From positions 1-64,000 of the forward strand of contig NZ_JAPSKN010000012.1 in assembly GCF_031181705.1 (NCBI RefSeq): a stretch of 64,000 bases of DNA, read 5' to 3'. This stretch comes from Streptomyces sp. GTDB taxonomy: Bacteria; Actinomycetota; Actinomycetes; Streptomycetales; Streptomycetaceae. Under the pieces are notes generated by a model. The model saw only the letters and a program-made list of their open reading frames with translations, was not told the origin of the DNA and did no database searches. Position numbers and translations under genes: made by a program. How positions within the stretch are numbered: position 1 is the stretch's first letter; every line of letters begins with the position of its first letter. This document shows positions 1 to 64,000 of the stretch, in pieces.

Positions 1-6
1 TGGCAT
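1..6 (-). CDS. Start of a gene leaving the window (probably sugar-binding protein)
   Basis: Only ATG and one further codon are visible on the minus strand. A purine-rich ribosome site (GAGGAAAGG) precedes the ATG and overlaps the end of the permease gene. In ribose-type ABC operons the gene after ATPase and permease is usually the periplasmic or lipoprotein sugar-binding protein, so that is the likely identity, but this is inference from position alone. Confidence 0.4.
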
Positions 7-23
7 GGCGGTGAACCCTTTCC

Positions 24-1043
24 TCAGGTCGTGCTCGCGGTACGGCGCTGGACCAGCACGGCGGCGACGATGATCGCGCCCTTGGCGATCTGCTGGACGT
101 CGCTCTGCAGGTTGTTCAGGGCGAAGATGTTGGTGATCGTGGTGAAGATCAGGACGCCGAGGACGGAGCCGGTGATGGTGCCGCGGCCGCCGGTGAGGAG
201 GGTGCCGCCGATGATGGCGGCGGCGATGGCGTCGAGTTCGTAGAGGTTGCCGTTGGTGTTCTGACCGGAGCCGGACAGGACGATGAGCAGGAAGGCGGCG
301 ATGCCGCAGCACAGCCCGGACAGCAGGTAGAGGTAGAGCCGCTGGCGGCGGACGTCGATGCCGGCCAGCCGGGCGGCCTCCGGGTTGCCGCCGACGGCGA
401 CCGTGCGGCGGCCGAAGGTGGTGCGGTTGAGCACCAGCCAGCCGATGACCGTGACGACGGCGAACACCATGACCAGCGGCGGGATGCCGAGGACGTAGGC
501 GTCGCGCTCTCCGAGGTCCAGGACCGAGGGCACGGTGACGATCTGCGTCTTGCCGTCGGTGATCTGCAGGGAGAGGCCGCGGGCGGAGGCCAGCATGGCG
601 AGGGTGGCGATGAACGGCACCATCGCGCCGTAGGCGATGAGCACCCCGTTGACCAGCCCGCAGCCGACTCCGACGACGACCGCCGTGAAGAGGATGCCGG
701 CGAAGCCGTACTCCTGGGTGGCGACGGTGGTGGCCCACACGGAGGCGAGGGCGACGATCGCGCCGACCGACAGGTCGATGCCGCCGGAGACGATGACGAA
801 GGTCATGCCGACGGTGACGACGCCGATGACGGACGCCTGGGTGAGGACGAGTTGCAGGTTGCGGGTGTCGAGGAACTCGTCGGGTTTGGTGATGCCGCCG
901 ATGAGGACCAGCACGGCGAGGACGCCGAGCAGGGACAGGGTGCGGACGTCGGCACGGGCCATCAGGCCGCGCCAGGCGGGGGGCTGGGCCTGGGGCACCT
1001 TGGCGGCGGTGCTGTCCCGGGGCGGGGAGACGGGCTGCGTCAT
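24..1043 (-). CDS. Sugar ABC transporter permease (RbsC/BPD_transp_2 family)
   Basis: 339-residue integral membrane permease of the ribose/xylose/galactose class of carbohydrate ABC importers. After a hydrophilic N-terminus of about 30 residues there are repeated hydrophobic segments, with the family's typical stretch around GGIDLSVGAIVALASV (about residues 87-102) and the cytoplasmic loop AVGGNPEAARLAGI facing the ATPase. Length fits the family (about 320-350). The start overlaps the ATPase stop by 4 bases (ATGA type), so the two are translationally coupled. Substrate cannot be told from the sequence; pentose or similar sugar is the family expectation. Confidence 0.93.
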   Translation of the reverse strand: MTQPVSPPRDSTAAKVPQAQPPAWRGLMARADVRTLSLLGVLAVLVLIGGITKPDEFLDTRNLQLVLTQASVIGVVTVGMTFVIVSGGIDLSVGAIVALASVWATTVATQEYGFAGILFTAVVVGVGCGLVNGVLIAYGAMVPFIATLAMLASARGLSLQITDGKTQIVTVPSVLDLGERDAYVLGIPPLVMVFAVVTVIGWLVLNRTTFGRRTVAVGGNPEAARLAGIDVRRQRLYLYLLSGLCCGIAAFLLIVLSGSGQNTNGNLYELDAIAAAIIGGTLLTGGRGTITGSVLGVLIFTTITNIFALNNLQSDVQQIAKGAIIVAAVLVQRRTASTT

Positions 1044-2557
1044 GACGCCGGGCTTCCTTCCATGACCAGGTCGAGTACGCGGTGTTCGTCGAGCTCACGC
1101 GCGGGCGCCGTGTGGACGACCCGGCCCTCGCGCAGCACCAGGACGCGGTCGGCGAGGCCGAGCACCTCGGGCACCTCGCTGGAGACCAGCAGCACGGCGA
1201 GGCCCTCGTCGGCGAGGCGGCGGATGACCGCGTAGAGCTCGGCGCGGGCGCCGACGTCGACGCCGCGGGTGGGTTCGTCGAGCAGCAGCACCTTGCACCC
1301 GCGCAGCAGCCAGCGGGCCAGGACGGCCTTCTGCTGGTTGCCGCCGGACAGGGTGCGCACGGGCACCGACGGGTTGTCGGGCCTGAGCGACAGCTCGCGG
1401 GTGGCGGCCCGGGCGGCACCGAGTTCGGCGCCGCGGTCGATCCAGCCGCCGCGCGAGAAGCGGGACATGGAGGAGACCGACACGTTGCGGGTGACGGACT
1501 CCAGCATCAGCAGGGCCTGCGCCTTGCGTTCCTCGGGGGCGAGCCCGAGCCCGGCCCGGACGGCGGCCCGGACGCTGCCCGGCTTCAAGGGCCTGCCGTC
1601 GACCAGCACCTGACCGGTCGTCGGTTTGCGGGCGCCGTAGACGGTCTCCAGGATCTCGGAGCGGCCCGAGCCGACGAGTCCGGCGAGGCCGACGATCTCA
1701 CCCGGCCGCACCTCCAGGTCGAGTGTCTCGAACTCCCCCTGGCGGGACAGGTTCCGCACCTTCAGCACGGGCTCCGCGGACGGCGGGGCGACGGGCCGGT
1801 CCGGGAAGACGTACTCGACGTTGCGGCCGGTCATCAGGGCGACGACGTCGCGGGTCGGGGTGGACTTCGCGGGGAGCCCGTTCGCCACGGCCCGGCCGTC
1901 CTTCAGGACGGTGACCCGGTCGCCGATGCGGCGGATCTCCTCCAGGCGGTGGGAGATGTAGACGACGGCGACCCCGGCGGCGGTCAGGTCGCCGACGATG
2001 CGGAAGAGGTTGTCGACCTCGTCCGGGTCGAGGGCGGCGGACGGCTCGTCCATCACGATGAGCCGCACGTCGTGGGAGAGCGCCCGGGCCATGGACACGA
2101 TCTGCTGTTGCGCGGCCGAGAGCTCCCCGACCAGGCGGCCCGGGTCGATCTCCGCGTGGCCGAGCCGCTTGAGCAGGGCGGCGGTCGACGCCTTGGCCGT
2201 CCTGCCCCGCACGACGAAGCCGGCGGTGGTCGGCTCGTGTCCGAGGTGGACGTTCTCGGCGACCGACAGGTGCTCCACCAGGTCGAGTTCCTGGTAGATC
2301 GTCGCGATGCCGAGGCGCATGGCCGCGATCGGCGAGCGGAGGGTGACGTCCTCGCCGCGCCAGCGGATGGTGCCGGTGTCGGGCTGGTGGGCGCCGGCCA
2401 GGACCTTGATGAGGGTCGACTTGCCGGCGCCGTTCTGGCCGAGCAGGCAGTGCACCTCGCCGGCCACGACGTCGAGGTCGACGCCGTCGAGGGCCCGGAC
2501 TCCGGGGAACGACTTGGTGATGCCGGACATGCTGAGCAGCGGTGGTTCTGGTGCCAT
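1040..2557 (-). CDS. Sugar ABC transporter ATP-binding protein (RbsA/MglA family)
   Basis: 505-residue cytoplasmic ATPase with two fused nucleotide-binding domains, as in RbsA/MglA/XylG. Domain 1 has Walker A GQNGAGKST, a degenerate signature (LSAAQQQ) and Walker B LIVMDEPSAALD. Domain 2 has the degenerate P-loop GLVGSGRSE usual for this family, signature LSGGNQQK and Walker B VLLLDEPTRGVD. It powers import through the permease encoded just downstream. The divergent second P-loop is normal for the group and not a defect. Likely transcribed with the permease, under the ROK regulator upstream. Confidence 0.95.
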   Translation of the reverse strand: MAPEPPLLSMSGITKSFPGVRALDGVDLDVVAGEVHCLLGQNGAGKSTLIKVLAGAHQPDTGTIRWRGEDVTLRSPIAAMRLGIATIYQELDLVEHLSVAENVHLGHEPTTAGFVVRGRTAKASTAALLKRLGHAEIDPGRLVGELSAAQQQIVSMARALSHDVRLIVMDEPSAALDPDEVDNLFRIVGDLTAAGVAVVYISHRLEEIRRIGDRVTVLKDGRAVANGLPAKSTPTRDVVALMTGRNVEYVFPDRPVAPPSAEPVLKVRNLSRQGEFETLDLEVRPGEIVGLAGLVGSGRSEILETVYGARKPTTGQVLVDGRPLKPGSVRAAVRAGLGLAPEERKAQALLMLESVTRNVSVSSMSRFSRGGWIDRGAELGAARAATRELSLRPDNPSVPVRTLSGGNQQKAVLARWLLRGCKVLLLDEPTRGVDVGARAELYAVIRRLADEGLAVLLVSSEVPEVLGLADRVLVLREGRVVHTAPARELDEHRVLDLVMEGSPAS

Positions 2558-2643
2558 GAGGTCCCCTTGGCGGGCGTGCGGGCCGGTTCAGGGCAGGGCA
2601 GGGCTCGGTACCGTAAGCGTGGTGCCGACGTGCTGACGTGCGC

Positions 2644-3825
2644 TTAGGCGGGAGAGAACAGGTGGTCGCTGATGAGCCGGGCCGCGCCGATGACGCCGGC
2701 GGCGGGTCCCAGTTCGCCCAGGACGATGGGCAGGTTGCCGGTCGCGAGCGGCAGCGACTGGCGGTAGACCTGGGTGCGGATCGCGGCGAGCAGGGTGTGG
2801 CCGAGTCCGGTCACCCCGCCGCCGATCACCACCAGGCCCGGGTTGAAGAAGCTGACCAGGCCGGCGATGACCTGGCCGGTGCGGTTGCCGCCCTCACGGA
2901 TCAGTTCCAGGGCCGTGGCGTCCCCGGCGGCGGCCGCGGCGGCGACGTCGACGGCGGTCAGTTCGCCGCTCGTCTCCAGCCGTGACGCCAGTTCGGCCGA
3001 GAGCCCCTGCTGGGCGGCCTCCAGGGCGTCGCGGGCCAGGGCCGCCCCGCTGAAGTGGGCCTCCAGGCAGCCCCGGTTGCCGCAGGCGCAGGGGCGGCCG
3101 TCGGGGACGGCCTGGATGTGCCCGATGTCACCGGCGCTGCCCGTCGTACCGCGGTAGACCTCACCGCCGACGACGATGCCGCAGCCGATGCCGGTGCCGA
3201 TCTTGACGCAGAGGAAGTCGGCGACGGTGCGGGCGACGCCCGCGTGCTGCTCCCCCATCGCCATCAGGTTCACGTCGTTGTCGACCATGACCGGGCAGCC
3301 GAGTTCCTGGCTGAGCGCCTCCCGCACGGGGAAGCCGTCCCAGCCGGGCATGATCGGCGGTGCGACCGGGACGCCCTCGGGGAAGCGGACCGGGCCCGGG
3401 ACGCCGATGCCGGCGCCGTCGAACCCCTCCGCGAGCCCGGAGGCCCTCAGCTTCGCGGCCATGGCCAGGACCTGCTCGAAGACCGCGACCGGGCCCTCGC
3501 GCACGTCCATGGGGTGGTTGATGTGCCCGAGGGTCTCCAGCTCGGCGTTGGTGACGGCGACGTCGACCGAGGTCGCGCCGATGTCGACGCCGAGGAACCG
3601 GAGTTCGGGGTTGAGCCGGATGTTGTGGGAGCGGCGGCCACCGCGCGAGGCGGCGAGTCCGTCGGCCACGACCAGCCCCGTCTCCAGCAGCCGGTCCACC
3701 TCCACGGCGAGCTTGGACCGTGAGAGGTCGACCTGGTCGCCCAGCTGGGCGCGGGAGTTGGGGCCGCCGTCGCGCAGGAGCTTGAGCAGTCGGGCCTGGT
3801 GGGCGTTTCCGGGTCGTGCGGTCAT
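2644..3825 (-). CDS. ROK family transcriptional regulator
   Basis: 393-residue sugar-responsive repressor. An N-terminal winged helix-turn-helix (about residues 8-60, with RAQLGDQVDLSRSKLAVEVD) is followed by a ROK sugar-kinase-like domain beginning LGVDIGATSVDVAV. The zinc motif CACGNRGCLE (about residues 247-256) and the VDNDVN motif are present. I chose the ATG at 3825 because the HTH begins right after it and the reading frame further upstream looks non-coding; a GTG three codons earlier is an alternative. It lies 86 bases upstream of the ABC ATPase in the same direction and most likely controls that transporter. Confidence 0.9.
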   Translation of the reverse strand: MTARPGNAHQARLLKLLRDGGPNSRAQLGDQVDLSRSKLAVEVDRLLETGLVVADGLAASRGGRRSHNIRLNPELRFLGVDIGATSVDVAVTNAELETLGHINHPMDVREGPVAVFEQVLAMAAKLRASGLAEGFDGAGIGVPGPVRFPEGVPVAPPIMPGWDGFPVREALSQELGCPVMVDNDVNLMAMGEQHAGVARTVADFLCVKIGTGIGCGIVVGGEVYRGTTGSAGDIGHIQAVPDGRPCACGNRGCLEAHFSGAALARDALEAAQQGLSAELASRLETSGELTAVDVAAAAAAGDATALELIREGGNRTGQVIAGLVSFFNPGLVVIGGGVTGLGHTLLAAIRTQVYRQSLPLATGNLPIVLGELGPAAGVIGAARLISDHLFSPA

Positions 3826-4001
3826 ACGTCTCACGAGCCCCTCCCCGCCCCTATCGGCCTGTGCGCGCCGGTTTTCCGCCACCTCGGTGGCGTGCTTTCG
3901 GAGGGAACGTAGCAGCGGCTGCCGGGAGTGGGAAGAAGTCGCGCAGGAATTGGCCCTCACTTTTTCCACTCAGAGGACAAAGATGGGGGCGGAAGTCTCC
4001 C

Positions 4002-4020
4002 CTCCCGGGCGTGCCGGGAG
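4002..4020. terminator. Hairpin after the GntR gene
   Basis: CTCCCGG and CCGGGAG form a 7-bp perfect stem around a 5-base loop. It lies about 80 bases beyond the end of the GntR gene and before the ROK gene, both on the minus strand. A factor-independent terminator is possible, but no U-run follows. The rest of the 276-base gap should hold the ROK promoter. Confidence 0.35.
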
Positions 4021-4101
4021 CGGCCGGGGCAGCGAAAAGGGCAGGCCGACGGGGGCCCGGGTGGTGCGGGCCAGGGGGATGCGCCGCCGGTCGGCCGGAG
4101 C

Positions 4102-4779
4102 CTACGAACGCGCTCGCTCGTGGTACGACCGCCGCGTGTGCTCGGTGTGTTCGCGCATCAGCCGGGTCGCCCGCTGCTCGTCGCGGGCGGTGACCGCGGC
4201 GATGAGTTCGCGGTGCTCGATCCAGGACTGGTGGCCGCGCTGACGGGCCACCGGGGTGTAGTACCAGCGCACGCGCCGGTCGACCTGGGCGGCGAGTTCG
4301 GCGAGGACCGTGTTGCCGGCCAGCTCCATGATCTTGGCGTGGAAGCGCGCGTTCATGGCGACGGCCCCGTCCACGTCGTCGGCCTCCACGGCCTTCTCGC
4401 CCTCCGCGCACAGCGCTTCCAGGGCGGCGATGCCCGCGCTGTCGGCGTTGGCCGCGGCGAGGCGGGCCGCCTCGGCCTCCAGGAGCGTGCGGACCGTCAG
4501 GAGCTGGTCGGCCTCCTCCTCCGTCGGCTCGTGCACGAACGCGCCCTGGGCGGGCCGCAGATCGACCCAGCCCTCGGTGTTGAGCCGCTGCAGCGCCTCG
4601 CGCACCGGCTGCCGGGACACGCCCAGATGCCCGGCGAGCTCGCTCTCGACCAGGTGCTGGCCGGGCTGCAGGGCGCGGGTGGTGATGAGTTCGAGGAGTG
4701 CCTCGTAGACGCGGTCGCGCAGCGGACCCGGGCGTTCCAGCTTGGGTACCGCCCCTTGGGGCAGGCCTGTCGACAGCAT
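4102..4779 (-). CDS. GntR family regulator, FCD (FadR-type) subfamily
   Basis: 225-residue repressor. The winged HTH spans about residues 18-80 (LRDRVYEALLELI, VSRQPVREALQRL), followed by an all-helical FCD ligand domain with the metal/ligand-binding residues of the family (NARFHAKIMELAGN, then EHRELIAAV and REHTEHTRR). FCD regulators usually sense small organic acids. A strong ribosome site (GAGGAGGGGG) precedes the ATG. Three GTCT-containing heptads sit about 75 bases upstream, and the ACTGTAGAC core recurs in front of the oxalate/formate carrier. It therefore probably controls itself and the transporter/formate dehydrogenase locus. Confidence 0.93.
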   Translation of the reverse strand: MLSTGLPQGAVPKLERPGPLRDRVYEALLELITTRALQPGQHLVESELAGHLGVSRQPVREALQRLNTEGWVDLRPAQGAFVHEPTEEEADQLLTVRTLLEAEAARLAAANADSAGIAALEALCAEGEKAVEADDVDGAVAMNARFHAKIMELAGNTVLAELAAQVDRRVRWYYTPVARQRGHQSWIEHRELIAAVTARDEQRATRLMREHTEHTRRSYHERARS

Positions 4780-4852
4780 CGCGGTCCCCCTCCTCGGCAG
4801 GGCCGTGCACAGCGCGGCCGACGCCGGTGTCGCCGCAGAGTCAGTATCGATT

Positions 4853-4873
4853 GTCTTTCGTCTACAGTCTACG
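4853..4873. promoter_or_regulatory. Triple GTCT heptad repeat, candidate GntR operator
   Basis: Three head-to-tail heptads (GTCTTTC, GTCTACA, GTCTACG) lie 74 bases upstream of the GntR start. The inner part read on the minus strand, ACTGTAGAC, also occurs at 7618-7626 in the transporter/FDH divergent region. The shared rare AT-containing motif suggests a common operator; this is inference from sequence. Confidence 0.45.
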
Positions 4874-4962
4874 GCGCACAGGCGCCAGGGTTCCGGGGAG
4901 TTGGCCGCGTCACATCGGCCGCGTCACATCGGCCCCGTCACGCCCCGCGTGGCCGGTGGGAG

Positions 4963-5901
4963 TCAGGGGCAGCGCACGACCTGACCCGCGTACGACAGGT
5001 TCCCGCCGAAGCCGAACAGCAGGACCGGGTCGCCCGTGGTGATCTCGCCCCGTTCGACCAGCTTGGAGAAGGCCAGCGGGATGCTCGCGGCCGAGGTGTT
5101 GCCGGACTCGGTGACATCGCGGGCGACGACGGCGTTGACGGCGCCGATCTTCTCGGCGAGGGGTTCGATGATGCGCAGGTTCGCCTGGTGCAGCACGACC
5201 CCGGCGAGGTCCGCGGGCTGAAGTCCGGCCCGCTCGCACGCCCGGCGCGCGATGGGCGGCAGCTGTGTGGTCGCCCAGCGGTAGACGCTCTGCCCTTCCT
5301 GCGCGAAGCGCGGCGGGGTGCCCTCGATCCGTACGGCGTTGCCCATCTCGGGCACCGAGCCCCACAGCACGGGACCGATCGCCGGCTCGTCCGCGGCCTC
5401 CACCACCGCCGCCCCGGCCCCGTCCCCGACGAGCACGCACGTGGTGCGGTCGCTCCAGTCGGTCACCTCGGACATCTTGTCGGCCCCGATGACCAGCGCC
5501 CGGCTGGAACCCCCGGCCCGCACGGCGTGGTCGGCGGTGGCCAGGGCGTGGGTGAAGCCGGCGCACACCACGTTGAGGTCCATGGTGGCGGCCTGCGGGA
5601 TGCCGAGCCGGGCGGCGACCCGGGCGGCCATGTTGGGCGAGCGGTCGACGGCGGTGGAGGTGGCGACCAGCACCAGGTCGATGTCGTCCGGGGTCAGCCC
5701 GGCGCCCGCGAGGGCCTTGGCGGCGGCGTGCGCGCCCAGTTCGTCGACCGGCTCGTCGGGGCCCGCGATGTGGCGGGTGCGGATGCCCACCCGGCTCCTG
5801 ATCCACTCGTCAGTGGTGTCCACCAGGCCCGCCAGGTCCTCGTTGGTGAGCACCTTGGCGGGCTGGTAGTGGCCGACGGCGGCGATGCGCGAGCCGTTCA
5901 T
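4963..5901 (-). CDS. Beta-ketoacyl-ACP synthase III family protein
   Basis: 312-residue thiolase-fold condensing enzyme. The Cys-His-Asn triad of KAS III is intact: Cys in LNVVCAGFTHA, His in VVLHQANLRI, Asn in ESGNTSAASIP. FabH uses acyl-CoA and malonyl-ACP to start fatty acid synthesis; stand-alone homologues in actinomycetes also act in secondary metabolism or as acyltransferases. The ATG at 5901 (MNGSRIAAVGHY) is chosen over an in-frame ATG 13 codons earlier because it follows GAGGGGGAC and begins at the family's usual N-terminus. No ACP, KAS II or malonyltransferase gene lies nearby, so its substrate is unclear. Confidence 0.85.
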   Translation of the reverse strand: MNGSRIAAVGHYQPAKVLTNEDLAGLVDTTDEWIRSRVGIRTRHIAGPDEPVDELGAHAAAKALAGAGLTPDDIDLVLVATSTAVDRSPNMAARVAARLGIPQAATMDLNVVCAGFTHALATADHAVRAGGSSRALVIGADKMSEVTDWSDRTTCVLVGDGAGAAVVEAADEPAIGPVLWGSVPEMGNAVRIEGTPPRFAQEGQSVYRWATTQLPPIARRACERAGLQPADLAGVVLHQANLRIIEPLAEKIGAVNAVVARDVTESGNTSAASIPLAFSKLVERGEITTGDPVLLFGFGGNLSYAGQVVRCP

Positions 5902-6050
5902 TGGGTGGGTCCCCCTCGTTTCCTTGGGCAGCGGATCCACCAGTGTGATCAGTGACTCGCGGGTACGACGGCAGCCGAGGCGACAGGAAACGGGCGCCCT
6001 GGTTGTCGGCTTCCGTCAGGAGCCCGGACGCCCGGGCACCTGCTCAACGG

Positions 6051-6191
6051 CTACCCGGTGAACAACTGCGTCGCCTTGCGGACCAGCTCGTACAGCCCGT
6101 AGACGAGCGGGCCCCCGACCCACACCCAGGCCAGGGCGATCAGCCACCGCCGGTCGGGGCTAGGCGGGCTCTGACTGCTGTCGCTCGGCAT
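6051..6191 (-). CDS. Small single-TM partner of the OFA-type MFS transporter
   Basis: 46-residue protein with a polar Ser/Pro-rich start, one membrane segment (about residues 16-33, LIALAWVWVGGPLVYGLY) and a short basic tail. It overlaps the end of the MFS carrier gene by 32 bases in another frame, which implies translational coupling. Very small ORFs of this form following OFA-family carriers in actinomycetes are annotated as MFS transporter small subunits; I place it there from length, position and the W-rich helix. What it does (assembly, stability or gating) is not known to me. Confidence 0.75.
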   Translation of the reverse strand: MPSDSSQSPPSPDRRWLIALAWVWVGGPLVYGLYELVRKATQLFTG

Positions 6192-7494
6192 GAGCGGCCT
6201 CCCTCGGGGCGGGGACGTGGTGGCGGGGGGCGACGGGGCGGACGAGTTCGTTGGCGACGAAGCCGACGACGAGCAGGCCGATCATGATGACGAACGACAG
6301 GCCGTACAGGGACGCGCCGTGCCGGCCCGCCTGCTCCTGCCGGTCGGCGATCCAGTTGACGATGAGCGGCCCGAGCACCCCGGCCGTGGACCAGGCGGTG
6401 AGCAGCCGCCCGTGGATGGCCCCGACCTGGTAGGTGCCGAAGAGGTCCTTCAGGTACGCCGGGATCGTCGCGAAGCCGCCGCCGTAGAAGGAGAGGATGA
6501 CGAGCGCGCACAGGACGAACAGGGGCTTGGAGGAGTCGCCGAACAGGGCGATCAGGGTGTACATGAGCGCGCCGGCGCCGAGGTAGACGCGGTAGATGTT
6601 CTTGCGGCCGATGAGGTCGGAGGTCGACGACCAGCCGATGCGCCCGGCCATGTTCGCCGCCGAGAGCAGCGCGACGAAGCCGGCGGCGGCCGTCACCGAC
6701 ACCGGCGTGGAGGTGTCCGCGAAGAAGTCCGTGATCATCGGCGCGGCCTTCTCCAGGATGCCGATGCCGGCGGTGACGTTCATGCAGAGCACGATCCACA
6801 GGAACCAGAACTGGGGGGTGCGGATGGCCTGGTTCGCCGACACCTGCGGGCCGGTGCGGGCTTGCCGCTCGGTTCCCGGTGCCTGCGGGGCATCGCGCGG
6901 GACCCTGACCAGAAGCACGCCCAGCAGCATGAAGACGGCGTACGACAGCCCGTGGACGAGGAAGGCCAGCGCGATGCCGGAACTGTCGGACCCGAAGGAC
7001 TCCAGCATCTGGGCGCTCCACGGCGAGGCGATGAGCGCGCCGCCGCCGAAGCCCATGATGGCGATGCCGGTTGCCATGCCGGGCCGGTCCGGGAACCACT
7101 TGATGAGGGTGGAGACCGGGGAGATGTAGCCGATGCCGAGGCCGATGCCGCCGACGAAGCCGTAGCCGAGGACGATCAGCCAGTACTGCTCCAGGGAGGC
7201 GCCGAGCGCGGAGAGCAGGAAACCGGAGGAGAAGCAGACCAGGGCGACGGTCATCGCCCAGCGCGGGCCGTTGCGCTCCACGAGCGTTCCGCCGAAGGCC
7301 GCGGACAGGCCCAGCATGACGATGCCCAGCTGGAAGGGGAGCGCGCTCTGGGTGCCGCTGAGCCCGAGGGCGGACTCCAGGGGCGGCTTGAACACGCTCC
7401 AGGCGTAGGCCTGGCCGATGGAGAGGTGTACGGACAGAGCGGCGGGCGGGACGAGCCAGCGGCTCCAGCCCACGGGCGCGACGGGGGGACTCAT
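6160..7494 (-). CDS. OFA family MFS transporter (oxalate/formate antiporter-like)
   Basis: 444-residue, 12-TM carrier of the OFA branch. The N-terminal segment HLSIGQAYAWSVFKPPLE and the glycine-rich GFVGGIGLGIGYISPVSTLIKWFPDRPGMATG (signature around TM4-5) are typical of OxlT-like proteins. The ATG at 7494 is chosen because upstream in-frame sequence is non-coding and covers the divergent promoter. Its placement beside a formate dehydrogenase operon suggests uptake or exchange of formate, oxalate or a related monocarboxylate. No oxalyl-CoA decarboxylase or formyl-CoA transferase gene is in the window, so oxalate use is unproven. Confidence 0.88.
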   Translation of the reverse strand: MSPPVAPVGWSRWLVPPAALSVHLSIGQAYAWSVFKPPLESALGLSGTQSALPFQLGIVMLGLSAAFGGTLVERNGPRWAMTVALVCFSSGFLLSALGASLEQYWLIVLGYGFVGGIGLGIGYISPVSTLIKWFPDRPGMATGIAIMGFGGGALIASPWSAQMLESFGSDSSGIALAFLVHGLSYAVFMLLGVLLVRVPRDAPQAPGTERQARTGPQVSANQAIRTPQFWFLWIVLCMNVTAGIGILEKAAPMITDFFADTSTPVSVTAAAGFVALLSAANMAGRIGWSSTSDLIGRKNIYRVYLGAGALMYTLIALFGDSSKPLFVLCALVILSFYGGGFATIPAYLKDLFGTYQVGAIHGRLLTAWSTAGVLGPLIVNWIADRQEQAGRHGASLYGLSFVIMIGLLVVGFVANELVRPVAPRHHVPAPREAAHAERQQSEPA

Positions 7495-7617
7495 GAACCC
7501 CGGACGGTAGGGATCCGCGGGGCGGTTGAGAAGGCGGCGCGTCGACCGTATGCGGTGAGCGGTATGCGGTCTGCGCCGAACGGTCGGTGCGCGGACCCTT
7601 GCCGCCCCAAGTTCCAT

Positions 7618-7641
7618 ACTGTAGACAATATTTCGTCGACA
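7618..7641. promoter_or_regulatory. Imperfect inverted repeat between carrier and FDH operon
   Basis: TGTAGAC (7620-7626) and GTCGACA (7635-7641) form an imperfect inverted repeat (6 of 7 positions) separated by 8 bases, between divergent genes starting at 7494 and 7691. The nine bases ACTGTAGAC are identical to a site upstream of the nearby GntR gene. Likely a regulator site controlling both directions. Confidence 0.45.
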
Positions 7642-7690
7642 GAGTCTCGGCAGTTCCTCGGTACCCTCGACCGGACGGAGCTCCCTCGTC

Positions 7691-8662
7691 ATGAAAGTCG
7701 CAGTTCTCGGCGCCGGTGCCATCGGCGCCTACGTCGGCGCCGCGCTCCACCGCGCGGGTGCCGACGTGCATCTCATCGCCCGTGGACCGCATCTGGCGGC
7801 CATGAGGCAGCACGGAGTCCGGGTGCGCAGCCCGCGCGGCGACTTCACCGCGCACCCGCACGCGACCGACGACCCGGCCGAAGTGGGCCCGGTCGACTAC
7901 GTGTTCCTGGGCCTGAAGGCGAACGCGTACGCGGCGTGCGGGCCGCTGATCGCACCCTTGCTGCACGGCAGCACGGCCGTCGTGGCGGCCCAGAACGGCA
8001 TCCCCTGGTGGTACTTCCACCGCCACGGCGGCCCTTTCGACGGCCACCGGATCGAGAGCGTGGACCCGGGCGGCGCGGTCAGTGCGGTGCTCGCGCCCGA
8101 ACGGGCCGTCGGTTGCGTGGTCTACGCGGCGACCGAGCTCGAAGGCCCGGGCGTCGTACGGCACTTGGAAGGCACTCGGTTCTCCGTCGGCGAGCCCGAC
8201 CGCAGCCGTTCGGCGCGCTGTCTGCGCTTGGGCGAGGCCATGCAGGCGGGCGGCCTGAAGTGCCCGGTCGAGCCGGACCTGCGCAACGACATCTGGCTCA
8301 AGCTGCTCGGCAACATCTCCTTCAACCCGATCAGCGCGCTCGCCCGCGCGACCATGCGGCAGATGTGCCTGCACGGCGGCACCCGCAGGGTCATCGAGAT
8401 CATGATGACCGAGACCCTCGCCGTCGCCGAGGCCCTGGGCTGCGACGTCGGAGTGTCCATCGAGCGCCGGCTGGCGGGCGCCGCGCGCGTCGGCGACCAC
8501 CGCACCTCCACGCTCCAGGACCTGGAGCGCGGCAAGCCGCTCGAACTCGACGTGCTGCTCGCGGCCGTCGTCGAGCTGGCGGAGATCACCGGCGTGGAGG
8601 TGCCCACCCTGCGCACCGTGCACGCCATCTCGGACCTGCTCGCGCTGAGGAGCGCCGCATGA
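7691..8662 (+). CDS. Ketopantoate reductase family oxidoreductase (ApbA/PanE-like)
   Basis: 323-residue NAD(P)-dependent dehydrogenase with an N-terminal Rossmann domain starting KVAVLGAGAIGAYVGAAL and a helical C-terminal domain containing NDIWLKLLGNISFNPISAL, the ApbA_C region with the conserved Lys and Asn. 2-Dehydropantoate reductase is the family's name activity, but many members reduce other 2-oxo acids. Here it heads an operon for formate dehydrogenase rather than pantothenate genes, so a role in C1 or oxo-acid metabolism is more likely than coenzyme A synthesis. 19 bases separate it from the next gene. Confidence 0.85.
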   Translation: MKVAVLGAGAIGAYVGAALHRAGADVHLIARGPHLAAMRQHGVRVRSPRGDFTAHPHATDDPAEVGPVDYVFLGLKANAYAACGPLIAPLLHGSTAVVAAQNGIPWWYFHRHGGPFDGHRIESVDPGGAVSAVLAPERAVGCVVYAATELEGPGVVRHLEGTRFSVGEPDRSRSARCLRLGEAMQAGGLKCPVEPDLRNDIWLKLLGNISFNPISALARATMRQMCLHGGTRRVIEIMMTETLAVAEALGCDVGVSIERRLAGAARVGDHRTSTLQDLERGKPLELDVLLAAVVELAEITGVEVPTLRTVHAISDLLALRSAA

Positions 8663-8681
8663 GGAGTGTCAGGAGCTTCAT

Positions 8682-10601
8682 ATGAGGAAGCGGCAACCGA
8701 AGACCTACACCCGGCTGACGCACCCGCTGGTACGCGACTGTCGTGACGAGCCGTTCCGGCGGGCCACCTGGGAGGAGGCGCTGGACCGGGCGGCGAGGGG
8801 GCTGGAACGCAACCGCGGCGCCTTCGGCATGTTCTCCTGCGCCCGCGCCACCAACGAGATGAACTACGTGGCCCAGAAGTTCGCCCGGGTCGTCATGGGC
8901 ACCAACAACGTCGACTCCTGCAACCGCACCTGCCACGCCCCGAGCGTGGCGGGCCTGTCGGCGGCGTTCGGCTCGGGCGGCGGCACGTCGTCGTACGAGG
9001 AGGTCGAGCACACCGACGTCATCGTGATGTGGGGCTCCAACGCCCGCTTCGCGCACCCGATCTTCTTCCAGCACGTGCTGAAGGGGATCCGGGGCGGGGC
9101 CCGGATGTACGCGGTCGATCCGCGCCGCACCTCCACCGCGGAGTGGGCCGAGAGCTGGCTGGGCCTCAACGTGGGCACGGACATCCCGATGGCGCACGCG
9201 ATCGGCCGCGAGATCATCCACGCGGGGCTCGCCAACGAGGCGTTCGTCGAGCGGGCCACCACCGGCTTCGAGGAGTACAAGGCCCTGGTCGAGCCGTGGA
9301 CGCTGTCGCTCGCCGAGAAGGTGACGGGCGTCCCGGCGGCGGCCGTCAGGGAACTGGCGCACGCCTACGCCCGGGCCGAGCGCGCCCAGTTGTGCTGGAC
9401 GCTCGGCATCACCGAGCACCACAACGGCACCGACAACGTCCGCGCTTTGATCAACCTGTCCCTGCTCACCGGGCACGTCGGCCGCTACGGCTCGGGCCTG
9501 CAGCCGCTGCGCGGGCAGAACAACGTGCAGGGCGGCGGCGACATGGGCGCGATCCCCAACCGCCTGCCGGGCTTCCAGGACATCCTCGACCCGGACACCC
9601 GGCTGAAGTTCGAGTCGGCCTGGGACACCGTCATCCAGCCGCACTACGGCCTGAACCTCACGGAGATGTTCGAGGCGATGGAGGACGGCACCCTCAAGGC
9701 CGTCTACTGCATCGGTGAGAACCCGGCCCAGTCCGAGGCCGACAGCGAGCAGGCCGTGCGACGGCTGCAGGCGCTCGACTTCCTGGTCGTGCAGGACATC
9801 TTCCTGACGAAGACGGCCGAGCTGGCGGACGTCGTCCTGCCCGCCACGGCCGGCTGGGCGGAGACCGAGGGCACCACCACCAACAGCGAGCGGCGGGTCC
9901 AGCGCGTGCGCCGGGCCGTCACCCCGCCCGGCGAGGCCCGCGAGGACATCGACATCCTCTGCGACCTGGCCGCCCGCCTCGGCCACGACTGGAAGTACGC
10001 CGACGCCGAGACCGTGTGGAACGAGCTGCGGTCGGTCTCGCCCGACCACTACGGCATGACGTACGAGCGCCTGGCGGAGCACCAGGGCATCCAGTGGCCC
10101 TGCCCCAGCACCGACGGACTCGAACCGACGTACCTGCACGGCCGGTTGTGGGACCCCGACCCCGCCCGGCGCGGACGGCTCGCGCCGTTCGGGATCGTGC
10201 AGCACGACCCGCCCGTGGACCTCACCGACGAGCGCTACCCGATCCGGCTCACCACCGGGCGGCGGCTGGACTCGTACAACACCGGGGTGCAGAGCGGCGG
10301 TTACGCCTCGCCGCTGCGCCGCGGCGAGTACATCGAGCTGTCCCCGGAGGACGCGGAGCGCTACGGCGTCGTCGTCGGTGAGCGGGTGCAGGTGACCTCG
10401 CGGCGCGGGTCGGTGACCGCGCCCGTGTGGGTGGACCCCGCCCTGCGTCCCGGGCTCGCCTTCATGACCATGCACTTCCCGGACGAGGTGGACACCAACG
10501 CGCTGACGATCGAGGCGAACTGCCCGATCGCCGGGACGGCGGAGTTCAAGGCGTCGGCGATCCGGATCGAGAAGCTGCCCATCGCGACCATCGTGGGGTG
10601 A
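8682..10601 (+). CDS. Formate dehydrogenase catalytic subunit, molybdopterin part (split FdsA C-terminal half)
   Basis: 639-residue molybdopterin oxidoreductase corresponding to FdsA/FdhF after the N-terminal Fe-S region. Active-site Cys84 lies in NRTCHAPSVAGL, replacing the selenocysteine of E. coli FdhF, followed by the conserved His85. The cofactor segments VMWGSNARFAHPI, QNNVQGGGDMGAIPN and the C-terminal molydopterin dinucleotide-binding domain (TTGRRLDSYNTG) are intact. The protein has no N-terminal CxxCxxxC [4Fe-4S] domain, which is normally part of the same chain; that piece is the C-terminus of the gene at 12428-13288, whose end (GRFGYQHVQNRD) would join directly to RLTHPLVRD here. 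It should oxidise formate to CO2 and pass electrons to the diaphorase subunit. Confidence 0.9.
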   Translation: MRKRQPKTYTRLTHPLVRDCRDEPFRRATWEEALDRAARGLERNRGAFGMFSCARATNEMNYVAQKFARVVMGTNNVDSCNRTCHAPSVAGLSAAFGSGGGTSSYEEVEHTDVIVMWGSNARFAHPIFFQHVLKGIRGGARMYAVDPRRTSTAEWAESWLGLNVGTDIPMAHAIGREIIHAGLANEAFVERATTGFEEYKALVEPWTLSLAEKVTGVPAAAVRELAHAYARAERAQLCWTLGITEHHNGTDNVRALINLSLLTGHVGRYGSGLQPLRGQNNVQGGGDMGAIPNRLPGFQDILDPDTRLKFESAWDTVIQPHYGLNLTEMFEAMEDGTLKAVYCIGENPAQSEADSEQAVRRLQALDFLVVQDIFLTKTAELADVVLPATAGWAETEGTTTNSERRVQRVRRAVTPPGEAREDIDILCDLAARLGHDWKYADAETVWNELRSVSPDHYGMTYERLAEHQGIQWPCPSTDGLEPTYLHGRLWDPDPARRGRLAPFGIVQHDPPVDLTDERYPIRLTTGRRLDSYNTGVQSGGYASPLRRGEYIELSPEDAERYGVVVGERVQVTSRRGSVTAPVWVDPALRPGLAFMTMHFPDEVDTNALTIEANCPIAGTAEFKASAIRIEKLPIATIVG

Positions 10602-10607
10602 CGCACC

Positions 10608-12431
10608 GTGGACCTGCACTTCGGCGACAGCAGACCGACGGACGAGGAACGGGCGGCCGTGGACGCCCTGCTCGGACCCCCGGAGTCCTCCTGGGAGGGC
10701 GCCGACCGTTCCGACGCGGACCTGCGGTGGGCCCGGGGCGGACGTGAGGCCCGGGACCGCCGCGACCTGCTGTTGCCGGGGCTGCACGCCATCAACGACC
10801 GGGTCGGCTGGATCAGCGACGGCGCCCTGGGCTACCTGTGCCGGCGGCTGACGGTGCCGCCGGCGGAGGCGTACGGGGTCGCCACCTTCTACGCCCTGTT
10901 CTCCGTCAGGCCGCGCCCGGCGACCGTGCTGCACGTGTGCACGGACCTGGCGTGCGCGGCGGCCGGGGCGCCTGAGCTGTGCGCGGGGACCGAGGAGCGG
11001 CTGGGCCCGGGCAGCGGGGTGAGCGTGCAGCGCAGCCCGTGCCTGGGGCTGTGCGAACGCGCCCCGGCGGCGCTCGCGGTCAAGGCCGGTGACCCGGTCC
11101 GTACGGCGGTGTCGGCGCCGGCGACCGTCGGGGACGCCGTGCTCGCCGCGAGCGCCCCCGACTCGGCGCCGGAGGAGCCCCCGGCCGAGTCGGCGGTGCC
11201 GCAGGCCGGGCAGGACGGTCTGATGCTGCTGCACCGGGTCGGCGTGGTCGACCCGGCTTCGCTCGACGACTACCGCGCCCACGGCGGCTACACCGCCCTG
11301 CGCCGGGCCTTCGAGCTCGGTCCGGCGGGGGTCATCCGCGAGGTGACCGACTCGGGCCTGGTCGGGCGCGGCGGCGCCGCCTTCCCCACCGGCCGCAAGT
11401 GGCAGGCCACCGCCTCCCAGCCGGACCACCCGCACTACCTCGTCTGCAACGCCGACGAGTCGGAGCCGGGCACCTTCAAGGACCGGGTGCTGATGGAGGG
11501 CGACCCGTACGCGCTGGTGGAGGCGATGACGATCGCCGGGTACGCCACCGGCGCCCACCGGGGCCACCTGTACCTGCGCGGCGAGTACCCGCGCGCCCTG
11601 CACCGCCTGGAGCACGCGATCGCGCAGGCGCGTGCGCGGGGACTGCTCGGCGACGACGTCCTCGGGCAGGGGTACGCCTTCGACATCGAGATCCGGCGCG
11701 GCGCGGGCGCCTACATCTGCGGTGAGGAGACGGCCCTGTTCAACTCCATCGAGGGCTACCGGGGCGAACCCCGCTCGAAGCCCCCGTTCCCGGTGGAGAA
11801 GGGCCTGTTCGGCAAGCCGACGGTGGAGAACAACGTCGAGACGCTGGTCAACGTCCTGCCGATCCTGACCCTGGGCGCCCCGGCGTACGCGGCGATCGGC
11901 ACCGGGCGGTCCACCGGGCCCAAGCTGTTCTGCGTGTCCGGGACCGTGGAGCGGCCCGGTGTCTACGAGCTGCCGTTCGGCGCCACCCTGGGCGAGCTGC
12001 TCACGCTGGCCGGGGTGCGGGACGGGCTGCGGGCGGTGCTGCTCGGCGGGGCGGCGGGCGGCTTCGTCCGGGCCGACGAGCTGGACATCCCGCTCACCTT
12101 CGAGGGCACCCGCGAGGCCGGCACGACCCTGGGCTCGGGGGTCGTGATGGCCTTCGACGGCAGCGTGCCCCTGCCCCGGCTGCTGCTGCGCATCGCCGAG
12201 TTCTTCCGCGACGAGTCGTGCGGGCAGTGCGTGCCCTGCCGGGTCGGGACCGTGCGGCAGGAGGAGGCGCTGCACCGGATCGCGGAGCGCACGGGCGCCG
12301 CCGCCGCGGGCGACATCGCCCTGCTCAGGGAGGTCGGCCGCGCCATGCGGGACGCCTCCATCTGCGGTCTGGGGCAGACCGCGTGGAACGCCGTGGAATC
12401 CGCCATCGACCGTCTGGGGGCGTACGAATGA
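10608..12431 (+). CDS. Fused NuoE-NuoF-type diaphorase subunit of NAD-linked formate dehydrogenase (FdsG-FdsB fusion)
   Basis: 607-residue fusion. Residues about 55-155 are a NuoE/FdsG thioredoxin-like [2Fe-2S] domain with Cys111, Cys116, Cys145 and Cys149. A linker of about 50 residues leads to a NuoF/FdsB domain with the FMN/NADH-binding motifs GRGGAAFPTGRKW (about 253-265), NADESEPGTFKDR and GAYICGEETAL, and a [4Fe-4S] motif ESCGQCVPCR near residue 540. It would transfer electrons from the Fe-S chain to NAD+. GTG start 6 bases after the previous stop; its stop overlaps the next ATG (ATGA), so the three FDH genes are coupled. Confidence 0.9.
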   Translation: MDLHFGDSRPTDEERAAVDALLGPPESSWEGADRSDADLRWARGGREARDRRDLLLPGLHAINDRVGWISDGALGYLCRRLTVPPAEAYGVATFYALFSVRPRPATVLHVCTDLACAAAGAPELCAGTEERLGPGSGVSVQRSPCLGLCERAPAALAVKAGDPVRTAVSAPATVGDAVLAASAPDSAPEEPPAESAVPQAGQDGLMLLHRVGVVDPASLDDYRAHGGYTALRRAFELGPAGVIREVTDSGLVGRGGAAFPTGRKWQATASQPDHPHYLVCNADESEPGTFKDRVLMEGDPYALVEAMTIAGYATGAHRGHLYLRGEYPRALHRLEHAIAQARARGLLGDDVLGQGYAFDIEIRRGAGAYICGEETALFNSIEGYRGEPRSKPPFPVEKGLFGKPTVENNVETLVNVLPILTLGAPAYAAIGTGRSTGPKLFCVSGTVERPGVYELPFGATLGELLTLAGVRDGLRAVLLGGAAGGFVRADELDIPLTFEGTREAGTTLGSGVVMAFDGSVPLPRLLLRIAEFFRDESCGQCVPCRVGTVRQEEALHRIAERTGAAAAGDIALLREVGRAMRDASICGLGQTAWNAVESAIDRLGAYE

Positions 12432-13288
12432 CCGTCACACCGCTGGGGATCCCGCGCCGGCTGCTGGAGTTCACCCTCGACGGCGAGCCCGTCCGGGTCC
12501 CCGAGGGCTCGACGATCCTCGACGCCTGCCGGGCCGCGGGCAAGGACGTGCCCACCCTGTGCGAGGGCGACACGCTGCGGCCGAAGAACGCCTGCCGGGT
12601 CTGTGTCGTGGAGGTCGAGGGGGCGCGCACCCTGGCCCCGGCCTGTTCCCGCAGGGCCGAGCCGGGCATGGAGGTGCGCACCGACACCGAGCGGGCCCGG
12701 CACAGCCGGAGGATCGTCCTGGAGCTGCTGGCGTCCTCCGTCGACCTGTCGACCACGCCCCGGGTCGCCGAGTGGCTCAAGGAGTACGAGGCGAAACCGG
12801 ACCGCTTCGGCCCGGACGCGGCCCGGCTGGACGAGGAGCCGAGGGTCGACAACGACCTCTACGTGCGCGACTACGACAAGTGCATCCTCTGCTACAAGTG
12901 CGTCGACGCCTGCGGCGACCAGTGGCAGAACACCTTCGCGATCTCGGTCGCCGGGCGGGGCTTCGACGCCCGGATCGCCGTGGAGCACGACGCCCCGCTG
13001 ACCGACTCGGCGTGCGTGTACTGCGGCAACTGCATCGAGGTGTGCCCCACGGGCGCGCTGTCCTTCAAGTCCGAGTTCGACATGCGCGCGGCGGGTACCT
13101 GGGACGAGTCGAGACAGACGGAGACGACCACGGTGTGCGCGTACTGCGGAGTGGGCTGCAACCTGACGCTGCACGTGCAGGACAATGAGATCGTCAAGGT
13201 CACCTCGCCGCACGACAGCCCGGTGACCCACGGCAATCTCTGCATCAAGGGCCGCTTCGGCTACCAGCACGTACAGAACCGGGACTGA
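12428..13288 (+). CDS. Formate dehydrogenase Fe-S subunit (split FdsA N-terminal half, with Mop [4Fe-4S] motif)
   Basis: 286 residues. Order: a NuoG-like [2Fe-2S] domain (Cys45, 56, 59, 73), a spacer of about 75 residues, two ferredoxin [4Fe-4S] motifs (Cys152-155-158-162 and Cys196-199-202-206), then CAYCGVGC plus a distant LCIKGRFG (Cys237, 240, 244, 272), which is the [4Fe-4S] site normally found at the start of a molybdopterin oxidoreductase. The chain ends just after it. The His-ligated cluster of NuoG/FdsA (HxxxCxxCxxxxxC) is missing: His92 has no cysteines near it. It should dock onto the molybdopterin subunit encoded two genes upstream and complete its electron path. Confidence 0.9.
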   Translation: MTVTPLGIPRRLLEFTLDGEPVRVPEGSTILDACRAAGKDVPTLCEGDTLRPKNACRVCVVEVEGARTLAPACSRRAEPGMEVRTDTERARHSRRIVLELLASSVDLSTTPRVAEWLKEYEAKPDRFGPDAARLDEEPRVDNDLYVRDYDKCILCYKCVDACGDQWQNTFAISVAGRGFDARIAVEHDAPLTDSACVYCGNCIEVCPTGALSFKSEFDMRAAGTWDESRQTETTTVCAYCGVGCNLTLHVQDNEIVKVTSPHDSPVTHGNLCIKGRFGYQHVQNRD

Positions 13289-13295
13289 TCAGGAC

Positions 13296-14180
13296 ATGGG
13301 ACGAGTCACGGAACGACGCAAGGTGCTCCGCATCCGGGACGGGGCGGTCTCCAGCCGTCCGGACACGCTCGTCGCCGAGGAACCGCTGGAGATCCGGCTG
13401 AACGGCAAGCCCCTGGCGATCACCATGCGCACCCCCGGCGACGACTTCGCGCTGGCGGCGGGCTTCCTCGTCAGCGAGGGTGTACTGGCCGGGCAGGCGG
13501 ACCTGCGGAACATCGTCTACTGCGCCGGGGCGACGGCTGGGGGCACCTCCCGCTCGAGCGGAGCCGAGAGCGGGGGAGGCTCGAACACCTACAACGTCGT
13601 GGACGTGCGGACCGCCCCGGACGTGGTGATCCCGGACATCACGCTGGAACGCAACGTCTACACGACGTCCTCCTGCGGCCTGTGCGGCAAGGCGTCACTG
13701 GACGCGGTGCGCACCACGGCCCGCTGGCCCATCGCCGACACCCCGCCGGTCCGGGTCACCCCCGAGCTGCTGGCGAGCCTGCCCGACCGGCTGCGCGCGG
13801 CCCAGCGGGTCTTCGACCGCACCGGCGGCCTGCACGCGGCGGCCCTGTTCTCCGAGGAGGGCGAGCTGCTGGACGTCCGGGAGGACGTGGGCCGGCACAA
13901 CGCGGTGGACAAGCTGGTCGGCCGCGCCCTGCAGAACGGGGAGCTGCCGCTGTCGCGGGCGATCCTGCTCGTCTCCGGCCGGGCCTCCTTCGAGCTGGCG
14001 CAGAAGGCCGTGATGGCGGGCATCCCGGTGCTGGCGGCGGTGTCCGCACCGTCCTCGCTGGCGGTGGACCTGGCCGCCGAGACGGGCCTGACGCTGGTGG
14101 GCTTCCTGCGGGGCAGCTCCATGAACGTGTACGCGGGTGAGGACCGGATCGCTGTGCGGGCCGCGGCCGCCCAGGGCTGA
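13296..14180 (+). CDS. fdhD: Formate dehydrogenase accessory sulfurtransferase FdhD
   Basis: 294 residues. FdhD transfers sulfur to the molybdenum cofactor of formate dehydrogenase and binds the cofactor. The catalytic pair Cys127-Cys130 is in [14 protein letters not shown], and the C-terminal cofactor region ([12 protein letters not shown]) is present. Residues about 79-96 (Gly/Ser-rich) are encoded by a palindromic insert lying between IVYCAGAT and NTYNVVDV, two stretches that are close together in typical homologues. It follows the Fe-S subunit by 7 bases and closes the operon. Confidence 0.93.
13536..13579. repeat. Short palindromic element inserted in frame in fdhD
   Basis: The stretch beginning GCTGGGGGCACCTCCC and ending GCGGGGGAGG can fold: CCTCCCGCTC pairs with GAGCGGGGGAGG, with a two-base bulge. 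It keeps the fdhD reading frame and encodes a Gly/Ser-rich loop. The opening bases match, from memory, a small interspersed palindrome common in Streptomyces genomes; a genome-wide search would settle that. Confidence 0.6.
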
Positions 14181-14230
14181 GCAGGTTCGCCCCGCTGCAC
14201 GGCGGCGGGGCCCCGACCGGCGGGGAGCGC

Positions 14231-14247
14231 CCCCTGCGCCGCAGGGG
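14231..14247. terminator. Hairpin between convergent fdhD and marR genes
   Basis: CCCCTGC and GCAGGGG form a perfect 7-bp stem with a 3-base loop in a GC-rich region containing further GGGGCCCC repeats. Its place between two convergent genes fits a bidirectional terminator; there is no U-tract, as is usual in Streptomyces. Confidence 0.5.
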
Positions 14248-14277
14248 CCCCGTCTCGGTCTCCACCCGCGCGGGCGG

Positions 14278-14715
14278 TCAGTCGCCCGTGCCGGATATCC
14301 GTCGCAGCATCCCGGTGAACTGCTCCCGCTCCGCCGCCGACAGCGGGGCGAGCAGCTCGTCGTTGGCGGCCCGGGCCGCCTTCTCGCAGCGTTTGAGCAA
14401 CCGGGCTCCCCGCGCGGTGAGGGACACCGCGTTCTTGCGGCGGTCCCGCGGGTCGGGTTCGCGCACCGCGAGGCCGGCCGCCTGGAGGTCGTCGAGGACG
14501 CCGACCAGGTCCTTGGGGTCGAGACGGACCGCGCGGCCGAGGTCGGCCTGGGCGACGGGGGCGAGGTCCCGGACGGCCGACAGCACCACGTGGTGCCACA
14601 TCCGCATGTCCTGTTCGGCCAGGGCCGCGGCCACCAGGGCCCGGCCCCGGGCGGCGGCGCGGCCGAGCAGCCAGCTGGGCAGGGAGCGGATCGCGGGGAG
14701 GGGAGCTTCCGACAT
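14278..14715 (-). CDS. MarR family transcriptional regulator
   Basis: 145-residue winged-helix regulator. The DNA-binding part covers about residues 45-105 (VAQADLGRAVRLDPKDLVGVLDDLQAAGL and the basic wing DPRDRRKNAVSLTARG). It is divergent from a quinone-oxidoreductase-like gene, and a perfect double palindrome lies between them, so autoregulation and repression of the neighbour are very likely. MarR proteins of this arrangement usually respond to phenolics, quinones or thiol oxidation. No conserved sensing cysteine stands out: the single Cys (in RCEKAARAAN) is not at the N-terminal position used by OhrR. Confidence 0.92.
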   Translation of the reverse strand: MSEAPLPAIRSLPSWLLGRAAARGRALVAAALAEQDMRMWHHVVLSAVRDLAPVAQADLGRAVRLDPKDLVGVLDDLQAAGLAVREPDPRDRRKNAVSLTARGARLLKRCEKAARAANDELLAPLSAAEREQFTGMLRRISGTGD

Positions 14716-14739
14716 GGGCGCAGCCTAGCCAAGAAATCG

Positions 14740-14804
14740 TTGGTTCCTCCTATGATCCTCCTATACCGTTGGGCATCCCAACGAATCCGTTGGGATGCCC
14801 AACG
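14740..14804 (+). promoter_or_regulatory. Promoter and double palindromic MarR operator
   Basis: A plausible promoter (TTGGTT at 14740-14745, 16 bases, TATACC at 14762-14767) runs into two adjacent sites: CGTTGGGCATCCCAACG (14767-14783) and its exact reverse complement CGTTGGGATGCCCAACG (14788-14804), 4 bases apart. Each site is itself a 7-3-7 palindrome. The position over the expected transcription start of the plus-strand gene fits repression by the divergent MarR protein. Confidence 0.75.
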
Positions 14805-14838
14805 ATCCGCGGGGACGACCCGTGACCCCGGAGGTGCG

Positions 14839-15756
14839 ATGCGCCGCGTCCGCTACGAATCCCGAGGCGGCCCCCTGTTCGTCGAGGAGGCCCCGGTCCC
14901 CGAGCCGGGCCCCGGAGAGCTGCTCGTACGCGCGGAGGCGATCGGCGTGACGCTCCCGGTCGTCCGGAAGGTCACCGAGGCGGCCGAACCGGTCCCGCTC
15001 GGCGGCGAGGTCGCCGGAGAGGTCACGGCCGTCGGCGAGGGCGTCAGCCGCTTCTCCACCGGCGACCGGGTGACCGGGCTGTGCTTCGGGCACGGCTACG
15101 CCGACTTCGCGCTCCTGCACGAGGCGATGGCCTCCCCCGTCCCGCGCGACGCCGGGGCCGTCACCGCGGTCGCCCTGGTCCGCAGCGGTCTCGTGGCGCT
15201 CGGCGCCCTGGAGGCGGCGCGCCCCGAGCCGGGCGAGGCGGCCCTGGTCACGGCGGCGGCCGGCGGCGTCGGCCACCTGGCCGTGCAACTGGCCGGGACG
15301 CGCGGCGCGGGGCGGATCGTGGGCGCCGTATCCGACCCCGCCAAGGCCGGCTTCGTACGGGGCCTCGGCGCGGACCACGTCATCACCTACGGCGACGACA
15401 GCTGGGGCACGCCCGTCGACTACGTCCTGGACGCCGTCGGCGGCGAGGTGCTCACCCCGGCCCTCGCCGCGCTCGCCCCGGAGGGACGGCTGGTGGCGTA
15501 CAGCTCGGGCGGCGGCACCATCCGGGCGTACGACCTGCTCGTGGGCGCCAAGTCGGTCATCGGCTTCCAGACGGCCCGGGTCGCCCGCGGCAGGCCGGAG
15601 CTGTACGAGCAGTGGCGCGAGGAGCTGTGGCGGCTGTTCGCGGCCGGTGAGCTCCGGCCGGCCGTGCACGGGGAGTTCGCCCTGGAGGACGCGGCCAAGG
15701 CGCACGGGGAGATCGAGGCGCGGTCCAACCTCGGCAAGGTCGTCCTGATCCCCTGA
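14839..15756 (+). CDS. Zinc-binding-dehydrogenase family (quinone-oxidoreductase-like) protein
   Basis: 305-residue medium-chain dehydrogenase/reductase. An N-terminal GroES-like domain (EVAGEVTAVGEGVSRFSTGDRV) precedes a Rossmann domain with AAAGGVGHLAVQLAG. There are no structural-zinc cysteines, which places it with NADPH:quinone reductases (QOR) rather than alcohol dehydrogenases. The ATG at 14839 follows GGAGG by 4 bases; the earlier in-frame sequence covers the operator. It is divergent from marR and likely induced by the ligand of that repressor, suggesting a role in detoxifying quinones or reactive carbonyls. Confidence 0.88.
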   Translation: MRRVRYESRGGPLFVEEAPVPEPGPGELLVRAEAIGVTLPVVRKVTEAAEPVPLGGEVAGEVTAVGEGVSRFSTGDRVTGLCFGHGYADFALLHEAMASPVPRDAGAVTAVALVRSGLVALGALEAARPEPGEAALVTAAAGGVGHLAVQLAGTRGAGRIVGAVSDPAKAGFVRGLGADHVITYGDDSWGTPVDYVLDAVGGEVLTPALAALAPEGRLVAYSSGGGTIRAYDLLVGAKSVIGFQTARVARGRPELYEQWREELWRLFAAGELRPAVHGEFALEDAAKAHGEIEARSNLGKVVLIP

Positions 15757-15812
15757 CGCACGGTTCTTGTGGGGGGTCGGAGAAGCCAAGTACCGTCTGT
15801 GGCCCCTGCATG

Positions 15813-15827
15813 GGACGTGGGATGTCC
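15813..15827. promoter_or_regulatory. Imperfect palindrome upstream of sialidase
   Basis: GGACGTGGGATGTCC, 71 bases before the sialidase start, is palindromic at 10 of 15 positions (GGAC/GTCC ends). It may be an operator for a sugar-responsive regulator, but no regulator gene adjoins it, so this is a weak call. Confidence 0.3.
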
Positions 15828-15897
15828 GGATGACCGAATGTCTGTTCCCGCGCCCCGGTGGTTCCAGCCGACAGACGCATGAAGGGCAGGTCGCACC

Positions 15898-17769
15898 ATG
15901 CCGTCAAGTCTTCGCACCCGTCTGAGATCCACCCTGACCGCCGCTCTGGCCGCCGCGGCGCTGCTCGCGCCCACCGCACCGGCCGAGGCCGGACCGGCGA
16001 CGGCGTCACCGGAGTTCGAGCAGCAGGTCCTCTTCAAGGCCTCCCAGGACCCCGGTTACGCCTGCTTCCGGATCCCGGCCATCGTGCGCACCACCAGCGG
16101 CACCCTGCTCGCCTTCGCCGAGGGCCGCGTCCTCAACTGCGGGGACGCCGCCGACATCGACATCGTCCTCAAGCGCTCCACCGACGGCGGCCGCACCTGG
16201 GGCCCGCTCCAGGTGGTCAACGAGGGCGCCGGCGACACGCACGGCAACCCGGCGCCCCTGGTGGACCGCCGCACCGGCCGCATCCTGCTGGCCGAGACGT
16301 ACAACACCGGCCGCACGGACGCCGGGAACTGCCGGATCCCCTGCGACCGCACCCCGCACCTGCAGTACAGCGACGACGACGGCCGGACCTGGTCACGGCC
16401 GCGCGACCTGAGCGACGAGATCCTTCCCGGCGACTGGAATTCCTGGTACGCCACGGGCCCGGTGCACGGCATCCAGCTGACCCGCGGCGAGCACGCCGGG
16501 CGGCTGGTGTTCGGCGTCAACACCGAGACGTGGAACGGCAGTCGCGTCTCGGCGAACCACGCCGCACTCGTCGTCAGCGACGACGGCGGCGACCACTGGC
16601 GGATCGGTGCCACCGACACCTGGCCCATAGAGGAGGACGGCACCTTCCGGCAGAAGCCGTCCGAGGTGACGCTCACCGAGCGCGCCGACGGCGCCCTCCT
16701 CGTCAGCGGCCGGGAGCAGGACGGCACCGACCTCGGCCACCGCGCCCAGACCTTCAGCACGGACGGCGGCGACAGCTTCGCCACGCCCTTCCGCGCCCTG
16801 CCGGACCTCTACACCCCGCAGGTGCAGGGCGCGACGCTGCGCCTCGGCGGCCGCATGCTGCTGTCGGCCCCGGCCGACCCCGACCGCCGCCGCACCATGA
16901 TGGTCCGCTCCTCCTACGACGGCGGCCGCACCTGGGAGAGCGTGGACCGGGGCACGGTCGTCACCACGGACTGGTCCGGCTACTCCGACATGGCGGAGAT
17001 CGACGGCTCGGCCGTAGGCCTGCTGTACGAGGGCGGCGCGGCCGACGCCCGGGACGAGATCCGCTTCGCCCGCTTCACCGAGGACTGGCTGAAGCCCCGC
17101 CGGGGCGCCGACCCGACCACCCGGGACGCGGCGGCGGGCGCCAGACCGGCGGCCGTCCTCGGCGGTGCCGGGCGGACGGCCGGGGTGCGGGGCAGTGCGA
17201 TGTCCTTCGACGGCACCGACGATGCCGTACGCCTGCCATACCGCTCCCAACTGCCTCTCGGTGACGGGGACTTCACGGCGTCCCTGTTCTTCCGCTACAC
17301 CGCCACGGCCGGCGAGCAGCCGTTCCTGTGGATGGGCGGCATCGGCGGCACCCAGCCGCAGGTCTGGCTGCGCGGCGAGCCGGCGAGCGACCGGGTCCGG
17401 GCGCTGATCACCACCCGCTCGGGCGCGGCGACCGTCCGCACGGCCTCGGTGTGGAGCACCGGCGCCCGCAACGACGGCCGCTGGCACCATCTGGCGCTGC
17501 GCCGCGGCGGCGGGCGGCTGACGCTCTTCCTGGACGGCGAGGCCCTCAGCACCGCGGACGTGGCGGGCTCGGTCAGCCGCAACTCCCCCTTCGGCGTGCA
17601 CATCGGCCAGCGCATGGACAGCAGGGCACACCTCACCGGGGCGGTCGACGACGTCCGCGTGTGGAACCGGGCCCTGTCCGACCGGGAGCTGGCCGCCGGC
17701 GCCTCGGGCGCGGCCGCGCGGGGCACGGTGCTGTGGCTCCCCATGGACCAGGTGAGCGGCAGCAACTAA
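15898..17769 (+). CDS. Secreted exo-alpha-sialidase with C-terminal LamG-like domain
   Basis: 623 residues. A Sec signal peptide (basic start, hydrophobic core ALAAAALLAPTAPAEA, cleavage near residue 32) leads to a six-bladed GH33 sialidase. The FRIP motif (CFRIPAIV) holds the catalytic arginine; Asp boxes occur as STDGGRTW, SDDDGRTW, SDDGGDHW, STDGGDSF and SYDGGRTW. The tail from about residue 420 is a LamG/concanavalin-type domain (MSFDGTDDAVRLPY, GRWHHLALRR, DDVRVWNRALSDRE). It releases terminal sialic acids from external glycans. No sialic acid uptake genes are nearby. Confidence 0.92.
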   Translation: MPSSLRTRLRSTLTAALAAAALLAPTAPAEAGPATASPEFEQQVLFKASQDPGYACFRIPAIVRTTSGTLLAFAEGRVLNCGDAADIDIVLKRSTDGGRTWGPLQVVNEGAGDTHGNPAPLVDRRTGRILLAETYNTGRTDAGNCRIPCDRTPHLQYSDDDGRTWSRPRDLSDEILPGDWNSWYATGPVHGIQLTRGEHAGRLVFGVNTETWNGSRVSANHAALVVSDDGGDHWRIGATDTWPIEEDGTFRQKPSEVTLTERADGALLVSGREQDGTDLGHRAQTFSTDGGDSFATPFRALPDLYTPQVQGATLRLGGRMLLSAPADPDRRRTMMVRSSYDGGRTWESVDRGTVVTTDWSGYSDMAEIDGSAVGLLYEGGAADARDEIRFARFTEDWLKPRRGADPTTRDAAAGARPAAVLGGAGRTAGVRGSAMSFDGTDDAVRLPYRSQLPLGDGDFTASLFFRYTATAGEQPFLWMGGIGGTQPQVWLRGEPASDRVRALITTRSGAATVRTASVWSTGARNDGRWHHLALRRGGGRLTLFLDGEALSTADVAGSVSRNSPFGVHIGQRMDSRAHLTGAVDDVRVWNRALSDRELAAGASGAAARGTVLWLPMDQVSGSN

Positions 17770-17778
17770 CGTCACGGC

Positions 17779-19020
17779 GTGCCCGACGACGCATACGCAG
17801 CACGAGCACGACAGCGCACGGGAACCGGGATCGGCCTGCTGCTGGTCCTGGTTCTCGGGGCCGCGCTGCTCATCGCCCTGCCGGACGACGAGGACGCGCA
17901 GCCCGACGGCGTTCCCTGCCGGGCGCGCACGGTCCGCTCCTGGCAGGCCGACGAGCACCTCACCGGCGAGTTCACCCGCTACGGCGACGACTCCTCGCGC
18001 ACCGACGACTGGACCGGCGGGGACGGCACCCACTCGGTGCGGCTGCCGGACGGCCGCGTGCTGTGGCTGTTCTCGGACACCTACCTGGGGCGGGTGCACG
18101 GCCCGCCCAACCCGCACGGCGAGTCCTACGCCTGGCGGGACACCACCGCGCCGCTGGTGCGCAACTCGGCGGTGCTGATGCGGGAGGGCCGGCTCGCATC
18201 CACGCTGCCCGCCCCGCTCTTCGCCGACCCGGCGCCGAACCAGTGGCGCTGGCCGGTCGCGGCCCGCGTCGAGCCCCGCTCCCCCGGTTCCGCCGAGAAG
18301 GTCGTCCGGGTGCTGCTGTGGGTCCGCACGGCCGGCCCCTCCCCGTGGATCTACGGCGTGCCCACCGCGACCGAGGTCGCCACCCTCTCCCTGCCCCACC
18401 TGCGTCTGGAGTCGGTCGTCAAGGTCCTCGACCAGCAGCTGGTTCCCGACCCGTCCCGGCGCGTGCTGTTCGGCACCACGCTGGTGGCGGAGGACGGCTG
18501 GACGTACGTCTTCGGCGGCGACGACGGCCGGGCCGCCTCCCGCCCGGCCTCGCACGCCTACGCGGCCCGGGTGCCGGAGGGCTTACTCGCCGACCCGGCC
18601 GCCTGGCAGTACTGGAACGGCTCGGACTGGACGGCCGGCGCCCGCCTCCGGCCGGTGCTCGGGGACGGGCGGCGCCGGGGGGTGGGCAGCGCCTTCTCGG
18701 TGGTCCGCGACGACGGCACGTACATGCTGTTCACGATGGCCACCGGCACCAGGGGCCTGACCACCGTGGCCGCGTACTGGGCGTGCTCCCCGCAGGGGCC
18801 GTGGCACGGGCCGGTGGAGGAGTTCAGCCCGTCCCTGCCGCCGGGCCAGGTCGCCGCCTACAACCCCCAGACGCACCCGGTGCTGAGCGGCGAGGGACGG
18901 CTCGTGCTGAGCTACGACGTCAACTGGCTGGAGATCACCGGCGCCGCCGAGCGGCTCAGTCGGAACGTGTCCCTGTACCGACCCCGGTTCGTGACCCTGC
19001 GGCTGGCTCCGGCGCGCTGA
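17779..19020 (+). CDS. Membrane-anchored or secreted beta-propeller-like protein (DUF4185/DUF5005 type)
   Basis: 413 residues, GTG start 9 bases after the sialidase stop, so probably co-transcribed. One N-terminal hydrophobic segment (GIGLLLVLVLGAALLIAL) acts as signal anchor or uncleaved signal. The exported part has repeated five-bladed-propeller-like motifs: RVLWLFSDTYLG, TYVFGGDDG, GTYMLFTMATG and VLSYDVNWLE. Such domains occur in glycoside-hydrolase-like proteins of unknown specificity. Being paired with a sialidase suggests a role in glycan binding or cleavage, but no catalytic residues can be assigned. The 3' end overlaps the convergent transporter gene by 65 bases. Confidence 0.75.
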   Translation: MPDDAYAARARQRTGTGIGLLLVLVLGAALLIALPDDEDAQPDGVPCRARTVRSWQADEHLTGEFTRYGDDSSRTDDWTGGDGTHSVRLPDGRVLWLFSDTYLGRVHGPPNPHGESYAWRDTTAPLVRNSAVLMREGRLASTLPAPLFADPAPNQWRWPVAARVEPRSPGSAEKVVRVLLWVRTAGPSPWIYGVPTATEVATLSLPHLRLESVVKVLDQQLVPDPSRRVLFGTTLVAEDGWTYVFGGDDGRAASRPASHAYAARVPEGLLADPAAWQYWNGSDWTAGARLRPVLGDGRRRGVGSAFSVVRDDGTYMLFTMATGTRGLTTVAAYWACSPQGPWHGPVEEFSPSLPPGQVAAYNPQTHPVLSGEGRLVLSYDVNWLEITGAAERLSRNVSLYRPRFVTLRLAPAR

Positions 19021-19999
19021 CCTCAATCGCGCCGGGGTCGTGCGAGCGGCGCTTGGCGATCACCGCGCCGACCATGAGCTGCATCTGATGGAAGAGCATC
19101 AGCGGCAGCACGGCCAGCGAGGCGTGCGCGCCGAACAGGACGCTCGCCATGGGCAGTCCGGCCGCCAGGGACTTCTTCGAGCCGGCGAACTGCAGGGTGA
19201 TGCGGTCCTCCCGGCCGAAGCCCAGCGCCTTACCGCCGTACCAGGTCAGCAGCAGCATCACGGCGAGGATGACGGCCTCGACGACCAGCAGGGCGCCCAG
19301 CCTGAGCGGACTGACCCGGTGCCAGACGCCCTGGACCATGCCCTGGCTGAACGCCGTGTAGACGACGAGCAGGATCGAGCCGCGGTCCACCAGGCCGAGG
19401 ACCTTCTTGTGGCGGGTGACGAAGCCGCCGATCCAGCGGCGCAGCAGCTGCCCGGCGAGGAACGGCACGAGCAGTTGCAGCACGATCCGCAGCAGCGAGT
19501 CCGCGGAGAAGCCGCCGCCGCTGCCGCCCAGCAGGGAAGCGGCGAGCAGCGGGGTGGCCAGGATGCCGACGAGGGAGGAGAAGGAGCCCGCGCAGATCGC
19601 GGCGGGCACGTTGCCGCGGGCCATCGAGGTGAAGGCGATCGAGGACTGCACGGTCGACGGGACGAGCGTGAGGAAGAGCAGCCCCTGGTAGAGGGGGTGC
19701 GTCAGGATCACCGGCACCAGTGCGCGGGCCGCCAGGCCCAGCAGCGGGAAGACGACGAAGGTGCAGGCCAGGACGGTGGCGTGGAGCCGCCAGTGGCGCA
19801 GTCCGTCCAGCGCCTCGCGGGTGGACAGCCGGGCCCCGTACAGGAAGAACAACAGGGCGATCGCCGCCGTGGAGGCGCCGGAGGCCACCTCGGCACTCGT
19901 CCCCCGCGCCGGGAGCAGCGCGGCGAGGCCCACCGTCGCCAGCAGGAGGAGGATGTACGGGTCGATCGGCATCCGGCGCGGCCGGCGCAGGCGTTTCAC
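18956..19999 (-). CDS. Bile acid:sodium symporter family (SBF-like) transporter
   Basis: 347-residue integral membrane protein with about 10 TM segments. It has the SBF_like pattern: ALLFFLYGARLSTREAL after TM2 and LVPSTVQSSIAFTSMARGN, the crossover region, and FAGSKKSLAAGLP near the end. Members move bile acids, sulfonates or other organic anions with Na+. GTG at 19999 is preferred since GGAG precedes it by 4 bases; the next in-frame ATG is at 19972. It is divergent from a LysR gene, which probably controls it. The 3' end overlaps the previous plus-strand gene by 65 bases. Confidence 0.88.
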   Translation of the reverse strand: MKRLRRPRRMPIDPYILLLLATVGLAALLPARGTSAEVASGASTAAIALLFFLYGARLSTREALDGLRHWRLHATVLACTFVVFPLLGLAARALVPVILTHPLYQGLLFLTLVPSTVQSSIAFTSMARGNVPAAICAGSFSSLVGILATPLLAASLLGGSGGGFSADSLLRIVLQLLVPFLAGQLLRRWIGGFVTRHKKVLGLVDRGSILLVVYTAFSQGMVQGVWHRVSPLRLGALLVVEAVILAVMLLLTWYGGKALGFGREDRITLQFAGSKKSLAAGLPMASVLFGAHASLAVLPLMLFHQMQLMVGAVIAKRRSHDPGAIEVSAPEPAAGSRTGVGTGTRSD

Positions 20000-20144
20000 G
20001 AGGCTCCACTCACTCGGTACGGACGGGACGGGCGGACCCCGGCAGGGCCGGAGCGTCCCCCTTCCATCGTGCTCCCGCGCATGGCGATCGGGAATCCCGT
20101 ACGCCGCTCTGACTGTCATCACGGTGCGCGATAAGCTCGGCCGC

Positions 20145-21023
20145 GTGTACGACCCCTCCCATCTGCGGACGTTCCTGTCGGTGGCGCAGACCCTGAGCTT
20201 CACGCAGGCCGCGCGGCGGCTCGGGCTGCGGCAGTCGACGGTGAGCCAGCACGTGCGGCGGCTGGAGGACGCGGCCGGGCGGAGGCTGTTCACCCGGGAC
20301 ACCCACTCGGTGGAGCTGACCGAGGACGGCGAGGCCATGCTCGGTTTCGCGCGCCGGATCCTGGAGGTGCACGAGCAGGCGGCGGCGTTCTTCACGGGCA
20401 CCCGGCTGCGCGGCCGGCTGCGCTTCGGCGCCTCGGAGGACTTCGTGCTGACCCGGCTGCCGGAGATCCTGGAGGGCTTCCGGCACGAGCACCCGGAGGT
20501 CGACCTGGAGCTGACGGTGGAGCTGTCGGGGACGCTGCACGAGCAGTTGGCCGCCGGGAAGCTCGACCTCGTCCTCGCCAAGCGGCGGCCCGAGGACCCG
20601 CGCGGTGAGCTGGTGCGGCACGACCGGCTGGTGTGGATCGGCGCGGAGCGCCTGCGGCTGGACCCGGAGCGCCCGGTGCCGCTGATCGTCTACCCGCCGC
20701 CGGGCATCACCCGCGCGCTCGCCCTGGAGGCGCTGGAGCGGCAGGGCCGCGCCTGGCGGGTGGTGTGCACCAGCGGCAGCCTCAACGGCCTCGTCGCGGC
20801 GGCCCGTGCGGGGCTCGGCGTGATGGCCCACTCCCGCGGCCTGATCCCGCCGGGGCTGGTCCGGGTCCCGGACCGGGCGGGGCTGCCGGAGCTGGGGCAG
20901 GTCGACTTCGTCGTGGTGCACGGCCGCCGCCGGCCCTCCGCGCAGGGCGCGGCCGACGCCCTGGCGGCGGCGCTCCTGTCCGGCGGGGACCGGCTGCACC
21001 GCACCGCGCGCAAGGGCCTGTGA
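20145..21023 (+). CDS. LysR family transcriptional regulator
   Basis: 292 residues. The N-terminal HTH (HLRTFLSVAQTLSFTQAARRLGLRQSTVSQHVRRLE, about residues 5-40) is intact and is followed by a periplasmic-binding-like effector domain from about residue 90 (GRLRFGASEDFVLTRLPEIL). GTG at 20145 places the HTH at the usual distance from the N-terminus; an in-frame GTG seven codons upstream is possible. It is divergent from the SBF-type transporter and is probably its regulator. Confidence 0.9.
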   Translation: MYDPSHLRTFLSVAQTLSFTQAARRLGLRQSTVSQHVRRLEDAAGRRLFTRDTHSVELTEDGEAMLGFARRILEVHEQAAAFFTGTRLRGRLRFGASEDFVLTRLPEILEGFRHEHPEVDLELTVELSGTLHEQLAAGKLDLVLAKRRPEDPRGELVRHDRLVWIGAERLRLDPERPVPLIVYPPPGITRALALEALERQGRAWRVVCTSGSLNGLVAAARAGLGVMAHSRGLIPPGLVRVPDRAGLPELGQVDFVVVHGRRRPSAQGAADALAAALLSGGDRLHRTARKGL

Positions 21024-21078
21024 CGAGCCGGAGTGACACAATCCGCCGGCGCCGCGCTGACTGAACAGACGCCGCGGC

Positions 21079-21092
21079 GGTGCCCGGGCACC
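21079..21092. terminator. Palindrome after the LysR gene; description of the 21024-21324 gap
   Basis: GGTGCCCGGGCACC is a perfect 14-base palindrome flanked by GGCGG and GCCGCC, 56 bases after the LysR stop, and may terminate it. The rest of this 301-base gap holds no gene I can support. It is locally AT-richer (GCGTATTTTCC near 21183) and probably contains the promoter of the acyl-CoA synthetase gene. Confidence 0.35.
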
Positions 21093-21324
21093 CTGCCGCC
21101 GGAGTCGTACAGATTCGGTGGAGATTACGGGACCGAAACTTACTCAACCGTCAGGAATCTGTCCGACCCTTCCCCATGTGAGCGTATTTTCCCTCGCTGA
21201 CCAGCGCGGACGAGAGCGCTGCTCACCTTCGGCCCCCCTCCCGCACCTTGGTTGCTTGGGGTAGCTTTCACGGCGCTGTGCGGAGCGTCACTCATCACAA
21301 GCGCTGAGGAGCGGGGAGCGGGGT

Positions 21325-23151
21325 TTGCGCGAGTTTTCCAACCCTCCGTTGGCGTTGGCACCCCCGGTGGGCGGTCTGGCCGACGTGGTGTTCCAGCATG
21401 CCCAGCAGGACCCGCTGCACATCGCGCTCGGCCGCAAGGACGAGTCCGGGCAGTGGCGGGACGTCACCAGCGCCGCCTTCCGCGACGAGGTCCTCGCCCT
21501 GGCCAAGGGGCTGCTGGCGAGCGGCATCCGGTTCGGCGACCGGGTCGCGATCATGTCCCGCACCCGCTACGAGTGGACGCTGTTCGACTACGCGCTGTGG
21601 ACGATCGGCGCACAGGTGGTGCCGGTCTACCCGACCTCCTCGGCCGAGCAGTGCTTCTGGATGCTCTACGACGCCGAGGTGACGGCCGCGGTCGTGGAGC
21701 ACGAGGACCACGCGATGACGATCGCCACCGTGATCGACCGGCTGCCGCAGCTGCGCCGCCTGTGGCAGCTGGACTCGGGCGCCGTGGACGAGCTGTACGA
21801 CGCGGGCGCGCACCTCGACGACGAGGTGGTGCACCGCCACCGGCAGGCCGTCACGCCCGACTCGGTCGCCACGATCATCTACACCTCGGGCACCACCGGC
21901 CGCCCCAAGGGCTGTGTCATCTCGCACGGCAACTTCATGTACGAGGCGGACACGGTCATCGAGCGCTGGGAGCCGGTCTTCCACTCCAGGAAGGGCGACG
22001 AGGCGGCGACCCTGCTGTTCCTGCCCCTCGCCCACGTCTTCGGGCGGATGGTCCAGGTCGCGGGGATCCGGGGCAGGGTGAAGTTCGGTCATCAGCCGCA
22101 GCTCAACGCGGCGGCCCTGCTGCCGGACCTGGCCGCGTTCAGGCCGACCTTCTTCCTCGCGGTGCCGTACATCTTCGAGAAGGTGTTCAACGCGGCCCGC
22201 CGCAAGGCCGAGAAGGAGGGGCGCTCCGGCCCGTTCGAGAAGGCCGTGGACGTCGCCATCAAGTACGCCGACGCCGTGGAGGCCAGGGCCTGGGGCACCG
22301 GGCCCGGACCCTCGGCGGGCCTGCGCATGCAGCACCAGCTGTTCGACAAGCTCGTCTACTCCAAGATCCGCGCCGCGATGGGCGGCCGCATCAGGCACGC
22401 CATGTCCGGCGGCTCGGCGATGGACCGCCGGCTCGGGCTGTTCTTCGCCGGAGCCGGCGTGCACATCTACGAGGGCTACGGCCTGACCGAGTCCACCGCC
22501 GCCGCCACCGCCAACCCGCCCGGGCGCACCCGGTTCGGCACGGTCGGGCAGCCCATCCCCGGCATGACCGTGCACATCGCGGACGACGGCGAGATCTGGC
22601 TGCGCGGCCACAACGTCTTCCAGGGGTACCTCAACAACCCCAAGGCCACCGACGAGGCCCTGCACGACGGCTGGCTCGCCACCGGCGACCTCGGCTCGCT
22701 CGACGAGGACGGCTACCTCACCATCACCGGCCGCAAGAAGGAGATCCTGGTCACCTCCGGCGGAAAGAGCGTCTCACCCGGTGTGCTGGAGGAACGCGTC
22801 CGGGACCACCCGCTGGTCAACCAGTGCATCGTGGTCGGCAACGACCGCCCGTACATCGCCGCCCTGGTGACGTTGGACCAGGAGGCCGTGGAGCACTGGC
22901 TGGCCATGCGGAACAAGCCGCGGATGTCCCCGGCGGAACTGGTGCGCGACGCGGACCTGGAGACGGAGGTGCGGCGCGCGGTGGTCGCGGCCAACACGCT
23001 GGTCTCGCAGGCCGAGTCGATCCGCACCTTCCGCATCCTGGCCCAGCCGTTCACCGAGGAGCACGGGCTGCTGACCCCGTCGCTGAAGCTCAAGCGCAAG
23101 GCGATCGAGAAGGCGTACGAGAACGAGGTCGAGGCGCTGTACCGGGCGTGA
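21325..23151 (+). CDS. Long-chain fatty acid--CoA ligase (AMP-forming)
   Basis: 608-residue ANL-family adenylating enzyme. The P-loop motif YTSGTTGRPKGC (about residues 190-201), the A5 motif YEGYGLTES, the A7/A8 region ATGDLGSLDEDGYLTITGRKK and the C-terminal catalytic Lys region LTPSLKLKRKAIEKAYE are all present. It activates fatty acids to acyl-CoA. Length and the VFGRMVQV segment fit the FadD15-like long-chain group. The start is TTG at 21325, supported by GGGGAGCGGGG just upstream and by the family N-terminus. No neighbouring beta-oxidation genes. Confidence 0.93.
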   Translation: MREFSNPPLALAPPVGGLADVVFQHAQQDPLHIALGRKDESGQWRDVTSAAFRDEVLALAKGLLASGIRFGDRVAIMSRTRYEWTLFDYALWTIGAQVVPVYPTSSAEQCFWMLYDAEVTAAVVEHEDHAMTIATVIDRLPQLRRLWQLDSGAVDELYDAGAHLDDEVVHRHRQAVTPDSVATIIYTSGTTGRPKGCVISHGNFMYEADTVIERWEPVFHSRKGDEAATLLFLPLAHVFGRMVQVAGIRGRVKFGHQPQLNAAALLPDLAAFRPTFFLAVPYIFEKVFNAARRKAEKEGRSGPFEKAVDVAIKYADAVEARAWGTGPGPSAGLRMQHQLFDKLVYSKIRAAMGGRIRHAMSGGSAMDRRLGLFFAGAGVHIYEGYGLTESTAAATANPPGRTRFGTVGQPIPGMTVHIADDGEIWLRGHNVFQGYLNNPKATDEALHDGWLATGDLGSLDEDGYLTITGRKKEILVTSGGKSVSPGVLEERVRDHPLVNQCIVVGNDRPYIAALVTLDQEAVEHWLAMRNKPRMSPAELVRDADLETEVRRAVVAANTLVSQAESIRTFRILAQPFTEEHGLLTPSLKLKRKAIEKAYENEVEALYRA

Positions 23152-23267
23152 CGTCCGCTCCGGCGGGGCATGCGTCGGTTGTGAATTCTCCCGTCAGGAA
23201 TGCATCACGGCTCGTGATCGTTGACGATGGGAGCACCACTGACCACGAACCGAAGGATCGAGAGCTC

Positions 23268-24101
23268 GTGAGCAAGGTCCCCCCGATCATCCTGAACAAC
23301 GGCGTCGAGATGCCCCAGCTGGGCTTCGGCGTCTGGCAGGTGCCGGACGACGAGGCCGAGGCGGCCGTCACGACGGCGCTGGAGGCCGGGTACCGCAGCA
23401 TCGACACAGCGGCGATCTACGGCAACGAGGAGGGCACCGGCAAGGCCGTCGCCGCCTCCGGTCTCCCCCGCGAGGAGCTCTTCGTCACCACGAAGCTCTG
23501 GAACGCCGACCAGGGGTACGACTCCACGCTGCGCGCCTTCGACACGTCGCTTCAAAAGCTCGGCCTGGACTACGTCGACCTGTACCTGATCCACTGGCCG
23601 ACGCCGGAGCGGGGTCTGTACGTCGACACCTACAAGGCGTTCGAGAAGCTGCACGCCGACGGCCGGATCCGGGCCATCGGAGTCTCCAACTTCCTGCCCG
23701 AGCACCTGGAGAAGCTGATCGGCGAGACCTCGGTCGTCCCCGCGGTGAACCAGATCGAGCTGCACCCGCACCTGCAGCAGCACGACGCCCGTGAGTACCA
23801 CGCGGAGCAGGGCATCGCCACGGAGGCCTGGTCGCCGCTCGGCCAGGGCAAGGGCCTGCTGGAGGTCCCGGCGATCGTGGCCATCGCCCGCAAGCACGGC
23901 CGCACGCCCGCGCAGGTCGTACTGCGCTGGCACCTCCAGCTGGGCAACGTGGTGATCCCGAAGTCCGTGACGCCCTCGCGGATCAGGGAGAACATCGAGG
24001 TCTTCGACTTCAGCCTGGACGACGAGGACCTGGCGGCCATCAGCGCCCTGAACGAGGACCGGCGCCTGGGCCCCGACCCGGCCGAGTTCAACGGCTCCTG
24101 A
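23268..24101 (+). CDS. Aldo/keto reductase
   Basis: 277-residue NADPH-dependent carbonyl reductase of the 2,5-diketo-gluconate reductase type (AKR5-like). The catalytic tetrad is visible: Asp in SIDTAAIY, Tyr in the same motif, Lys in VTTKLW, His in LYLIHWP. The NADPH-binding end has VIPKSVTPSRIRENIEVF. GTG at 23268 follows AAGGA and starts with the family motif NNGVEMPQLGFGVWQV. Stand-alone gene with a hairpin terminator downstream; physiological substrate unknown. Confidence 0.93.
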   Translation: MSKVPPIILNNGVEMPQLGFGVWQVPDDEAEAAVTTALEAGYRSIDTAAIYGNEEGTGKAVAASGLPREELFVTTKLWNADQGYDSTLRAFDTSLQKLGLDYVDLYLIHWPTPERGLYVDTYKAFEKLHADGRIRAIGVSNFLPEHLEKLIGETSVVPAVNQIELHPHLQQHDAREYHAEQGIATEAWSPLGQGKGLLEVPAIVAIARKHGRTPAQVVLRWHLQLGNVVIPKSVTPSRIRENIEVFDFSLDDEDLAAISALNEDRRLGPDPAEFNGS

Positions 24102-24115
24102 ACCGCGTCACCGGC

Positions 24116-24153
24116 GCCCCGGTCCCCAAGCCCTGGCGGCCGCGGACCGGGGC
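24116..24153. terminator. Bidirectional hairpin between convergent reductase genes
   Basis: GCCCCGGTCC (24116-24125) pairs perfectly with GGACCGGGGC (24144-24153) around an 18-base loop. It sits between the convergent aldo/keto reductase and SDR genes and can serve both. Confidence 0.6.
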
Positions 24154-24177
24154 CGCCGCCGTTTCCGGGCCTGCCCG

Positions 24178-24879
24178 CTAGACCGGCTGCCCCACCGGCC
24201 GTACGACCACCGTGTTGACGTCGACGCCGGCGGGCTGGCGCATCGCCCAGACCACCGAGTCCGCGATCTGGCCGGCGGTGAGGAGGTGACCGGGCGGGAG
24301 GCTGCCGTAGGTGTCCCAGAAGGGCGTCTCGGTACGGCCGGGCGCGATCAGGGTCACGCCCACGCCCCATTCGGTCACCTGCCGCCGGGTGTTCTCGGCG
24401 AGCCCGGTCACGGCCCACTTCGTCGCGCCGTAGATGTTGCCCGGCGTGTACACGAACCCGGCGACGCTGCCGACGAGCACGATCCGCCCGCGCGTCTCCT
24501 TCAGGGCGTCGATGGATGCCCTGATCAGCAGGGCCGGGCCGAGGACGTTGGTCAGCACCATGTCGGTCCAGCCGGCCGGGTCGCCCTCGGCGACCGAGTC
24601 GTGGGTGGCGAAGCCGGCGTTGGCGACGACCGTGTCCAGCCGGCCGAACTCCTCCAGGGTGGTCTCCACCGCGGACCGCACGTCGTCGTACACGGCGGTG
24701 TCCCCGGCGATCGTCAGCAGTTCCTCGGGCCGCCCGAGCTCCTCGGCGAAGGCCCGCAGCCGTTCCTCTCCGCGCCCGGTGACGGCGACCCGGTACCCGG
24801 CGTCCAGCAACCGCCGTGCGACGGCGGCGCCGATACCGCTGCCGCCGCCGGTGATGAGCGCGACCTGAGACTCGGACAT
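24178..24879 (-). CDS. Short-chain dehydrogenase/reductase (SDR)
   Basis: 233-residue classical SDR. The cofactor motif TGGGSGIGAAVARRL is at residues 10-24, NAGFA follows, and the catalytic Ser-Tyr-Lys is in VGSVAGFVYTPGNIYGATKWAV. An arginine in TGRGEERL after beta-2 suggests NADP(H) preference. AGGGGGAAC precedes the ATG. Substrate not predictable; most similar in form to the YdfG-like clade acting on hydroxy acids or small carbonyls. Confidence 0.9.
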   Translation of the reverse strand: MSESQVALITGGGSGIGAAVARRLLDAGYRVAVTGRGEERLRAFAEELGRPEELLTIAGDTAVYDDVRSAVETTLEEFGRLDTVVANAGFATHDSVAEGDPAGWTDMVLTNVLGPALLIRASIDALKETRGRIVLVGSVAGFVYTPGNIYGATKWAVTGLAENTRRQVTEWGVGVTLIAPGRTETPFWDTYGSLPPGHLLTAGQIADSVVWAMRQPAGVDVNTVVVRPVGQPV

Positions 24880-24963
24880 GGTGTTCCCCCTGCGATGCGG
24901 TCGGATGAGCGATGCCGGGAGTCCATCAGTTCAAGCGCTCTCGAAGTCAAGACCCCGCGCGCG

Positions 24964-25887
24964 TCAGACCGTCCGGACCGCCGTGTGCACGGTGTGCGCC
25001 TCCAGCACGAACACGTCCGGGCGGCGGTGCAGGCTCGCCTCGTCGCCGGGGTCGAGGAGGCGGTCGAGGGTCGCGATGTCCTCGGCGTCCAGGGCCTGCG
25101 CGAGCCGGTCCCTCATGTGCGACAGGGACGCGATCACATAGGCGCGCGCACGGTCCGAGGCGGGTGCGGGCAGGTCCAGCAGAAACGTGTGCGACCGGGT
25201 GGGCTTGAGGCCGGCGGCGGCCAGCAGGGCGGGCCAGTCCTCCGTCTCCGCGACATGGCCCGGCAGTTCCTGGCGCATCCGCGTGAACCACTCCGCCTCG
25301 ACCGCGTCGATCCGCGCCTGGAGGCCGGGCCGGCCGATGCCGATGTCGCGCGGCAGGTAGCGCGGGGGCAGCCCGCCCTCCATGACGGCCAGCGTGCCGC
25401 CGGGCGCGAGCCGCCGCGCGAACGCGGCGAGCGCGGCGCGCTGGTCGCCGAGGTGGTGCAGGCTGCGGCCGGCCCAGAGCAGGTCGGCCGGGTAGTCCAG
25501 TTCGCCGAGCGCGTCCGGGAGTTCCCCGGCGATCGTGCCGAACCGGTCGGCGACCCCCTGCCGCTCGGCCCGGGCCCGGGCCCGTTCCAGCAGCGGCTCG
25601 GCGCCGTCCACCGCGACGATCCGCGCGCCCGGGAACGTCTCCGCGAACAGGCACGCCACCACGCCCGGCCCGCTGCCCGCGTCGACGATCAGCCCCGGCT
25701 CGGTCACCTCCTGCGCCAGCCATCCCAGGGCCCGCTCGTACAGGGACGCGAACAGTTCCGCCGAGGACTCCAGCATCGGGCCCATCCCGGCCCAGTCGAT
25801 GTCCGTGTGGCCGTGGTGACCCTGCCCGTGGCCGTGCCCCTGGTCGTGCCGGTGCTCGTGTGCGGTGTCGTGGTGGTCGTGCGCCAT
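24964..25887 (-). CDS. Class I SAM-dependent methyltransferase with His-rich N-terminus
   Basis: 307 residues. The SAM-binding motif I is LIVDAGSGPGVVACLFAE, with VAVDGAEPLLERA as motif II and DLLWAGRSLHHLGD as the motif IV region. The first 27 residues contain 11 histidines (MAHDHHDTAHEHRHDQGHGH and on), a metal-binding-like extension not needed for the fold. The ATG at 25887 is chosen because the His-rich sequence begins there and GAGAGG precedes it; an in-frame upstream start would add 20 poorly conserved-looking residues. No substrate can be named. Confidence 0.82.
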   Translation of the reverse strand: MAHDHHDTAHEHRHDQGHGHGQGHHGHTDIDWAGMGPMLESSAELFASLYERALGWLAQEVTEPGLIVDAGSGPGVVACLFAETFPGARIVAVDGAEPLLERARARAERQGVADRFGTIAGELPDALGELDYPADLLWAGRSLHHLGDQRAALAAFARRLAPGGTLAVMEGGLPPRYLPRDIGIGRPGLQARIDAVEAEWFTRMRQELPGHVAETEDWPALLAAAGLKPTRSHTFLLDLPAPASDRARAYVIASLSHMRDRLAQALDAEDIATLDRLLDPGDEASLHRRPDVFVLEAHTVHTAVRTV

Positions 25888-26034
25888 GGTGGTCAGCCTC
25901 TCGCTCGGATGCGGCCAGCGTGCGCCGGCGCACCGCGAGAGGACCACCGTTGTTGCCGCTCCCGCAAAATCCCGCGCACCGATCCGCCGGGGCGCAAGGC
26001 CCCGGCGGACCCGTGGGGACGGGGTGTCAGCCGC

Positions 26035-27756
26035 TCACGACAGCGGCGGGTACGCGTTCTGCATCAGTTGCCGGAACTGGGCGGAGAACCAGTGCCCGGA
26101 CAGCGGCGCGTCCGGCAGGGCACCGGACGGGTTGTTGCCGTTGCGCGGGTTGCCGGTGTACGTGGGGTCGCACATCCGGTCGAAGCCCTTGCCCTCGTCG
26201 TTCGCGATCTCCTTGCTGGCGCCGTCCGACTCGCCCGGCGGCTTCATCCACACGTAGGCGTCGATGCCGGCGGCCGGGTTGGCCTGCGGGCGCTCGCCGA
26301 GGCCGGCTCCGGACTGGTTGCACCAGTTGCCGATGTGGATGCGGCGGTCGTAGCGGCCGCCGTCGACGTAGGTGTCGACGGAGGTCTGCGCGCCGGGGCC
26401 GCTGGGCCGGGCCGTGCCGCCCCAGCCGTTGCGGGAGGTGTCGATCAGCATGCCGATGCCGGACGGGAAGCCGACCGAGACCAGCTGGTTGCGGAAGGCC
26501 TGGGCGAAGGACAGCTCGTCGACGTAGCGGTTCCAGTCGACCCACTTCGACTCGCGGACGGACTTGCCGGCCACGTTGTCGTTGACGGAGAAGTTGTTCT
26601 CCTTCAGGGCGCTGTAGTTCGCCGTGTTGGTGATGAAGCCGTGGACGTCGTTGACGGTGGCGCCCTCCGTGGTCGCCGCCTCCTTGAACAAGGCCGCGCT
26701 GGGGGCGAAGTTGTCGTCCCAGCCGATCCAGCCGTGGTGGCCGGCGTCGACGTAGTTGTAGACGTTGGGCACGTCGCCGAGCTTGTTCAGGGCGTAGCCG
26801 ACGCCCTTCTGGTAGTTGCCGTTGGCCTTCATCACGTCGCACTGCGGGGTGGCGGTGGGACGGCTGCCGGTGTTGGTGACGAGGTTGGGCAGCGAGTCGA
26901 TCTCGATGGTCGTGACGATCCGCAGCGAGGCGTACTTCGAGTCCGCGAGGATCGCCTTGATCGGGTCGATGTACTCGGTCTTGTAACGGCCGATCTCGTC
27001 GGGCTTCAGCTCGCCGTTGGAGGCGAGCGCGGCGCAGTCGCGGCCGGGCAGGTTGTAGATGACGAGCTGGACGACGAGCTCGCCGGAGCCCTTCTGGCGC
27101 AGCGCCTCGTCGAGGTGGGCGCGCAGGCCCATGCTGCCGTTGGCCCCGTTGATCGCGGCGATCCGGTCCAGCCAGACGCCCGTCGGCTGGTTGGCGATGC
27201 GGCTGCCGCCCGGCTCGGCCGCGGCCTTGGCGGACCACTGCGGGTTCACGTACACCTTGGCGCCCTCGTAGGGGTTGTTCACCCGGTTGGCGGGGCCGCC
27301 CGGGTCCGGCGGATCCGTGGGGCCGCCGGAGCCGCCGTCGTCGACGTTGCAGGTCACGCCGTCGAGGGTGAAGGTGGCCGGGATCGCGTTGCTGCCGCTG
27401 TAGCTGCCCTGGAAGCCGAAGCTCACCGAGGCTCCGGTCGCCAGCTGGGCGTTGTAGCTCTCGTTGGCCGCGGTCACGTCGGCGCCGCTCTGGCTGATCT
27501 TGGCGTTCCAGCCGCTGGCGACCTTCTGGTTGCCGGCGTAGGACCACTTCAGCGACCAGGAGGACTTGGCGGCGCTGTTGTTGGTGAGGGTGACGGCGGC
27601 GGTGAAGCCGGTGCTCCACTGGTTCTGGATCTTGTAGTCGACGGTGCAGGGGACGGCGGCGGTGCCGGGGCCGCCGGGGTCGACGGCGAACGCGGTGCCG
27701 GTCGCGCCGGCGACCAGGGCCATGGCGGCCAGTAACGCTGTTCTGGTACGGCTCAT
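26035..27756 (-). CDS. Secreted GH6 cellulase (cellobiohydrolase-like) with N-terminal CBM2
   Basis: 573 residues. A signal peptide (MSRTRTALLAAMALVAGATG, cleavage after AFA) is followed by a CBM2 cellulose-binding domain (about residues 32-140, with aromatic residues in QNQWSTGFTAAV and SLKWSYAGNQ), a Pro/Gly/Asp linker (GGSGGPTDPPDPGG) and a GH6 domain. The GH6 signature VQLVIYNLPGRDCAAL is intact, as is the later TVDTSRNGWGG-like substrate loop (LIDTSRNGWGG). The long C-terminal loops (GAGLGERPQANPAAGIDAYVW) suggest an exo-acting cellobiohydrolase of the Cel6B type. Divergent from GH48 with CebR-type boxes between; likely induced by cellobiose. Confidence 0.92.
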   Translation of the reverse strand: MSRTRTALLAAMALVAGATGTAFAVDPGGPGTAAVPCTVDYKIQNQWSTGFTAAVTLTNNSAAKSSWSLKWSYAGNQKVASGWNAKISQSGADVTAANESYNAQLATGASVSFGFQGSYSGSNAIPATFTLDGVTCNVDDGGSGGPTDPPDPGGPANRVNNPYEGAKVYVNPQWSAKAAAEPGGSRIANQPTGVWLDRIAAINGANGSMGLRAHLDEALRQKGSGELVVQLVIYNLPGRDCAALASNGELKPDEIGRYKTEYIDPIKAILADSKYASLRIVTTIEIDSLPNLVTNTGSRPTATPQCDVMKANGNYQKGVGYALNKLGDVPNVYNYVDAGHHGWIGWDDNFAPSAALFKEAATTEGATVNDVHGFITNTANYSALKENNFSVNDNVAGKSVRESKWVDWNRYVDELSFAQAFRNQLVSVGFPSGIGMLIDTSRNGWGGTARPSGPGAQTSVDTYVDGGRYDRRIHIGNWCNQSGAGLGERPQANPAAGIDAYVWMKPPGESDGASKEIANDEGKGFDRMCDPTYTGNPRNGNNPSGALPDAPLSGHWFSAQFRQLMQNAYPPLS

Positions 27757-27950
27757 GAGTGCGGGTGTCCCTTTCGCTGGGGGGTGTCGGCCGTTCAGGG
27801 CGCGCTCCGAAAGGACACGAGGACCCCGGCACCGGCGCACGCGCAGCAGGGCGCGGCCGCGCGGGCGGCGGCTACAAGTACTGAACGCGAGAGGTGTCGC
27901 ATGAGCGACTCCTTGCAGGTCGGGCCCGCCGTGACGGACGCGTCGACTGA

Positions 27951-27964
27951 TGGAATCGCTCCCA
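27951..27964. promoter_or_regulatory. Variant CebR-type box (GH6 side)
   Basis: TGGAATCGCTCCCA matches the 14-base CebR operator TGGGAGCGCTCCCA at 12 of 14 positions. It is 195 bases upstream of the GH6 start, in the divergent cellulase region, and may serve that gene. Confidence 0.55.
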
Positions 27965-28093
27965 CTGGTGTCAAGGAAGGTAGCGCCAAGTGCCGGCAAG
28001 GAACAGGGGAGTCGCCGACTTTCCCGCAACCGGTGTCGTCGAATCTTTTCGACTCTTCACGGACCTTGACCGCCCCTTGGCCCGTCCTCACTA

Positions 28094-28107
28094 TGGGAGC
28101 GCTCCCA
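28094..28107. promoter_or_regulatory. Perfect CebR operator upstream of GH48
   Basis: TGGGAGCGCTCCCA is the exact palindrome known as the binding site of the cellobiose/cellotriose-responsive repressor CebR in Streptomyces. It lies 46 bases before the GH48 start and just downstream of a possible promoter (TTGACC at 28066-28071, 17 bases, CACTAT), so a bound repressor would block transcription. The 397-base region 27757-28153 contains no gene that I can support beyond these sites. Confidence 0.88.
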
Positions 28108-28153
28108 CTGGTTCAGGCCTTGACTTCTCCGAGCCGCAAGGAGGACCAGCACC

Positions 28154-31072
28154 ATGCATCCCCCACCCCTCAGACGCAGAGCCGTGCGGCGCCTGTGGAC
28201 CGCCGCCCTCGCCGCTCTGGCGCTTCCGCTGACGATGCTCTCCTCGGGGTCGACGCCCGCTCAGGCGGCGCCGCTCCAGTGCAGCGTCGACTACAAGACG
28301 AACGACTGGGGTTCCGGGTTCACGGTGGACCTGACCCTCACCAACCGCGGCACGGACGCCATCGACGGCTGGACGCTGACCTACGCCTACTCCGGCAACC
28401 AGAAACTTGCCAACGGCTGGAACGGCAGCTGGTCGCAGTCCGGGCAGAACATCACCGTGAAGAACGCCGCGCACAACGCCCGGGTCGCGGCGGGCGCCGC
28501 CGTCTCCACCGGCGCCCAGTTCGGCTACAGCGGCACCAACACCGCGCCGACGTCCTTCTCGGTCAACGGCACCCCCTGCACCGGCGCGCACCAGCCGCCG
28601 ATCGCGGTGCTGACCAGCCCGGCCGCCGGAGCCGTCTACACCCAGGGCGAGGCCGTTCCGCTGGCCGCCACGGCCGCCGCGGCGGACAACGCCACGATCG
28701 GCAAGGTGGAGTTCTACGACGACACCACGCTGCTCGGCACGGACACCAGCGCGCCCTACGCGCTCTCGGTCTCCAACTTGACCGTGGGCAGTCATTCCCT
28801 GGTGGCGAAGGCGTACGACAGCCTGGGCGCCTCGGCCAGTTCCACCCCGGTCGGCATCACCGTCGCCTCCGGCCCGGCCGTGGTCGCCTCACCGCTCCAA
28901 CTGGGCGTGCGGTCCGGCACGTCGGGCACGTACGAGGTGAAGCTGTCCAAGCAGCCCGCCGCCAACGTGACCGTGTCCTCGGCCCGCGCGAGCGGCAACA
29001 CGAACCTGTCGGTCTCGTCCGGTGCCTCCCTCACCTTCACGCCGCAGAACTGGAACACCGCGCAGAAGGTGACGGTCACCGCCGCGAACTCCGGTTCCGG
29101 ATCGGCCGTGTTCGAGTCGACGGCGCCGGGCCACGCCAAGGCCGCCGTCACGGTGACGCAGCTGGGCGCGACGAAGGCGTACGAGGCCCGCTTCCTGGAG
29201 CTCTACGGGAAGATCACCAACCCGGCGAACGGCTACTTCTCCCCCGAGGGCATCCCGTACCACTCGGTCGAGACGCTGATCGTCGAGGCGCCGGACCACG
29301 GCCACGAGACCACCTCGGAGGCGTACAGCTACCTGCTGTGGCTGCAGGCCATGTACGGCAAGGTGACGGGCGACTGGTCGAAGTTCAACGGCGCGTGGGA
29401 CCTCATGGAGAAGTACATGATCCCCACCAAGGCCGACCAGCCGACCAACTCCTTCTACAACGCCTCCAAGCCGGCGACCTACGCGCCCGAGCTGGACACC
29501 CCCGCCGAGTACCCGGCCAAGCTCGACTCCGGCGTCCCGGTCGGCCCGGACCCGATCGCGGCCGAGCTGAAGAGCGCGTACGGCACGGACGACGTCTACG
29601 GCATGCACTGGCTGCAGGACGTGGACAACGTCTACGGCTTCGGCAACGCGCCCGGCAAGTGCGAGGCGGGCCCGTCGGACACCGGCCCGTCGTACATCAA
29701 CACCTTCCAGCGCGGCGCGCAGGAGTCGGTGTGGGAGACGGTGCCGCAGCCGACCTGCGACGCCTTCAAGTACGGCGGCAAGAACGGCTTCCTGGACCTG
29801 TTCACCGGTGACGCCTCCTACGCCAAGCAGTGGAAGTTCACCAACGCGCCGGACGCCGACGCCCGGGCCGTGCAGGCCGCCTACTGGGCGGACCTGTGGG
29901 CCAAGGAGCAGGGCAAGGGCGGGCAGGTCTCCGCGACGGTCGCCAAGGCGGCCAAGATGGGCGACTACCTGCGCTACTCCATGTTCGACAAGTACTTCAA
30001 GAAGGTCGGCAACTGCGTCGGTCCCACCACCTGCCCGGCGGGCACCGGCAAGGACGCCTCCTTCTACCTGATGTCCTGGTACTACGCCTGGGGCGGAGCC
30101 ACCGACACCAGCGCCGGCTGGGCCTGGCGCATCGGCTCCAGCCACGCCCACGGCGGCTACCAGAACCCGCTGGCGGCGTACGCGCTCGCCAACTACGCCC
30201 CGCTGAAGCCCAAGTCGGCGACGGGCGCGGCGGACTGGGCCAAGTCCCTGGACCGGCAACTGGAGTTCTACCGCTGGCTGCAGTCGGACGAGGGAGCCAT
30301 CGCGGGCGGCGCGACCAACAGCTGGGCGGGCCGCTACGCGACCCCGCCGGCGGGCAAGTCGACGTTCTACGGCATGTACTACGACGAGAAGCCGGTCTAC
30401 CACGACCCGCCGTCCAACCAGTGGTTCGGCTTCCAGGCGTGGTCCATGGAGCGCGTGGCCGAGCTGTACCAGCAGACGGGCAACGCGCAGGCCAAGACGG
30501 TCCTCGACAAGTGGGTCGACTGGGCGCTGTCCAAGACCACGTTCAACCCGGACGGCACGTTCCGCATCCCGTCGACGCTGCAGTGGTCGGGCCAGCCCGA
30601 CACCTGGAACGCGTCGAGCCCCGGTTCCAACAGCGGGCTGCACGTCAGCGTGGTCGACTACACCAACGACGTCGGGGTGGCGGCCGCGTACGCCAAGACG
30701 CTGACGTACTACGCCGACCGCTCGGGTGACTCCGAGGCCGCGGCGGCCGCGAAGAAGCTGCTGGACGGCATGTGGGACAACCACCAGGACGCGCTGGGGA
30801 TCGCCGTCCCGGAGAGCCGGGCCGACTACAACCGGTTCGACGACCCGGTGCACGTTCCGAGCGGCTGGACGGGCACGATGCCGAACGGTGACGCGATCAA
30901 CGCGTCGTCGACGTTCGACTCGATCCGGTCCTTCTACGAGGACGACCCCGCGTGGTCGAAGATCGAGGCCTATCTGGCGGGCGGGGCCGTGCCGTCGTTC
31001 ACGTACCACCGGTTCTGGGCCCAGGCGGACATCGCCCTGGCCATGGGCTCGTACGCGGAGCTTCTCGAATAG
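28154..31072 (+). CDS. Secreted GH48 cellobiohydrolase with N-terminal CBM2
   Basis: 972 residues. Signal peptide to about residue 37 ([16 protein letters not shown]), CBM2 (about 39-140, [17 protein letters not shown]), an Ig-like domain (about 147-235, [18 protein letters not shown]), a second beta-sandwich (about 240-335, Calx-beta/SLH-like, [16 protein letters not shown]), then the GH48 catalytic domain (about 338-972). GH48 hallmarks seen: [43 protein letters not shown] and the Asp/Glu-bearing [15 protein letters not shown], where the Glu is the expected catalytic acid. It acts processively from reducing ends of cellulose. Strong RBS AAGGAGG. Likely induced through CebR with the divergent GH6. 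Confidence 0.94.
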
Positions 31073-31234
31073 CCCCCGCCGGGCGCTCCGCGGGTGGGTC
31101 CGTGGTCGGCTGCGGGTCCGTTGTGGCTGGTCGCGCCCGCGCGGCGGAGCCGCACACCGATGCAGCCCCCGCGCCCCCGAAGCGGCGCCCGAAGCTCCGC
31201 GTACGCGGCCCCGCACCTGACGCGGGGCCACCCC

Positions 31235-31271
31235 AGCCGGGCGGCTCCACCCGCACTGGAGCCGCCCGGCT
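31235..31271. terminator. Strong hairpin between GH48 and GH74 genes
   Basis: AGCCGGGCGGCTCC (31235-31248) pairs perfectly with GGAGCCGCCCGGCT (31258-31271), a 14-bp stem and 9-base loop, 36 bases before the GH74 GTG start. It follows the GH48 stop by 163 bases. It could end the GH48 message or attenuate read-through into GH74. Confidence 0.6.
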
Positions 31272-31306
31272 CTCGCACGTTCCCCCTCACCGGAAGGAAC
31301 CCCGCC

Positions 31307-33958
31307 GTGCGAAGAACCCGCATCCTCACGGCCGTGCTGGCGCTGGCGGCCGGGCTGCTGTCGGGCGGCGCCCCCACCGCGCTGGCCGCCGACCCGCCGA
31401 AGCCGAGGCTCGCCGCCGACACCTACACGTGGAAGAACGCCCGGATCGACGGGGGCGGCTTCGTCCCCGGGATCGTCTTCAACCGCACGGAGAAGAACCT
31501 GGCCTACGCCCGTACGGACATCGGCGGTGCCTACCGCTGGCAGGAGTCCTCGAAGTCCTGGACGCCGCTGCTGGACTCGGTCGGCTGGGACGACTGGGGG
31601 CACACGGGCGTCGTCAGCATCGCCTCCGACTCCGTCGACCCGAACCGCGTGTACGCGGCGGTCGGGACGTACACCAACGGCTGGGATCCGAAGAACGGCG
31701 CGATCATGCGCTCCGCGAACCGCGGGGCGAGCTGGCAGAAGACGGACCTGCCGTTCAAGCTGGGCGGCAACATGCCGGGGCGGGGCATGGGCGAGCGGCT
31801 GGCCGTCGACCCGCACCGCAACAGCGTGCTGTACCTGGGCGCGCCCAGCGGCAAGGGGCTGTGGCGGTCGACGGACTCCGGGGTGACCTGGTCGCAGGTG
31901 ACGAACTTCCCCAACGTGGGCGACTACGTCCAGGATCCGAGCGACACGTCCGGCTACGCGTCCGACAACCAGGGCATCGTGTGGGTCACCTTCGACGAGT
32001 CCACGGGCACGGCCGGGAGCGCCACGAAGACCGTCTACGTCGGAGTCGCCGACAAGGACAACGCGGTGTACCGGTCGACGGACGCGGGCGCGACCTGGCA
32101 GCGGCTCGCGGGCCAGCCGACCGGGTACCTGGCCCACAAGGGCGTCCTCGACGCGAAGAACGGCCACCTCTACCTCGCGTACAGCGACAAGGGCGGCCCG
32201 TACGACGGCGGCAAGGGCCAGGTGTGGCGCTACGCGACGGGGACGGGCACCTGGACGGACATCAGCCCGGTGGCCGAGGCCGACACCTTCCACGGCTTCA
32301 GCGGGCTGACCGTGGACCGGCAGAAACCGGGCACGGTGATGGCGACCGCGTACAGCGCCTGGTGGCCGGACACGCAGATCTTCCGCTCCACGGACAGCGG
32401 CGCCACCTGGACCAGGGCGTGGGACTACACGTCGTACCCGAACCGCGAGAACCGCTACACCATGGACGTCTCGTCGTCGCCGTGGCTGACCTGGGGCGCG
32501 AACCCGCAGCCGCCCGAGCAGACACCGAAGCTGGGCTGGATGACCGAGGCGCTGGAGATCGACCCGTTCGACTCGAACCGCATGATGTACGGCACGGGTG
32601 CGACGATCTACGGCACGGAGAACCTCGGCAACTGGGACAGCGGCGGCAAGTTCACCGTCAAGCCGATGGTGCGCGGGCTGGAGGAGACGGCGGTCAACGA
32701 CCTCGCCTCTCCCCCGTCCGGAGCCCCGCTGCTGAGCGCGCTCGGTGACATCGGCGGCTTCCGGCACACGGACCTGACGAAGGTCCCGCCGATGATGTTC
32801 ACCCAGCCGAACTTCACCACGACCACCAGCCTGGACTTCGCCGAGTCGAACCCGGACACCGTGGTCCGCGTGGGCAACCTGGACACCGGCCCGCACATCG
32901 CGTTCTCGACGGACAACGGGGCCAACTGGTTCGCGGGGACCGACCCGTCGGGCGTGAGCGGCGGTGGCACGGTCGCGTCGGCCGCGGACGGCGGCCGGTT
33001 CGTGTGGAGCCCCAACGGCGCCGGCGTGCACCACACCACCGGCTTCGGCACCTCGTGGCAGGCGTCGAGCGGCATCCCGGCCGGGGCGATCGTCGAGTCG
33101 GACCGGGTCGACGCCAAGACCTTCTACGGCTTCAAGTCGGGGAAGTTCTACATCAGTAAGGACGGTGGGGCGACGTTCGAGGCGTCCCCGGCCACCGGGC
33201 TGCCCAGCGGTGACAGCGTCCGCTTCAAGGCGCTGCCGGGCGGGAAGGGGGACGTGTGGCTGGCGGGCGGCGCGGCGGACGGCGCGTACGGCCTGTGGCA
33301 CTCCACGGACGGCGGGGCGAGCTTCACCAGGCTGCCCGGCGTCGAGCAGGCCGACACCGTCGGCTTCGGCAAGGCCGCGCCCGGCGCCTCCTACCAGACG
33401 CTCTACACCAGCGCGAAGATCGGCGGGGTGCGCGGCATCTTCCGCTCCACGGACAAGGGCGCCAGCTGGACCCGCGTCAACGACGACGCCCACCAGTGGG
33501 GCTGGACGGGCGCGGCGATCACGGGCGACCCGCGGGTCTACGGCCGTGTCTACGTCTCCACGAACGGCCGCGGCGTCATCTACGGCGACACCTCCGGCGG
33601 CGGGACGACGGACCCGGGCCCCGGCCCCACGCCCACCGGCGCCTGCGCGGTGACGTACAAGGTGACGAGCCAGTGGTCGGGCGGCTTCCAGGGCGAGGTG
33701 CAGCTCACCAACACCGGCACCGGCCCCTGGACCGGCTGGTCCCTCACGTGGTCCTTCGCCGACGGCCAGAAGCTGGGCCAGGCGTGGAACGCGGAGGCGG
33801 CGCAGTCGGGCGCGGCGGTGACGGCGAGGAACGTCGGCTGGAACGGCACGGTGGCGAAGGGCGCGTCGGTGAGCTTCGGCTTCACGGCGAGCTGGTCGGG
33901 GACGAACACGAAACCGACCGCGTTCCGACTGGGCGACCAGAGCTGCACGGTGACCTGA
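31307..33958 (+). CDS. Secreted GH74 xyloglucanase with C-terminal CBM2
   Basis: 883 residues. Signal peptide (ILTAVLALAAGLLSGGAPTALA), then the double seven-bladed propeller of GH74 starting YTWKNARIDGGGFVPGIVFN and YARTDIGGAYRW, with Asp-box repeats (RSTDSGVTWSQV, RSTDAGATWQRL, RSTDSGATWTRA, HSTDGGASFTRL, RSTDKGASWTRV). A Thr/Pro/Gly linker leads to CBM2 at about residues 783-883 (TSQWSGGFQGEVQLTN). It cleaves xyloglucan, opening plant cell walls for the adjoining cellulases. GTG at 31307 is supported by GGAAGGAAC upstream. Confidence 0.93.
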   Translation: MRRTRILTAVLALAAGLLSGGAPTALAADPPKPRLAADTYTWKNARIDGGGFVPGIVFNRTEKNLAYARTDIGGAYRWQESSKSWTPLLDSVGWDDWGHTGVVSIASDSVDPNRVYAAVGTYTNGWDPKNGAIMRSANRGASWQKTDLPFKLGGNMPGRGMGERLAVDPHRNSVLYLGAPSGKGLWRSTDSGVTWSQVTNFPNVGDYVQDPSDTSGYASDNQGIVWVTFDESTGTAGSATKTVYVGVADKDNAVYRSTDAGATWQRLAGQPTGYLAHKGVLDAKNGHLYLAYSDKGGPYDGGKGQVWRYATGTGTWTDISPVAEADTFHGFSGLTVDRQKPGTVMATAYSAWWPDTQIFRSTDSGATWTRAWDYTSYPNRENRYTMDVSSSPWLTWGANPQPPEQTPKLGWMTEALEIDPFDSNRMMYGTGATIYGTENLGNWDSGGKFTVKPMVRGLEETAVNDLASPPSGAPLLSALGDIGGFRHTDLTKVPPMMFTQPNFTTTTSLDFAESNPDTVVRVGNLDTGPHIAFSTDNGANWFAGTDPSGVSGGGTVASAADGGRFVWSPNGAGVHHTTGFGTSWQASSGIPAGAIVESDRVDAKTFYGFKSGKFYISKDGGATFEASPATGLPSGDSVRFKALPGGKGDVWLAGGAADGAYGLWHSTDGGASFTRLPGVEQADTVGFGKAAPGASYQTLYTSAKIGGVRGIFRSTDKGASWTRVNDDAHQWGWTGAAITGDPRVYGRVYVSTNGRGVIYGDTSGGGTTDPGPGPTPTGACAVTYKVTSQWSGGFQGEVQLTNTGTGPWTGWSLTWSFADGQKLGQAWNAEAAQSGAAVTARNVGWNGTVAKGASVSFGFTASWSGTNTKPTAFRLGDQSCTVT

Positions 33959-34108
33959 CGGACCTCCCCCGGGAGGGCGCGCGCCGAGACCGGCACGCGT
34001 TCTGCCGGCCCGAGGCGTTCACAGTCGTCTCCACGACGTCGGCCCGCCGGGAGCGGGCGTTCCCGGCGGACCCCGGGGCGAACTGGCTGACCGGCCGGGT
34101 CAGGGACT

Positions 34109-34852
34109 TCACCCGGGCTTGTGGAACGCCCGCAGGCTGAACACCGGATCGGGGCGCGGCCGGTCCTGGTCGGGCAGGCGCGCCAGCCGCCGGGCGAACT
34201 CCTCCGCGAGGGGCTCGCCCGGCGGCAGGGTGACGAACCAGCCCCGGCGCAGGTCGGCGATCGTGCGGCGCGGGCTGCGGCCCTGGCCGTGTCCGGTGAA
34301 CCGGGCCCGCCCGGCCGGGACCAGGCCGTGGGCGGCGGCATGGGCCTCGACGTCCGCCGCCGCGTCGCGAACCGGGCTGGGCGGCCGGGGGGACAGGACG
34401 ACATCGATGTCGCTGCCCACGTTGTGGGAGGCGGCCTTGTCGACCGTCGTGACGTACACACCGCCGGGGCGCAGCACCCGGGCGCACTCGCCGACGATGG
34501 CCCGCACGTCGGCGGGCCCGGCGGCCAGGTGCAGCAGCCACACGGTGCAGACGGCGTCGAACTGCCCGTCCCGGAAGGGCAGTCGGCGGCTGTCGGCGCG
34601 GACGACGGCACCGGGCAGCCGGGCGGCGGCCTGGCGGACCATCGCGGGGGTGAGGTCGACGCCGGTCACCCGCATGCCGGGGCGCGCGGCCGCGAACCGC
34701 CGGGTCACGATGCCGGTGCCGCAGGCGACGTCGAGCAGGCCGCGCGCCTGGCGCGGTACGAGCCCGAGCACCGCGTCGGCGGCGGCCGCCGCCCGGGGCT
34801 CGCCGCCGCGGGAGGCGTCGTACCGCTCCGCTTCCTTGTCGTAGTCGAGCAC
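34109..34852 (-). CDS. Class I SAM-dependent methyltransferase
   Basis: 247 residues. Motif I LLDVACGTGIVTRRF (about residues 37-51), acidic end of beta-2 in VTGVDLTPAMVRQ, and motif III/post-III DAVCTVWLLHLAAGPADV with VLRPGGVYVTTVD. This is the UbiE/Methyltransf_11 form acting on small molecules. GTG start only 4 bases after the pterin dehydratase stop, so the two are one transcript. The pairing is not explained by a known pathway; substrate unknown. Confidence 0.85.
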   Translation of the reverse strand: MLDYDKEAERYDASRGGEPRAAAAADAVLGLVPRQARGLLDVACGTGIVTRRFAAARPGMRVTGVDLTPAMVRQAAARLPGAVVRADSRRLPFRDGQFDAVCTVWLLHLAAGPADVRAIVGECARVLRPGGVYVTTVDKAASHNVGSDIDVVLSPRPPSPVRDAAADVEAHAAAHGLVPAGRARFTGHGQGRSPRRTIADLRRGWFVTLPPGEPLAEEFARRLARLPDQDRPRPDPVFSLRAFHKPG

Positions 34853-34856
34853 GCGG

Positions 34857-35162
34857 TCAGTGTGCCCCGTGTCCGGGGGCCAGGTCCTCCACCCTGCGGG
34901 CGAGCTCGAAGTCCTTCTCGGTGACGGCGCCGCCCGCGCTGTGCGTGTGCACGGACAGGGCGACGGTGCGGTAGCCGAGCGTGAGGTCGGAGTGGTGGTC
35001 CAGTTCCTCCTGGACCTGGGCGATGTGGACGACCATCGCCGTCGCGGCGAAGTGCGAGCCGAGCCGGTAGGAGCGGGTGAGGCGGTCCCCGTCGAGGGAC
35101 CAGCCGGGCAGTTCGGCCAGCCGGCCCTCGATCTCCTGGCGCGACAGCGGTTCGACGGGCAT
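34857..35162 (-). CDS. 4a-hydroxytetrahydrobiopterin dehydratase
   Basis: 101-residue pterin-4a-carbinolamine dehydratase (PhhB/PCD family) of full length. The active-site signature is present as LDHHSDLTLGYRTVALSVHTH, with the catalytic histidines; the usual HHP is HHS here, a common bacterial variant. It regenerates the pterin cofactor used by aromatic amino acid hydroxylases. No hydroxylase gene is adjacent; it is coupled instead to a methyltransferase gene. Divergent from an XRE regulator. Confidence 0.9.
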   Translation of the reverse strand: MPVEPLSRQEIEGRLAELPGWSLDGDRLTRSYRLGSHFAATAMVVHIAQVQEELDHHSDLTLGYRTVALSVHTHSAGGAVTEKDFELARRVEDLAPGHGAH

Positions 35163-35290
35163 GGGCTGTGCTCCTTCCCTCGCTGCGGGTGTCCTCGTCG
35201 CCTCTCAGCCTGCCACAACGCGACGTCCGAGACCCTGGTCAGAGCGCCGCGCCCTGTCCGCCGCGGCCGGTTCTCGGATACGGTCCCGGC

Positions 35291-36097
35291 ATGACCACTC
35301 ACCCGTCCACCGCGCAGCGGGGCGTCGGTCCCCTGCTGCGGGCCTGGCGGGAGCAGCGGCGGGTCAGCCAGCTGGAGCTGGCCCTGCGCGCGGACTCCTC
35401 GGCCCGCCACATCAGCTTCGTCGAGACGGGCCGGTCCCGGCCCAGCGAGGAGATGGTGCTGCGGCTGGCCGAGCACCTGGACGTCCCCGTGCGGGAGCGC
35501 AACGCGCTGCTGCTGGCGGCCGGTTACGCCCCGCGCTACCCAAAGACCCCGCTGGACGACCCGGCACTGGGCCCGCTGCGCGAGGGCATCGAGCGGCTGA
35601 TCGGCGGGTACGAGCCGTATCCGGCGCTGGTGGTGGACGCGCGCTACGACGTGGTGGCGGCCAACCGCGGGGTCACGGCGCTGGTCGACGGCGTCTCGCC
35701 GGCCCTGCTGGAGCCGCCGCTGAACGCGATGCGGCTGGCGCTGCACCCAGAGGGCCTCGCACCCCGGATCCGGAACCTGCGCGCCTGGCGCGGGCATCTG
35801 CTGGAGCAGATGGAACGGCAGATCGCGCTGCACCGCTTTGAGCCGCTGCGAGCGCTGTACGAGGAGGTCGCGGCGTATCCGGTGCCGGACGAGGACCCGG
35901 CCGACGACCCCGACGAGCCGGTGCCGTACTTCGCGCTGCCGCTGCGGATCGAGCACGGAGGGCGGACCCTGTCGTTCATCTCCTCGATCTCCACGTTCAA
36001 CACGCCGATGGACGTGACCGTCGCCGAGCTGGCCGTGGAGACGCTGCTCCCGGCCGACCCGGCGACCGCCAAGTACCTTCAGCAGTCGATTTCCTGA
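35291..36097 (+). CDS. XRE family regulator with MmyB-like ligand-binding domain
   Basis: 268 residues. The HTH is in about residues 12-70 (LLRAWREQRRVSQLELALRADSSARHISFVETGRSRPS), followed by a PAS-like MmyB domain (YPALVVDARYDVVAANRGVTAL) thought to bind a small hydrophobic ligand. Such regulators often control an adjacent oxidoreductase gene; here the divergent neighbour is the pterin dehydratase/methyltransferase pair, 128 bases away. The 3' end overlaps the convergent membrane-protein gene by 19 bases. Confidence 0.88.
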   Translation: MTTHPSTAQRGVGPLLRAWREQRRVSQLELALRADSSARHISFVETGRSRPSEEMVLRLAEHLDVPVRERNALLLAAGYAPRYPKTPLDDPALGPLREGIERLIGGYEPYPALVVDARYDVVAANRGVTALVDGVSPALLEPPLNAMRLALHPEGLAPRIRNLRAWRGHLLEQMERQIALHRFEPLRALYEEVAAYPVPDEDPADDPDEPVPYFALPLRIEHGGRTLSFISSISTFNTPMDVTVAELAVETLLPADPATAKYLQQSIS

Positions 36098-36504
36098 CGG
36101 GCTTTCAGGGCGAGGTGCTGGAGCACGGCGAAGCCGGCCACGGTCAGCGCCTGGAGGACCGTCCACACGGCGCCCGCCGTGCTCGGCGAGAGCCACAGCG
36201 CCAGGGCCACCAGGCTCAGCACCGTCCAGGCGAGGTTGGCCTCGACGACCGCCCGCACACCGGGCGCCGGCGGCCGGCGGCGGGCGGCCAGCAGGCCCAC
36301 GCCGGTCGCGTACACGGCGAGGAAGGCGCCCAGCGCGAGCAGCAGCGTCGCGTCGGCCCCGAGGAACCGTCCCAGCGGGCCGGACAGGGCGAGGTAGGCG
36401 AGCGCGTTGGCGCCGGTCACGACGGCGTCCAGGGCCAGGAAGCGGCGCAGCGCGGACTGCGGCTCGATGGTCCGGGCGAGCGCGGCGAGCTGGGTCGTGG
36501 ACAT
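36079..36504 (-). CDS. Small integral membrane protein of unknown function
   Basis: 141 residues with four predicted TM helices (FLALDAVVTGANALAYLAL, TLLLALGAFLAVYATGVGLL, AVVEANLAWTVLSLVALAL, AGAVWTVLQALTVAGFAVL). An N-terminal amphipathic stretch with LRRFLALDAVVTG resembles SPW-repeat-like or DoxX-like small membrane proteins found in actinomycetes, but I cannot name a family. Tail overlaps the XRE gene; no operon partner. Confidence 0.75.
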   Translation of the reverse strand: MSTTQLAALARTIEPQSALRRFLALDAVVTGANALAYLALSGPLGRFLGADATLLLALGAFLAVYATGVGLLAARRRPPAPGVRAVVEANLAWTVLSLVALALWLSPSTAGAVWTVLQALTVAGFAVLQHLALKARQEIDC

Positions 36505-36603
36505 GGGGCGTCATCCTCCGTCGGTTGCGGTGCCCGACCGGGCCGGCACGTGTGGGCTCGTCCGGGCGGCTGGTGTGCGGCCGGGCGGGTGGTGCGGCCG
36601 GGG

Positions 36604-36641
36604 CCGGGTCCCGGGCCGGAGTGCGCCGGCCCGGGACCCGG
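36604..36641. repeat. 16-bp perfect inverted repeat between divergent genes
   Basis: CCGGGTCCCGGGCCGG (36604-36619) pairs perfectly with CCGGCCCGGGACCCGG (36626-36641), 6-base loop. It lies in a 295-base gap between divergently transcribed genes, not where a terminator is expected. Confidence 0.6.
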
Positions 36642-36676
36642 TGTGCTCACGATCCCGCGCGGGCGGCGGCCGGTCG

Positions 36677-36693
36677 ATTACCCGTGGGGTAAT
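36677..36693. promoter_or_regulatory. Palindromic operator candidate upstream of DUF5753 regulator
   Basis: ATTACCCGTGGGGTAAT is a perfect 7-3-7 palindrome in an otherwise GC-rich region, 107 bases before the XRE/DUF5753 gene and 173 before the divergent membrane-protein gene. AT-rich palindromes of this kind usually bind a dimeric regulator, possibly the adjacent XRE protein. Confidence 0.45.
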
Positions 36694-36799
36694 GCCGCCG
36701 CGCGCCCCTGCTCCGCGATCTCCTCGCCGTCGGGCCTGTGATGCGGACGGCCGGGCGTGCCACACTGATCGCGGACGTGGCACGTTGGGGAGGCGTGGC

Positions 36800-37663
36800 G
36801 TGAGTGAACGGCGGGCCGCACCCACCGTGGGCCAGGTGGTGCTGGGCAGACGGCTGCAGGAGCTGCGCGAGGCGGCGGGCCTCAGCCGTGAGGAGGCCGC
36901 GCGGGTGCTGCGCGTCGCCCCGGCGACGGTCCGGCGGATGGAGACCGCCGACGTCGCGCTGAAGATCCCGTACGTGCAGATCCTGCTGACCGCGTACGGA
37001 GTCGCCGAGGACGAGGTGAGCGCGTTCGTCGAACTCGCCGAGGAGGCGAACCGGCCCGGCTGGTGGCAGCGGTTCCACGACGTGCTGCCCGAGTGGTTCA
37101 GCCTGTACGTGAGCCTGGAGGGCGCCGCCCGGATCATCCGGTCCTACGAGCCGCACTTCGTGCCGGGCCTGCTGCAGACCGAGGGATACGCGCGTGCCGT
37201 GCTGGAGACCGGCACCATCGCGAACGCCGGTGCCGAGGCGGTGGAGCGGCACGTGTCGCTGCGGATGGAGCGGCAGCGGCTGCTGGAGCGCGCCGACCCG
37301 CCGCACCTGTGGGTGATCATGGACGAGACGGTGCTGCGCCGCCCGGTGAGCATCGACGGGCGGGTGATGCGCGACCAGCTGGACAAGCTGCTGGAGTACG
37401 CCGCGCGGGACCGCGTCACACTCCAGGTCGCCGAGTTCGCGGACGGTCCGCATCCGGGGACGTACGCGCCGTTCTCGCTGTTCCGCTTCGCCGAGCCCGA
37501 GCTGCCCGACATGGTGTTCACCGAGTACCTGACCGGCGCGCTGTACCTCGACTCCCGCAAGGAGGTCTCGGCGCACCTGGAGGTCCTGGACCACATGACC
37601 GCCCGCGCCGGCTCCACGCAGCGCACCCAGGCGCTGCTGCGGCGGTACCGCGACAGCTTCTGA
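36800..37663 (+). CDS. XRE family regulator with DUF5753 domain
   Basis: 287 residues. The HTH (about residues 12-70, LGRRLQELREAAGLSREEAARVLRVAPATVRRMETAD) and a DUF5753 effector domain from about 105 (YEPHFVPGLLQTEGYARAVL, RQRLLERADPPHLWVIMDETVL). This is the expanded Streptomyces regulator type that normally sits next to a small DUF397 gene. None is present here; the next gene is a NarJ-like chaperone. GTG at 36800 is chosen because the HTH follows directly. Confidence 0.9.
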   Translation: MSERRAAPTVGQVVLGRRLQELREAAGLSREEAARVLRVAPATVRRMETADVALKIPYVQILLTAYGVAEDEVSAFVELAEEANRPGWWQRFHDVLPEWFSLYVSLEGAARIIRSYEPHFVPGLLQTEGYARAVLETGTIANAGAEAVERHVSLRMERQRLLERADPPHLWVIMDETVLRRPVSIDGRVMRDQLDKLLEYAARDRVTLQVAEFADGPHPGTYAPFSLFRFAEPELPDMVFTEYLTGALYLDSRKEVSAHLEVLDHMTARAGSTQRTQALLRRYRDSF

Positions 37664-37816
37664 GGCGGCTGCCCGATCCCGTCCCAGGTCGCTCCCCGCC
37701 CGACGTCATGGCACGGGTACTGACCCGTACGGGCGCCGCCGGCAGGTGCGCCCCCCGGCCCGCCCCTAGCGTCGGCATCACGGGGCAGCCCAGGGAGCGC
37801 ACGCGAAGGAGATCCG

Positions 37817-38284
37817 ATGCCCGGATTCGAGGTGCTGTACCAGGCGGCCGCGCTGTGCCTGATGTTCCCCGACGACGACTTCCGCACCCGGCTGCCGCTG
37901 CTGCGCGAAGCCGCCCCGCAGCTGCGGGAGTTCGCCGACCACGCGGCGCTGACCCCGCCGCGCGAGCTGGCGGCGCACTACGTCGAGGTCTTCGAGGCGG
38001 AGCCGGACCACAGCCTGTATCTCAGCGCGTGGCGCGAGGCGGCCCCCACGCCCTCCGAGGAGCTGTACCGGTCGCACGGCCTGGAGACCACCGGTGAGGA
38101 ACCGCCGGACTTCCTCCCGGCGGTCCTGGAGTGCGCGGCCCGCACCGGCGACACCCAGCTCCTGGCGGACCACCACGACGGCCTGGACCTGCTCCGCGTC
38201 CGCCTCACCGATTTCGGCACGCCGTACGCGACCGTGCTGGACGCGGTGTGCGCGACCCTGCCGCCCACCGCCCCGGAGCGCTAG
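37817..38284 (+). CDS. NarJ/TorD-like molybdoenzyme assembly chaperone
   Basis: 155 residues, all-helical, beginning VLYQAAALCLMFPDDDFRTRLPLL like the N-terminus of NarJ, with LAAHYVEVFEAEPDHSLYLS in place of the NarJ motif YVxxFDxxxxxSLYL. NarJ proteins insert the molybdenum cofactor into nitrate reductase. No narGHI or other molybdoenzyme adjoins it; the nearest is the formate dehydrogenase about 24 kb away. Excellent RBS (AAGGAGATCCG before ATG). The call to the family is by pattern, not by a search. Confidence 0.7.
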   Translation: MPGFEVLYQAAALCLMFPDDDFRTRLPLLREAAPQLREFADHAALTPPRELAAHYVEVFEAEPDHSLYLSAWREAAPTPSEELYRSHGLETTGEEPPDFLPAVLECAARTGDTQLLADHHDGLDLLRVRLTDFGTPYATVLDAVCATLPPTAPER

Positions 38285-38321
38285 GGGCGTCGCGGGGCGG
38301 GAGGGACTGCGCGGACCCGCC

Positions 38322-40193
<1,872 letters not shown>

Positions 40194-40241
40194 CGCTGTC
40201 CCCTTCCGCCAGGGCGCTCCGCCACACTCTCCAGCACAAAA

Positions 40242-40262
40242 CTTGAGTGCGCCGTTGTCAAT
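40242..40262. promoter_or_regulatory. HAIR-like HspR site upstream of dnaK
   Basis: CTTGAGT, seven bases, then TGTCAAT: the left half matches the HAIR consensus CTTGAGT-N7-ACTCAAG exactly and the right half keeps TCAA (4 of 7). It lies 49-69 bases before the dnaK start and overlaps the last codon of the GDPD gene. Confidence 0.6.
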
Positions 40263-40998
40263 GCCGCGTGGGGCTGATCGGCCCGCGCAGCGCCACCGCG
40301 CGCCGGGGCCGGTCGGTGACGAGCACGTCGACGCGCGGGTGGGCGAGGAAGGCGCGCATGAGGGTGTCGTCGTTGACCGTCCACACCATGGTGAACAGGC
40401 CGCGCCGGGCCGCCTCGCGCAGTACGTTCGCCCTGGCCAGCCGCTGGTGCACGGCGACGCCGTGGGCGCCGCAGGCCCGGATGCGGCGGGCCGGGAACAG
40501 TTCGCTCAGCCGGGTCCCGGGCAGCCGGGCCAGGGCCAGCTCGCTGCGGTCACGGCCCAGGGACAGGGCGGTGCGCACCCGGGGGTGGGACCGGGCGACG
40601 GCGGCGACGGAACGGTCCTCCAGGGTCGTCACGACGAGGCCGTCCTCGCCCAGCAGGGCGACCGCCCGGTCGAGCACCTCCCGCTCGTAGCCCACCTCCT
40701 TCAGGTCCAGGTGTGCCACCAGCTTCCCGGCGATCAGCGCCATGACCTCCTCGACCACGGGCACGTCATATCCGGCCCGCTCGCTCAGCTCGGCGTGGGT
40801 GAGCGCGGACAGCGGCGGCCCGGCGGGGCCGACCCGGGGATCGTGGTGGACGACGAGGACACCGTCGCCCGTGCGCCGGACGTCGAACTCGACGTACTCG
40901 GCGCCGGACTCCAGCGCGTCCCGGTACGCCTCCCAGGTGGCGGCGCCGGCGCGCTCGGAGCCGCCCCGGTGGGCGGAGACGGCGGGGCGTGGCGTCAT
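40258..40998 (-). CDS. Glycerophosphodiester phosphodiesterase family protein
   Basis: 246-residue GDPD TIM barrel with no signal peptide. The catalytic HRGGSE (residues 9-14), the metal ligands in [21 protein letters not shown] and the C-terminal [12 protein letters not shown] and DVLVTDRP motifs are intact. It hydrolyses glycerophosphodiesters to glycerol-3-phosphate and alcohol. The ATG at 40998 overlaps the TGA of a 55-residue upstream ORF, indicating coupling. Confidence 0.92.
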
Positions 40999-41162
40999 GG
41001 CCGGGGACTCCGGGAGAGCGAGCGCGGGGGCGGGAGGGGGACGACGAAGGGCAGTTCGTCGACGTAGGCCTCGACGCCGAAGGCGAGGTCCAGTCGGAGT
41101 GCGTTGACGCCCGCGGACGGGTGGGAGATGCACCGAGCGCTGGTGGACGTTCCCGGCGGCAT
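40995..41162 (-). CDS. Small ORF coupled to GDPD gene (unknown function)
   Basis: 55 residues starting MPPGTSTSARC, with a central LRLDLAFGVEAYVDELPFVV and a Pro/Arg/Ser tail. Support: a good RBS (GGAAGGAAC, 3 bases before ATG), about 87 percent G/C at third codon positions, and a 4-base ATGA overlap with the GDPD start. No family recognised. It could instead be the remnant of a longer lost gene. Confidence 0.5.
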   Translation of the reverse strand: MPPGTSTSARCISHPSAGVNALRLDLAFGVEAYVDELPFVVPLPPPRSLSRSPRP

Positions 41163-41348
41163 CGCGTTCCTTCCGGCCCGTCGGTGGCGAAGCGACTGGT
41201 TCTCCACCCCGGCCCCGCGCGGCGAACCGGCGACGCCCGCCGGGCGAACCCGCCAGGTCGACCCGGCCCGGCCCGCGCCGCACCGGGCCACGGGCGGCAC
41301 ACGGGCCGTGCCCCCGAGGGCGGGCCCGTGTGACGCCGGTGGATCGGG

Positions 41349-41777
41349 TCAGGCGAGCTTGGCGGTCAGGGTGATGGGCGTGGCCTTCAGGGCCTGGCTG
41401 ACCGGGCAGCCGACCTTGGCCTCCTCCGCGGCGGCGAGGAAGGCCTCCTCGTCCATGCCCGGGACGGTGCCCTCGACGGTGAGGTGGATGCCGGTGATGC
41501 CCTCACCCGGCTGGAAGGTGACGTCCGCCGAGGTCACCAGCTTGGTCGGCGGGGTGCCGGCCTTGTCGAGGATGTTGGAGAAGGCCATCGAGAAGCAGCT
41601 GGAGTGGGCCGCGGCGATCAGCTCCTCCGGGCTGGTCTTCCCGCCCGGCTCCTCGGTACGGGCCGCCCAGGAGACCGGCTGCTCGGTGAGGATGCCCGAG
41701 GAGTCGAAGGTGACGACACCGTTGCCCTTGAAGAGGTTGCCTTCCCACACGGTGTGGGCGGAGCGCGTGGCTGCCAT
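41349..41777 (-). CDS. OsmC family peroxiredoxin
   Basis: 142 residues. OsmC/Ohr proteins reduce organic hydroperoxides with two cysteines, here Cys in AHSSCFSMAFS (about residue 60) and Cys in KVGCPVSQAL (about 125). TSPEELIAAAHSSCF and the glutamate needed for activity are conserved, and the N-terminal HTVWEGNLFKGNG is typical of the OsmC subgroup. ATG at 41777 preceded by AAAGGA. Single gene. Confidence 0.93.
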   Translation of the reverse strand: MAATRSAHTVWEGNLFKGNGVVTFDSSGILTEQPVSWAARTEEPGGKTSPEELIAAAHSSCFSMAFSNILDKAGTPPTKLVTSADVTFQPGEGITGIHLTVEGTVPGMDEEAFLAAAEEAKVGCPVSQALKATPITLTAKLA

Positions 41778-41849
41778 GACGCATCCTTTCGATGAGTATC
41801 CGGAACCCGGTCGTTCGGGGTTCCTCACCCCATCCGATCACACTCCGGC

Positions 41850-43652
41850 TCAACTCACGCGGAAGACCGGTCCTCTGGCGCTGAACGGCAGCCGCGCTCC
41901 GGCCGGGATCAGGTAGGCGTGCTCGCGCCGCACCCGCAGGGTGTCGCACCAGCCGTCGGTGATGACCAGGACGGGCGCGCCGGGCGGGAAGTCGTCCGCG
42001 CGGTGCAGCAGGTCGACGCCGGGCTGCAGGACGGTGCCGCCGCGGCCGTGCACCCGGACCCGCCCGGCGATCTCCGTCACGGGCAGATAGCCCGCGTCGT
42101 GCGGGGCCGCGTCGCAGAACACGACCCGGGCGGCGGGGACGTCACGTGCCTCGGCGTACGAGGCGATCGCGCCCAGCGCCTTGCCGAGCAGGACGCGGTC
42201 CATGGAGCCGGAGGTGTCCAGGACCACGCCGAAGGTGCAGCGGGCGATCTCCTCGGGCGGGAAGTACCGCCCGGCGCGCGGGATGCCGGGCGTGGACGCC
42301 TGGCGCCGCGAGGGCCGGGCGTAGGAACGGACGGGTTCGGGGCGGGGCACGAACTCGTCGAACCAGCGGGCCAGGCGCGCGTCCCAGGGCAGCGGCGGGT
42401 GGCTCAGCGCCCGGATCTCCTCGACCAGCCCGCCGGGCAGGAAACCGCGCTCCTGCCGCTGGTGCAGGTCCAGGCCCTGGGCGAGGCCGCGGCGGTAGAA
42501 CGCGTCGAGGTCGACGTAGTCCCGGGGCGAGCCGAGCGGACCGCCGAGGATGTCCCCCACCCCCTTGCCGCGCAGGGTGGCCAGGCGGCGCCGCCGACGC
42601 AAGTCGCCGGCGACGCGGTCGTAGACCTCCTCGGCGGACAGGCCGGCGAGCTGCGGGTCGTACAGCAGTCCCTCCGGCATGGTGCCGACCTCCATCTCGG
42701 TCAGCCAGCCGTTGACGACGTAGTCGCAGGCGACGTTGAACAGGTAGGGGTCGCGGGTGCCGCAGCGGTCGCCGTGGCGCAGGGCGGCGTGCAGCATCTC
42801 GTGGGCGAGGACGAACCGCCACTCCTCGTCCTCGAAACCGCGCAGGGGGTTGATGTAGATCTCGCCCGCCTCGGCGTCGACCGCGGCGACCGCGATGCCG
42901 TGGGCGCGGGCGAGTTCGGCGTCGGCGACCAGCTTGATGCCGGCCGCGATGCCGCCGAGCAGCGGGTAGGAGGAGATGAACCAGCTCAGCGCCCGCTGCC
43001 AGGGGCGCTGAGCTGGCGTCTCGCCGTCCAGGCTGTCGCGGCGCCCGCCCGCCATGTCCATCGCGGCGGACACCGTCCGGGTCAGGGCGGTGGCGAAGGC
43101 CAACTGCCAGTCGGGCGGCCGCGACCAGCCCGTCCACGGCACCAGCACCTGGTCGGGCTCGCCGCCGGCCGTGCCGCAGCGCTCGTAGACCGGGGGCAGT
43201 CCGTCGCGCCGCCAGCGGGCGGCGAGCTGCTCCTCGTCGCCGTCCGGGTAGGCGGCGGGCAGGTGTTCAGGAGTCTCGCCGACGGTGAAGCCGAGCAGGA
43301 AGCGGTTGACGACGACGCAGCGGGCGGCGAGGTCGAAGCGGTCGGGCTGGACGCGCTCGCCCTTGACCGCGGGGACGTGCCCGAAGCCCAGGTGCAGCAC
43401 GGCGTGGGCGAGCGCCCAGGACCAGGCGGCGGGCTCGGCGAGCCGGTCCGGGTGGACGTGCAGGTCGCCGTCGGAGTCGACGGCGACGAGCCCGTCGCGC
43501 GGCGCGAAGCGGCACTCCTCCTGGCGGCAGACGTCGAACTCCACGGCCGCGAGGGCGGGGTTGGCCCGCATCAGCCGCATGCCCTCGGCGAACGCCTCCC
43601 CCGCGAGGTCCCGCTTCTTCTTGCGCTGGTCCTTGCCGTGGGCGCGGCTCAC
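41850..43652 (-). CDS. DUF2201-type metallopeptidase-like protein with VWA-like domain
   Basis: 600 residues. A central putative zinc metallopeptidase motif LAHEMLHAALRHGDR (about residues 280-294) is followed by a C-terminal VWA-like domain with a MIDAS-type DTSGSMD (about residue 478). The N-terminal part repeats the fold: LAHAVLHLGFGHV at residues 81-93 then DLAARCVVVNRFL, parallel to FNVACDYVVNGWL after the main motif, but with Ala in place of the catalytic Glu. The GTG start overlaps the stop of the MoxR-type ATPase by 4 bases; such ATPase/VWA pairs work together in remodelling or activating target complexes. Confidence 0.87.
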   Translation of the reverse strand: MSRAHGKDQRKKKRDLAGEAFAEGMRLMRANPALAAVEFDVCRQEECRFAPRDGLVAVDSDGDLHVHPDRLAEPAAWSWALAHAVLHLGFGHVPAVKGERVQPDRFDLAARCVVVNRFLLGFTVGETPEHLPAAYPDGDEEQLAARWRRDGLPPVYERCGTAGGEPDQVLVPWTGWSRPPDWQLAFATALTRTVSAAMDMAGGRRDSLDGETPAQRPWQRALSWFISSYPLLGGIAAGIKLVADAELARAHGIAVAAVDAEAGEIYINPLRGFEDEEWRFVLAHEMLHAALRHGDRCGTRDPYLFNVACDYVVNGWLTEMEVGTMPEGLLYDPQLAGLSAEEVYDRVAGDLRRRRRLATLRGKGVGDILGGPLGSPRDYVDLDAFYRRGLAQGLDLHQRQERGFLPGGLVEEIRALSHPPLPWDARLARWFDEFVPRPEPVRSYARPSRRQASTPGIPRAGRYFPPEEIARCTFGVVLDTSGSMDRVLLGKALGAIASYAEARDVPAARVVFCDAAPHDAGYLPVTEIAGRVRVHGRGGTVLQPGVDLLHRADDFPPGAPVLVITDGWCDTLRVRREHAYLIPAGARLPFSARGPVFRVS

Positions 43653-44767
43653 CGCCGCGCCTCCACCAGCCGGGGCATGTCCCTGGCCGCCTCGACGAGG
43701 AACCAGGAGGGCAGCACGGGGTTGCCGTCGGCGTCGGAGGCGATGACGGTCTGGGCGACCTCGACGGAGATCTCGGCGAGCTGCACCAGCAGCGACTTGG
43801 CGCGGTAGGCGGTCTGCCGGCCGTTGGCCGACATGTGCTCCTTGCTGACGGGCAGTTCCTTGACCAGACGGCCGCGGAAGGAGTCGGCGAGGTAGTAGAG
43901 CAGGTCGCGGTCCTCCGGGCGGTTGGGCCAGCGGGCGTCGCCCTTGATGATCGCCTCGATGCCGTAGCGGCTGCGCACGATCTTGACGTAGCCGCAGAAG
44001 GCCTGGGCGTGGGCGGGCGTGAGTGTGCCGTGCGCGAGGACCCGCAGCGTCTCCTCGTCGAGGTCCCGGCCGAAGGAGTGCAGGGCGTCGGAGAGCATGT
44101 GCCAGGAGCGGGGCGTGGAGAACGGCTCCTCCGTCTTCGGCGGCTTGGACCACAGGTGGTCGGGCCGGTCGGTGAGGTGGTCCACGACCCACGGGTGGAT
44201 GCCGTTGCCGCCGGCCCAGGCCAGCCAGTCCTTCGCTGAGGCCTCCAGATGGACGTGGGTGAGCCGGTTGACCAGCGCGGAGGCGAGGGGCCGGGCGAGC
44301 GCGTTGTCGGTGGCGCGGTTGCCGGCGCCGATGACGATCGAGCCCTCGGGCAGCTCGTAGCTGCCGATGCGGCGGTCCAGGATCAGCGAGTAGAACGCCT
44401 TCTGCACGTCCGGCGTGGCCGCGTTGAGCTCGTCCAGGAACAGGCAGTACGGCTCGTCCCGGGCGATGGCCTCCGGCGGGCAGAACACCGAGCGGCCGTC
44501 GCGGATCTGCGGGACGCCGATGAGGTCCTCGGGGGCGAGCTGGGTGCCCAGCAGGCTCACGCACTCCAGACCCAGCGACTCGGCGAAGTTCCGCACGAGG
44601 GAGGACTTCCCGATGCCGGGGGCGCCCCAGATGAAGACCGGCCGGACCGTGGCCAGGCCGAGCAGCAGGTCGGGGATGCGGGCGGGCGTGACCGTGACGG
44701 CTGCCTGCAAAGCAGCGACTCCTTGCGGGTGTTCGAGAAGGACGCGCAGGTCCGCGACGTCCGGCAC
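43649..44767 (-). CDS. MoxR-type AAA ATPase
   Basis: 372 residues. Walker A GAPGIGKS (residues 48-55), Walker B CLFLDELN (about 108-115) and sensor 1 VIGAGNRATDN are intact. The protein partners the VWA/metallopeptidase encoded right after it, with a 4-base overlap, as in MoxR/CoxD-CoxE-like modules that insert metals or remodel proteins. GTG at 44767 (VPDVADLRV) gives the best N-terminus; upstream in-frame sequence is Cys/Arg-rich and unlikely to be coding. Confidence 0.9.
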   Translation of the reverse strand: MPDVADLRVLLEHPQGVAALQAAVTVTPARIPDLLLGLATVRPVFIWGAPGIGKSSLVRNFAESLGLECVSLLGTQLAPEDLIGVPQIRDGRSVFCPPEAIARDEPYCLFLDELNAATPDVQKAFYSLILDRRIGSYELPEGSIVIGAGNRATDNALARPLASALVNRLTHVHLEASAKDWLAWAGGNGIHPWVVDHLTDRPDHLWSKPPKTEEPFSTPRSWHMLSDALHSFGRDLDEETLRVLAHGTLTPAHAQAFCGYVKIVRSRYGIEAIIKGDARWPNRPEDRDLLYYLADSFRGRLVKELPVSKEHMSANGRQTAYRAKSLLVQLAEISVEVAQTVIASDADGNPVLPSWFLVEAARDMPRLVEARR

Positions 44768-44807
44768 GAACAGTGTGGGCGTACGGCCCGCGAGGCGCAG
44801 CCGATTT

Positions 44808-46922
44808 TCAGGCGGCGCGCTCCTGCTCGCCGGCCTCCAGCGGCACCTGCGGTCCGTTCGACTCGCGCAGCCAGCGCCGCAGCACCCGGTGCACCCGCTC
44901 GGCACCGACGAGTTCCGCCCCGTCCCCGACGGGCGCGGACAGCGTGAGCGGCGACAGCAGGAAGGGCTTGCCCTGGGCGCCGCCGAGCCCGCCGTGGGAG
45001 CCGATCTGCTCCTCGAAGGCGAGGACTTCGCCGTCGACCGGGTCGTGGAAGGAGTTGACCATGATGTCGGCGGCGTGCGGGAAGGAGTGCGTGCGGCGGA
45101 CCGCGTCGGCGGCGCCCGGGCCGAACGCGGCGAGCGGGCCCGGGTCGTGGTCGAGGTCGGCCAGCGGGATCTCGGCCCCGTACGCGCCGAGGACGACCCC
45201 GCCGTGCTGCTCGCTGCGCACCAGCAGGAAGCCGATGCCGGGGTGGTTGGCGAGGGTCGGCAGCAGCGCGGGGTGGCGGGCGTCGATCTCCTCCTTGCTC
45301 ATCCGGTGGGTGACGTCCGGGAAGGAGACCAGACCGAGGTTGCCCGAGGCCAGCACGATCGGTTCCTCGCGGCGCACCGGCCGGTGCCGCTCGCGGCCCT
45401 CCTCGACCGGTATGCGCAGCGCGGCGCGGACGGCGGCGCGGGCCTCCGCGCCGCTGCGGGTGCGCTCGGCCCGGCGCGGCACGGGCAGTCCGCAGCCGGC
45501 CCGCACGAGGTCGCCGAGGGTGAGGCCGTAGCGGGAGCGGAAGGTCTCGCCGGGGCTCTGGCCGTGGTCGGACAGCACGACGATCCGGTACGGGCGCGGG
45601 GCGTGCTCGGCGACGTTCTCGATCAGGGCGAGGCAGCGGTCCAGGCGCTGCAGGACCTTCCGCGCGTCGCGGCTCGCGGGCCCTGAGTGGTGGGCGACCT
45701 CGTCGTAGGCGACCAGATCGGCGTAGACGGCGGTGCGTCCGGCGAGCATGTCGCCGGTGACGGCGGCGACGACGACGTCCCGCTCGACGACGGTCGCGAA
45801 GGCGCGCACGAGCGGGTAGAGGCCGCCGCGGGAGACGCGCGGCCGCTGCTTGCGGAGGCGGGCCCGGGTGGACTCGCCGATCTCCCGGCCGACCTCGGCG
45901 AGGAAGGACAGTGCCGTGCGCACGGCGTTGGCCGGGTCGGAGAAGTAGGCGAAGTAGCCGTCGCGGGAGCGGTTCTCGCGGCTGCGGCGGCGGGTGGCGA
46001 TGGACAGCACCAGGGCCTGCTGGTCGGCGCCGCCGCCGAAGAGGTTGCCGCGGCTGGCGCCGTCCACGGTGAGCAGGCCGCCGTGCCCGGCGTATCCGAC
46101 GGCGCGGCGCTGGAGTTCGGCGGCGCTGGTCGGGCGGTTGCAGACGACGATCTCGCGGGTGTCCTTCTCGTACCAGCGGAAGGCCGGGACGTCGTGATTG
46201 CTGCCGTGCAGGATGCCGAGCTGGCTGGCGCCGGTCTGGCTGGACCAGTCGGTGCGCCAGGGGGTGAGCCGGTGGCTGGGGCGGCCGCCGGGGCCCGGGT
46301 CGAGCCAGCGGGCGACGGTGGGCATCAGGCCCTCGCCGACCGCGTCGAGCAGGGTGTCGTGGCCGACGCCGTCCAGTTGCAGGAAGACCGTACCGGGGCT
46401 GGACGGGCAGGGCGGTCCGGACCGGCGGCGGCGGCGGTCGGAGAGGCGGTAGAGCCGGCGGCGGTAGGCGTCGTCGTCACGGACGGCCAGGGCTGCGCCG
46501 GTCGCGGACGCCACGGCCGACATCACCGCGGCGACCACGACGGCGGTCTCCGGGTCGGCGGCGCCGCGCTCGGCGGGGTTGAGGTTCAGGGCGAGCAGCA
46601 GCAGCGCCCCGTTCAGGAAGAAGACCAACAGGCCGAGCACGAGCGCGGGTACGAGGAGCAGCAGCCGCACCAGCAGCGGCCACACCACGGCCGACAGCAC
46701 GCCGAAGGCACCGGCGCCGAACGCGGCCGTGACGGCGATGTCGGTCGCGCTGTCGCCGTCCGCCGAGCGGAGCCGGAAGTCGGGCAGGATGCCGGCGAGC
46801 ACCAGCATCGTGACGGTGGAAACCGCCCACACGGCGACGCTGCGCCCCACCTGACTGGCGGCCCGCCGCCACCGCACGCCCCGCACGCCCAGCCACCTCA
46901 CGTCCCGGCCCGCCGCGTCCAC
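44808..46922 (-). CDS. Membrane-bound alkaline-phosphatase-superfamily protein
   Basis: 704 residues. The N-terminus (about 25-150) has four TM helices resembling a phage-holin-like DUF (SVAVWAVSTVTMLVLAGIL, GVLSAVVWPLLVRLLLLVP, LVLGLLVFFLNGALLLLAL, VVVAAVMSAVASATGAAL). From about 178 an alkaline-phosphatase fold begins with FLQLDGVGHDTL and has LVAYDEVAHHSG and IVVLSDHGQSPG, holding the metal-binding Asp and His. It may hydrolyse a phosphodiester or phosphate ester at the outer membrane face. 40 bases upstream of the MoxR gene. Confidence 0.85.
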   Translation of the reverse strand: MDAAGRDVRWLGVRGVRWRRAASQVGRSVAVWAVSTVTMLVLAGILPDFRLRSADGDSATDIAVTAAFGAGAFGVLSAVVWPLLVRLLLLVPALVLGLLVFFLNGALLLLALNLNPAERGAADPETAVVVAAVMSAVASATGAALAVRDDDAYRRRLYRLSDRRRRRSGPPCPSSPGTVFLQLDGVGHDTLLDAVGEGLMPTVARWLDPGPGGRPSHRLTPWRTDWSSQTGASQLGILHGSNHDVPAFRWYEKDTREIVVCNRPTSAAELQRRAVGYAGHGGLLTVDGASRGNLFGGGADQQALVLSIATRRRSRENRSRDGYFAYFSDPANAVRTALSFLAEVGREIGESTRARLRKQRPRVSRGGLYPLVRAFATVVERDVVVAAVTGDMLAGRTAVYADLVAYDEVAHHSGPASRDARKVLQRLDRCLALIENVAEHAPRPYRIVVLSDHGQSPGETFRSRYGLTLGDLVRAGCGLPVPRRAERTRSGAEARAAVRAALRIPVEEGRERHRPVRREEPIVLASGNLGLVSFPDVTHRMSKEEIDARHPALLPTLANHPGIGFLLVRSEQHGGVVLGAYGAEIPLADLDHDPGPLAAFGPGAADAVRRTHSFPHAADIMVNSFHDPVDGEVLAFEEQIGSHGGLGGAQGKPFLLSPLTLSAPVGDGAELVGAERVHRVLRRWLRESNGPQVPLEAGEQERAA

Positions 46923-46995
46923 GGGCTCTCCCCCACCCTGTCACAACGCCCGGGAGGGCTCCTTCGTCCCCGGCTCATACCCCCCGCCGGGAACT

Positions 46996-47397
46996 TCAGC
47001 GGCCGTCGTACCCGGCCGTCGGCATCGACAGCCGGCGGTGCACACACGCCTTCATCGCCGCGTCGTACGCCGGTTCCGCGTGGCCCACCGTCTCGACCCG
47101 CACGCCGCGCCGCGCGCACTCCGCGGTGAACTCCTCGACGGAGGCGAGCGCGCTCTCCAGGACCCGCCGGCTGGGCGCCACGAACAGGTCGAGGCCGGGC
47201 CGGACGCCGTCCCACAGGGCCTCGTGGTCGGGCCGCAGCCCGCGCACCAGCAACTCGCGGCTGACCGTGTAGCCCCGCTCGGCGGCCCAGCGGGCGCACA
47301 TCGCGTGCTGGCTGCGGGAGTCGACCAGGAACGGGTCGTGGTCCAGTTCCTCCAGCGGCGTCAGACTCGCGATCGCCGTGACCCGCACCGGCCCCAT
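46996..47397 (-). CDS. Conserved-type hypothetical protein
   Basis: 133 residues, starting MGPVRVTAIASLTPLEELDHDPFLVDSRSQ. Form is alpha/beta with RGYTVSRELLVRGLRPDHEALWDGVRPGLDLFVAP followed by a helix and RGVRVETVGHAEPAYD, which resembles a resolvase-like or Rossmann-type small domain, but catalytic residues of serine recombinases are not evident. ATG at 47397 is preferred to the GTG at 47412 because GGAGG lies upstream. Same direction as the phosphatase gene, 73 bases away. Confidence 0.7.
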   Translation of the reverse strand: MGPVRVTAIASLTPLEELDHDPFLVDSRSQHAMCARWAAERGYTVSRELLVRGLRPDHEALWDGVRPGLDLFVAPSRRVLESALASVEEFTAECARRGVRVETVGHAEPAYDAAMKACVHRRLSMPTAGYDGR

Positions 47398-47481
47398 GGC
47401 GTCCCCCCTCACCTCCGGGTTTCGCCGCCGACCCTACTCCTGCACGTAGGCTTCGGGGAGTCGCGCGAAGGAGGCAAAGAA

Positions 47482-48255
47482 GTGCCGGTGGAGATCACCT
47501 GGTGGGGTCACGCCACTTGCACCGTCGAGGACTCGAACGTGCGCGTGCTCACCGACCCGTTGTTCGCGCGCCGGCTCGCGCACCTGCGTCGCCGGCGCGG
47601 GGACCTGCCGCCCCCCGACGCCCACCGCGCGGACGTCGCTCTGATCTCGCATCTGCACGCCGACCACCTGCACGTGCCGTCGCTGATGCGGCTCGCGCCG
47701 GGCACGCGCCTGCTCGTGCCCCGGGGCGCGCGCCGGGCGGTGCCCGCGCTGCGCCGGCTCACGCACCTGCGGGTCGCCGAGGTGGCGCCCGGCGACGAGA
47801 CGCGGGTCGGGGACGTCGTCGTACGGGTTGTGCCGGCGCGGCACGACGGGCGGCGGCTGCCGCTCGGGCCGCACCGCTCCCCCGCCCTCGGCTATGTCAT
47901 ATCCGGCGAGGCCCGCACCTACTTCGCCGGGGACACCGGGCTGTTCGACGAGATGGCCAAGGAGGTCGGGCCGGTCGAGGCGGCGCTGCTGCCGGTGGGC
48001 GGCTGGGGGCCGTACCTGGGCGAGGGGCATCTGGACGCGGGCCGGGCGGCACAGGCGCTGGCGCGCCTCGGGGCGCGCAGCGCGGTGCCGGTGCACTACG
48101 GCACGTACTGGCCGATCGGGATGGACGCCGTGCGCCCCCACGAGTTCCACGCGCCGGGGGACGAGTTCGTCCGGCTGGCCGCCCGGTACGCGCCCGAGGC
48201 GGCGGTGCACCGGCTGCGGCACGGCGAGAGTGTGCGGCTGGAGGCGGCTCTGTGA
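47482..48255 (+). CDS. MBL-fold metallo-hydrolase (UlaG-like)
   Basis: 257 residues of metallo-beta-lactamase fold. Motif ISHLHADHLH (HxHxDH), the earlier WWGHATC and the later YFAGDTG and PVHYGTYWP hold the two metals. UlaG-like enzymes cleave lactones or phosphoesters. GTG at 47482 behind GAAGGAGG. The stop overlaps the DedA start (GTGA), so these form an operon; the pairing suggests an envelope-linked job, which is inference. Confidence 0.88.
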   Translation: MPVEITWWGHATCTVEDSNVRVLTDPLFARRLAHLRRRRGDLPPPDAHRADVALISHLHADHLHVPSLMRLAPGTRLLVPRGARRAVPALRRLTHLRVAEVAPGDETRVGDVVVRVVPARHDGRRLPLGPHRSPALGYVISGEARTYFAGDTGLFDEMAKEVGPVEAALLPVGGWGPYLGEGHLDAGRAAQALARLGARSAVPVHYGTYWPIGMDAVRPHEFHAPGDEFVRLAARYAPEAAVHRLRHGESVRLEAAL

Positions 48256-48905
48256 CGTGGTCCGCGCCCGCGGCTGCGGCCGGGCTGCCCCTGCTCGCGG
48301 TGCCGGCCGTCACGCCGGCGTCCGTGCTGCCGGAGGCGACGCAGCAGGCGATCGGGTACCCGACGCTCTTCGTGCTGGTGCTGCTCGGGGCGCTGGTGCC
48401 GGTGATCCCGACGGGGGCGCTGGTGAGTTCGGCCGCGGTGGTCGCGGTGCACCAGACGGCGCCGTTCTCGCTGGCGATGGTGTTCGTGACGGCGTCGCTG
48501 GCGGCGTTCCTCGGGGACGCGGCGCTGTACTGGCTGGGGCGGCGCGGGCTGACGTCGAAGAACGGCTCGCGCTGGCTGGAGGCGCTGCGGGCGCGGGCGC
48601 CGGAGGACCGGCTGGCGCAGGCGCAGGAGAAGCTGGCCTCGCACGGGGTCGCCGTGCTGGTGCTGTCCCGGCTGGTGCCGGCCGGGCGGATTCCGGTGAT
48701 GCTGGCGTGTCTGCTGGCGAAGTGGCCGCTGCGGCGGTTCTCCCGGGGGAACTTCCCTGCCTGCCTGGCCTGGGCCGTGACGTACCAGCTGATCGGGATT
48801 CTCGGCGGGTCGTTGTTCGACGAGCCGTGGGAGGGTGTCGTGGCGGCGATCGGGCTGACCTTGCTGATCAGCGTGGTGCCGAGTGTGGTGCGGCGGGTGC
48901 GGTGA
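48252..48905 (+). CDS. DedA family membrane protein
   Basis: 217 residues, about five TM helices, with the DedA/SNARE-associated pattern: LGALVPVIPTGALVSSAAV, LAAFLGDAALYWLGRRG, LSRLVPAGRIPVMLACLLAKWPLRRF and a last helix GVVAAIGLTLLISVVPSVV. DedA proteins move lipid carriers such as undecaprenyl phosphate or phospholipids across the membrane. The conserved Arg and Pro in RLVPAGR are kept. GTG start overlaps the upstream stop. Confidence 0.9.
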   Translation: MTWSAPAAAAGLPLLAVPAVTPASVLPEATQQAIGYPTLFVLVLLGALVPVIPTGALVSSAAVVAVHQTAPFSLAMVFVTASLAAFLGDAALYWLGRRGLTSKNGSRWLEALRARAPEDRLAQAQEKLASHGVAVLVLSRLVPAGRIPVMLACLLAKWPLRRFSRGNFPACLAWAVTYQLIGILGGSLFDEPWEGVVAAIGLTLLISVVPSVVRRVR

Positions 48906-48989
48906 CGCCGTGGGGGCGTGGTCGTGCCCGGGGCGCGGGTGGCCGGTGGTTGCTCGCGCGGCTCCCCGCGCCCCGTCGAGGGCGTTTCC

Positions 48990-50054
48990 CTACAGCACCT
49001 TCGAGGCGCCCACCGGCATGTCCCACAGGTTCTCGCGGGGCAGGCCCGTCTTCTCCCAGGCCGCCCGCACGCGCGTGAGGGGTTCCAGGACGGGCTCGGC
49101 CGACAGCACGAACGTGGCCCAGTGCATGGGGGCCATCCGAGTCGCTCCCAGGTCCTGGGCCGCCCGGACCGCTTCCTCCGGGTCGCAGTGGACGTCGCTG
49201 AGCCACCAGCGGGGGTCGTAGGCGCCGATGGGCAGCAGCGCCAGGTCGATGCCGGGGTAGCGGCGGCCGATGCGGGAGAACCAGTGGCCGTATCCCGTGT
49301 CGCCCGCGAAGTACACGCGTTGGCCGTCCTGGTCGGTGAGCACCCAGCCGCCCCAGAGGCTGTGGCAGGTGTCGGTGAGGGTGCGCTTGGACCAGTGGTG
49401 GGAGGGGACGAAGTCGAAGCGGACGCCGTTCAGTTCGGCCGCCTCCCACCAGTCGAGCTCGGTGACGCGGGTGAAGCGGCGGCGGTGGAACCAGCGGGCG
49501 AGCCCGGCCGGGACGAACACGGGGGTGTCGCGCGGGAGGCGGCGCAGGGTGGGGGCGTCCAGGTGGTCGTAGTGGTTGTGGCTGATGACGACGGCGTCGA
49601 CGCGCGGCAGGTCCTCCCAGGGGACGCCGACGGGCGTGATGCGGGCCGGGGTGCCGAGGATGCGGCGGGACCAGACCGGGTCGGTGAGGACCGTGAGCCC
49701 GCCGATCCTCAGGATCCAGCTGGCGTGTCCCGCCCAGGTGACCGCGACCGTGCGGGCGTCGACGCGGGGCAGCGGGGCCGGGGCGTAGGGCAGGCGGGGG
49801 ATGTCGGCCAGGCCCTCCGGGCCGGGTCTCACGGCGCCTTCGCGGGCGAAGCGGGCCATGGCCTTCAGGCCGGGCAGCGGGGCGGTCAGCCGGTCGTGGA
49901 AGGTGCGCGGCCACACCCGGCGCTCGGCCAGCGGCCGGGGTTGGGCCAGCGGCGGGTACGGGGCCGCCACGGGGGACGGGAGGGCCGCTGGTCCGGTGTC
50001 CCGGGTGGCCGGGCCGGTGGCCGTGCTGGTGGTCGACTCGGACTGCTGCGTCAT
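48990..50054 (-). CDS. MBL-fold hydrolase (NAPE-PLD/RomA-like)
   Basis: 354 residues. After a Ser/Thr/Pro-rich 35-residue lead the MBL domain has VTWAGHASWILRIGG, VVISHNHYDHLD (metal-binding motif), FVPSHHWSKRT, VYFAGDTGYGHWF and PMHWATFVLS. NAPE-PLD-like proteins hydrolyse phosphodiester bonds of lipids. The ATG at 50054 overlaps the stop of the aminotransferase-like gene by 4 bases, so both are translated together. Confidence 0.9.
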   Translation of the reverse strand: MTQQSESTTSTATGPATRDTGPAALPSPVAAPYPPLAQPRPLAERRVWPRTFHDRLTAPLPGLKAMARFAREGAVRPGPEGLADIPRLPYAPAPLPRVDARTVAVTWAGHASWILRIGGLTVLTDPVWSRRILGTPARITPVGVPWEDLPRVDAVVISHNHYDHLDAPTLRRLPRDTPVFVPAGLARWFHRRRFTRVTELDWWEAAELNGVRFDFVPSHHWSKRTLTDTCHSLWGGWVLTDQDGQRVYFAGDTGYGHWFSRIGRRYPGIDLALLPIGAYDPRWWLSDVHCDPEEAVRAAQDLGATRMAPMHWATFVLSAEPVLEPLTRVRAAWEKTGLPRENLWDMPVGASKVL

Positions 50055-51298
50055 CGCGCAGGCTCCCCTCGCTGAGCGTCGTCGCGGAGATCGTCGAAGA
50101 CCGACTTCAGATGGATCAACGCGCGTTGCACGTGCGGCAGTTCCAACGGCGTGGGTGAGGTGAGGCATTCCGCGCGTTCGGTGTCGGAGCCGCCCATCAG
50201 TGCGCCGGTGGAGAGCCGCACGCGCGGGGCTTCGAGGCCGTCGCCGAAACGGTGGCCGCCCGGCGCGGGCATGCCGAGCCGGGCGCTGAGGAAGTCCTCC
50301 AGTTCCTGCGCGTCTCCGACGCCGTGCGCGGCCAGGGCGGGGCGCAGCGGGCCGAGGTCGGCGTACAGGTGACGGCCGGACCGCGGGGGCCGGGCGAGGG
50401 CGCCGGCGGAGACCACGGCGTCGTGCGCGGCGGCGGCCAGGCGTGCGTGCAGGCGCACGGCGGCGGTCACGCGCCCGGTGACCGGTCCGGGTTCCGCGAG
50501 GGCGTACCCGGCGGCCGCGGCGACCGGGGCGGCGACCCGCCCGTCGAGGGCCGTGAGCACGTCGAGCACGCGCGCGTGGAGGCCGTCGGCTTCGTCCCCG
50601 GCCGGGAAGCGGGCGACGGCGGCCGGCCAGCCGGGCGGGAGGAGGGCACCGGCCAGGTCCGAGACGACGACGACCCGGTCGGGCAGCATCTCGGCGGGGC
50701 TGAGCAGCACGGTGTCGTGCGGTTCGTGCAGGGTGTCGCGCCAGGTCTCGTCGCTGACCAGGTGCAGGCCCTGTCCCTGGGCGGCCTCGACGGTCTCGTG
50801 CAGCAGTTCGGGCGGGGCCACGGTGGCCGTGGGGTCGTCGGCGACGGACAGCACCAGCAGCCGCGGGTCGCCGCCCTCGGCACGGACCCGGCGCACGGTC
50901 TCCAGCAGGGCGTAGGGGTCGGGGACGCCGCCGCTCTCCGGCGGGGTCGGCACCTGGAAGGCGGGGCGCCCCAGCAGGCGTGCGTACGGCGCCCACCAGG
51001 CGGCGCAGGGTCTCGGCACGAGGACGTCGCCGCCGAGGGCCGCGGTCAGGGCGAGGAGCAGGGCGGGCGCGCCGGGGGCGGCGGCGACGCGGCCGGGGTC
51101 GCAGTGCAGTCCGCGCCGGTCCCAGTAGCCACAGGCGGCCTCGCGGAGGGCGGGGCCGCCGCCGACCGGCTCGTGGCCGCCGCGGGAGGCCGCCGACGCC
51201 AGCACGGCGGCCAGTTCCGGCAGCACGGGCAGGCCGTCCTCGGGGATCGACGGCCCGAACCGGACCGGGCCGTGGCCTTCCGGGTCCGTCCGCCGCAT
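50051..51298 (-). CDS. Aminotransferase-fold protein lacking the PLP lysine
   Basis: 415 residues with a class I/II aminotransferase plan: VGGGPALREAACGYW, PRPCAAWWAPYARLLG, LVLSVADDPTATV (NPTG-like), HLVSDETWRD (Asp/Glu) and the carboxylate Arg near PRVRLSTGAL. The stretch VVVVSDLAGALLPPGW occupies the place of the canonical SxSKxxxxPGxR, yet has Ala where Lys should be and no Arg. The whole chain has only one lysine, near the C-terminus (HLKSVFDD), which cannot serve. So a pseudoenzyme or binding protein is likely. RBS GGAGG 5 bases before ATG. Confidence 0.8.
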   Translation of the reverse strand: MRRTDPEGHGPVRFGPSIPEDGLPVLPELAAVLASAASRGGHEPVGGGPALREAACGYWDRRGLHCDPGRVAAAPGAPALLLALTAALGGDVLVPRPCAAWWAPYARLLGRPAFQVPTPPESGGVPDPYALLETVRRVRAEGGDPRLLVLSVADDPTATVAPPELLHETVEAAQGQGLHLVSDETWRDTLHEPHDTVLLSPAEMLPDRVVVVSDLAGALLPPGWPAAVARFPAGDEADGLHARVLDVLTALDGRVAAPVAAAAGYALAEPGPVTGRVTAAVRLHARLAAAAHDAVVSAGALARPPRSGRHLYADLGPLRPALAAHGVGDAQELEDFLSARLGMPAPGGHRFGDGLEAPRVRLSTGALMGGSDTERAECLTSPTPLELPHVQRALIHLKSVFDDLRDDAQRGEPAR

Positions 51299-51488
51299 CC
51301 GTACCTCCGCAGTGACTCGTGCCGCCGTGTCGGGTCGCCTTCGGCGCCTGCGCCGTCCGCTGCCCGGTGGTCCGTACGGTGCGGCTCGTGCCCTCGGCCA
51401 CTGAGTACCCACAGGACAGCCGCCGCATGAGCCCCGCCCGGGTCGTGACGGTCACAGCATGAGCGGGGCGGGGCCGGGGAAGCGGGGG

Positions 51489-51610
51489 GCTCGCGGGCCC
51501 GCTGTGCACGCCGGAGACCGGTGGTGCACGCCGGGGGCGCGGTGGTGTGCGCCGGGCGTCAGTGGTGTGCGTGGGTGGTCAGTGGGTGGGTCGAGGTCAG
51601 TGGTGTGTGC
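51489..51610. repeat. Degenerate tandem repeat, about 20 bases per unit
   Basis: About six diverged units of the pattern GTGGTGTGCGCCGGG follow one another (for example GTGGTGCACGCCGGGGGCGC, GGTGGTGTGCGCCGGGCGTCA shortened, GTGGTGTGCGTGGGTGGTCA). They occupy the 298-base gap between a secreted protein gene (ends 51597) and the aminotransferase-like gene (starts 51298). I see no gene on either strand; a plus-strand frame here has no RBS. The promoter of the aminotransferase-like gene should also lie in this gap. Confidence 0.5.
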
Positions 51611-52274
51611 CGCTCCCCCGGTTGCGCAGGCGGTGTGCGGCGGCGCCGCACGCGCCCGCGATCAGCAGCCCGCCGGCGACCAGGGCCGGCACGGAGTCGG
51701 TGAAGGCGCCGCCGTCACCGGCCCGCACGCCGCGCTGGACGGGCGCCTCACCGCACGCGCCGGGATGGGGCTCGCGGTGGTGCGACGGTTCGGGACAGGG
51801 GTGGTGCGTGGGCTTGTGGGTGGGCCGGGGGGACGGTGGGTGCGGACCGGTTCCGTGGGCCACCGTGAAGGTCGCGCTCCATTGCTTGCCCTCCCCGCCG
51901 GGTGCGGCCGGGCAGGTGCCGTCGACGGTCCACGCGGAGTCCTCGCCGAGGGCGTCCGGATCGCCCTCGAAGTTCTCGGCGGAGGCGATGAGGGCCGTCC
52001 CGCGGTAGGCGGGGCCGGACAACTCGTCGTCGTTGCCGCTGACCTTGTGCAGCGCCACCGTGCCCTCGTCGAAGGCCTGTGAGGTGGCGTCGATGCTCTC
52101 GGGCGGGGGTTCCCCGTCCGGATCGCAGGTGACCGAGATCGTGAGCGTGCCCCCGGGCCGGACGGTGGCGGGAGCGACCTCGGCGGCGGGTTCGGCGGAC
52201 GCGGCCGGCGCGAAGCCCGCCAGGGCCGGACCGGCCAGGGCGGCGACGGACAGTGCGTGGAGGGTGCGGCGCAT
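51597..52274 (-). CDS. Secreted, cell-surface-anchored protein of unknown function
   Basis: 225 residues. Signal peptide (LHALSVAALAGPALAGFAPA, cleaved after ASA), a beta-rich exported domain of about 120 residues (PGGTLTISVTCDPDGE) with Cys residues that can form disulfides (VTCDPDG, DGTCPAAPG), a His/Pro-rich linker (PRPTHKPTHHPCPEPSHH) that may bind metal, and a C-terminal TM helix (VPALVAGGLLIAGACGAAA) with basic tail. No LPXTG motif is visible, so it is anchored by the helix rather than sortase. Confidence 0.78.
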   Translation of the reverse strand: MRRTLHALSVAALAGPALAGFAPAASAEPAAEVAPATVRPGGTLTISVTCDPDGEPPPESIDATSQAFDEGTVALHKVSGNDDELSGPAYRGTALIASAENFEGDPDALGEDSAWTVDGTCPAAPGGEGKQWSATFTVAHGTGPHPPSPRPTHKPTHHPCPEPSHHREPHPGACGEAPVQRGVRAGDGGAFTDSVPALVAGGLLIAGACGAAAHRLRNRGSGTHH

Positions 52275-52483
52275 GGAGCGAGCTCCTTCGGGCGACGGCA
52301 GGAAGGCCCTGCCGCCATCACAACGAGCCCGGCGCGGCGCCGCGCGCGGCCGACCCCCATTAGCGGGACGGCACCCGCCGACCGGGTGAACGCCGGGTCC
52401 GTGAACCCCAGGGTGCCGCTCAGCCGGTGGGCCGGACGGTCGCCGTGGGCGCGCGTCGGCGCGGACCACGCCGGGACGTCCGC

Positions 52484-52507
52484 GTTTTTTGCCGTCGCAC
52501 AGGGTGA
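52484..52507 (+). promoter_or_regulatory. Sigma-B-like promoter before the TPP enzyme gene
   Basis: GTTT, 14 bases, GGGTGA resembles the Streptomyces sigma-B consensus GNNT-N14-16-GGGTAY with one mismatch in the last positions. 44 bases before the ATG at 52551. The remaining gap from 52275 holds no gene that I can support. Confidence 0.35.
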
Positions 52508-52550
52508 CTCGTACGGCCGACGGTGTCGTCACGCGTCCGGGAGGTCGTAC

Positions 52551-54344
52551 ATGAGCAGCAAGGTCTCCGACCACGTCCTGCGCAGGCTGCGCGAGTGGGG
52601 GGTGGAGCACGTCTTCGGCTACCCGGGTGACGGCATCAACGGCCTGCTCGCGGCGTGGGGCCGGGCCGAGAACGAGCCGCGGTTCGTGCAGTCGCGGCAC
52701 GAGGAGATGTCGGCGCTGCAGGCCGTCGGCTACGCCAAGTTCAGCGGCCGTCTCGGGGTGTGCGCCGCGACGTCGGGGCCGGGCGCGATCCATCTGCTGA
52801 ACGGCCTGTACGACGCCAAGCTGGACCACGTGCCGGTGCTGGCGATCGTCGGGCAGACGCACCGCAGCGCGATGGGCGGCTCCTACCAGCAGGAGGTGGA
52901 CCTGCACACGCTGTTCAAGGACGTCGCCTCGGACTTCGTGGAGACGGTGACGGTGCCCGAGCAGCTGCCGAACGTGCTGGACCGGGCGATCCGCACCGCG
53001 TACGCGCGGCGCTGCCCGACCGCGGTCATCATCCCCGGCGACGTGCAGGACCTCGACTACGCGCCGCCGTCGCACGAGTTCAAGATGGTGCCGTCCAGTC
53101 TGGACCGCAGTGGGTGGACGGCGGTTCCGTCCGACGACTCGGTGCGGCGGGCGGCCGAGATCCTCAACTCCGGTGACAAGGTGGCCATCCTGGTCGGCCA
53201 GGGCGCGGCCGGCGCGCGGGCCGAGGTGGAGCGGATCGCCGAACTGCTCGGCGCGGGCGTCGCCAAGGCGCTGCTCGGCAAGGACGTCATCAGCGACGAA
53301 CTGCCCTACGTCACCGGCTCGATCGGCCTGCTGGGCACGCGCCCGTCGTACGAGCTGATGCGGGACTGCGACACGCTGCTGACGATCGGCTCGTCGTTCC
53401 CCTACTCCCAGTTCCTGCCGGAGTTCGGCAAGGCGCGGGGCGTGCAGATCGACATCGACCCGCACATGATCGGGATGCGCTACCCCTACGAGGTCAACCT
53501 GGTCGGCGACGCCAAGGTGACCCTGGAGCGGCTGATCCCGCTGATCGAGGCAGGCCGCGGCCGTGAGTGGTACGACACGGTGTGCGACAACGTGGCGCAC
53601 TGGCGTGACGTCATGGAGCGCCGGGCCGCGCTGGAGGCGGATCCGGTCAACCCCGAGCACGTGGCCCGGGCGCTGGACCCGCTGCTGCCGGACAACGCGA
53701 TCGTCACCTCCGACTCGGGCTCGACGGCGAACTGGTACGCGCGGCACCTGACCATGCGGGCGGGCATGCGCGGCTCGCTCTCCGGCACGCTGGCGACGAT
53801 GGGCTGCGCGGTGCCGTACGTGATCGGTGCGAAGTTCGCGCATCCGGACCGGCCGGCGATCGCGCTGGTCGGGGACGGTGCGATGCAGATGAACGGCATG
53901 GCGGAGCTGATCACCGCGGCGAAGTACCGCCACCTGTGGGACGATCCGCGGCTGGTGATCGGGGTGTGGAACAACCGCGATCTGAACCAGGTCACCTGGG
54001 AGCTGCGGGCCATGGGGGGCGCGCCCTCGTTCCTGCCGTCGCAGGAGCTGCCTGACGTGCAGTACGCGGCGTTCGCGCGGTCGCTGGGACTGACCGGCAT
54101 CCGGGTGGAGAAGCCGCAGGACGTCGAGGCGGCCTGGCGCACCGCGCTGGAGGCGGACGGTCCCGCGGTGGTCGAGTTCCTGACCGACCCGGCCGTCCCA
54201 CCGGTCCCGCCGCACGCCACCTGGGAGCAGATGGAGGCGACCGCCGCGTCGCTGCTGAAGGGTGACGCGGACCGGGGACCGGTGGTCAGGCGCGGCTTCA
54301 GGGCGAAGGTGCAGGAGTTCCTGCCGGGGCGGGAGAAGAAGTAG
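52551..54344 (+). CDS. Thiamine pyrophosphate-requiring enzyme (pyruvate oxidase/acetolactate-synthase family)
   Basis: 597 residues with the three TPP-enzyme domains. Catalytic Glu in SRHEEMSALQA; central domain GDKVAILVGQGA; TPP motif VGDGAMQMNGMAEL to WNNRDLNQ. The closest shape is PoxB-like pyruvate oxidase: VEHVFGYPGDGINGLL and the segment GSTANWYARHL. It probably decarboxylates pyruvate or another 2-oxo acid, with or without FAD. ATG follows GGGAGGTC. No small regulatory subunit gene (ilvN) is nearby, arguing against acetolactate synthase. Confidence 0.87.
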   Translation: MSSKVSDHVLRRLREWGVEHVFGYPGDGINGLLAAWGRAENEPRFVQSRHEEMSALQAVGYAKFSGRLGVCAATSGPGAIHLLNGLYDAKLDHVPVLAIVGQTHRSAMGGSYQQEVDLHTLFKDVASDFVETVTVPEQLPNVLDRAIRTAYARRCPTAVIIPGDVQDLDYAPPSHEFKMVPSSLDRSGWTAVPSDDSVRRAAEILNSGDKVAILVGQGAAGARAEVERIAELLGAGVAKALLGKDVISDELPYVTGSIGLLGTRPSYELMRDCDTLLTIGSSFPYSQFLPEFGKARGVQIDIDPHMIGMRYPYEVNLVGDAKVTLERLIPLIEAGRGREWYDTVCDNVAHWRDVMERRAALEADPVNPEHVARALDPLLPDNAIVTSDSGSTANWYARHLTMRAGMRGSLSGTLATMGCAVPYVIGAKFAHPDRPAIALVGDGAMQMNGMAELITAAKYRHLWDDPRLVIGVWNNRDLNQVTWELRAMGGAPSFLPSQELPDVQYAAFARSLGLTGIRVEKPQDVEAAWRTALEADGPAVVEFLTDPAVPPVPPHATWEQMEATAASLLKGDADRGPVVRRGFRAKVQEFLPGREKK

Positions 54345-54483
54345 CGGCCGCGGTGGCGGGGGCAGCGCCGGCCGGTTCGCGCCGGCCGGTGTCGCCCTGT
54401 GGCAGCAGCAGTTCCTCGTATCGGCCCAAGCCCAGCACCACCCCGAGCATCAGCAGCGGAATGAGCACAGTGAGCAACGCCAT
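54298..54483 (-). CDS. Small single-TM protein
   Basis: 61 residues. One N-terminal hydrophobic helix (MALLTVLIPLLMLGVVLGLG), then RYEELLLPQ and an Ala/Pro/Thr-rich tail. GAAGGAC precedes the ATG. The tail overlaps the end of the TPP enzyme gene by 47 bases on the other strand. Function unknown; the low-complexity tail reduces certainty. Confidence 0.55.
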   Translation of the reverse strand: MALLTVLIPLLMLGVVLGLGRYEELLLPQGDTGRREPAGAAPATAAATSSPAPAGTPAPSP

Positions 54484-54583
54484 GGCGTGTCCTTCCCCAG
54501 GGAGGTGTGGGGGGTGCGGTCCGGGTCTCCCGCAGCCGGTGGCGCAAACCGGGGCGCTCCGCGGATCCCGGGCCGCCGGATCC

Positions 54584-54608
54584 GTGTCGGCTCCCGGTGT
54601 TCGGGTAC
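54584..54608 (+). promoter_or_regulatory. Sigma-B-like promoter for the DUF2795 gene
   Basis: GTGT, 15 bases, GGGTAC fits the Streptomyces sigma-B consensus (GNNT-N14-16-GGGTAY). It lies 34 bases before the DUF2795 start. The same GTGT-N15-GGGTAC layout recurs at 56537-56561. Confidence 0.5.
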
Positions 54609-54641
54609 GCGGTGCGGACCCCCGAAGGTCTGGAGGGAGAC

Positions 54642-55043
54642 ATGCAGCGAGGCAGCGACCGGCTGAGCGTCCACCGGGACGACGAGATGAAGCACGAACT
54701 GCAGGGTCTGCTCAGGTCCGGGCATCCCACGCGCAGTGAGGAGTGGCACGACCCGGAGCCGGCCGCCGAGGACGACCCCGACGTCGCATACGGGCCGGTG
54801 ACGCCGGGCCGGGGGCCGACGTCCCTGGAGTCGGTGCGGCTGGACCTGGCGCGGATCCTGGGCCGCAGGGCGTTCCCCGCGAGTGCGCGCGAGCTGGCCC
54901 GCGAGGTGCGCGGCCGTCAGGCGCCCGACGCGCTCGTCGAGGCGCTGGAGCGGCTGCCGCACCAGGAGCGCTACGGCAATGTCCAGGAGCTGGCCGAGGC
55001 CCTGGTCCGGGCCCGGGAGACCGGTCCGGAGGAGTACGCGTAG
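54642..55043 (+). CDS. DUF2795 domain protein
   Basis: 133 residues. A charged N-terminus (ELQGLLRSGHPTRSEEWHDPEP) leads to the DUF2795 helical domain (ESVRLDLARILGRRAFPASARELAREV, LVEALERLPHQERYGNVQELAEAL). Function of the domain is unknown; it occurs in stress-regulated actinobacterial genes. GGAGGGAGAC before ATG and a sigma-B-like promoter upstream fit that. Confidence 0.82.
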   Translation: MQRGSDRLSVHRDDEMKHELQGLLRSGHPTRSEEWHDPEPAAEDDPDVAYGPVTPGRGPTSLESVRLDLARILGRRAFPASARELAREVRGRQAPDALVEALERLPHQERYGNVQELAEALVRARETGPEEYA

Positions 55044-55052
55044 GGGCCGTGC

Positions 55053-55095
55053 GGGGGCACCGCGGCCGCGCCGGCGGGTGCGCCGCGGTGCCCCC
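55053..55095. terminator. Strong hairpin between DUF2795 and CBS genes
   Basis: GGGGGCACCGCGGC (55053-55066) pairs perfectly with GCCGCGGTGCCCCC (55082-55095), 15-base loop; one more C-G pair extends it. It ends 28 bases before the CBS gene start and probably separates the transcripts or attenuates. Confidence 0.6.
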
Positions 55096-55123
55096 GTCGG
55101 CCCGGCAACGGACGGAGACACCG

Positions 55124-55555
55124 GTGAAGGCCGAGTTGGTGAAGGACGTGATGACTGCGGGTGTGGTCGCCGTGCGCCCGGACGCCTCGCTCGTCGAGGC
55201 GGCGCAGCTGATGCGCACGCAGAACATCGGCGATGTGGTGGTGGCCGACGGGCAGGACGTGGTCGGGGTGCTCACCGACCGTGACATCGCGGTGCGGGCC
55301 GTCGCGGACGGCGCCGACCCCATGACGGTGAGCGCCCGGGCCGTGTGCACCAAGAACCCGGTCACCGTGACGCCGGACGACCGGGTGACGACGGCGGTGG
55401 CGCTGATGCGCGAGCACGCCGTGCGCCGGCTGCCGGTGGTGGAGAACGGACTGCCGGTCGGCATCGTCAGCCTCGGCGACGTGGCCGAGGCCGAGGACCC
55501 CGCGTCGGCGCTGGCGGACATCAGCCGCGCCGAGCCGGACGCCCGCGGCAGCTAG
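55124..55555 (+). CDS. CBS domain protein
   Basis: 143 residues made of two CBS motifs (VKDVMTAGVVAVRPDASLVEAA and VCTKNPVTVTPDDRVTTAVALM), each with GVLTDRDI or GIVSLGDV ends. CBS pairs bind adenosine ligands such as AMP or ATP and sense energy state. GTG at 55124 behind CGGAGACACC. In this stress group it may act as a sensor; partner unknown. Confidence 0.9.
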   Translation: MKAELVKDVMTAGVVAVRPDASLVEAAQLMRTQNIGDVVVADGQDVVGVLTDRDIAVRAVADGADPMTVSARAVCTKNPVTVTPDDRVTTAVALMREHAVRRLPVVENGLPVGIVSLGDVAEAEDPASALADISRAEPDARGS

Positions 55556-55616
55556 CCCGGATCCGGGCAGCGGAGCCGAAGCAGCAGACAAGCAACAGGA
55601 AAGGACGTCGAACACC

Positions 55617-56159
55617 ATGCGTATCGCGTTTCTGGTCGCACCCGAGGGCGTCGAGCAGGTCGAGCTGACCGATCCGTGGCAGGCGGCGAAGGACGCCGGT
55701 CACGAGCCCGTGCTGGTGTCGACGAAGGAGGGGGAGATCCAGGCGTTCAACCACCTCGACAAGGCGGACACCTTCCCGGTCGACGAGGTCGTGGGTGAGG
55801 TGTCACCCGGTTCGTTCGGCGCGCTGGTGCTGCCGGGCGGCGTGGCCAACCCGGACTTCCTGCGCATGGACGGCGAGGCCGTCGCGTTCGTGCGCGACTT
55901 CTTCGAGCGGGGCCGCCCCGTCGCGGCGATCTGCCACGCGCCGTGGACGCTGGTCGAGGCGGACGTCGTGCGCGGCCGGGTGCTGACCTCGTGGCCGAGC
56001 CTGCGGACGGACATCCGCAACGCGGGCGGCACCTGGGTCGACGAGCGGGTGAAGGTCTGCGACCACGGGGCGAACAAGCTGGTCACCAGCCGCAAGCCGG
56101 ACGATCTGAAGGTGTTCTGCGAGACGTTCCTCGACGTCTTCGCCCGCGAGGCCGCCTGA
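55617..56159 (+). CDS. DJ-1/PfpI family protein (class I glutamine amidotransferase-like)
   Basis: 180 residues. Nucleophile elbow with Cys in AAICHAPWTLVEA (about residue 105, followed by His) and Glu in the N-terminal part match the YhbO/PfpI subgroup of general stress proteins, which have been linked to deglycase or protease activity. TSWPSLRTDIRNAGGTWVDE is the typical following region. ATG preceded by AAAGGACG. Confidence 0.92.
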   Translation: MRIAFLVAPEGVEQVELTDPWQAAKDAGHEPVLVSTKEGEIQAFNHLDKADTFPVDEVVGEVSPGSFGALVLPGGVANPDFLRMDGEAVAFVRDFFERGRPVAAICHAPWTLVEADVVRGRVLTSWPSLRTDIRNAGGTWVDERVKVCDHGANKLVTSRKPDDLKVFCETFLDVFAREAA

Positions 56160-56193
56160 CGGCGGCGGCGCCGGGCGCGGGCGTCACGGAGGT

Positions 56194-56234
56194 ACGGAGC
56201 CGCCCCACGCCTCGGCGGCGTGGGGCGGCTCCGT
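56194..56234. terminator. 18-bp hairpin between convergent genes
   Basis: CGGAGCCGCCCCACGCC (56195-56211) pairs perfectly with GGCGTGGGGCGGCTCCG (56217-56233) around TCGGC, and an A-T pair extends it. It lies between the DJ-1/PfpI gene and the opposing DUF6158 gene and should terminate both. Confidence 0.75.
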
Positions 56235-56260
56235 GTGTCGTGTGCGGTGCCGTGCGGGGC

Positions 56261-56548
56261 TCAGGTGCCGGGTGTCGTGGGAGTCGCCGACTCCCCGCTC
56301 CCGCGCTCCCGGGCCCCTTCGCGCGTGCGGCCGGCGGCCACCGGGCGGTTCGGGTTGCGGCGCAGGTACTCGCCCTCCAGCTGCGCCATGCGCTCGTTGT
56401 GGGCCCGCAGCGCGTCGTTCGAGCCGTACAGCAGTGTGTCGTGGCGCGTGCGGTGGATGGTCTCCAGCTCCTTCATGAGCTGCTGGTCGTCCAGCCGGTC
56501 AGGGTCCACTCCGGTCATCGTGTCGCCCCGCTCGTCGTGTTCGTTCAT
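56261..56548 (-). CDS. DUF6158-like small protein
   Basis: 95 residues; helical, charged: RLDDQQLMKELETIHRTRHDTLLYGSNDALRAHNERMAQLEGEYLRRNP, with a disordered tail. The motif set matches a small actinobacterial family of unknown function (DUF6158, by recollection). An in-frame ATG at codon 11 (MTGVDPDRL) may be the true start, which would make it 85 residues. Confidence 0.75.
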   Translation of the reverse strand: MNEHDERGDTMTGVDPDRLDDQQLMKELETIHRTRHDTLLYGSNDALRAHNERMAQLEGEYLRRNPNRPVAAGRTREGARERGSGESATPTTPGT

Positions 56549-56561
56549 GCGGTCCGGGTAC
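56537..56561 (+). promoter_or_regulatory. Sigma-B-like promoter for the baeRF gene
   Basis: GTGT, 15 bases, GGGTAC, matching the sigma-B consensus and identical in layout to the site at 54584-54608. It is 51 bases upstream of the baeRF gene and overlaps the start of the divergent DUF6158 gene. Confidence 0.5.
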
Positions 56562-56611
56562 CCGCCCCGGGAGCAACTGAGCACTGCCCCGGAGCGGCAT
56601 CCGGAGGAGCC

Positions 56612-57712
56612 ATGGATCTCGCTTTCCTGCACCCACTGTACGAACACCCCGGCCCTTGGGCCTCGGTGTACGTCGACACCTCCCGGCATACGGAGGACAC
56701 CTCCCACGAGCGACACCTCACGGCCCAGGCGATGGCACGGCACCTCGCCGCGCAGGGCGCGGACGAGGCGACCTGCCGGGCCGTGCAGAGCGCGATCGAG
56801 GATCTGCGGCACTCGTCCGAGCCACACGGCCGGGCCCTGTTCGCCCGTGCCGGCGAGGTGGTTCTCGACCCGCCGCTGGTGCGTCCGCCGCGGGGCGGCG
56901 ACTGGGCCGAATGGGCGCCGCTGCCCCGTGTCACGCCGTTGCTGGAGCTGGCCGGCGAGGACCCGGTGTGCGTCGTCGCCTCCATCGACCGCAAGGGCGC
57001 GGACTTCGAGCTGCGCAGTGCGCTGGGCCGGCAGGACGCCGGGAGCGTGACCGGGCGGCAGTGGCCGGTGCACCGGACGAGCTCCGTGGACTGGTCCGAG
57101 CGGCATTTCCAGCTGCGGGTGGAGAACACCTGGGAGCACAACGCCGCGGAGGTCGCCGACGCGCTCGCCGTGTGCCAGGAGGAGACCGACGCCGACCTGC
57201 TGATCCTCGTCGGCGACGACCGTGAGCGGCGGTCCGTGCACGAGCGGCTGCCCAAGCGGCTGCACGACCTCGTGGTCGAGGCGCCGCACGGCACCGGCAG
57301 CCGGCTCCTGGACGACGACGTGGAGCGGGCCCGCGCCGAGCACGTGGCGCGGCGGGCCGAGGCGGAGCTGGAACGGTTCCGCGCCGCCCGCACGCCGGAC
57401 GACGAGGGCCGGGCCGGGGCCGTCGAGGGCGTTCCGGCGCTGATCGAGGCGGCGCGCGAGCACCGCATCGACGAACTGCTGATCAGGCTCGACGGGCCCG
57501 ACGCGCACCGCGAGGTCTGGATCGGCGAGGACCCCGACCAGGTGGCCGTACGGCGGACCGACCTGAGGATCCTCGGCGAGCAGCACTCGTGGCCGGCCCG
57601 GGCGGACGACGCGTTGATCCGCTCGGCGGTGGCCACGGACGCGAACGTCCTGTCGGTCTCCACCCAGGAGGTGCCCACGGGCGGCCTGGGAGCGCTGCTG
57701 CGCTGGAAGTGA
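56612..57712 (+). CDS. baeRF2/Vms1-like release-factor-fold protein
   Basis: 366 residues. The middle (about 125-260) resembles bacterial archaeo-eukaryotic release factor (baeRF) domains, with VCVVASIDRKGADFELRSALG and VDWSERHFQLRVENTWEHNAAEVA; the C-terminal third has DLLILVGDDRERRSVHERLP. Such proteins are thought to act on peptidyl-tRNA in stalled ribosomes, but a GGQ motif is not seen here. ATG at 56612 after GGAGGAGCC. Context is stress-related. Confidence 0.8.
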   Translation: MDLAFLHPLYEHPGPWASVYVDTSRHTEDTSHERHLTAQAMARHLAAQGADEATCRAVQSAIEDLRHSSEPHGRALFARAGEVVLDPPLVRPPRGGDWAEWAPLPRVTPLLELAGEDPVCVVASIDRKGADFELRSALGRQDAGSVTGRQWPVHRTSSVDWSERHFQLRVENTWEHNAAEVADALAVCQEETDADLLILVGDDRERRSVHERLPKRLHDLVVEAPHGTGSRLLDDDVERARAEHVARRAEAELERFRAARTPDDEGRAGAVEGVPALIEAAREHRIDELLIRLDGPDAHREVWIGEDPDQVAVRRTDLRILGEQHSWPARADDALIRSAVATDANVLSVSTQEVPTGGLGALLRWK

Positions 57713-57763
57713 CCACAGCGGCCAGGCCTCCGGGCGGGGGCCGCACCGGCCCCTGTCCCAGGT

Positions 57764-59383
57764 CTAGCGGGTTCGTTCCACCCTGCGTTCGTCCCAGACC
57801 GGTTCCGGGGTCTCGCGGACGCGGCCGTCGCTGCCGAAGACCAGGTAGCGGTCGAAGGAGCGGGCGAACCAGCGGTCGTGGGTGACCGCGAGGACCGTCC
57901 CCTCGAAGGCCTCCAGGCCCTCCTGGAGCGCCTCGGCCGACTCCAGGTCCAGGTTGTCGGTCGGCTCGTCGAGCAGCAGGGCCGTCACGCCCCGCAGTTC
58001 CAGCAGGAGGATCTGGAAGCGGGCCTGCTGCCCGCCGGACAGCCGGTCGAACGTCTGCTCGGCCTGGTGGGTCAGCTCGTAGCGGCGCAGCCGGGACATC
58101 GCGGCGCCGCGGTCCTGCGCGTGCTCCTTCCACAGCACGTCCAGCAGCGTGCGGCCCTCCAGCTCCGGGTGCGCGTGCGTCTGCGCGAAGTGGCCGGGCA
58201 CGACCCGGGCGCCCAGTTTCCACTGCCCCGTGTGGGCCACGTCGTCGCCGGCGAGGAGGCGCAGGAAGTGGGACTTGCCGGAGCCGTTGGAGCCGAGGAC
58301 GGCGACGCGCTCGCCGTAGAAGACCTCCAGGTCGAAGGGCTTCATCAGGCCCGTGAGCTCCAGCTTCCGGCAGGTGACGGCCCGGACGCCGGTGCGGCCG
58401 CCCTTGATCCGCATCCTGATGTCCTGCTCGCGCGGCGGCTCCGGCGGCGGGCCGGCCTCCTCGAACTTGCGCAGGCGGGTCTGGGCCGCCTGGTACCGGG
58501 AGGACATCTCGTGGCTGACCGCGGCGGCCTGACGCAGGTTCAGCACGAGCTTCTTCAGCTGGGCGTGCTTCTCGTCCCAGCGCCTGCGCAGTTCCTCGAA
58601 GCGGGCGAAGCGCTCGCGCCGGGCGTCGTGGAAGGTGGCGAAGCCGCCGCCGTGCACCCAGGCGTCCGCGCCGGCGGGGCCGGGCTCCAGGGAGACGATG
58701 CGCTGGGCCGCGCGGGCGAGGAGCTCGCGGTCGTGGGAGACGAACAGGACGGTCTTGCGGGTCTCGGCGAGGCGTTCCTCCAGCCACCGCTTGCCGGGCA
58801 CGTCGAGGTAGTTGTCCGGCTCGTCGAGGAGGAGGACCTCGTCGGTACCGCGCAGCAGGGCCTCCAGGACGAGCCGCTTCTGCTCGCCGCCGGACAGGGT
58901 GCGCACCTGACGCCACTGCGCCTTGTCGTACGGAATGCCGAGCGCGGCGGTGGTGCACATGTCCCACAGCGTCTCGGCCTCGTACCCGCGCGCCTCGGCC
59001 CAGTCGGCGAGGGCCTGGGCGTACGTCAGCTGGGCGGCCTCGTCGTCGACGGTCATGAGGGCGTGCTCGGCGGCGTCGACGCAGCGGGCCGCCTCGCGGA
59101 TGCGCGGGGTGGCCACGGAGACGAGCAGGTCGCGCACGGTCGTCTCGTCGCGTACGGAGCCGACGAACTGCCGCATGACGCCGAGGCCGCCGCCGACGGT
59201 GACGGACCCGCCGTGCGGTCTGATCTCCCCGGCGAGCAGACGCAGCAGGGTCGTCTTCCCGGCGCCGTTGGGCCCGACGAGGGCGACGACGGCGCCCTCC
59301 CCCACCCGGAACGACACATCACCCAGCAGTGCCCTTCCGTCGGGCAGGTAGTACTCCAGGTGTGCGGCTTCGAGGTGACCCAT
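57764..59383 (-). CDS. ABC-F family ATPase
   Basis: 539 residues with two ABC cassettes and no TM domain. First cassette: Walker A GPNGAGKTT (about 37-45), signature LSGGEQKR, Walker B VLLLDEPDNYLD. Second: GSNGSGKSH, signature LSGGQQAR, Walker B ALLLDEPTDNLD. The linker (about 240-320) is rich in charged residues, as in ribosome-acting ABC-F factors. This subfamily includes ribosome protection proteins conferring antibiotic resistance and translation factors; which is true here cannot be told from the sequence. Confidence 0.92.
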   Translation of the reverse strand: MGHLEAAHLEYYLPDGRALLGDVSFRVGEGAVVALVGPNGAGKTTLLRLLAGEIRPHGGSVTVGGGLGVMRQFVGSVRDETTVRDLLVSVATPRIREAARCVDAAEHALMTVDDEAAQLTYAQALADWAEARGYEAETLWDMCTTAALGIPYDKAQWRQVRTLSGGEQKRLVLEALLRGTDEVLLLDEPDNYLDVPGKRWLEERLAETRKTVLFVSHDRELLARAAQRIVSLEPGPAGADAWVHGGGFATFHDARRERFARFEELRRRWDEKHAQLKKLVLNLRQAAAVSHEMSSRYQAAQTRLRKFEEAGPPPEPPREQDIRMRIKGGRTGVRAVTCRKLELTGLMKPFDLEVFYGERVAVLGSNGSGKSHFLRLLAGDDVAHTGQWKLGARVVPGHFAQTHAHPELEGRTLLDVLWKEHAQDRGAAMSRLRRYELTHQAEQTFDRLSGGQQARFQILLLELRGVTALLLDEPTDNLDLESAEALQEGLEAFEGTVLAVTHDRWFARSFDRYLVFGSDGRVRETPEPVWDERRVERTR

Positions 59384-59485
59384 GGCGGCGATTCTGTGCG
59401 GCCGGGGCCGGGGTGGGCAAACGCATTTCGGGTGGAGGCCGGTGGAGGCCGCGCCCGCCCTCCACCCCGGGCACCTGGTGCGCGG

Positions 59486-60028
59486 TCAGACCTTCCGCAG
59501 CGGCCGGTGCGGCTCCGCCGGGAGTTCCGTCCTGATCAGATCCCCCGGGCGCACCACACCGCCCTCCCGCACCACGCTCATGATCCCGGCCTTGCGCACG
59601 ACGTTGCCCGCCGCGTCCCGGCCGACGACCCGCTTGAGCAGCCCCGCCCGGAAGCGGTCGATCTGCCGGCAGGGATTGCGCAGCCCGGTGACCTCCACGA
59701 CGGCGGAGCCGCCGATGTGCAGCAGCGTGCCGGCCGGCAGGCCGAGCAGGTCGATGCCCCGCGTGGTGATGTTCTCGCCCAGTCCCCCGGGCGCCACCTC
59801 GAACCCCGCCTCGCGGACCTCGGCGAGGAGCTCCTCGTGGATGAGGTGCACCTGGCGCAGATTCGGCTGCGTGGGATCCTGCGCGACCCGCGAGCGGTGC
59901 CTGACCGTCACACCGGCGTGCACGTCCCCCTCCACCCCCAGGCCGGCGAGCAGCGTGATGCTGTCCCGGTTCTGCTTGGTGAACGAGTACTCCCCGTTGC
60001 TGCTGACCGCCGTGACGCGCCCGCTCAT
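59486..60028 (-). CDS. MOSC domain protein
   Basis: 180 residues. MOSC (molybdenum cofactor sulfurase C-terminal) fold with the conserved Cys in GLRNPCRQIDRF, the ENITTRGIDLLGLPAGT segment and GLGVEGDVHAGVTVRHRSRV. Related proteins (YiiM, mARC) transfer or bind sulfur and may reduce N-hydroxylated compounds. No partner reductase nearby. Confidence 0.9.
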   Translation of the reverse strand: MSGRVTAVSSNGEYSFTKQNRDSITLLAGLGVEGDVHAGVTVRHRSRVAQDPTQPNLRQVHLIHEELLAEVREAGFEVAPGGLGENITTRGIDLLGLPAGTLLHIGGSAVVEVTGLRNPCRQIDRFRAGLLKRVVGRDAAGNVVRKAGIMSVVREGGVVRPGDLIRTELPAEPHRPLRKV

Positions 60029-60392
60029 GGCCCCGGTTCCCCCTCACGAAGTAGCGATGCCGGACCCCGACCCTGACCCCGGCGGCGGTGCGCCGGCTCC
60101 TGCCGGGTACCCGCCCGTCAGGACGGTCCCCCACCTGGACCTCACCGCCACGAAATCCGGGCGGTACCCCCTGCGCGACCGCGCTCTCGCCCTGGACACC
60201 CGCCTCCACCGGGCCGGCCGGACCCGGCGTGGGCGGGGCGCGGGCCCCGCCGTCGCGGCCGGGGTCGCCCTGGAGTCCCCGGCGGTTACCGACGTCACGT
60301 CCGCCCGTATGGCGAGACGAAGGTCTCATCATTCGGTACCACTGCGTACGGTAGGTCCCCTGCCGACCGCAACGGAAGGGGTGGGGTCCGCC
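60029..60392. other. 364-base gap, no gene supported
   Basis: This stretch lies between the MOSC gene and the divergent methyltransferase gene. A plus-strand frame from about 60058 is Pro/Arg-rich with no RBS and is not accepted. The part near 60310-60360, with GGTCTCATCATTC and GGTACCACTGCGTACGG, is lower in GC and should hold promoters for both genes. Confidence 0.5.
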
Positions 60393-61214
60393 ATGCCGGA
60401 ATCTCGGGAGACCGCCGTCTACACGCACGGGCACCATGAATCGGTGCTGCGCTCGCACACCTGGCGGACCGCCGCCAACTCGGCCGCCTACCTGCTGCCT
60501 TCACTCAAGCCGCACATGAGGATCCTCGACGTCGGCTGCGGGCCGGGCACCATCACCGCCGACCTGGCGGAGCTCGTGCCCGACGGGCATGTCACCGGGG
60601 TCGACCGTGCGCCGGAGATCCTGGCGCAGGCGCGCGCCACGGCGGCGGGACGGGGGCTGGCCAACACCGACTTCGCGGTCGCCGACGTGCACGCCCTGGA
60701 CTACCCGGACGACACCTTCTGCGTGGTCCACGCCCACCAGGTGCTCCAGCACGTCGGCGACCCGGTGCGAGCGCTGCGGGAGATGAAGCGCGTCACCCGG
60801 CCCGGGGGGTTCGTCGCCGTGCGGGACGCCGACTACGAGGCGATGACCTGGTATCCGGCCTCCGAGGGGCTGGACGCCTGGCTCGACCTGTACCGCCGGG
60901 TGGCCCGTGCCAACGGCGGGGAGCCGGACGCGGGGCGCCGGCTGCGGGCGTGGGCGCTGCGGGCCGGGTTCACGGACGTCACGGCGGGCTCCGGCACCTG
61001 GACCTTCGCCACCCCCGGGGAGCGGGCCTGGTGGAGCGGCCTGTGGGCCGATCGCACGCTGGCGTCTGCGTACGCCGGCCGGGCCGTGGAGGGCGGACAC
61101 GCCAGCGCGGCGGAGCTGCGGGAGGTGAGCGGGGCATGGCGGGAATGGGGCGCCCTGGAGGAGGGCTGGTTCAGCGTGCTGCACGGGGAGATCCTCTGCC
61201 GGAAGGACGCCTGA
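60393..61214 (+). CDS. Class I SAM-dependent methyltransferase
   Basis: 273 residues. Motif I ILDVGCGPGTITADLAE (about residues 44-60), GVDRAPEILAQARA, then DDTFCVVHAHQVLQHVGDPVRALREMKRVTRPGGFV. This is the UbiE/Methyltransf_25 type. ATG follows GGAAGGGGTGGGG. The 3' end faces the gvpK gene, 29 bases away. Substrate unknown. Confidence 0.88.
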   Translation: MPESRETAVYTHGHHESVLRSHTWRTAANSAAYLLPSLKPHMRILDVGCGPGTITADLAELVPDGHVTGVDRAPEILAQARATAAGRGLANTDFAVADVHALDYPDDTFCVVHAHQVLQHVGDPVRALREMKRVTRPGGFVAVRDADYEAMTWYPASEGLDAWLDLYRRVARANGGEPDAGRRLRAWALRAGFTDVTAGSGTWTFATPGERAWWSGLWADRTLASAYAGRAVEGGHASAAELREVSGAWREWGALEEGWFSVLHGEILCRKDA

Positions 61215-61243
61215 CCCGGGCCCCCGCCCGGGACCGACCGGGG

Positions 61244-61567
61244 TCAGTCCCGGGGCAGCAGCGGTCCGAGCGGCCCGAGGTCCAGATTGAGGTCCTCAGG
61301 CCGCAGGCCGTAACGGTCGCGCAGCTCCGCCATCCGCTCCTCCAGCAGCATGAGCGTGAGGCCGATCCGCTCCTCCTGGTCCTCGCTCAGGTCCCCCACG
61401 TCGAACCGGCGCAAGGCCTGGCGCTCCATGAGCTGGCGCAGCAGCTCGACCACCGTCAGCACGAGTTTGACGAGGTCGCGCTCGACGGTGTCGGGCTCCA
61501 GATCCAGCCGCTTGCGCGGCGGGCGGCCGGGTTCTCCGGGTTCCGGCAGGGGCTCGGGGGAGGTCAC
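61244..61567 (-). CDS. gvpK: Gas vesicle protein GvpK
   Basis: 107 residues. Family pattern: RKRLDLEPDTVERDLVKLVLTVVELLRQLMERQALRRFD and LTLMLLEERMAELRDRYGL. GvpK is a minor gas-vesicle assembly protein of this size. Last gene of the gvp operon; its start overlaps the gvpS stop by 4 bases. Confidence 0.93.
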   Translation of the reverse strand: MTSPEPLPEPGEPGRPPRKRLDLEPDTVERDLVKLVLTVVELLRQLMERQALRRFDVGDLSEDQEERIGLTLMLLEERMAELRDRYGLRPEDLNLDLGPLGPLLPRD

Positions 61568-61752
61568 AGCAACTCCTCGAACGGCGAGGGCACCTGGGCG
61601 TTCACCGAACTGATCAGCGCGTTGAGGTCGATGCGGACGAGGTCGACGTCGGCGATCCGCAGCGTGATGTCCCCCGTGATGACGACACCGCCGGCCAGCA
61701 GCCGGTCCAGCAGGTCCACGAGGGCCACCTCACGGCGCTCCACTACGGTCAC
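61564..61752 (-). CDS. gvpS: Gas vesicle protein GvpS (GvpA-like)
   Basis: 62-residue GvpA-family protein with the conserved core LLDRLLAGGVVITGDITLRIADVDLVRIDL, similar to the shell protein but shorter. GvpS/GvpJ-type homologues are minor wall or tip components. GTG start 16 bases after the gvpL stop, behind GGGGAGAAG. Confidence 0.9.
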   Translation of the reverse strand: MTVVERREVALVDLLDRLLAGGVVITGDITLRIADVDLVRIDLNALISSVNAQVPSPFEELL

Positions 61753-61768
61753 GGCTTCTCCCCGTCAC

Positions 61769-62524
61769 TCATGCGCCCTCCCCGGCGAACGAATAGGCGG
61801 CCCAGGGGCCGGTGAGTTCGACGCGCATCCCGGGGGCTTCGTCCTTCGTGCGGTCGACCATTTCCACGAACTCCTCGGAGCGCGCCCGCGGTACGAGGTA
61901 GGCGGCGTTCAGCACGTTCCGTCCGGACACCTTGGAAAGCGCCGGATTCTGCGGCGGATGCAGCCGGGAGTCCTCCGCGAACGCGGAGAGCCTCTCGTGC
62001 AGGCTGGTCGAGAACGCCTCGGCCTTCTGCCACATCTCCTCGTGCGACCTGGTCTGCATGCGCCGCTGGCGCAGGTAGTCCCGGCCCGAGGCGGGCTTCT
62101 GCGCGGGCCGGGCGCTCTCCTGCGGTTCGGACTCGGCGTAGACCTTGACGCCCCACTCGACACGGCCCTCCAGCCGGTCGAGGGTGCGCCGGAAGTCCTC
62201 CTCGCGGGCCTCCATCATCGTCCGGACACCGCTGTCGTCCACGAAGACGGTGCCGAGCCGCAGCGGCAGCGGGGTCGTGACGGTGGTGAGCGCGTCGATC
62301 ACGCCCTGGTGGGCGCGGGCGGTAGCGGTCAGCCAGTCCAGGTCCTCCAGATGGGCCCGGAGCGGCTCCTCGGCGAAGTCCTGCTCCGGTACGTGACTCA
62401 CCACGGCCAGCAGGCCGCGGTGAGTCAGCGCTCGGGGCGGGTCGCCCGCCACCCCCGTCAACTGGGCCTGGAGCGGGGTACTGAAGGGGCGGCAGACGGC
62501 GTAGACGTACCGCAGTCCGGTCAC
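61769..62524 (-). CDS. gvpL: Gas vesicle protein GvpL/GvpF family
   Basis: 251 residues. Both halves of the GvpF/GvpL fold are visible: RYVYAVCRPFSTPL at the start, PEQDFAEEPLRAHLEDLDWLTATARAH, PLPLRLGTVFVDD, WGVKVYAE and the C-terminal NAAYLVPRARSEEFVEMVD and MRVELTGPWAAYSF. These chaperone-like proteins bind GvpA during vesicle growth. Overlaps gvpJ by 4 bases. Confidence 0.93.
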   Translation of the reverse strand: MTGLRYVYAVCRPFSTPLQAQLTGVAGDPPRALTHRGLLAVVSHVPEQDFAEEPLRAHLEDLDWLTATARAHQGVIDALTTVTTPLPLRLGTVFVDDSGVRTMMEAREEDFRRTLDRLEGRVEWGVKVYAESEPQESARPAQKPASGRDYLRQRRMQTRSHEEMWQKAEAFSTSLHERLSAFAEDSRLHPPQNPALSKVSGRNVLNAAYLVPRARSEEFVEMVDRTKDEAPGMRVELTGPWAAYSFAGEGA

Positions 62525-62859
62525 GGTGCCTCCTTCTTCTCCGCGCGGCCGGGCTCCAGTTCCTCCAGCCGGGCCAGCCTCTCGCGCAACTCGGCGTTCT
62601 CACGGGCCAGTTCGTCACGGCGGGCCCGTGAGCTGAGAGCCGGGTCGGTCTCCCACCAGTCGATGCCCATCTCCTTCGCCTTGTCGACGGAGGCCACGAT
62701 CAGCCGCAGTTTGATCGTGAGGAGTTCAATGTCGAGCAGGTTGATGCGGATGTCGCCCGCGATCACGATGCCCTTGTCGAGCACACGTTCAAGGATGTCG
62801 GCGAGGTTCGCGCCGCTTCCCTGGCCGTAGGGTTCGGGCATCCTGCTGGGCGTCGTCAT
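62521..62859 (-). CDS. gvpJ: Gas vesicle protein GvpJ (GvpA family)
   Basis: 112 residues. GvpA-type core LADILERVLDKGIVIAGDIRINLLDIELLTIKLRLIVASVDKAKE followed by a coiled-coil-like tail (ENAELRERLARLEELEPGR). The extra tail separates it from the main shell protein GvpA, and gene order (Z-J-L-S-K) supports GvpJ. Start and stop overlap the neighbours by 4 bases each. Confidence 0.9.
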   Translation of the reverse strand: MTTPSRMPEPYGQGSGANLADILERVLDKGIVIAGDIRINLLDIELLTIKLRLIVASVDKAKEMGIDWWETDPALSSRARRDELARENAELRERLARLEELEPGRAEKKEAP

Positions 62860-64000
62860 CGCCTACTCCCCGCCTCGACATCCTGGTCCTGGGCCTCCTC
62901 GGCCTCCTCGTCGTCCTCCTCATCCTCGTCGTACTCCGCCTCGGGCTCCTCCTCGTCCGCGGGCTCGGCCTCGTCCTCGGCCTCGTCCTCGTAAGCGCCC
63001 TCCGGCTCCCCGTCCTCCTCTTCCTCTTCCTCTTCCTCGTCCTCGTACTCACCCTCGGGCGGCTCCTCGCCCTCCGGCTCCTCGTCCTCCTGGTCCTCGT
63101 CCTCCTGGTCCTCGTCGCGGGGCTCCTGCTCCGAGCCCTCCTCCGACTCCGACTCTTCCTCGGCGAGGGCGTCCTCGTGACTGGTGACGACCTCGCCGTC
63201 GCGGATCTCGCCGCGCCAGCCGTCCTCCGCCTCGCCCTTGATGGTGATGAAGCGAACGAAGTTCTTCAGGTCGAGCCGGGCGCGGCGGCCCTGGGCGCGC
63301 CAGATGTTGCCGGTCTTCTCGAAGAAGCCGGACGGGTAGTACTCGATGACGAGCAGGACGCGGGTCAGGTTGTCGGTGAGCCGGTGGAAGGAGACGACGC
63401 CCTTCGTGGTGCCCTTGGCGCCCTCCGACGTCCAGGCGATCCGGTCGTCGGGGATCTGCTCGGTCGTCGTCGCCTTCCAGCTCCGGTTGGACCACCAGAT
63501 CTTCGCCTGCCAGTCGGAGTGGGTGTCGTCGTCGCGGCTCGCGCTCTTGACGCCCTTGGCGAAGGTGCTGAAGTCCTGGTACTGCGTCCACTGGTCGTAG
63601 GCGGTGCGCAGCGGCACACCCACGTCGATGTGCTCGATGATGACGGTGGGCTTGTTTCCGGAGCGGCCCTTGCCCTTCTTGCCGCCGCCCAGGTTCTTGA
63701 AGGCGCCGGTGACCTTGTCCTTGAGGTGCGAGCCACCGGTCTCCAGCGCGGCGCGTACCGGCCCCTTGCCCTCGGCGAGCTTGCGCCCACCGGACAGGGC
63801 GAGCTTGCCGAGGCCGGGGCTGTTGCCCTCGGCGATGTCGTTCAGCTTGCCGGTGGTCTCGCCGAGCTTGCGGCCCACACCGGTCAGCATGCGTGTGGCC
63901 TGCGCGGCGAGGTACTCCTGCACCTCCGCCTTGAGCCGGTCCGCGGCCTCGCTGTGGGCCATGCCGGCGAGCGGGTTCTTCGACGCTCCGTTCGCGGCGG
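62856..64000 (-). CDS. gvpZ: GvpZ-type SRPBCC protein with long acidic tail (partial, 5' end outside window)
   Basis: At least 380 residues; the frame stays open to the window edge, upstream of ATG 63962 with plausible coding (NGASKNPLAG before MAHSEAADRLKAEV), so the true start is probably outside. A START/SRPBCC domain (about 110-255 from that Met: VIIEHIDVGVPLRTAYDQW, VVSFHRLTDNLTRVLLVIEY) is followed by about 110 residues of almost only Glu, Asp and a few others. In S. coelicolor the gvp locus includes a gene of this type before gvpJ. Role unknown; the acidic tail may keep partners soluble or bind basic surfaces. Confidence 0.8.
   Translation of the reverse strand, partial: AANGASKNPLAGMAHSEAADRLKAEVQEYLAAQATRMLTGVGRKLGETTGKLNDIAEGNSPGLGKLALSGGRKLAEGKGPVRAALETGGSHLKDKVTGAFKNLGGGKKGKGRSGNKPTVIIEHIDVGVPLRTAYDQWTQYQDFSTFAKGVKSASRDDDTHSDWQAKIWWSNRSWKATTTEQIPDDRIAWTSEGAKGTTKGVVSFHRLTDNLTRVLLVIEYYPSGFFEKTGNIWRAQGRRARLDLKNFVRFITIKGEAEDGWRGEIRDGEVVTSHEDALAEEESESEEGSEQEPRDEDQEDEDQEDEEPEGEEPPEGEYEDEEEEEEEEDGEPEGAYEDEAEDEAEPADEEEPEAEYDEDEEDDEEAEEAQDQDVEAGSRR

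Follow-up and report, generated by a model that had tools for sequence, protein, structure and literature searches.

An aminotransferase-fold protein common to Streptomyces, encoded ahead of a NAPE-PLD-like hydrolase, is very probably a PLP-independent pseudoenzyme by descent

P1, the 415-residue product of a gene in the window (the whole stretch of 64,000 nucleotides of Streptomyces DNA that was analysed), is, to judge from the sequences of its family, very probably a PLP-independent pseudoenzyme by descent. The lysine residue that forms the Schiff base in aminotransferases is missing throughout the clade to which P1 belongs, apparently owing to a single, derived loss, and the proposal of a pseudoenzyme made in an earlier note on this DNA is borne out at the sequence level. 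Because of its residues, P1 does not appear to be usable as a PLP-dependent aminotransferase in the known way. As for its present role, the chances are about even that P1 is a ligand-binding pseudoenzyme, i.e. a non-catalytic binder or sensor acting in the same physiological process as P2, the hydrolase encoded next to it, without being an obligate subunit of P2. The features on which the argument is built are as follows.

Positions 50051 to 51298, reverse strand: P1, probable aminotransferase-fold pseudoenzyme of 415 amino acids, ATG start (open reading frame, Pfam match, AlphaFold2 model and structure comparison).
Positions 50648 to 50650, reverse strand: codon of Gly217, which takes the place of the Schiff-base lysine (alignment to Thermus aspartate aminotransferase and to homologues).
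Positions 50657 to 50659, reverse strand: codon of Asp214, a new acidic residue three residues before the lysine position (170 of 174 clade members; Gly in 14 of 14 lysine-bearing relatives).
Positions 50750 to 50752, reverse strand: codon of Asp183, corresponding to the Asp that contacts the pyridine nitrogen in aminotransferases (conserved in all 174 clade members).
Positions 50051 to 50054, reverse strand: ATGA, overlap of the P1 stop and the P2 start (read from the sequence).
Positions 48990 to 50054, reverse strand: P2, NAPE-PLD-like MBL-fold hydrolase of 354 amino acids (PDB match, model and metal ligands H159, H161, D163, H164, H220, D252 and H311).
Positions 51405 to 51410, reverse strand: GGGTAC upstream of P1, a possible promoter -10 element, seen for the most part in the clade to which the window belongs.

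Searches with P1 revealed a match to the Pfam family Aminotran_1_2 (PF00155; E = 5e-10), above the cut-off of that family, and, among PDB sequences, to the aspartate aminotransferase from Thermus (phmmer, E = 2e-13). None of the named aminotransferase families of NCBIfam reached its cut-off among the matches listed (25 of 32); the top match listed was PRK07550 (42 bits; cut-off 366), and GntC scored 37.5 bits (cut-off 415). The AlphaFold2 model of P1 has a mean pLDDT of 92.3 and a pTM of 0.90, and its five best structural matches are class I aminotransferases with Z scores of 40.7-41.6 and rmsd values of 2.0-2.2 Å over 346-357 residues. When compared to 8wkj (Z 41.6, 346 aligned residues, 2.0 Å), both the large and the small domain of fold-type I enzymes are present in the model; prephenate aminotransferases gave a Z score of 40.9, and a Foldseek comparison with the Thermus aspartate aminotransferase gave an E value of 1.6e-20. 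According to this model, the complete aminotransferase fold is retained by P1, and the aminotransferase plan that had been read earlier from the letters is confirmed by the Pfam match and by the superposition of the model.

In the phmmer alignment with the Thermus enzyme, the Schiff-base lysine aligns with Gly217 of P1, which lies in 'SDLAGALLPPGW', and in a family alignment with lysine-containing relatives G217 again occupies the lysine column, with A216 and A218 at its flanks. The alanine that the earlier note had placed at this position is therefore off by one, the residue being the glycine between two alanines. A total of 193 distinct aligned homologues was sorted by identity to P1. Among the 178 that are at least 44.4% identical, lysine does not occur at position 217 (Gly in 163, Ala in 11, Glu in 2 and a gap in 2, namely L119 and L140), and all 15 relatives with at most 42.3% identity carry it. 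An isolated mutation or a sequencing error in this strain was rejected because the loss is clade-wide; homologues with an intact lysine, which the earlier note had considered as a way in which its reading might fail, were not found among these 178. Counts for other positions were made on 174 of the 178, those with a residue present at position 217 and a length of at least 385 amino acids; as the choice of this set required Gly, Ala or Glu there, lysine itself was counted on the 178.

P1 contains a single lysine, K398, so that the earlier statement of one lysine in 415 residues, near the C-terminus, is correct. The 174 near-full-length homologues possess no lysine at all (83), one (77), two (10) or three (4), and none of them has a lysine within residues 210-224. 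With 83 of 174 proteins devoid of lysine, a lysine Schiff base anywhere in the protein is impossible in about half of the clade. Scarcity of lysine as such was rejected as evidence, as a 400-kb portion of a related genome yielded 71 gene calls in this size range (330-520 amino acids), of which 6 encode proteins with zero or one lysine, the P1 orthologue being among the six. A link of P1 to pupylation and lysine deserts (PMC10665810, PMC10169902) was set aside because lysine deserts are reported to be common in Actinobacteria (PMC10665810).

When compared to 14 lysine-bearing relatives, most of the other cofactor contacts are replaced in the 174 clade members as well: S77 by Ala (154), K78 by Pro (142), W99 by Ala (137) or Pro (29), N155 by Asp (173), Y186 by Trp (166) and R225 by Pro (169), and Y42 is lost. 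Corresponding positions were obtained from alignments with aspartate aminotransferase, the enzyme from which we take the roles of the residues, that is, phosphate binding for Ser77 and Arg225, contact with the pyridine nitrogen for D183, carboxylate binding for R359 and the Asn, Tyr and Trp contacts. The phosphate-binding residues of aminotransferases are absent from P1, which has Ala77 and Pro225 in their place. A histidine within residues 210-224 was encountered in 20 of 174 members, and in none at position 217. In contrast to these losses, D154 (174 of 174), D183 (174), R359 (171) and R361 (174) are kept, and D155 (173), D214 (170), L248 (174), P225 (169) and a histidine replacing Y310 (168) are newly fixed. 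Class I/II aminotransferases such as the Thermus aspartate aminotransferase (1bjw) and the Arabidopsis prephenate aminotransferase (5wmh) thus share with P1 the whole fold as well as D183, D154, E184 and R359, whereas P1 lacks the Schiff-base lysine, the phosphate contacts and the Asn, Tyr and Trp contacts that we presume to hold the cofactor in those enzymes. By homology, D154, D155, D183, D214 and H310 would face one cavity. The newly fixed residues (D155, D214, H310, L248 and P225) point to a new function rather than to decay.

In a quick tree of 75 proteins, in which long outgroup branches were flagged, the lysine-less proteins formed one clade. In a careful tree of 45 proteins, from which the 24 state-defining columns had been removed and whose outgroup consists of three rows, one of them long, this clade was recovered with support values of 100/100. 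It is nested within the lysine-bearing family as the sister of a sub-family that includes members adjacent to a KamA-like radical SAM gene (node 99/96), and a long stem of 0.72 changes per column leads to it. As read from these trees, the lysine was lost once, the loss is derived, and it was accompanied by a burst of change.

The lysine-containing actinobacterial paralogues (in this genome C224, locus L277) are 36-43% identical to P1 and have motifs in common with it outside the active site; features of their own are GLSKSLALGGWR and DNPTG, and in 14 of 14 loci they are not found beside P2. This family has genome matches in 21 of the 114 genera of the class sample, the window's genus included. 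The paralogue of the present genome (C224:15738-16883; 43% identity to P1) is located on another contig, where it adjoins genes for a VinK_C acyltransferase, an AMP-ligase and an alpha/beta hydrolase. In G592 (L280), neighbour genes of the same type occur together with PKS genes; the KamA-like neighbour in L280 matches TIGR00238 at 7e-35, below the cut-off of the model, and a copy in this genome is 69% identical. Scanning of 34 loci of the lysine-bearing family, many of them with short flanks, revealed a KamA-like neighbour in 10 and a VinK-like neighbour in 4 (two being the same gene), so clusters of this type do not characterize the family as a whole. By resemblance, the setting of the C224 paralogue appears to be a secondary-metabolite-type cluster, and some genes of the lysine-bearing family seem to lie in macrolactam-type clusters. 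The resemblance is to beta-amino-acid macrolactam clusters, for which VinK and aminomutases are described (PMC11284099, PMC10662134), and in the available portions of these two accounts an aminotransferase of the lysine-bearing family was not met.

Within the window's genus, 279 of the 295 genomes gave a match to P1 at E <= 1e-10. When the 30 genomes with the weakest matches were scanned again, five of them (G037, G120, G186, G198 and G271) turned out to hold only the lysine-bearing paralogue, at 40-43% identity, which leaves P1 in about 274 of the 295 sampled genomes, in some cases as fragments at contig ends. Of 283 named loci from GTDB genomes, the best 80 were retained, and their titles name Streptomyces in 79 cases and an 'Actinobacteria bacterium' in the remaining one. 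The order sample includes 16 genomes from other genera, and P1 had no match at 1e-10 in any of these. In the class sample, 66 of 296 genomes matched at 1e-20. Other genera account for 38 of these, with identities of 36-42%; 20 of the 38 were inspected and the lysine motif was present in all. This motif was read in four genomes first and then in 23 of 23 frames (18 outside the genus and 5 within), whereby two of the outside-genus genomes overlap with the first four and two of the in-genus frames are the same gene of the present genome. Degenerate forms of P1 also occur: L140 and L119 lack the site region, and in G005 the gene is broken into pieces.

P2 matches the human NAPE-PLD structure 4qn9 with an E value of 5e-58. 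Its predicted model (pLDDT 80.9, with low confidence in residues 1-20 and about 50-80) resembles the NAPE-PLD entries 8p90 (Z 33.4 for model residues 33-354; 37% identity over 301 aligned residues) and 4qn9 (Z 32.5 for model residues 49-354; 39% over 287), the next entry reaching a Z score of 24.3 (model residues 92-354). In this structure comparison, the likeness to NAPE-PLD includes the part that precedes the MBL core. The seven metal-ligand positions, whose choice we take from NAPE-PLD and which fits the alignment of P2 with the PDB entry, do not vary in any of the 204 homologues. The earlier assignment of P2 as a NAPE-PLD-like hydrolase therefore agrees with its sequence, its metal ligands and the fold predicted for it. 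Among the titles and abstract openings listed for bacterial NAPE-PLD homologues, no paper on P2 was found.

The stop codon of P1 and the start codon of P2 overlap by the four bases ATGA, just as the earlier note had described for P1 and the MBL gene. Downstream sequence of 1300 bases or more was available for 161 P1 loci, and in 154 of them P2 follows on the same strand and starts between -48 and +289 bases relative to the stop codon of P1. ATGA is present at this stop codon in 130 of the 154 loci; in 128, the stop is overlapped by an ATG (126) or GTG (2) from which the reading frame remains open across the P2 metal motif. P2 was not encountered beside the lysine-bearing paralogue (0 of 14 loci). 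Pairwise identities of P1 and of P2 across loci are correlated with r = 0.87, a value uncorrected for phylogeny. When 121 genomes were searched for both genes, 103 had both, 10 only P1, 5 only P2 and 3 neither (Fisher p = 0.04; no phylogenetic control, and fragmented assemblies, in which several of the losses lie, are included). As proof of a module this co-occurrence was considered too weak, since both genes are near-universal. Nine genomes with P1 (G056, G314, G327, G174, G402, G045, G350, G145 and G360) lack a P2 orthologue genome-wide and possess just relatives of P2 of about 40% identity; in G145 and G350 the P1 frame is short, and G145 also lacks the site. P2 without P1 was found in G313, G373, G156, G288 and G121, the neighbourhoods of G313 and G373 having been searched as well. 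In 7 of 8 P2-less loci, the second MBL gene of the locus is still located near P1, whereas L190 differs.

Nei-Gojobori estimates of dN/dS for 51 disjoint pairs gave a median of 0.21 for P1 and likewise of 0.21 for P2, and over all 641 retained pairs the values were 0.22 and 0.18, respectively; mean pairwise identity is 74% for P1 and 81% for P2. For seven P1 sequences from genomes without P2, dN/dS to the nearest relatives was 0.20-0.38, compared to 0.19-0.42 for matched controls. By these estimates P1 is under purifying selection, which is similar where P2 is missing. Together, the separate occurrences and the persisting constraint on P1 indicate that neither gene strictly depends on the other. 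As read from the loci, the P1-P2 pair is a genus-wide operon and not an obligate complex, and translation of the two genes is probably coupled. Of the earlier suggestion of a new module, to be examined by co-occurrence, the adjacency (154 of 161 loci) and the joint presence in 103 of 121 genomes stand; the occurrence of P1 alone in 10 and of P2 alone in 5 of the 121, and the similar constraint on P1 without P2, speak against it.

Upstream of P1, within 260 bases, GGGTA[C/T] was present in 115 of 169 loci, compared to 21.5 expected from shuffles; as the loci are related, this excess is not independent, and after dereplication the element was counted in only 21 of 59 loci. A two-part promoter pattern was found in 17 of 169 loci, with 2.9 expected. 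A promoter recognized by a stress sigma factor may be suspected here, and we regard it as a lead and not as a result.

P1 descends from a lysine-containing class I aminotransferase family; it kept the whole fold, as judged from a confident model, and lost the lysine together with the majority of the cofactor-holding residues. In the course of this change, D155, D214, H310, L248 and P225 became fixed at former active-site positions, beside the retained D154, D183, R359 and R361. Because two acidic residues and a histidine were gained and fixed and the carboxylate Arg was kept, the site may bind a small ligand bearing a carboxylate and/or an amine through R359 and the acidic cluster, without formation of a Schiff base, and P1 would then take part in the physiological process of P2 by binding or sensing, without catalysis. 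The degenerate members L140 and L119, and G313 and G373, which lack P1 yet have P2, count against this explanation. So does the faster evolution of P1 than of P2, which is as expected of a weakly constrained protein.

Two other roles are unlikely, though less so than those discussed further below. P1 might be an obligate regulatory or structural subunit of P2, the aminotransferase fold serving as a scaffold within one complex, and this would explain the adjacency at 154 of 161 loci (0 of 14 for the lysine-bearing paralogue), the stop/start overlap at 128 of 154 and the correlation of identities (r = 0.87, phylogeny uncorrected). It is opposed by the nine genomes in which P1, shortened in two of them, persists with only the relatives of about 40% identity and no P2 orthologue, by the 10 P1-only and 5 P2-only genomes of 121 (p = 0.04, with the above reservations on phylogeny and fragmented assemblies) and by a P1 dN/dS that is not raised where P2 is absent. 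Alternatively, P1 may be a new PLP-independent enzyme in which the Asp cluster and His310 form a metal site or act as acid and base on a substrate held by R359. Such an enzyme would fit the changes N155D (173 of 174), G214D (170 of 174) and Y310H (168 of 174) beside the kept D154, D183, R359 and R361, a pattern of fixation unlike decay; however, the geometry of the site is that expected from homology, and we know of no fold-type I enzyme of this kind. A broader version, which we consider doubtful, is that D154, D155, D183 and D214, together with His310 and Arg359/361, form a PLP-independent site for a metal or a cationic amine, and that P1 works beside P2 as a sensor or an enzyme in an as yet undescribed pathway for N-acyl-lipids or amino-lipids that Streptomyces species share.

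The remaining explanations are very improbable. In ColD-type dehydratases the lysine is replaced by histidine and the cofactor site is kept. P1, likewise a fold-type I protein without the lysine, might still work on PLP or PMP in a similar manner, given that D183 and R359 are retained, but its cofactor site is dismantled: the phosphate contacts are gone (S77A in 154 and R225P in 169 of 174), a negatively charged Asp214 stands three residues before the lysine position, N155, Y186, Y42 and W99 are lost, and histidine is absent at position 217 (within 210-224 in 20 of 174). Another precedent is SPTLC1/LCB1, a lysine-less PLP-fold subunit of serine palmitoyltransferase, which forms a heterodimer with its active paralogue and which, like P1, lost the lysine and was retained as a protein. 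A role of P1 as the dead partner of an active aminotransferase of this sort is favoured by the lysine-containing paralogue (43% identity) in the same genome; against it, a frame with the lysine motif occurs in 0 of 178 clade loci (the stretch around each locus, median 5.2 kb), so no active partner is linked to P1 within these stretches, and the paralogue of this genome lies on another contig in a secondary-metabolite-type cluster. Finally, P1 could hardly be a decaying remnant that hitch-hikes in front of P2. Degenerate, broken or missing copies in some genomes and its faster divergence would suit a remnant, but the dN/dS of about 0.21, the 174 distinct homologues with full-length frames, the newly fixed residues and a constraint that persists without P2 already contradict it. 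A non-catalytic binder or sensor in the process of P2 is the explanation that we prefer.

Among the full texts listed on lysine-less or pseudoenzyme aminotransferases, from which most subscription journals were out of reach, no paper on P1 was found; in the part of PMC6522883 that was available, the word 'pseudoenzyme' appears just in the title of a reference, which concerns another protein. In a genus that is a major producer of antibiotics, the P1 gene is near-core, and we found no assignment of function for it; Pfam labels P1 an aminotransferase, yet by its residues it could not act as one in the known way. With its single origin and a lysine-bearing sister family that persists in the genus, the present genome included, P1 offers a clean case of a PLP enzyme turning into something else, and the list of switched residues is short enough for each to be tested singly. 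The presence of a bacterial relative of NAPE-PLD next to P1 raises the question of N-acyl-lipid metabolism in actinobacteria.

The gene of the Lys-less aminotransferase-fold pseudoenzyme (P1) and that of the NAPE-PLD-like MBL-fold hydrolase (P2) are accompanied in the window by the following features:

47434-48905, plus strand, genes for a second MBL-fold protein and for a protein with a VTT domain (DedA-type), convergent to the P1/P2 pair
51405-51410, minus strand, GGGTAC, located 5' of P1 and recurrent in the window's clade
52560-56159, plus strand, genes for a TPP-dependent pyruvate-oxidase-type enzyme, a CBS-domain protein and a DJ-1/PfpI protein, upstream of P1/P2

The second MBL gene was still found near P1 in seven of the eight examined loci that lack P2. 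Several other members have CGTATAAAGGGC in common in their upstream region; like GGGTAC, this sequence could belong to a promoter or be the site of a regulator.

In this genome, the paralogue that retains the Schiff-base Lys is encoded on contig C224 (L277:5188-11574), where its neighbours are a VinK_C acyltransferase, a KamA-like radical SAM protein, an AMP-ligase and an alpha/beta hydrolase, a gene set that looks like a beta-amino-acid macrolactam cluster that includes an aminotransferase.

In G313 (L278:3446-6196), a genome in which P1 is absent, P2 is flanked by genes for a TetR-type regulator and a methyltransferase-like protein, the latter assigned by sequence only, and these flanking genes may hint at how P2 is regulated.
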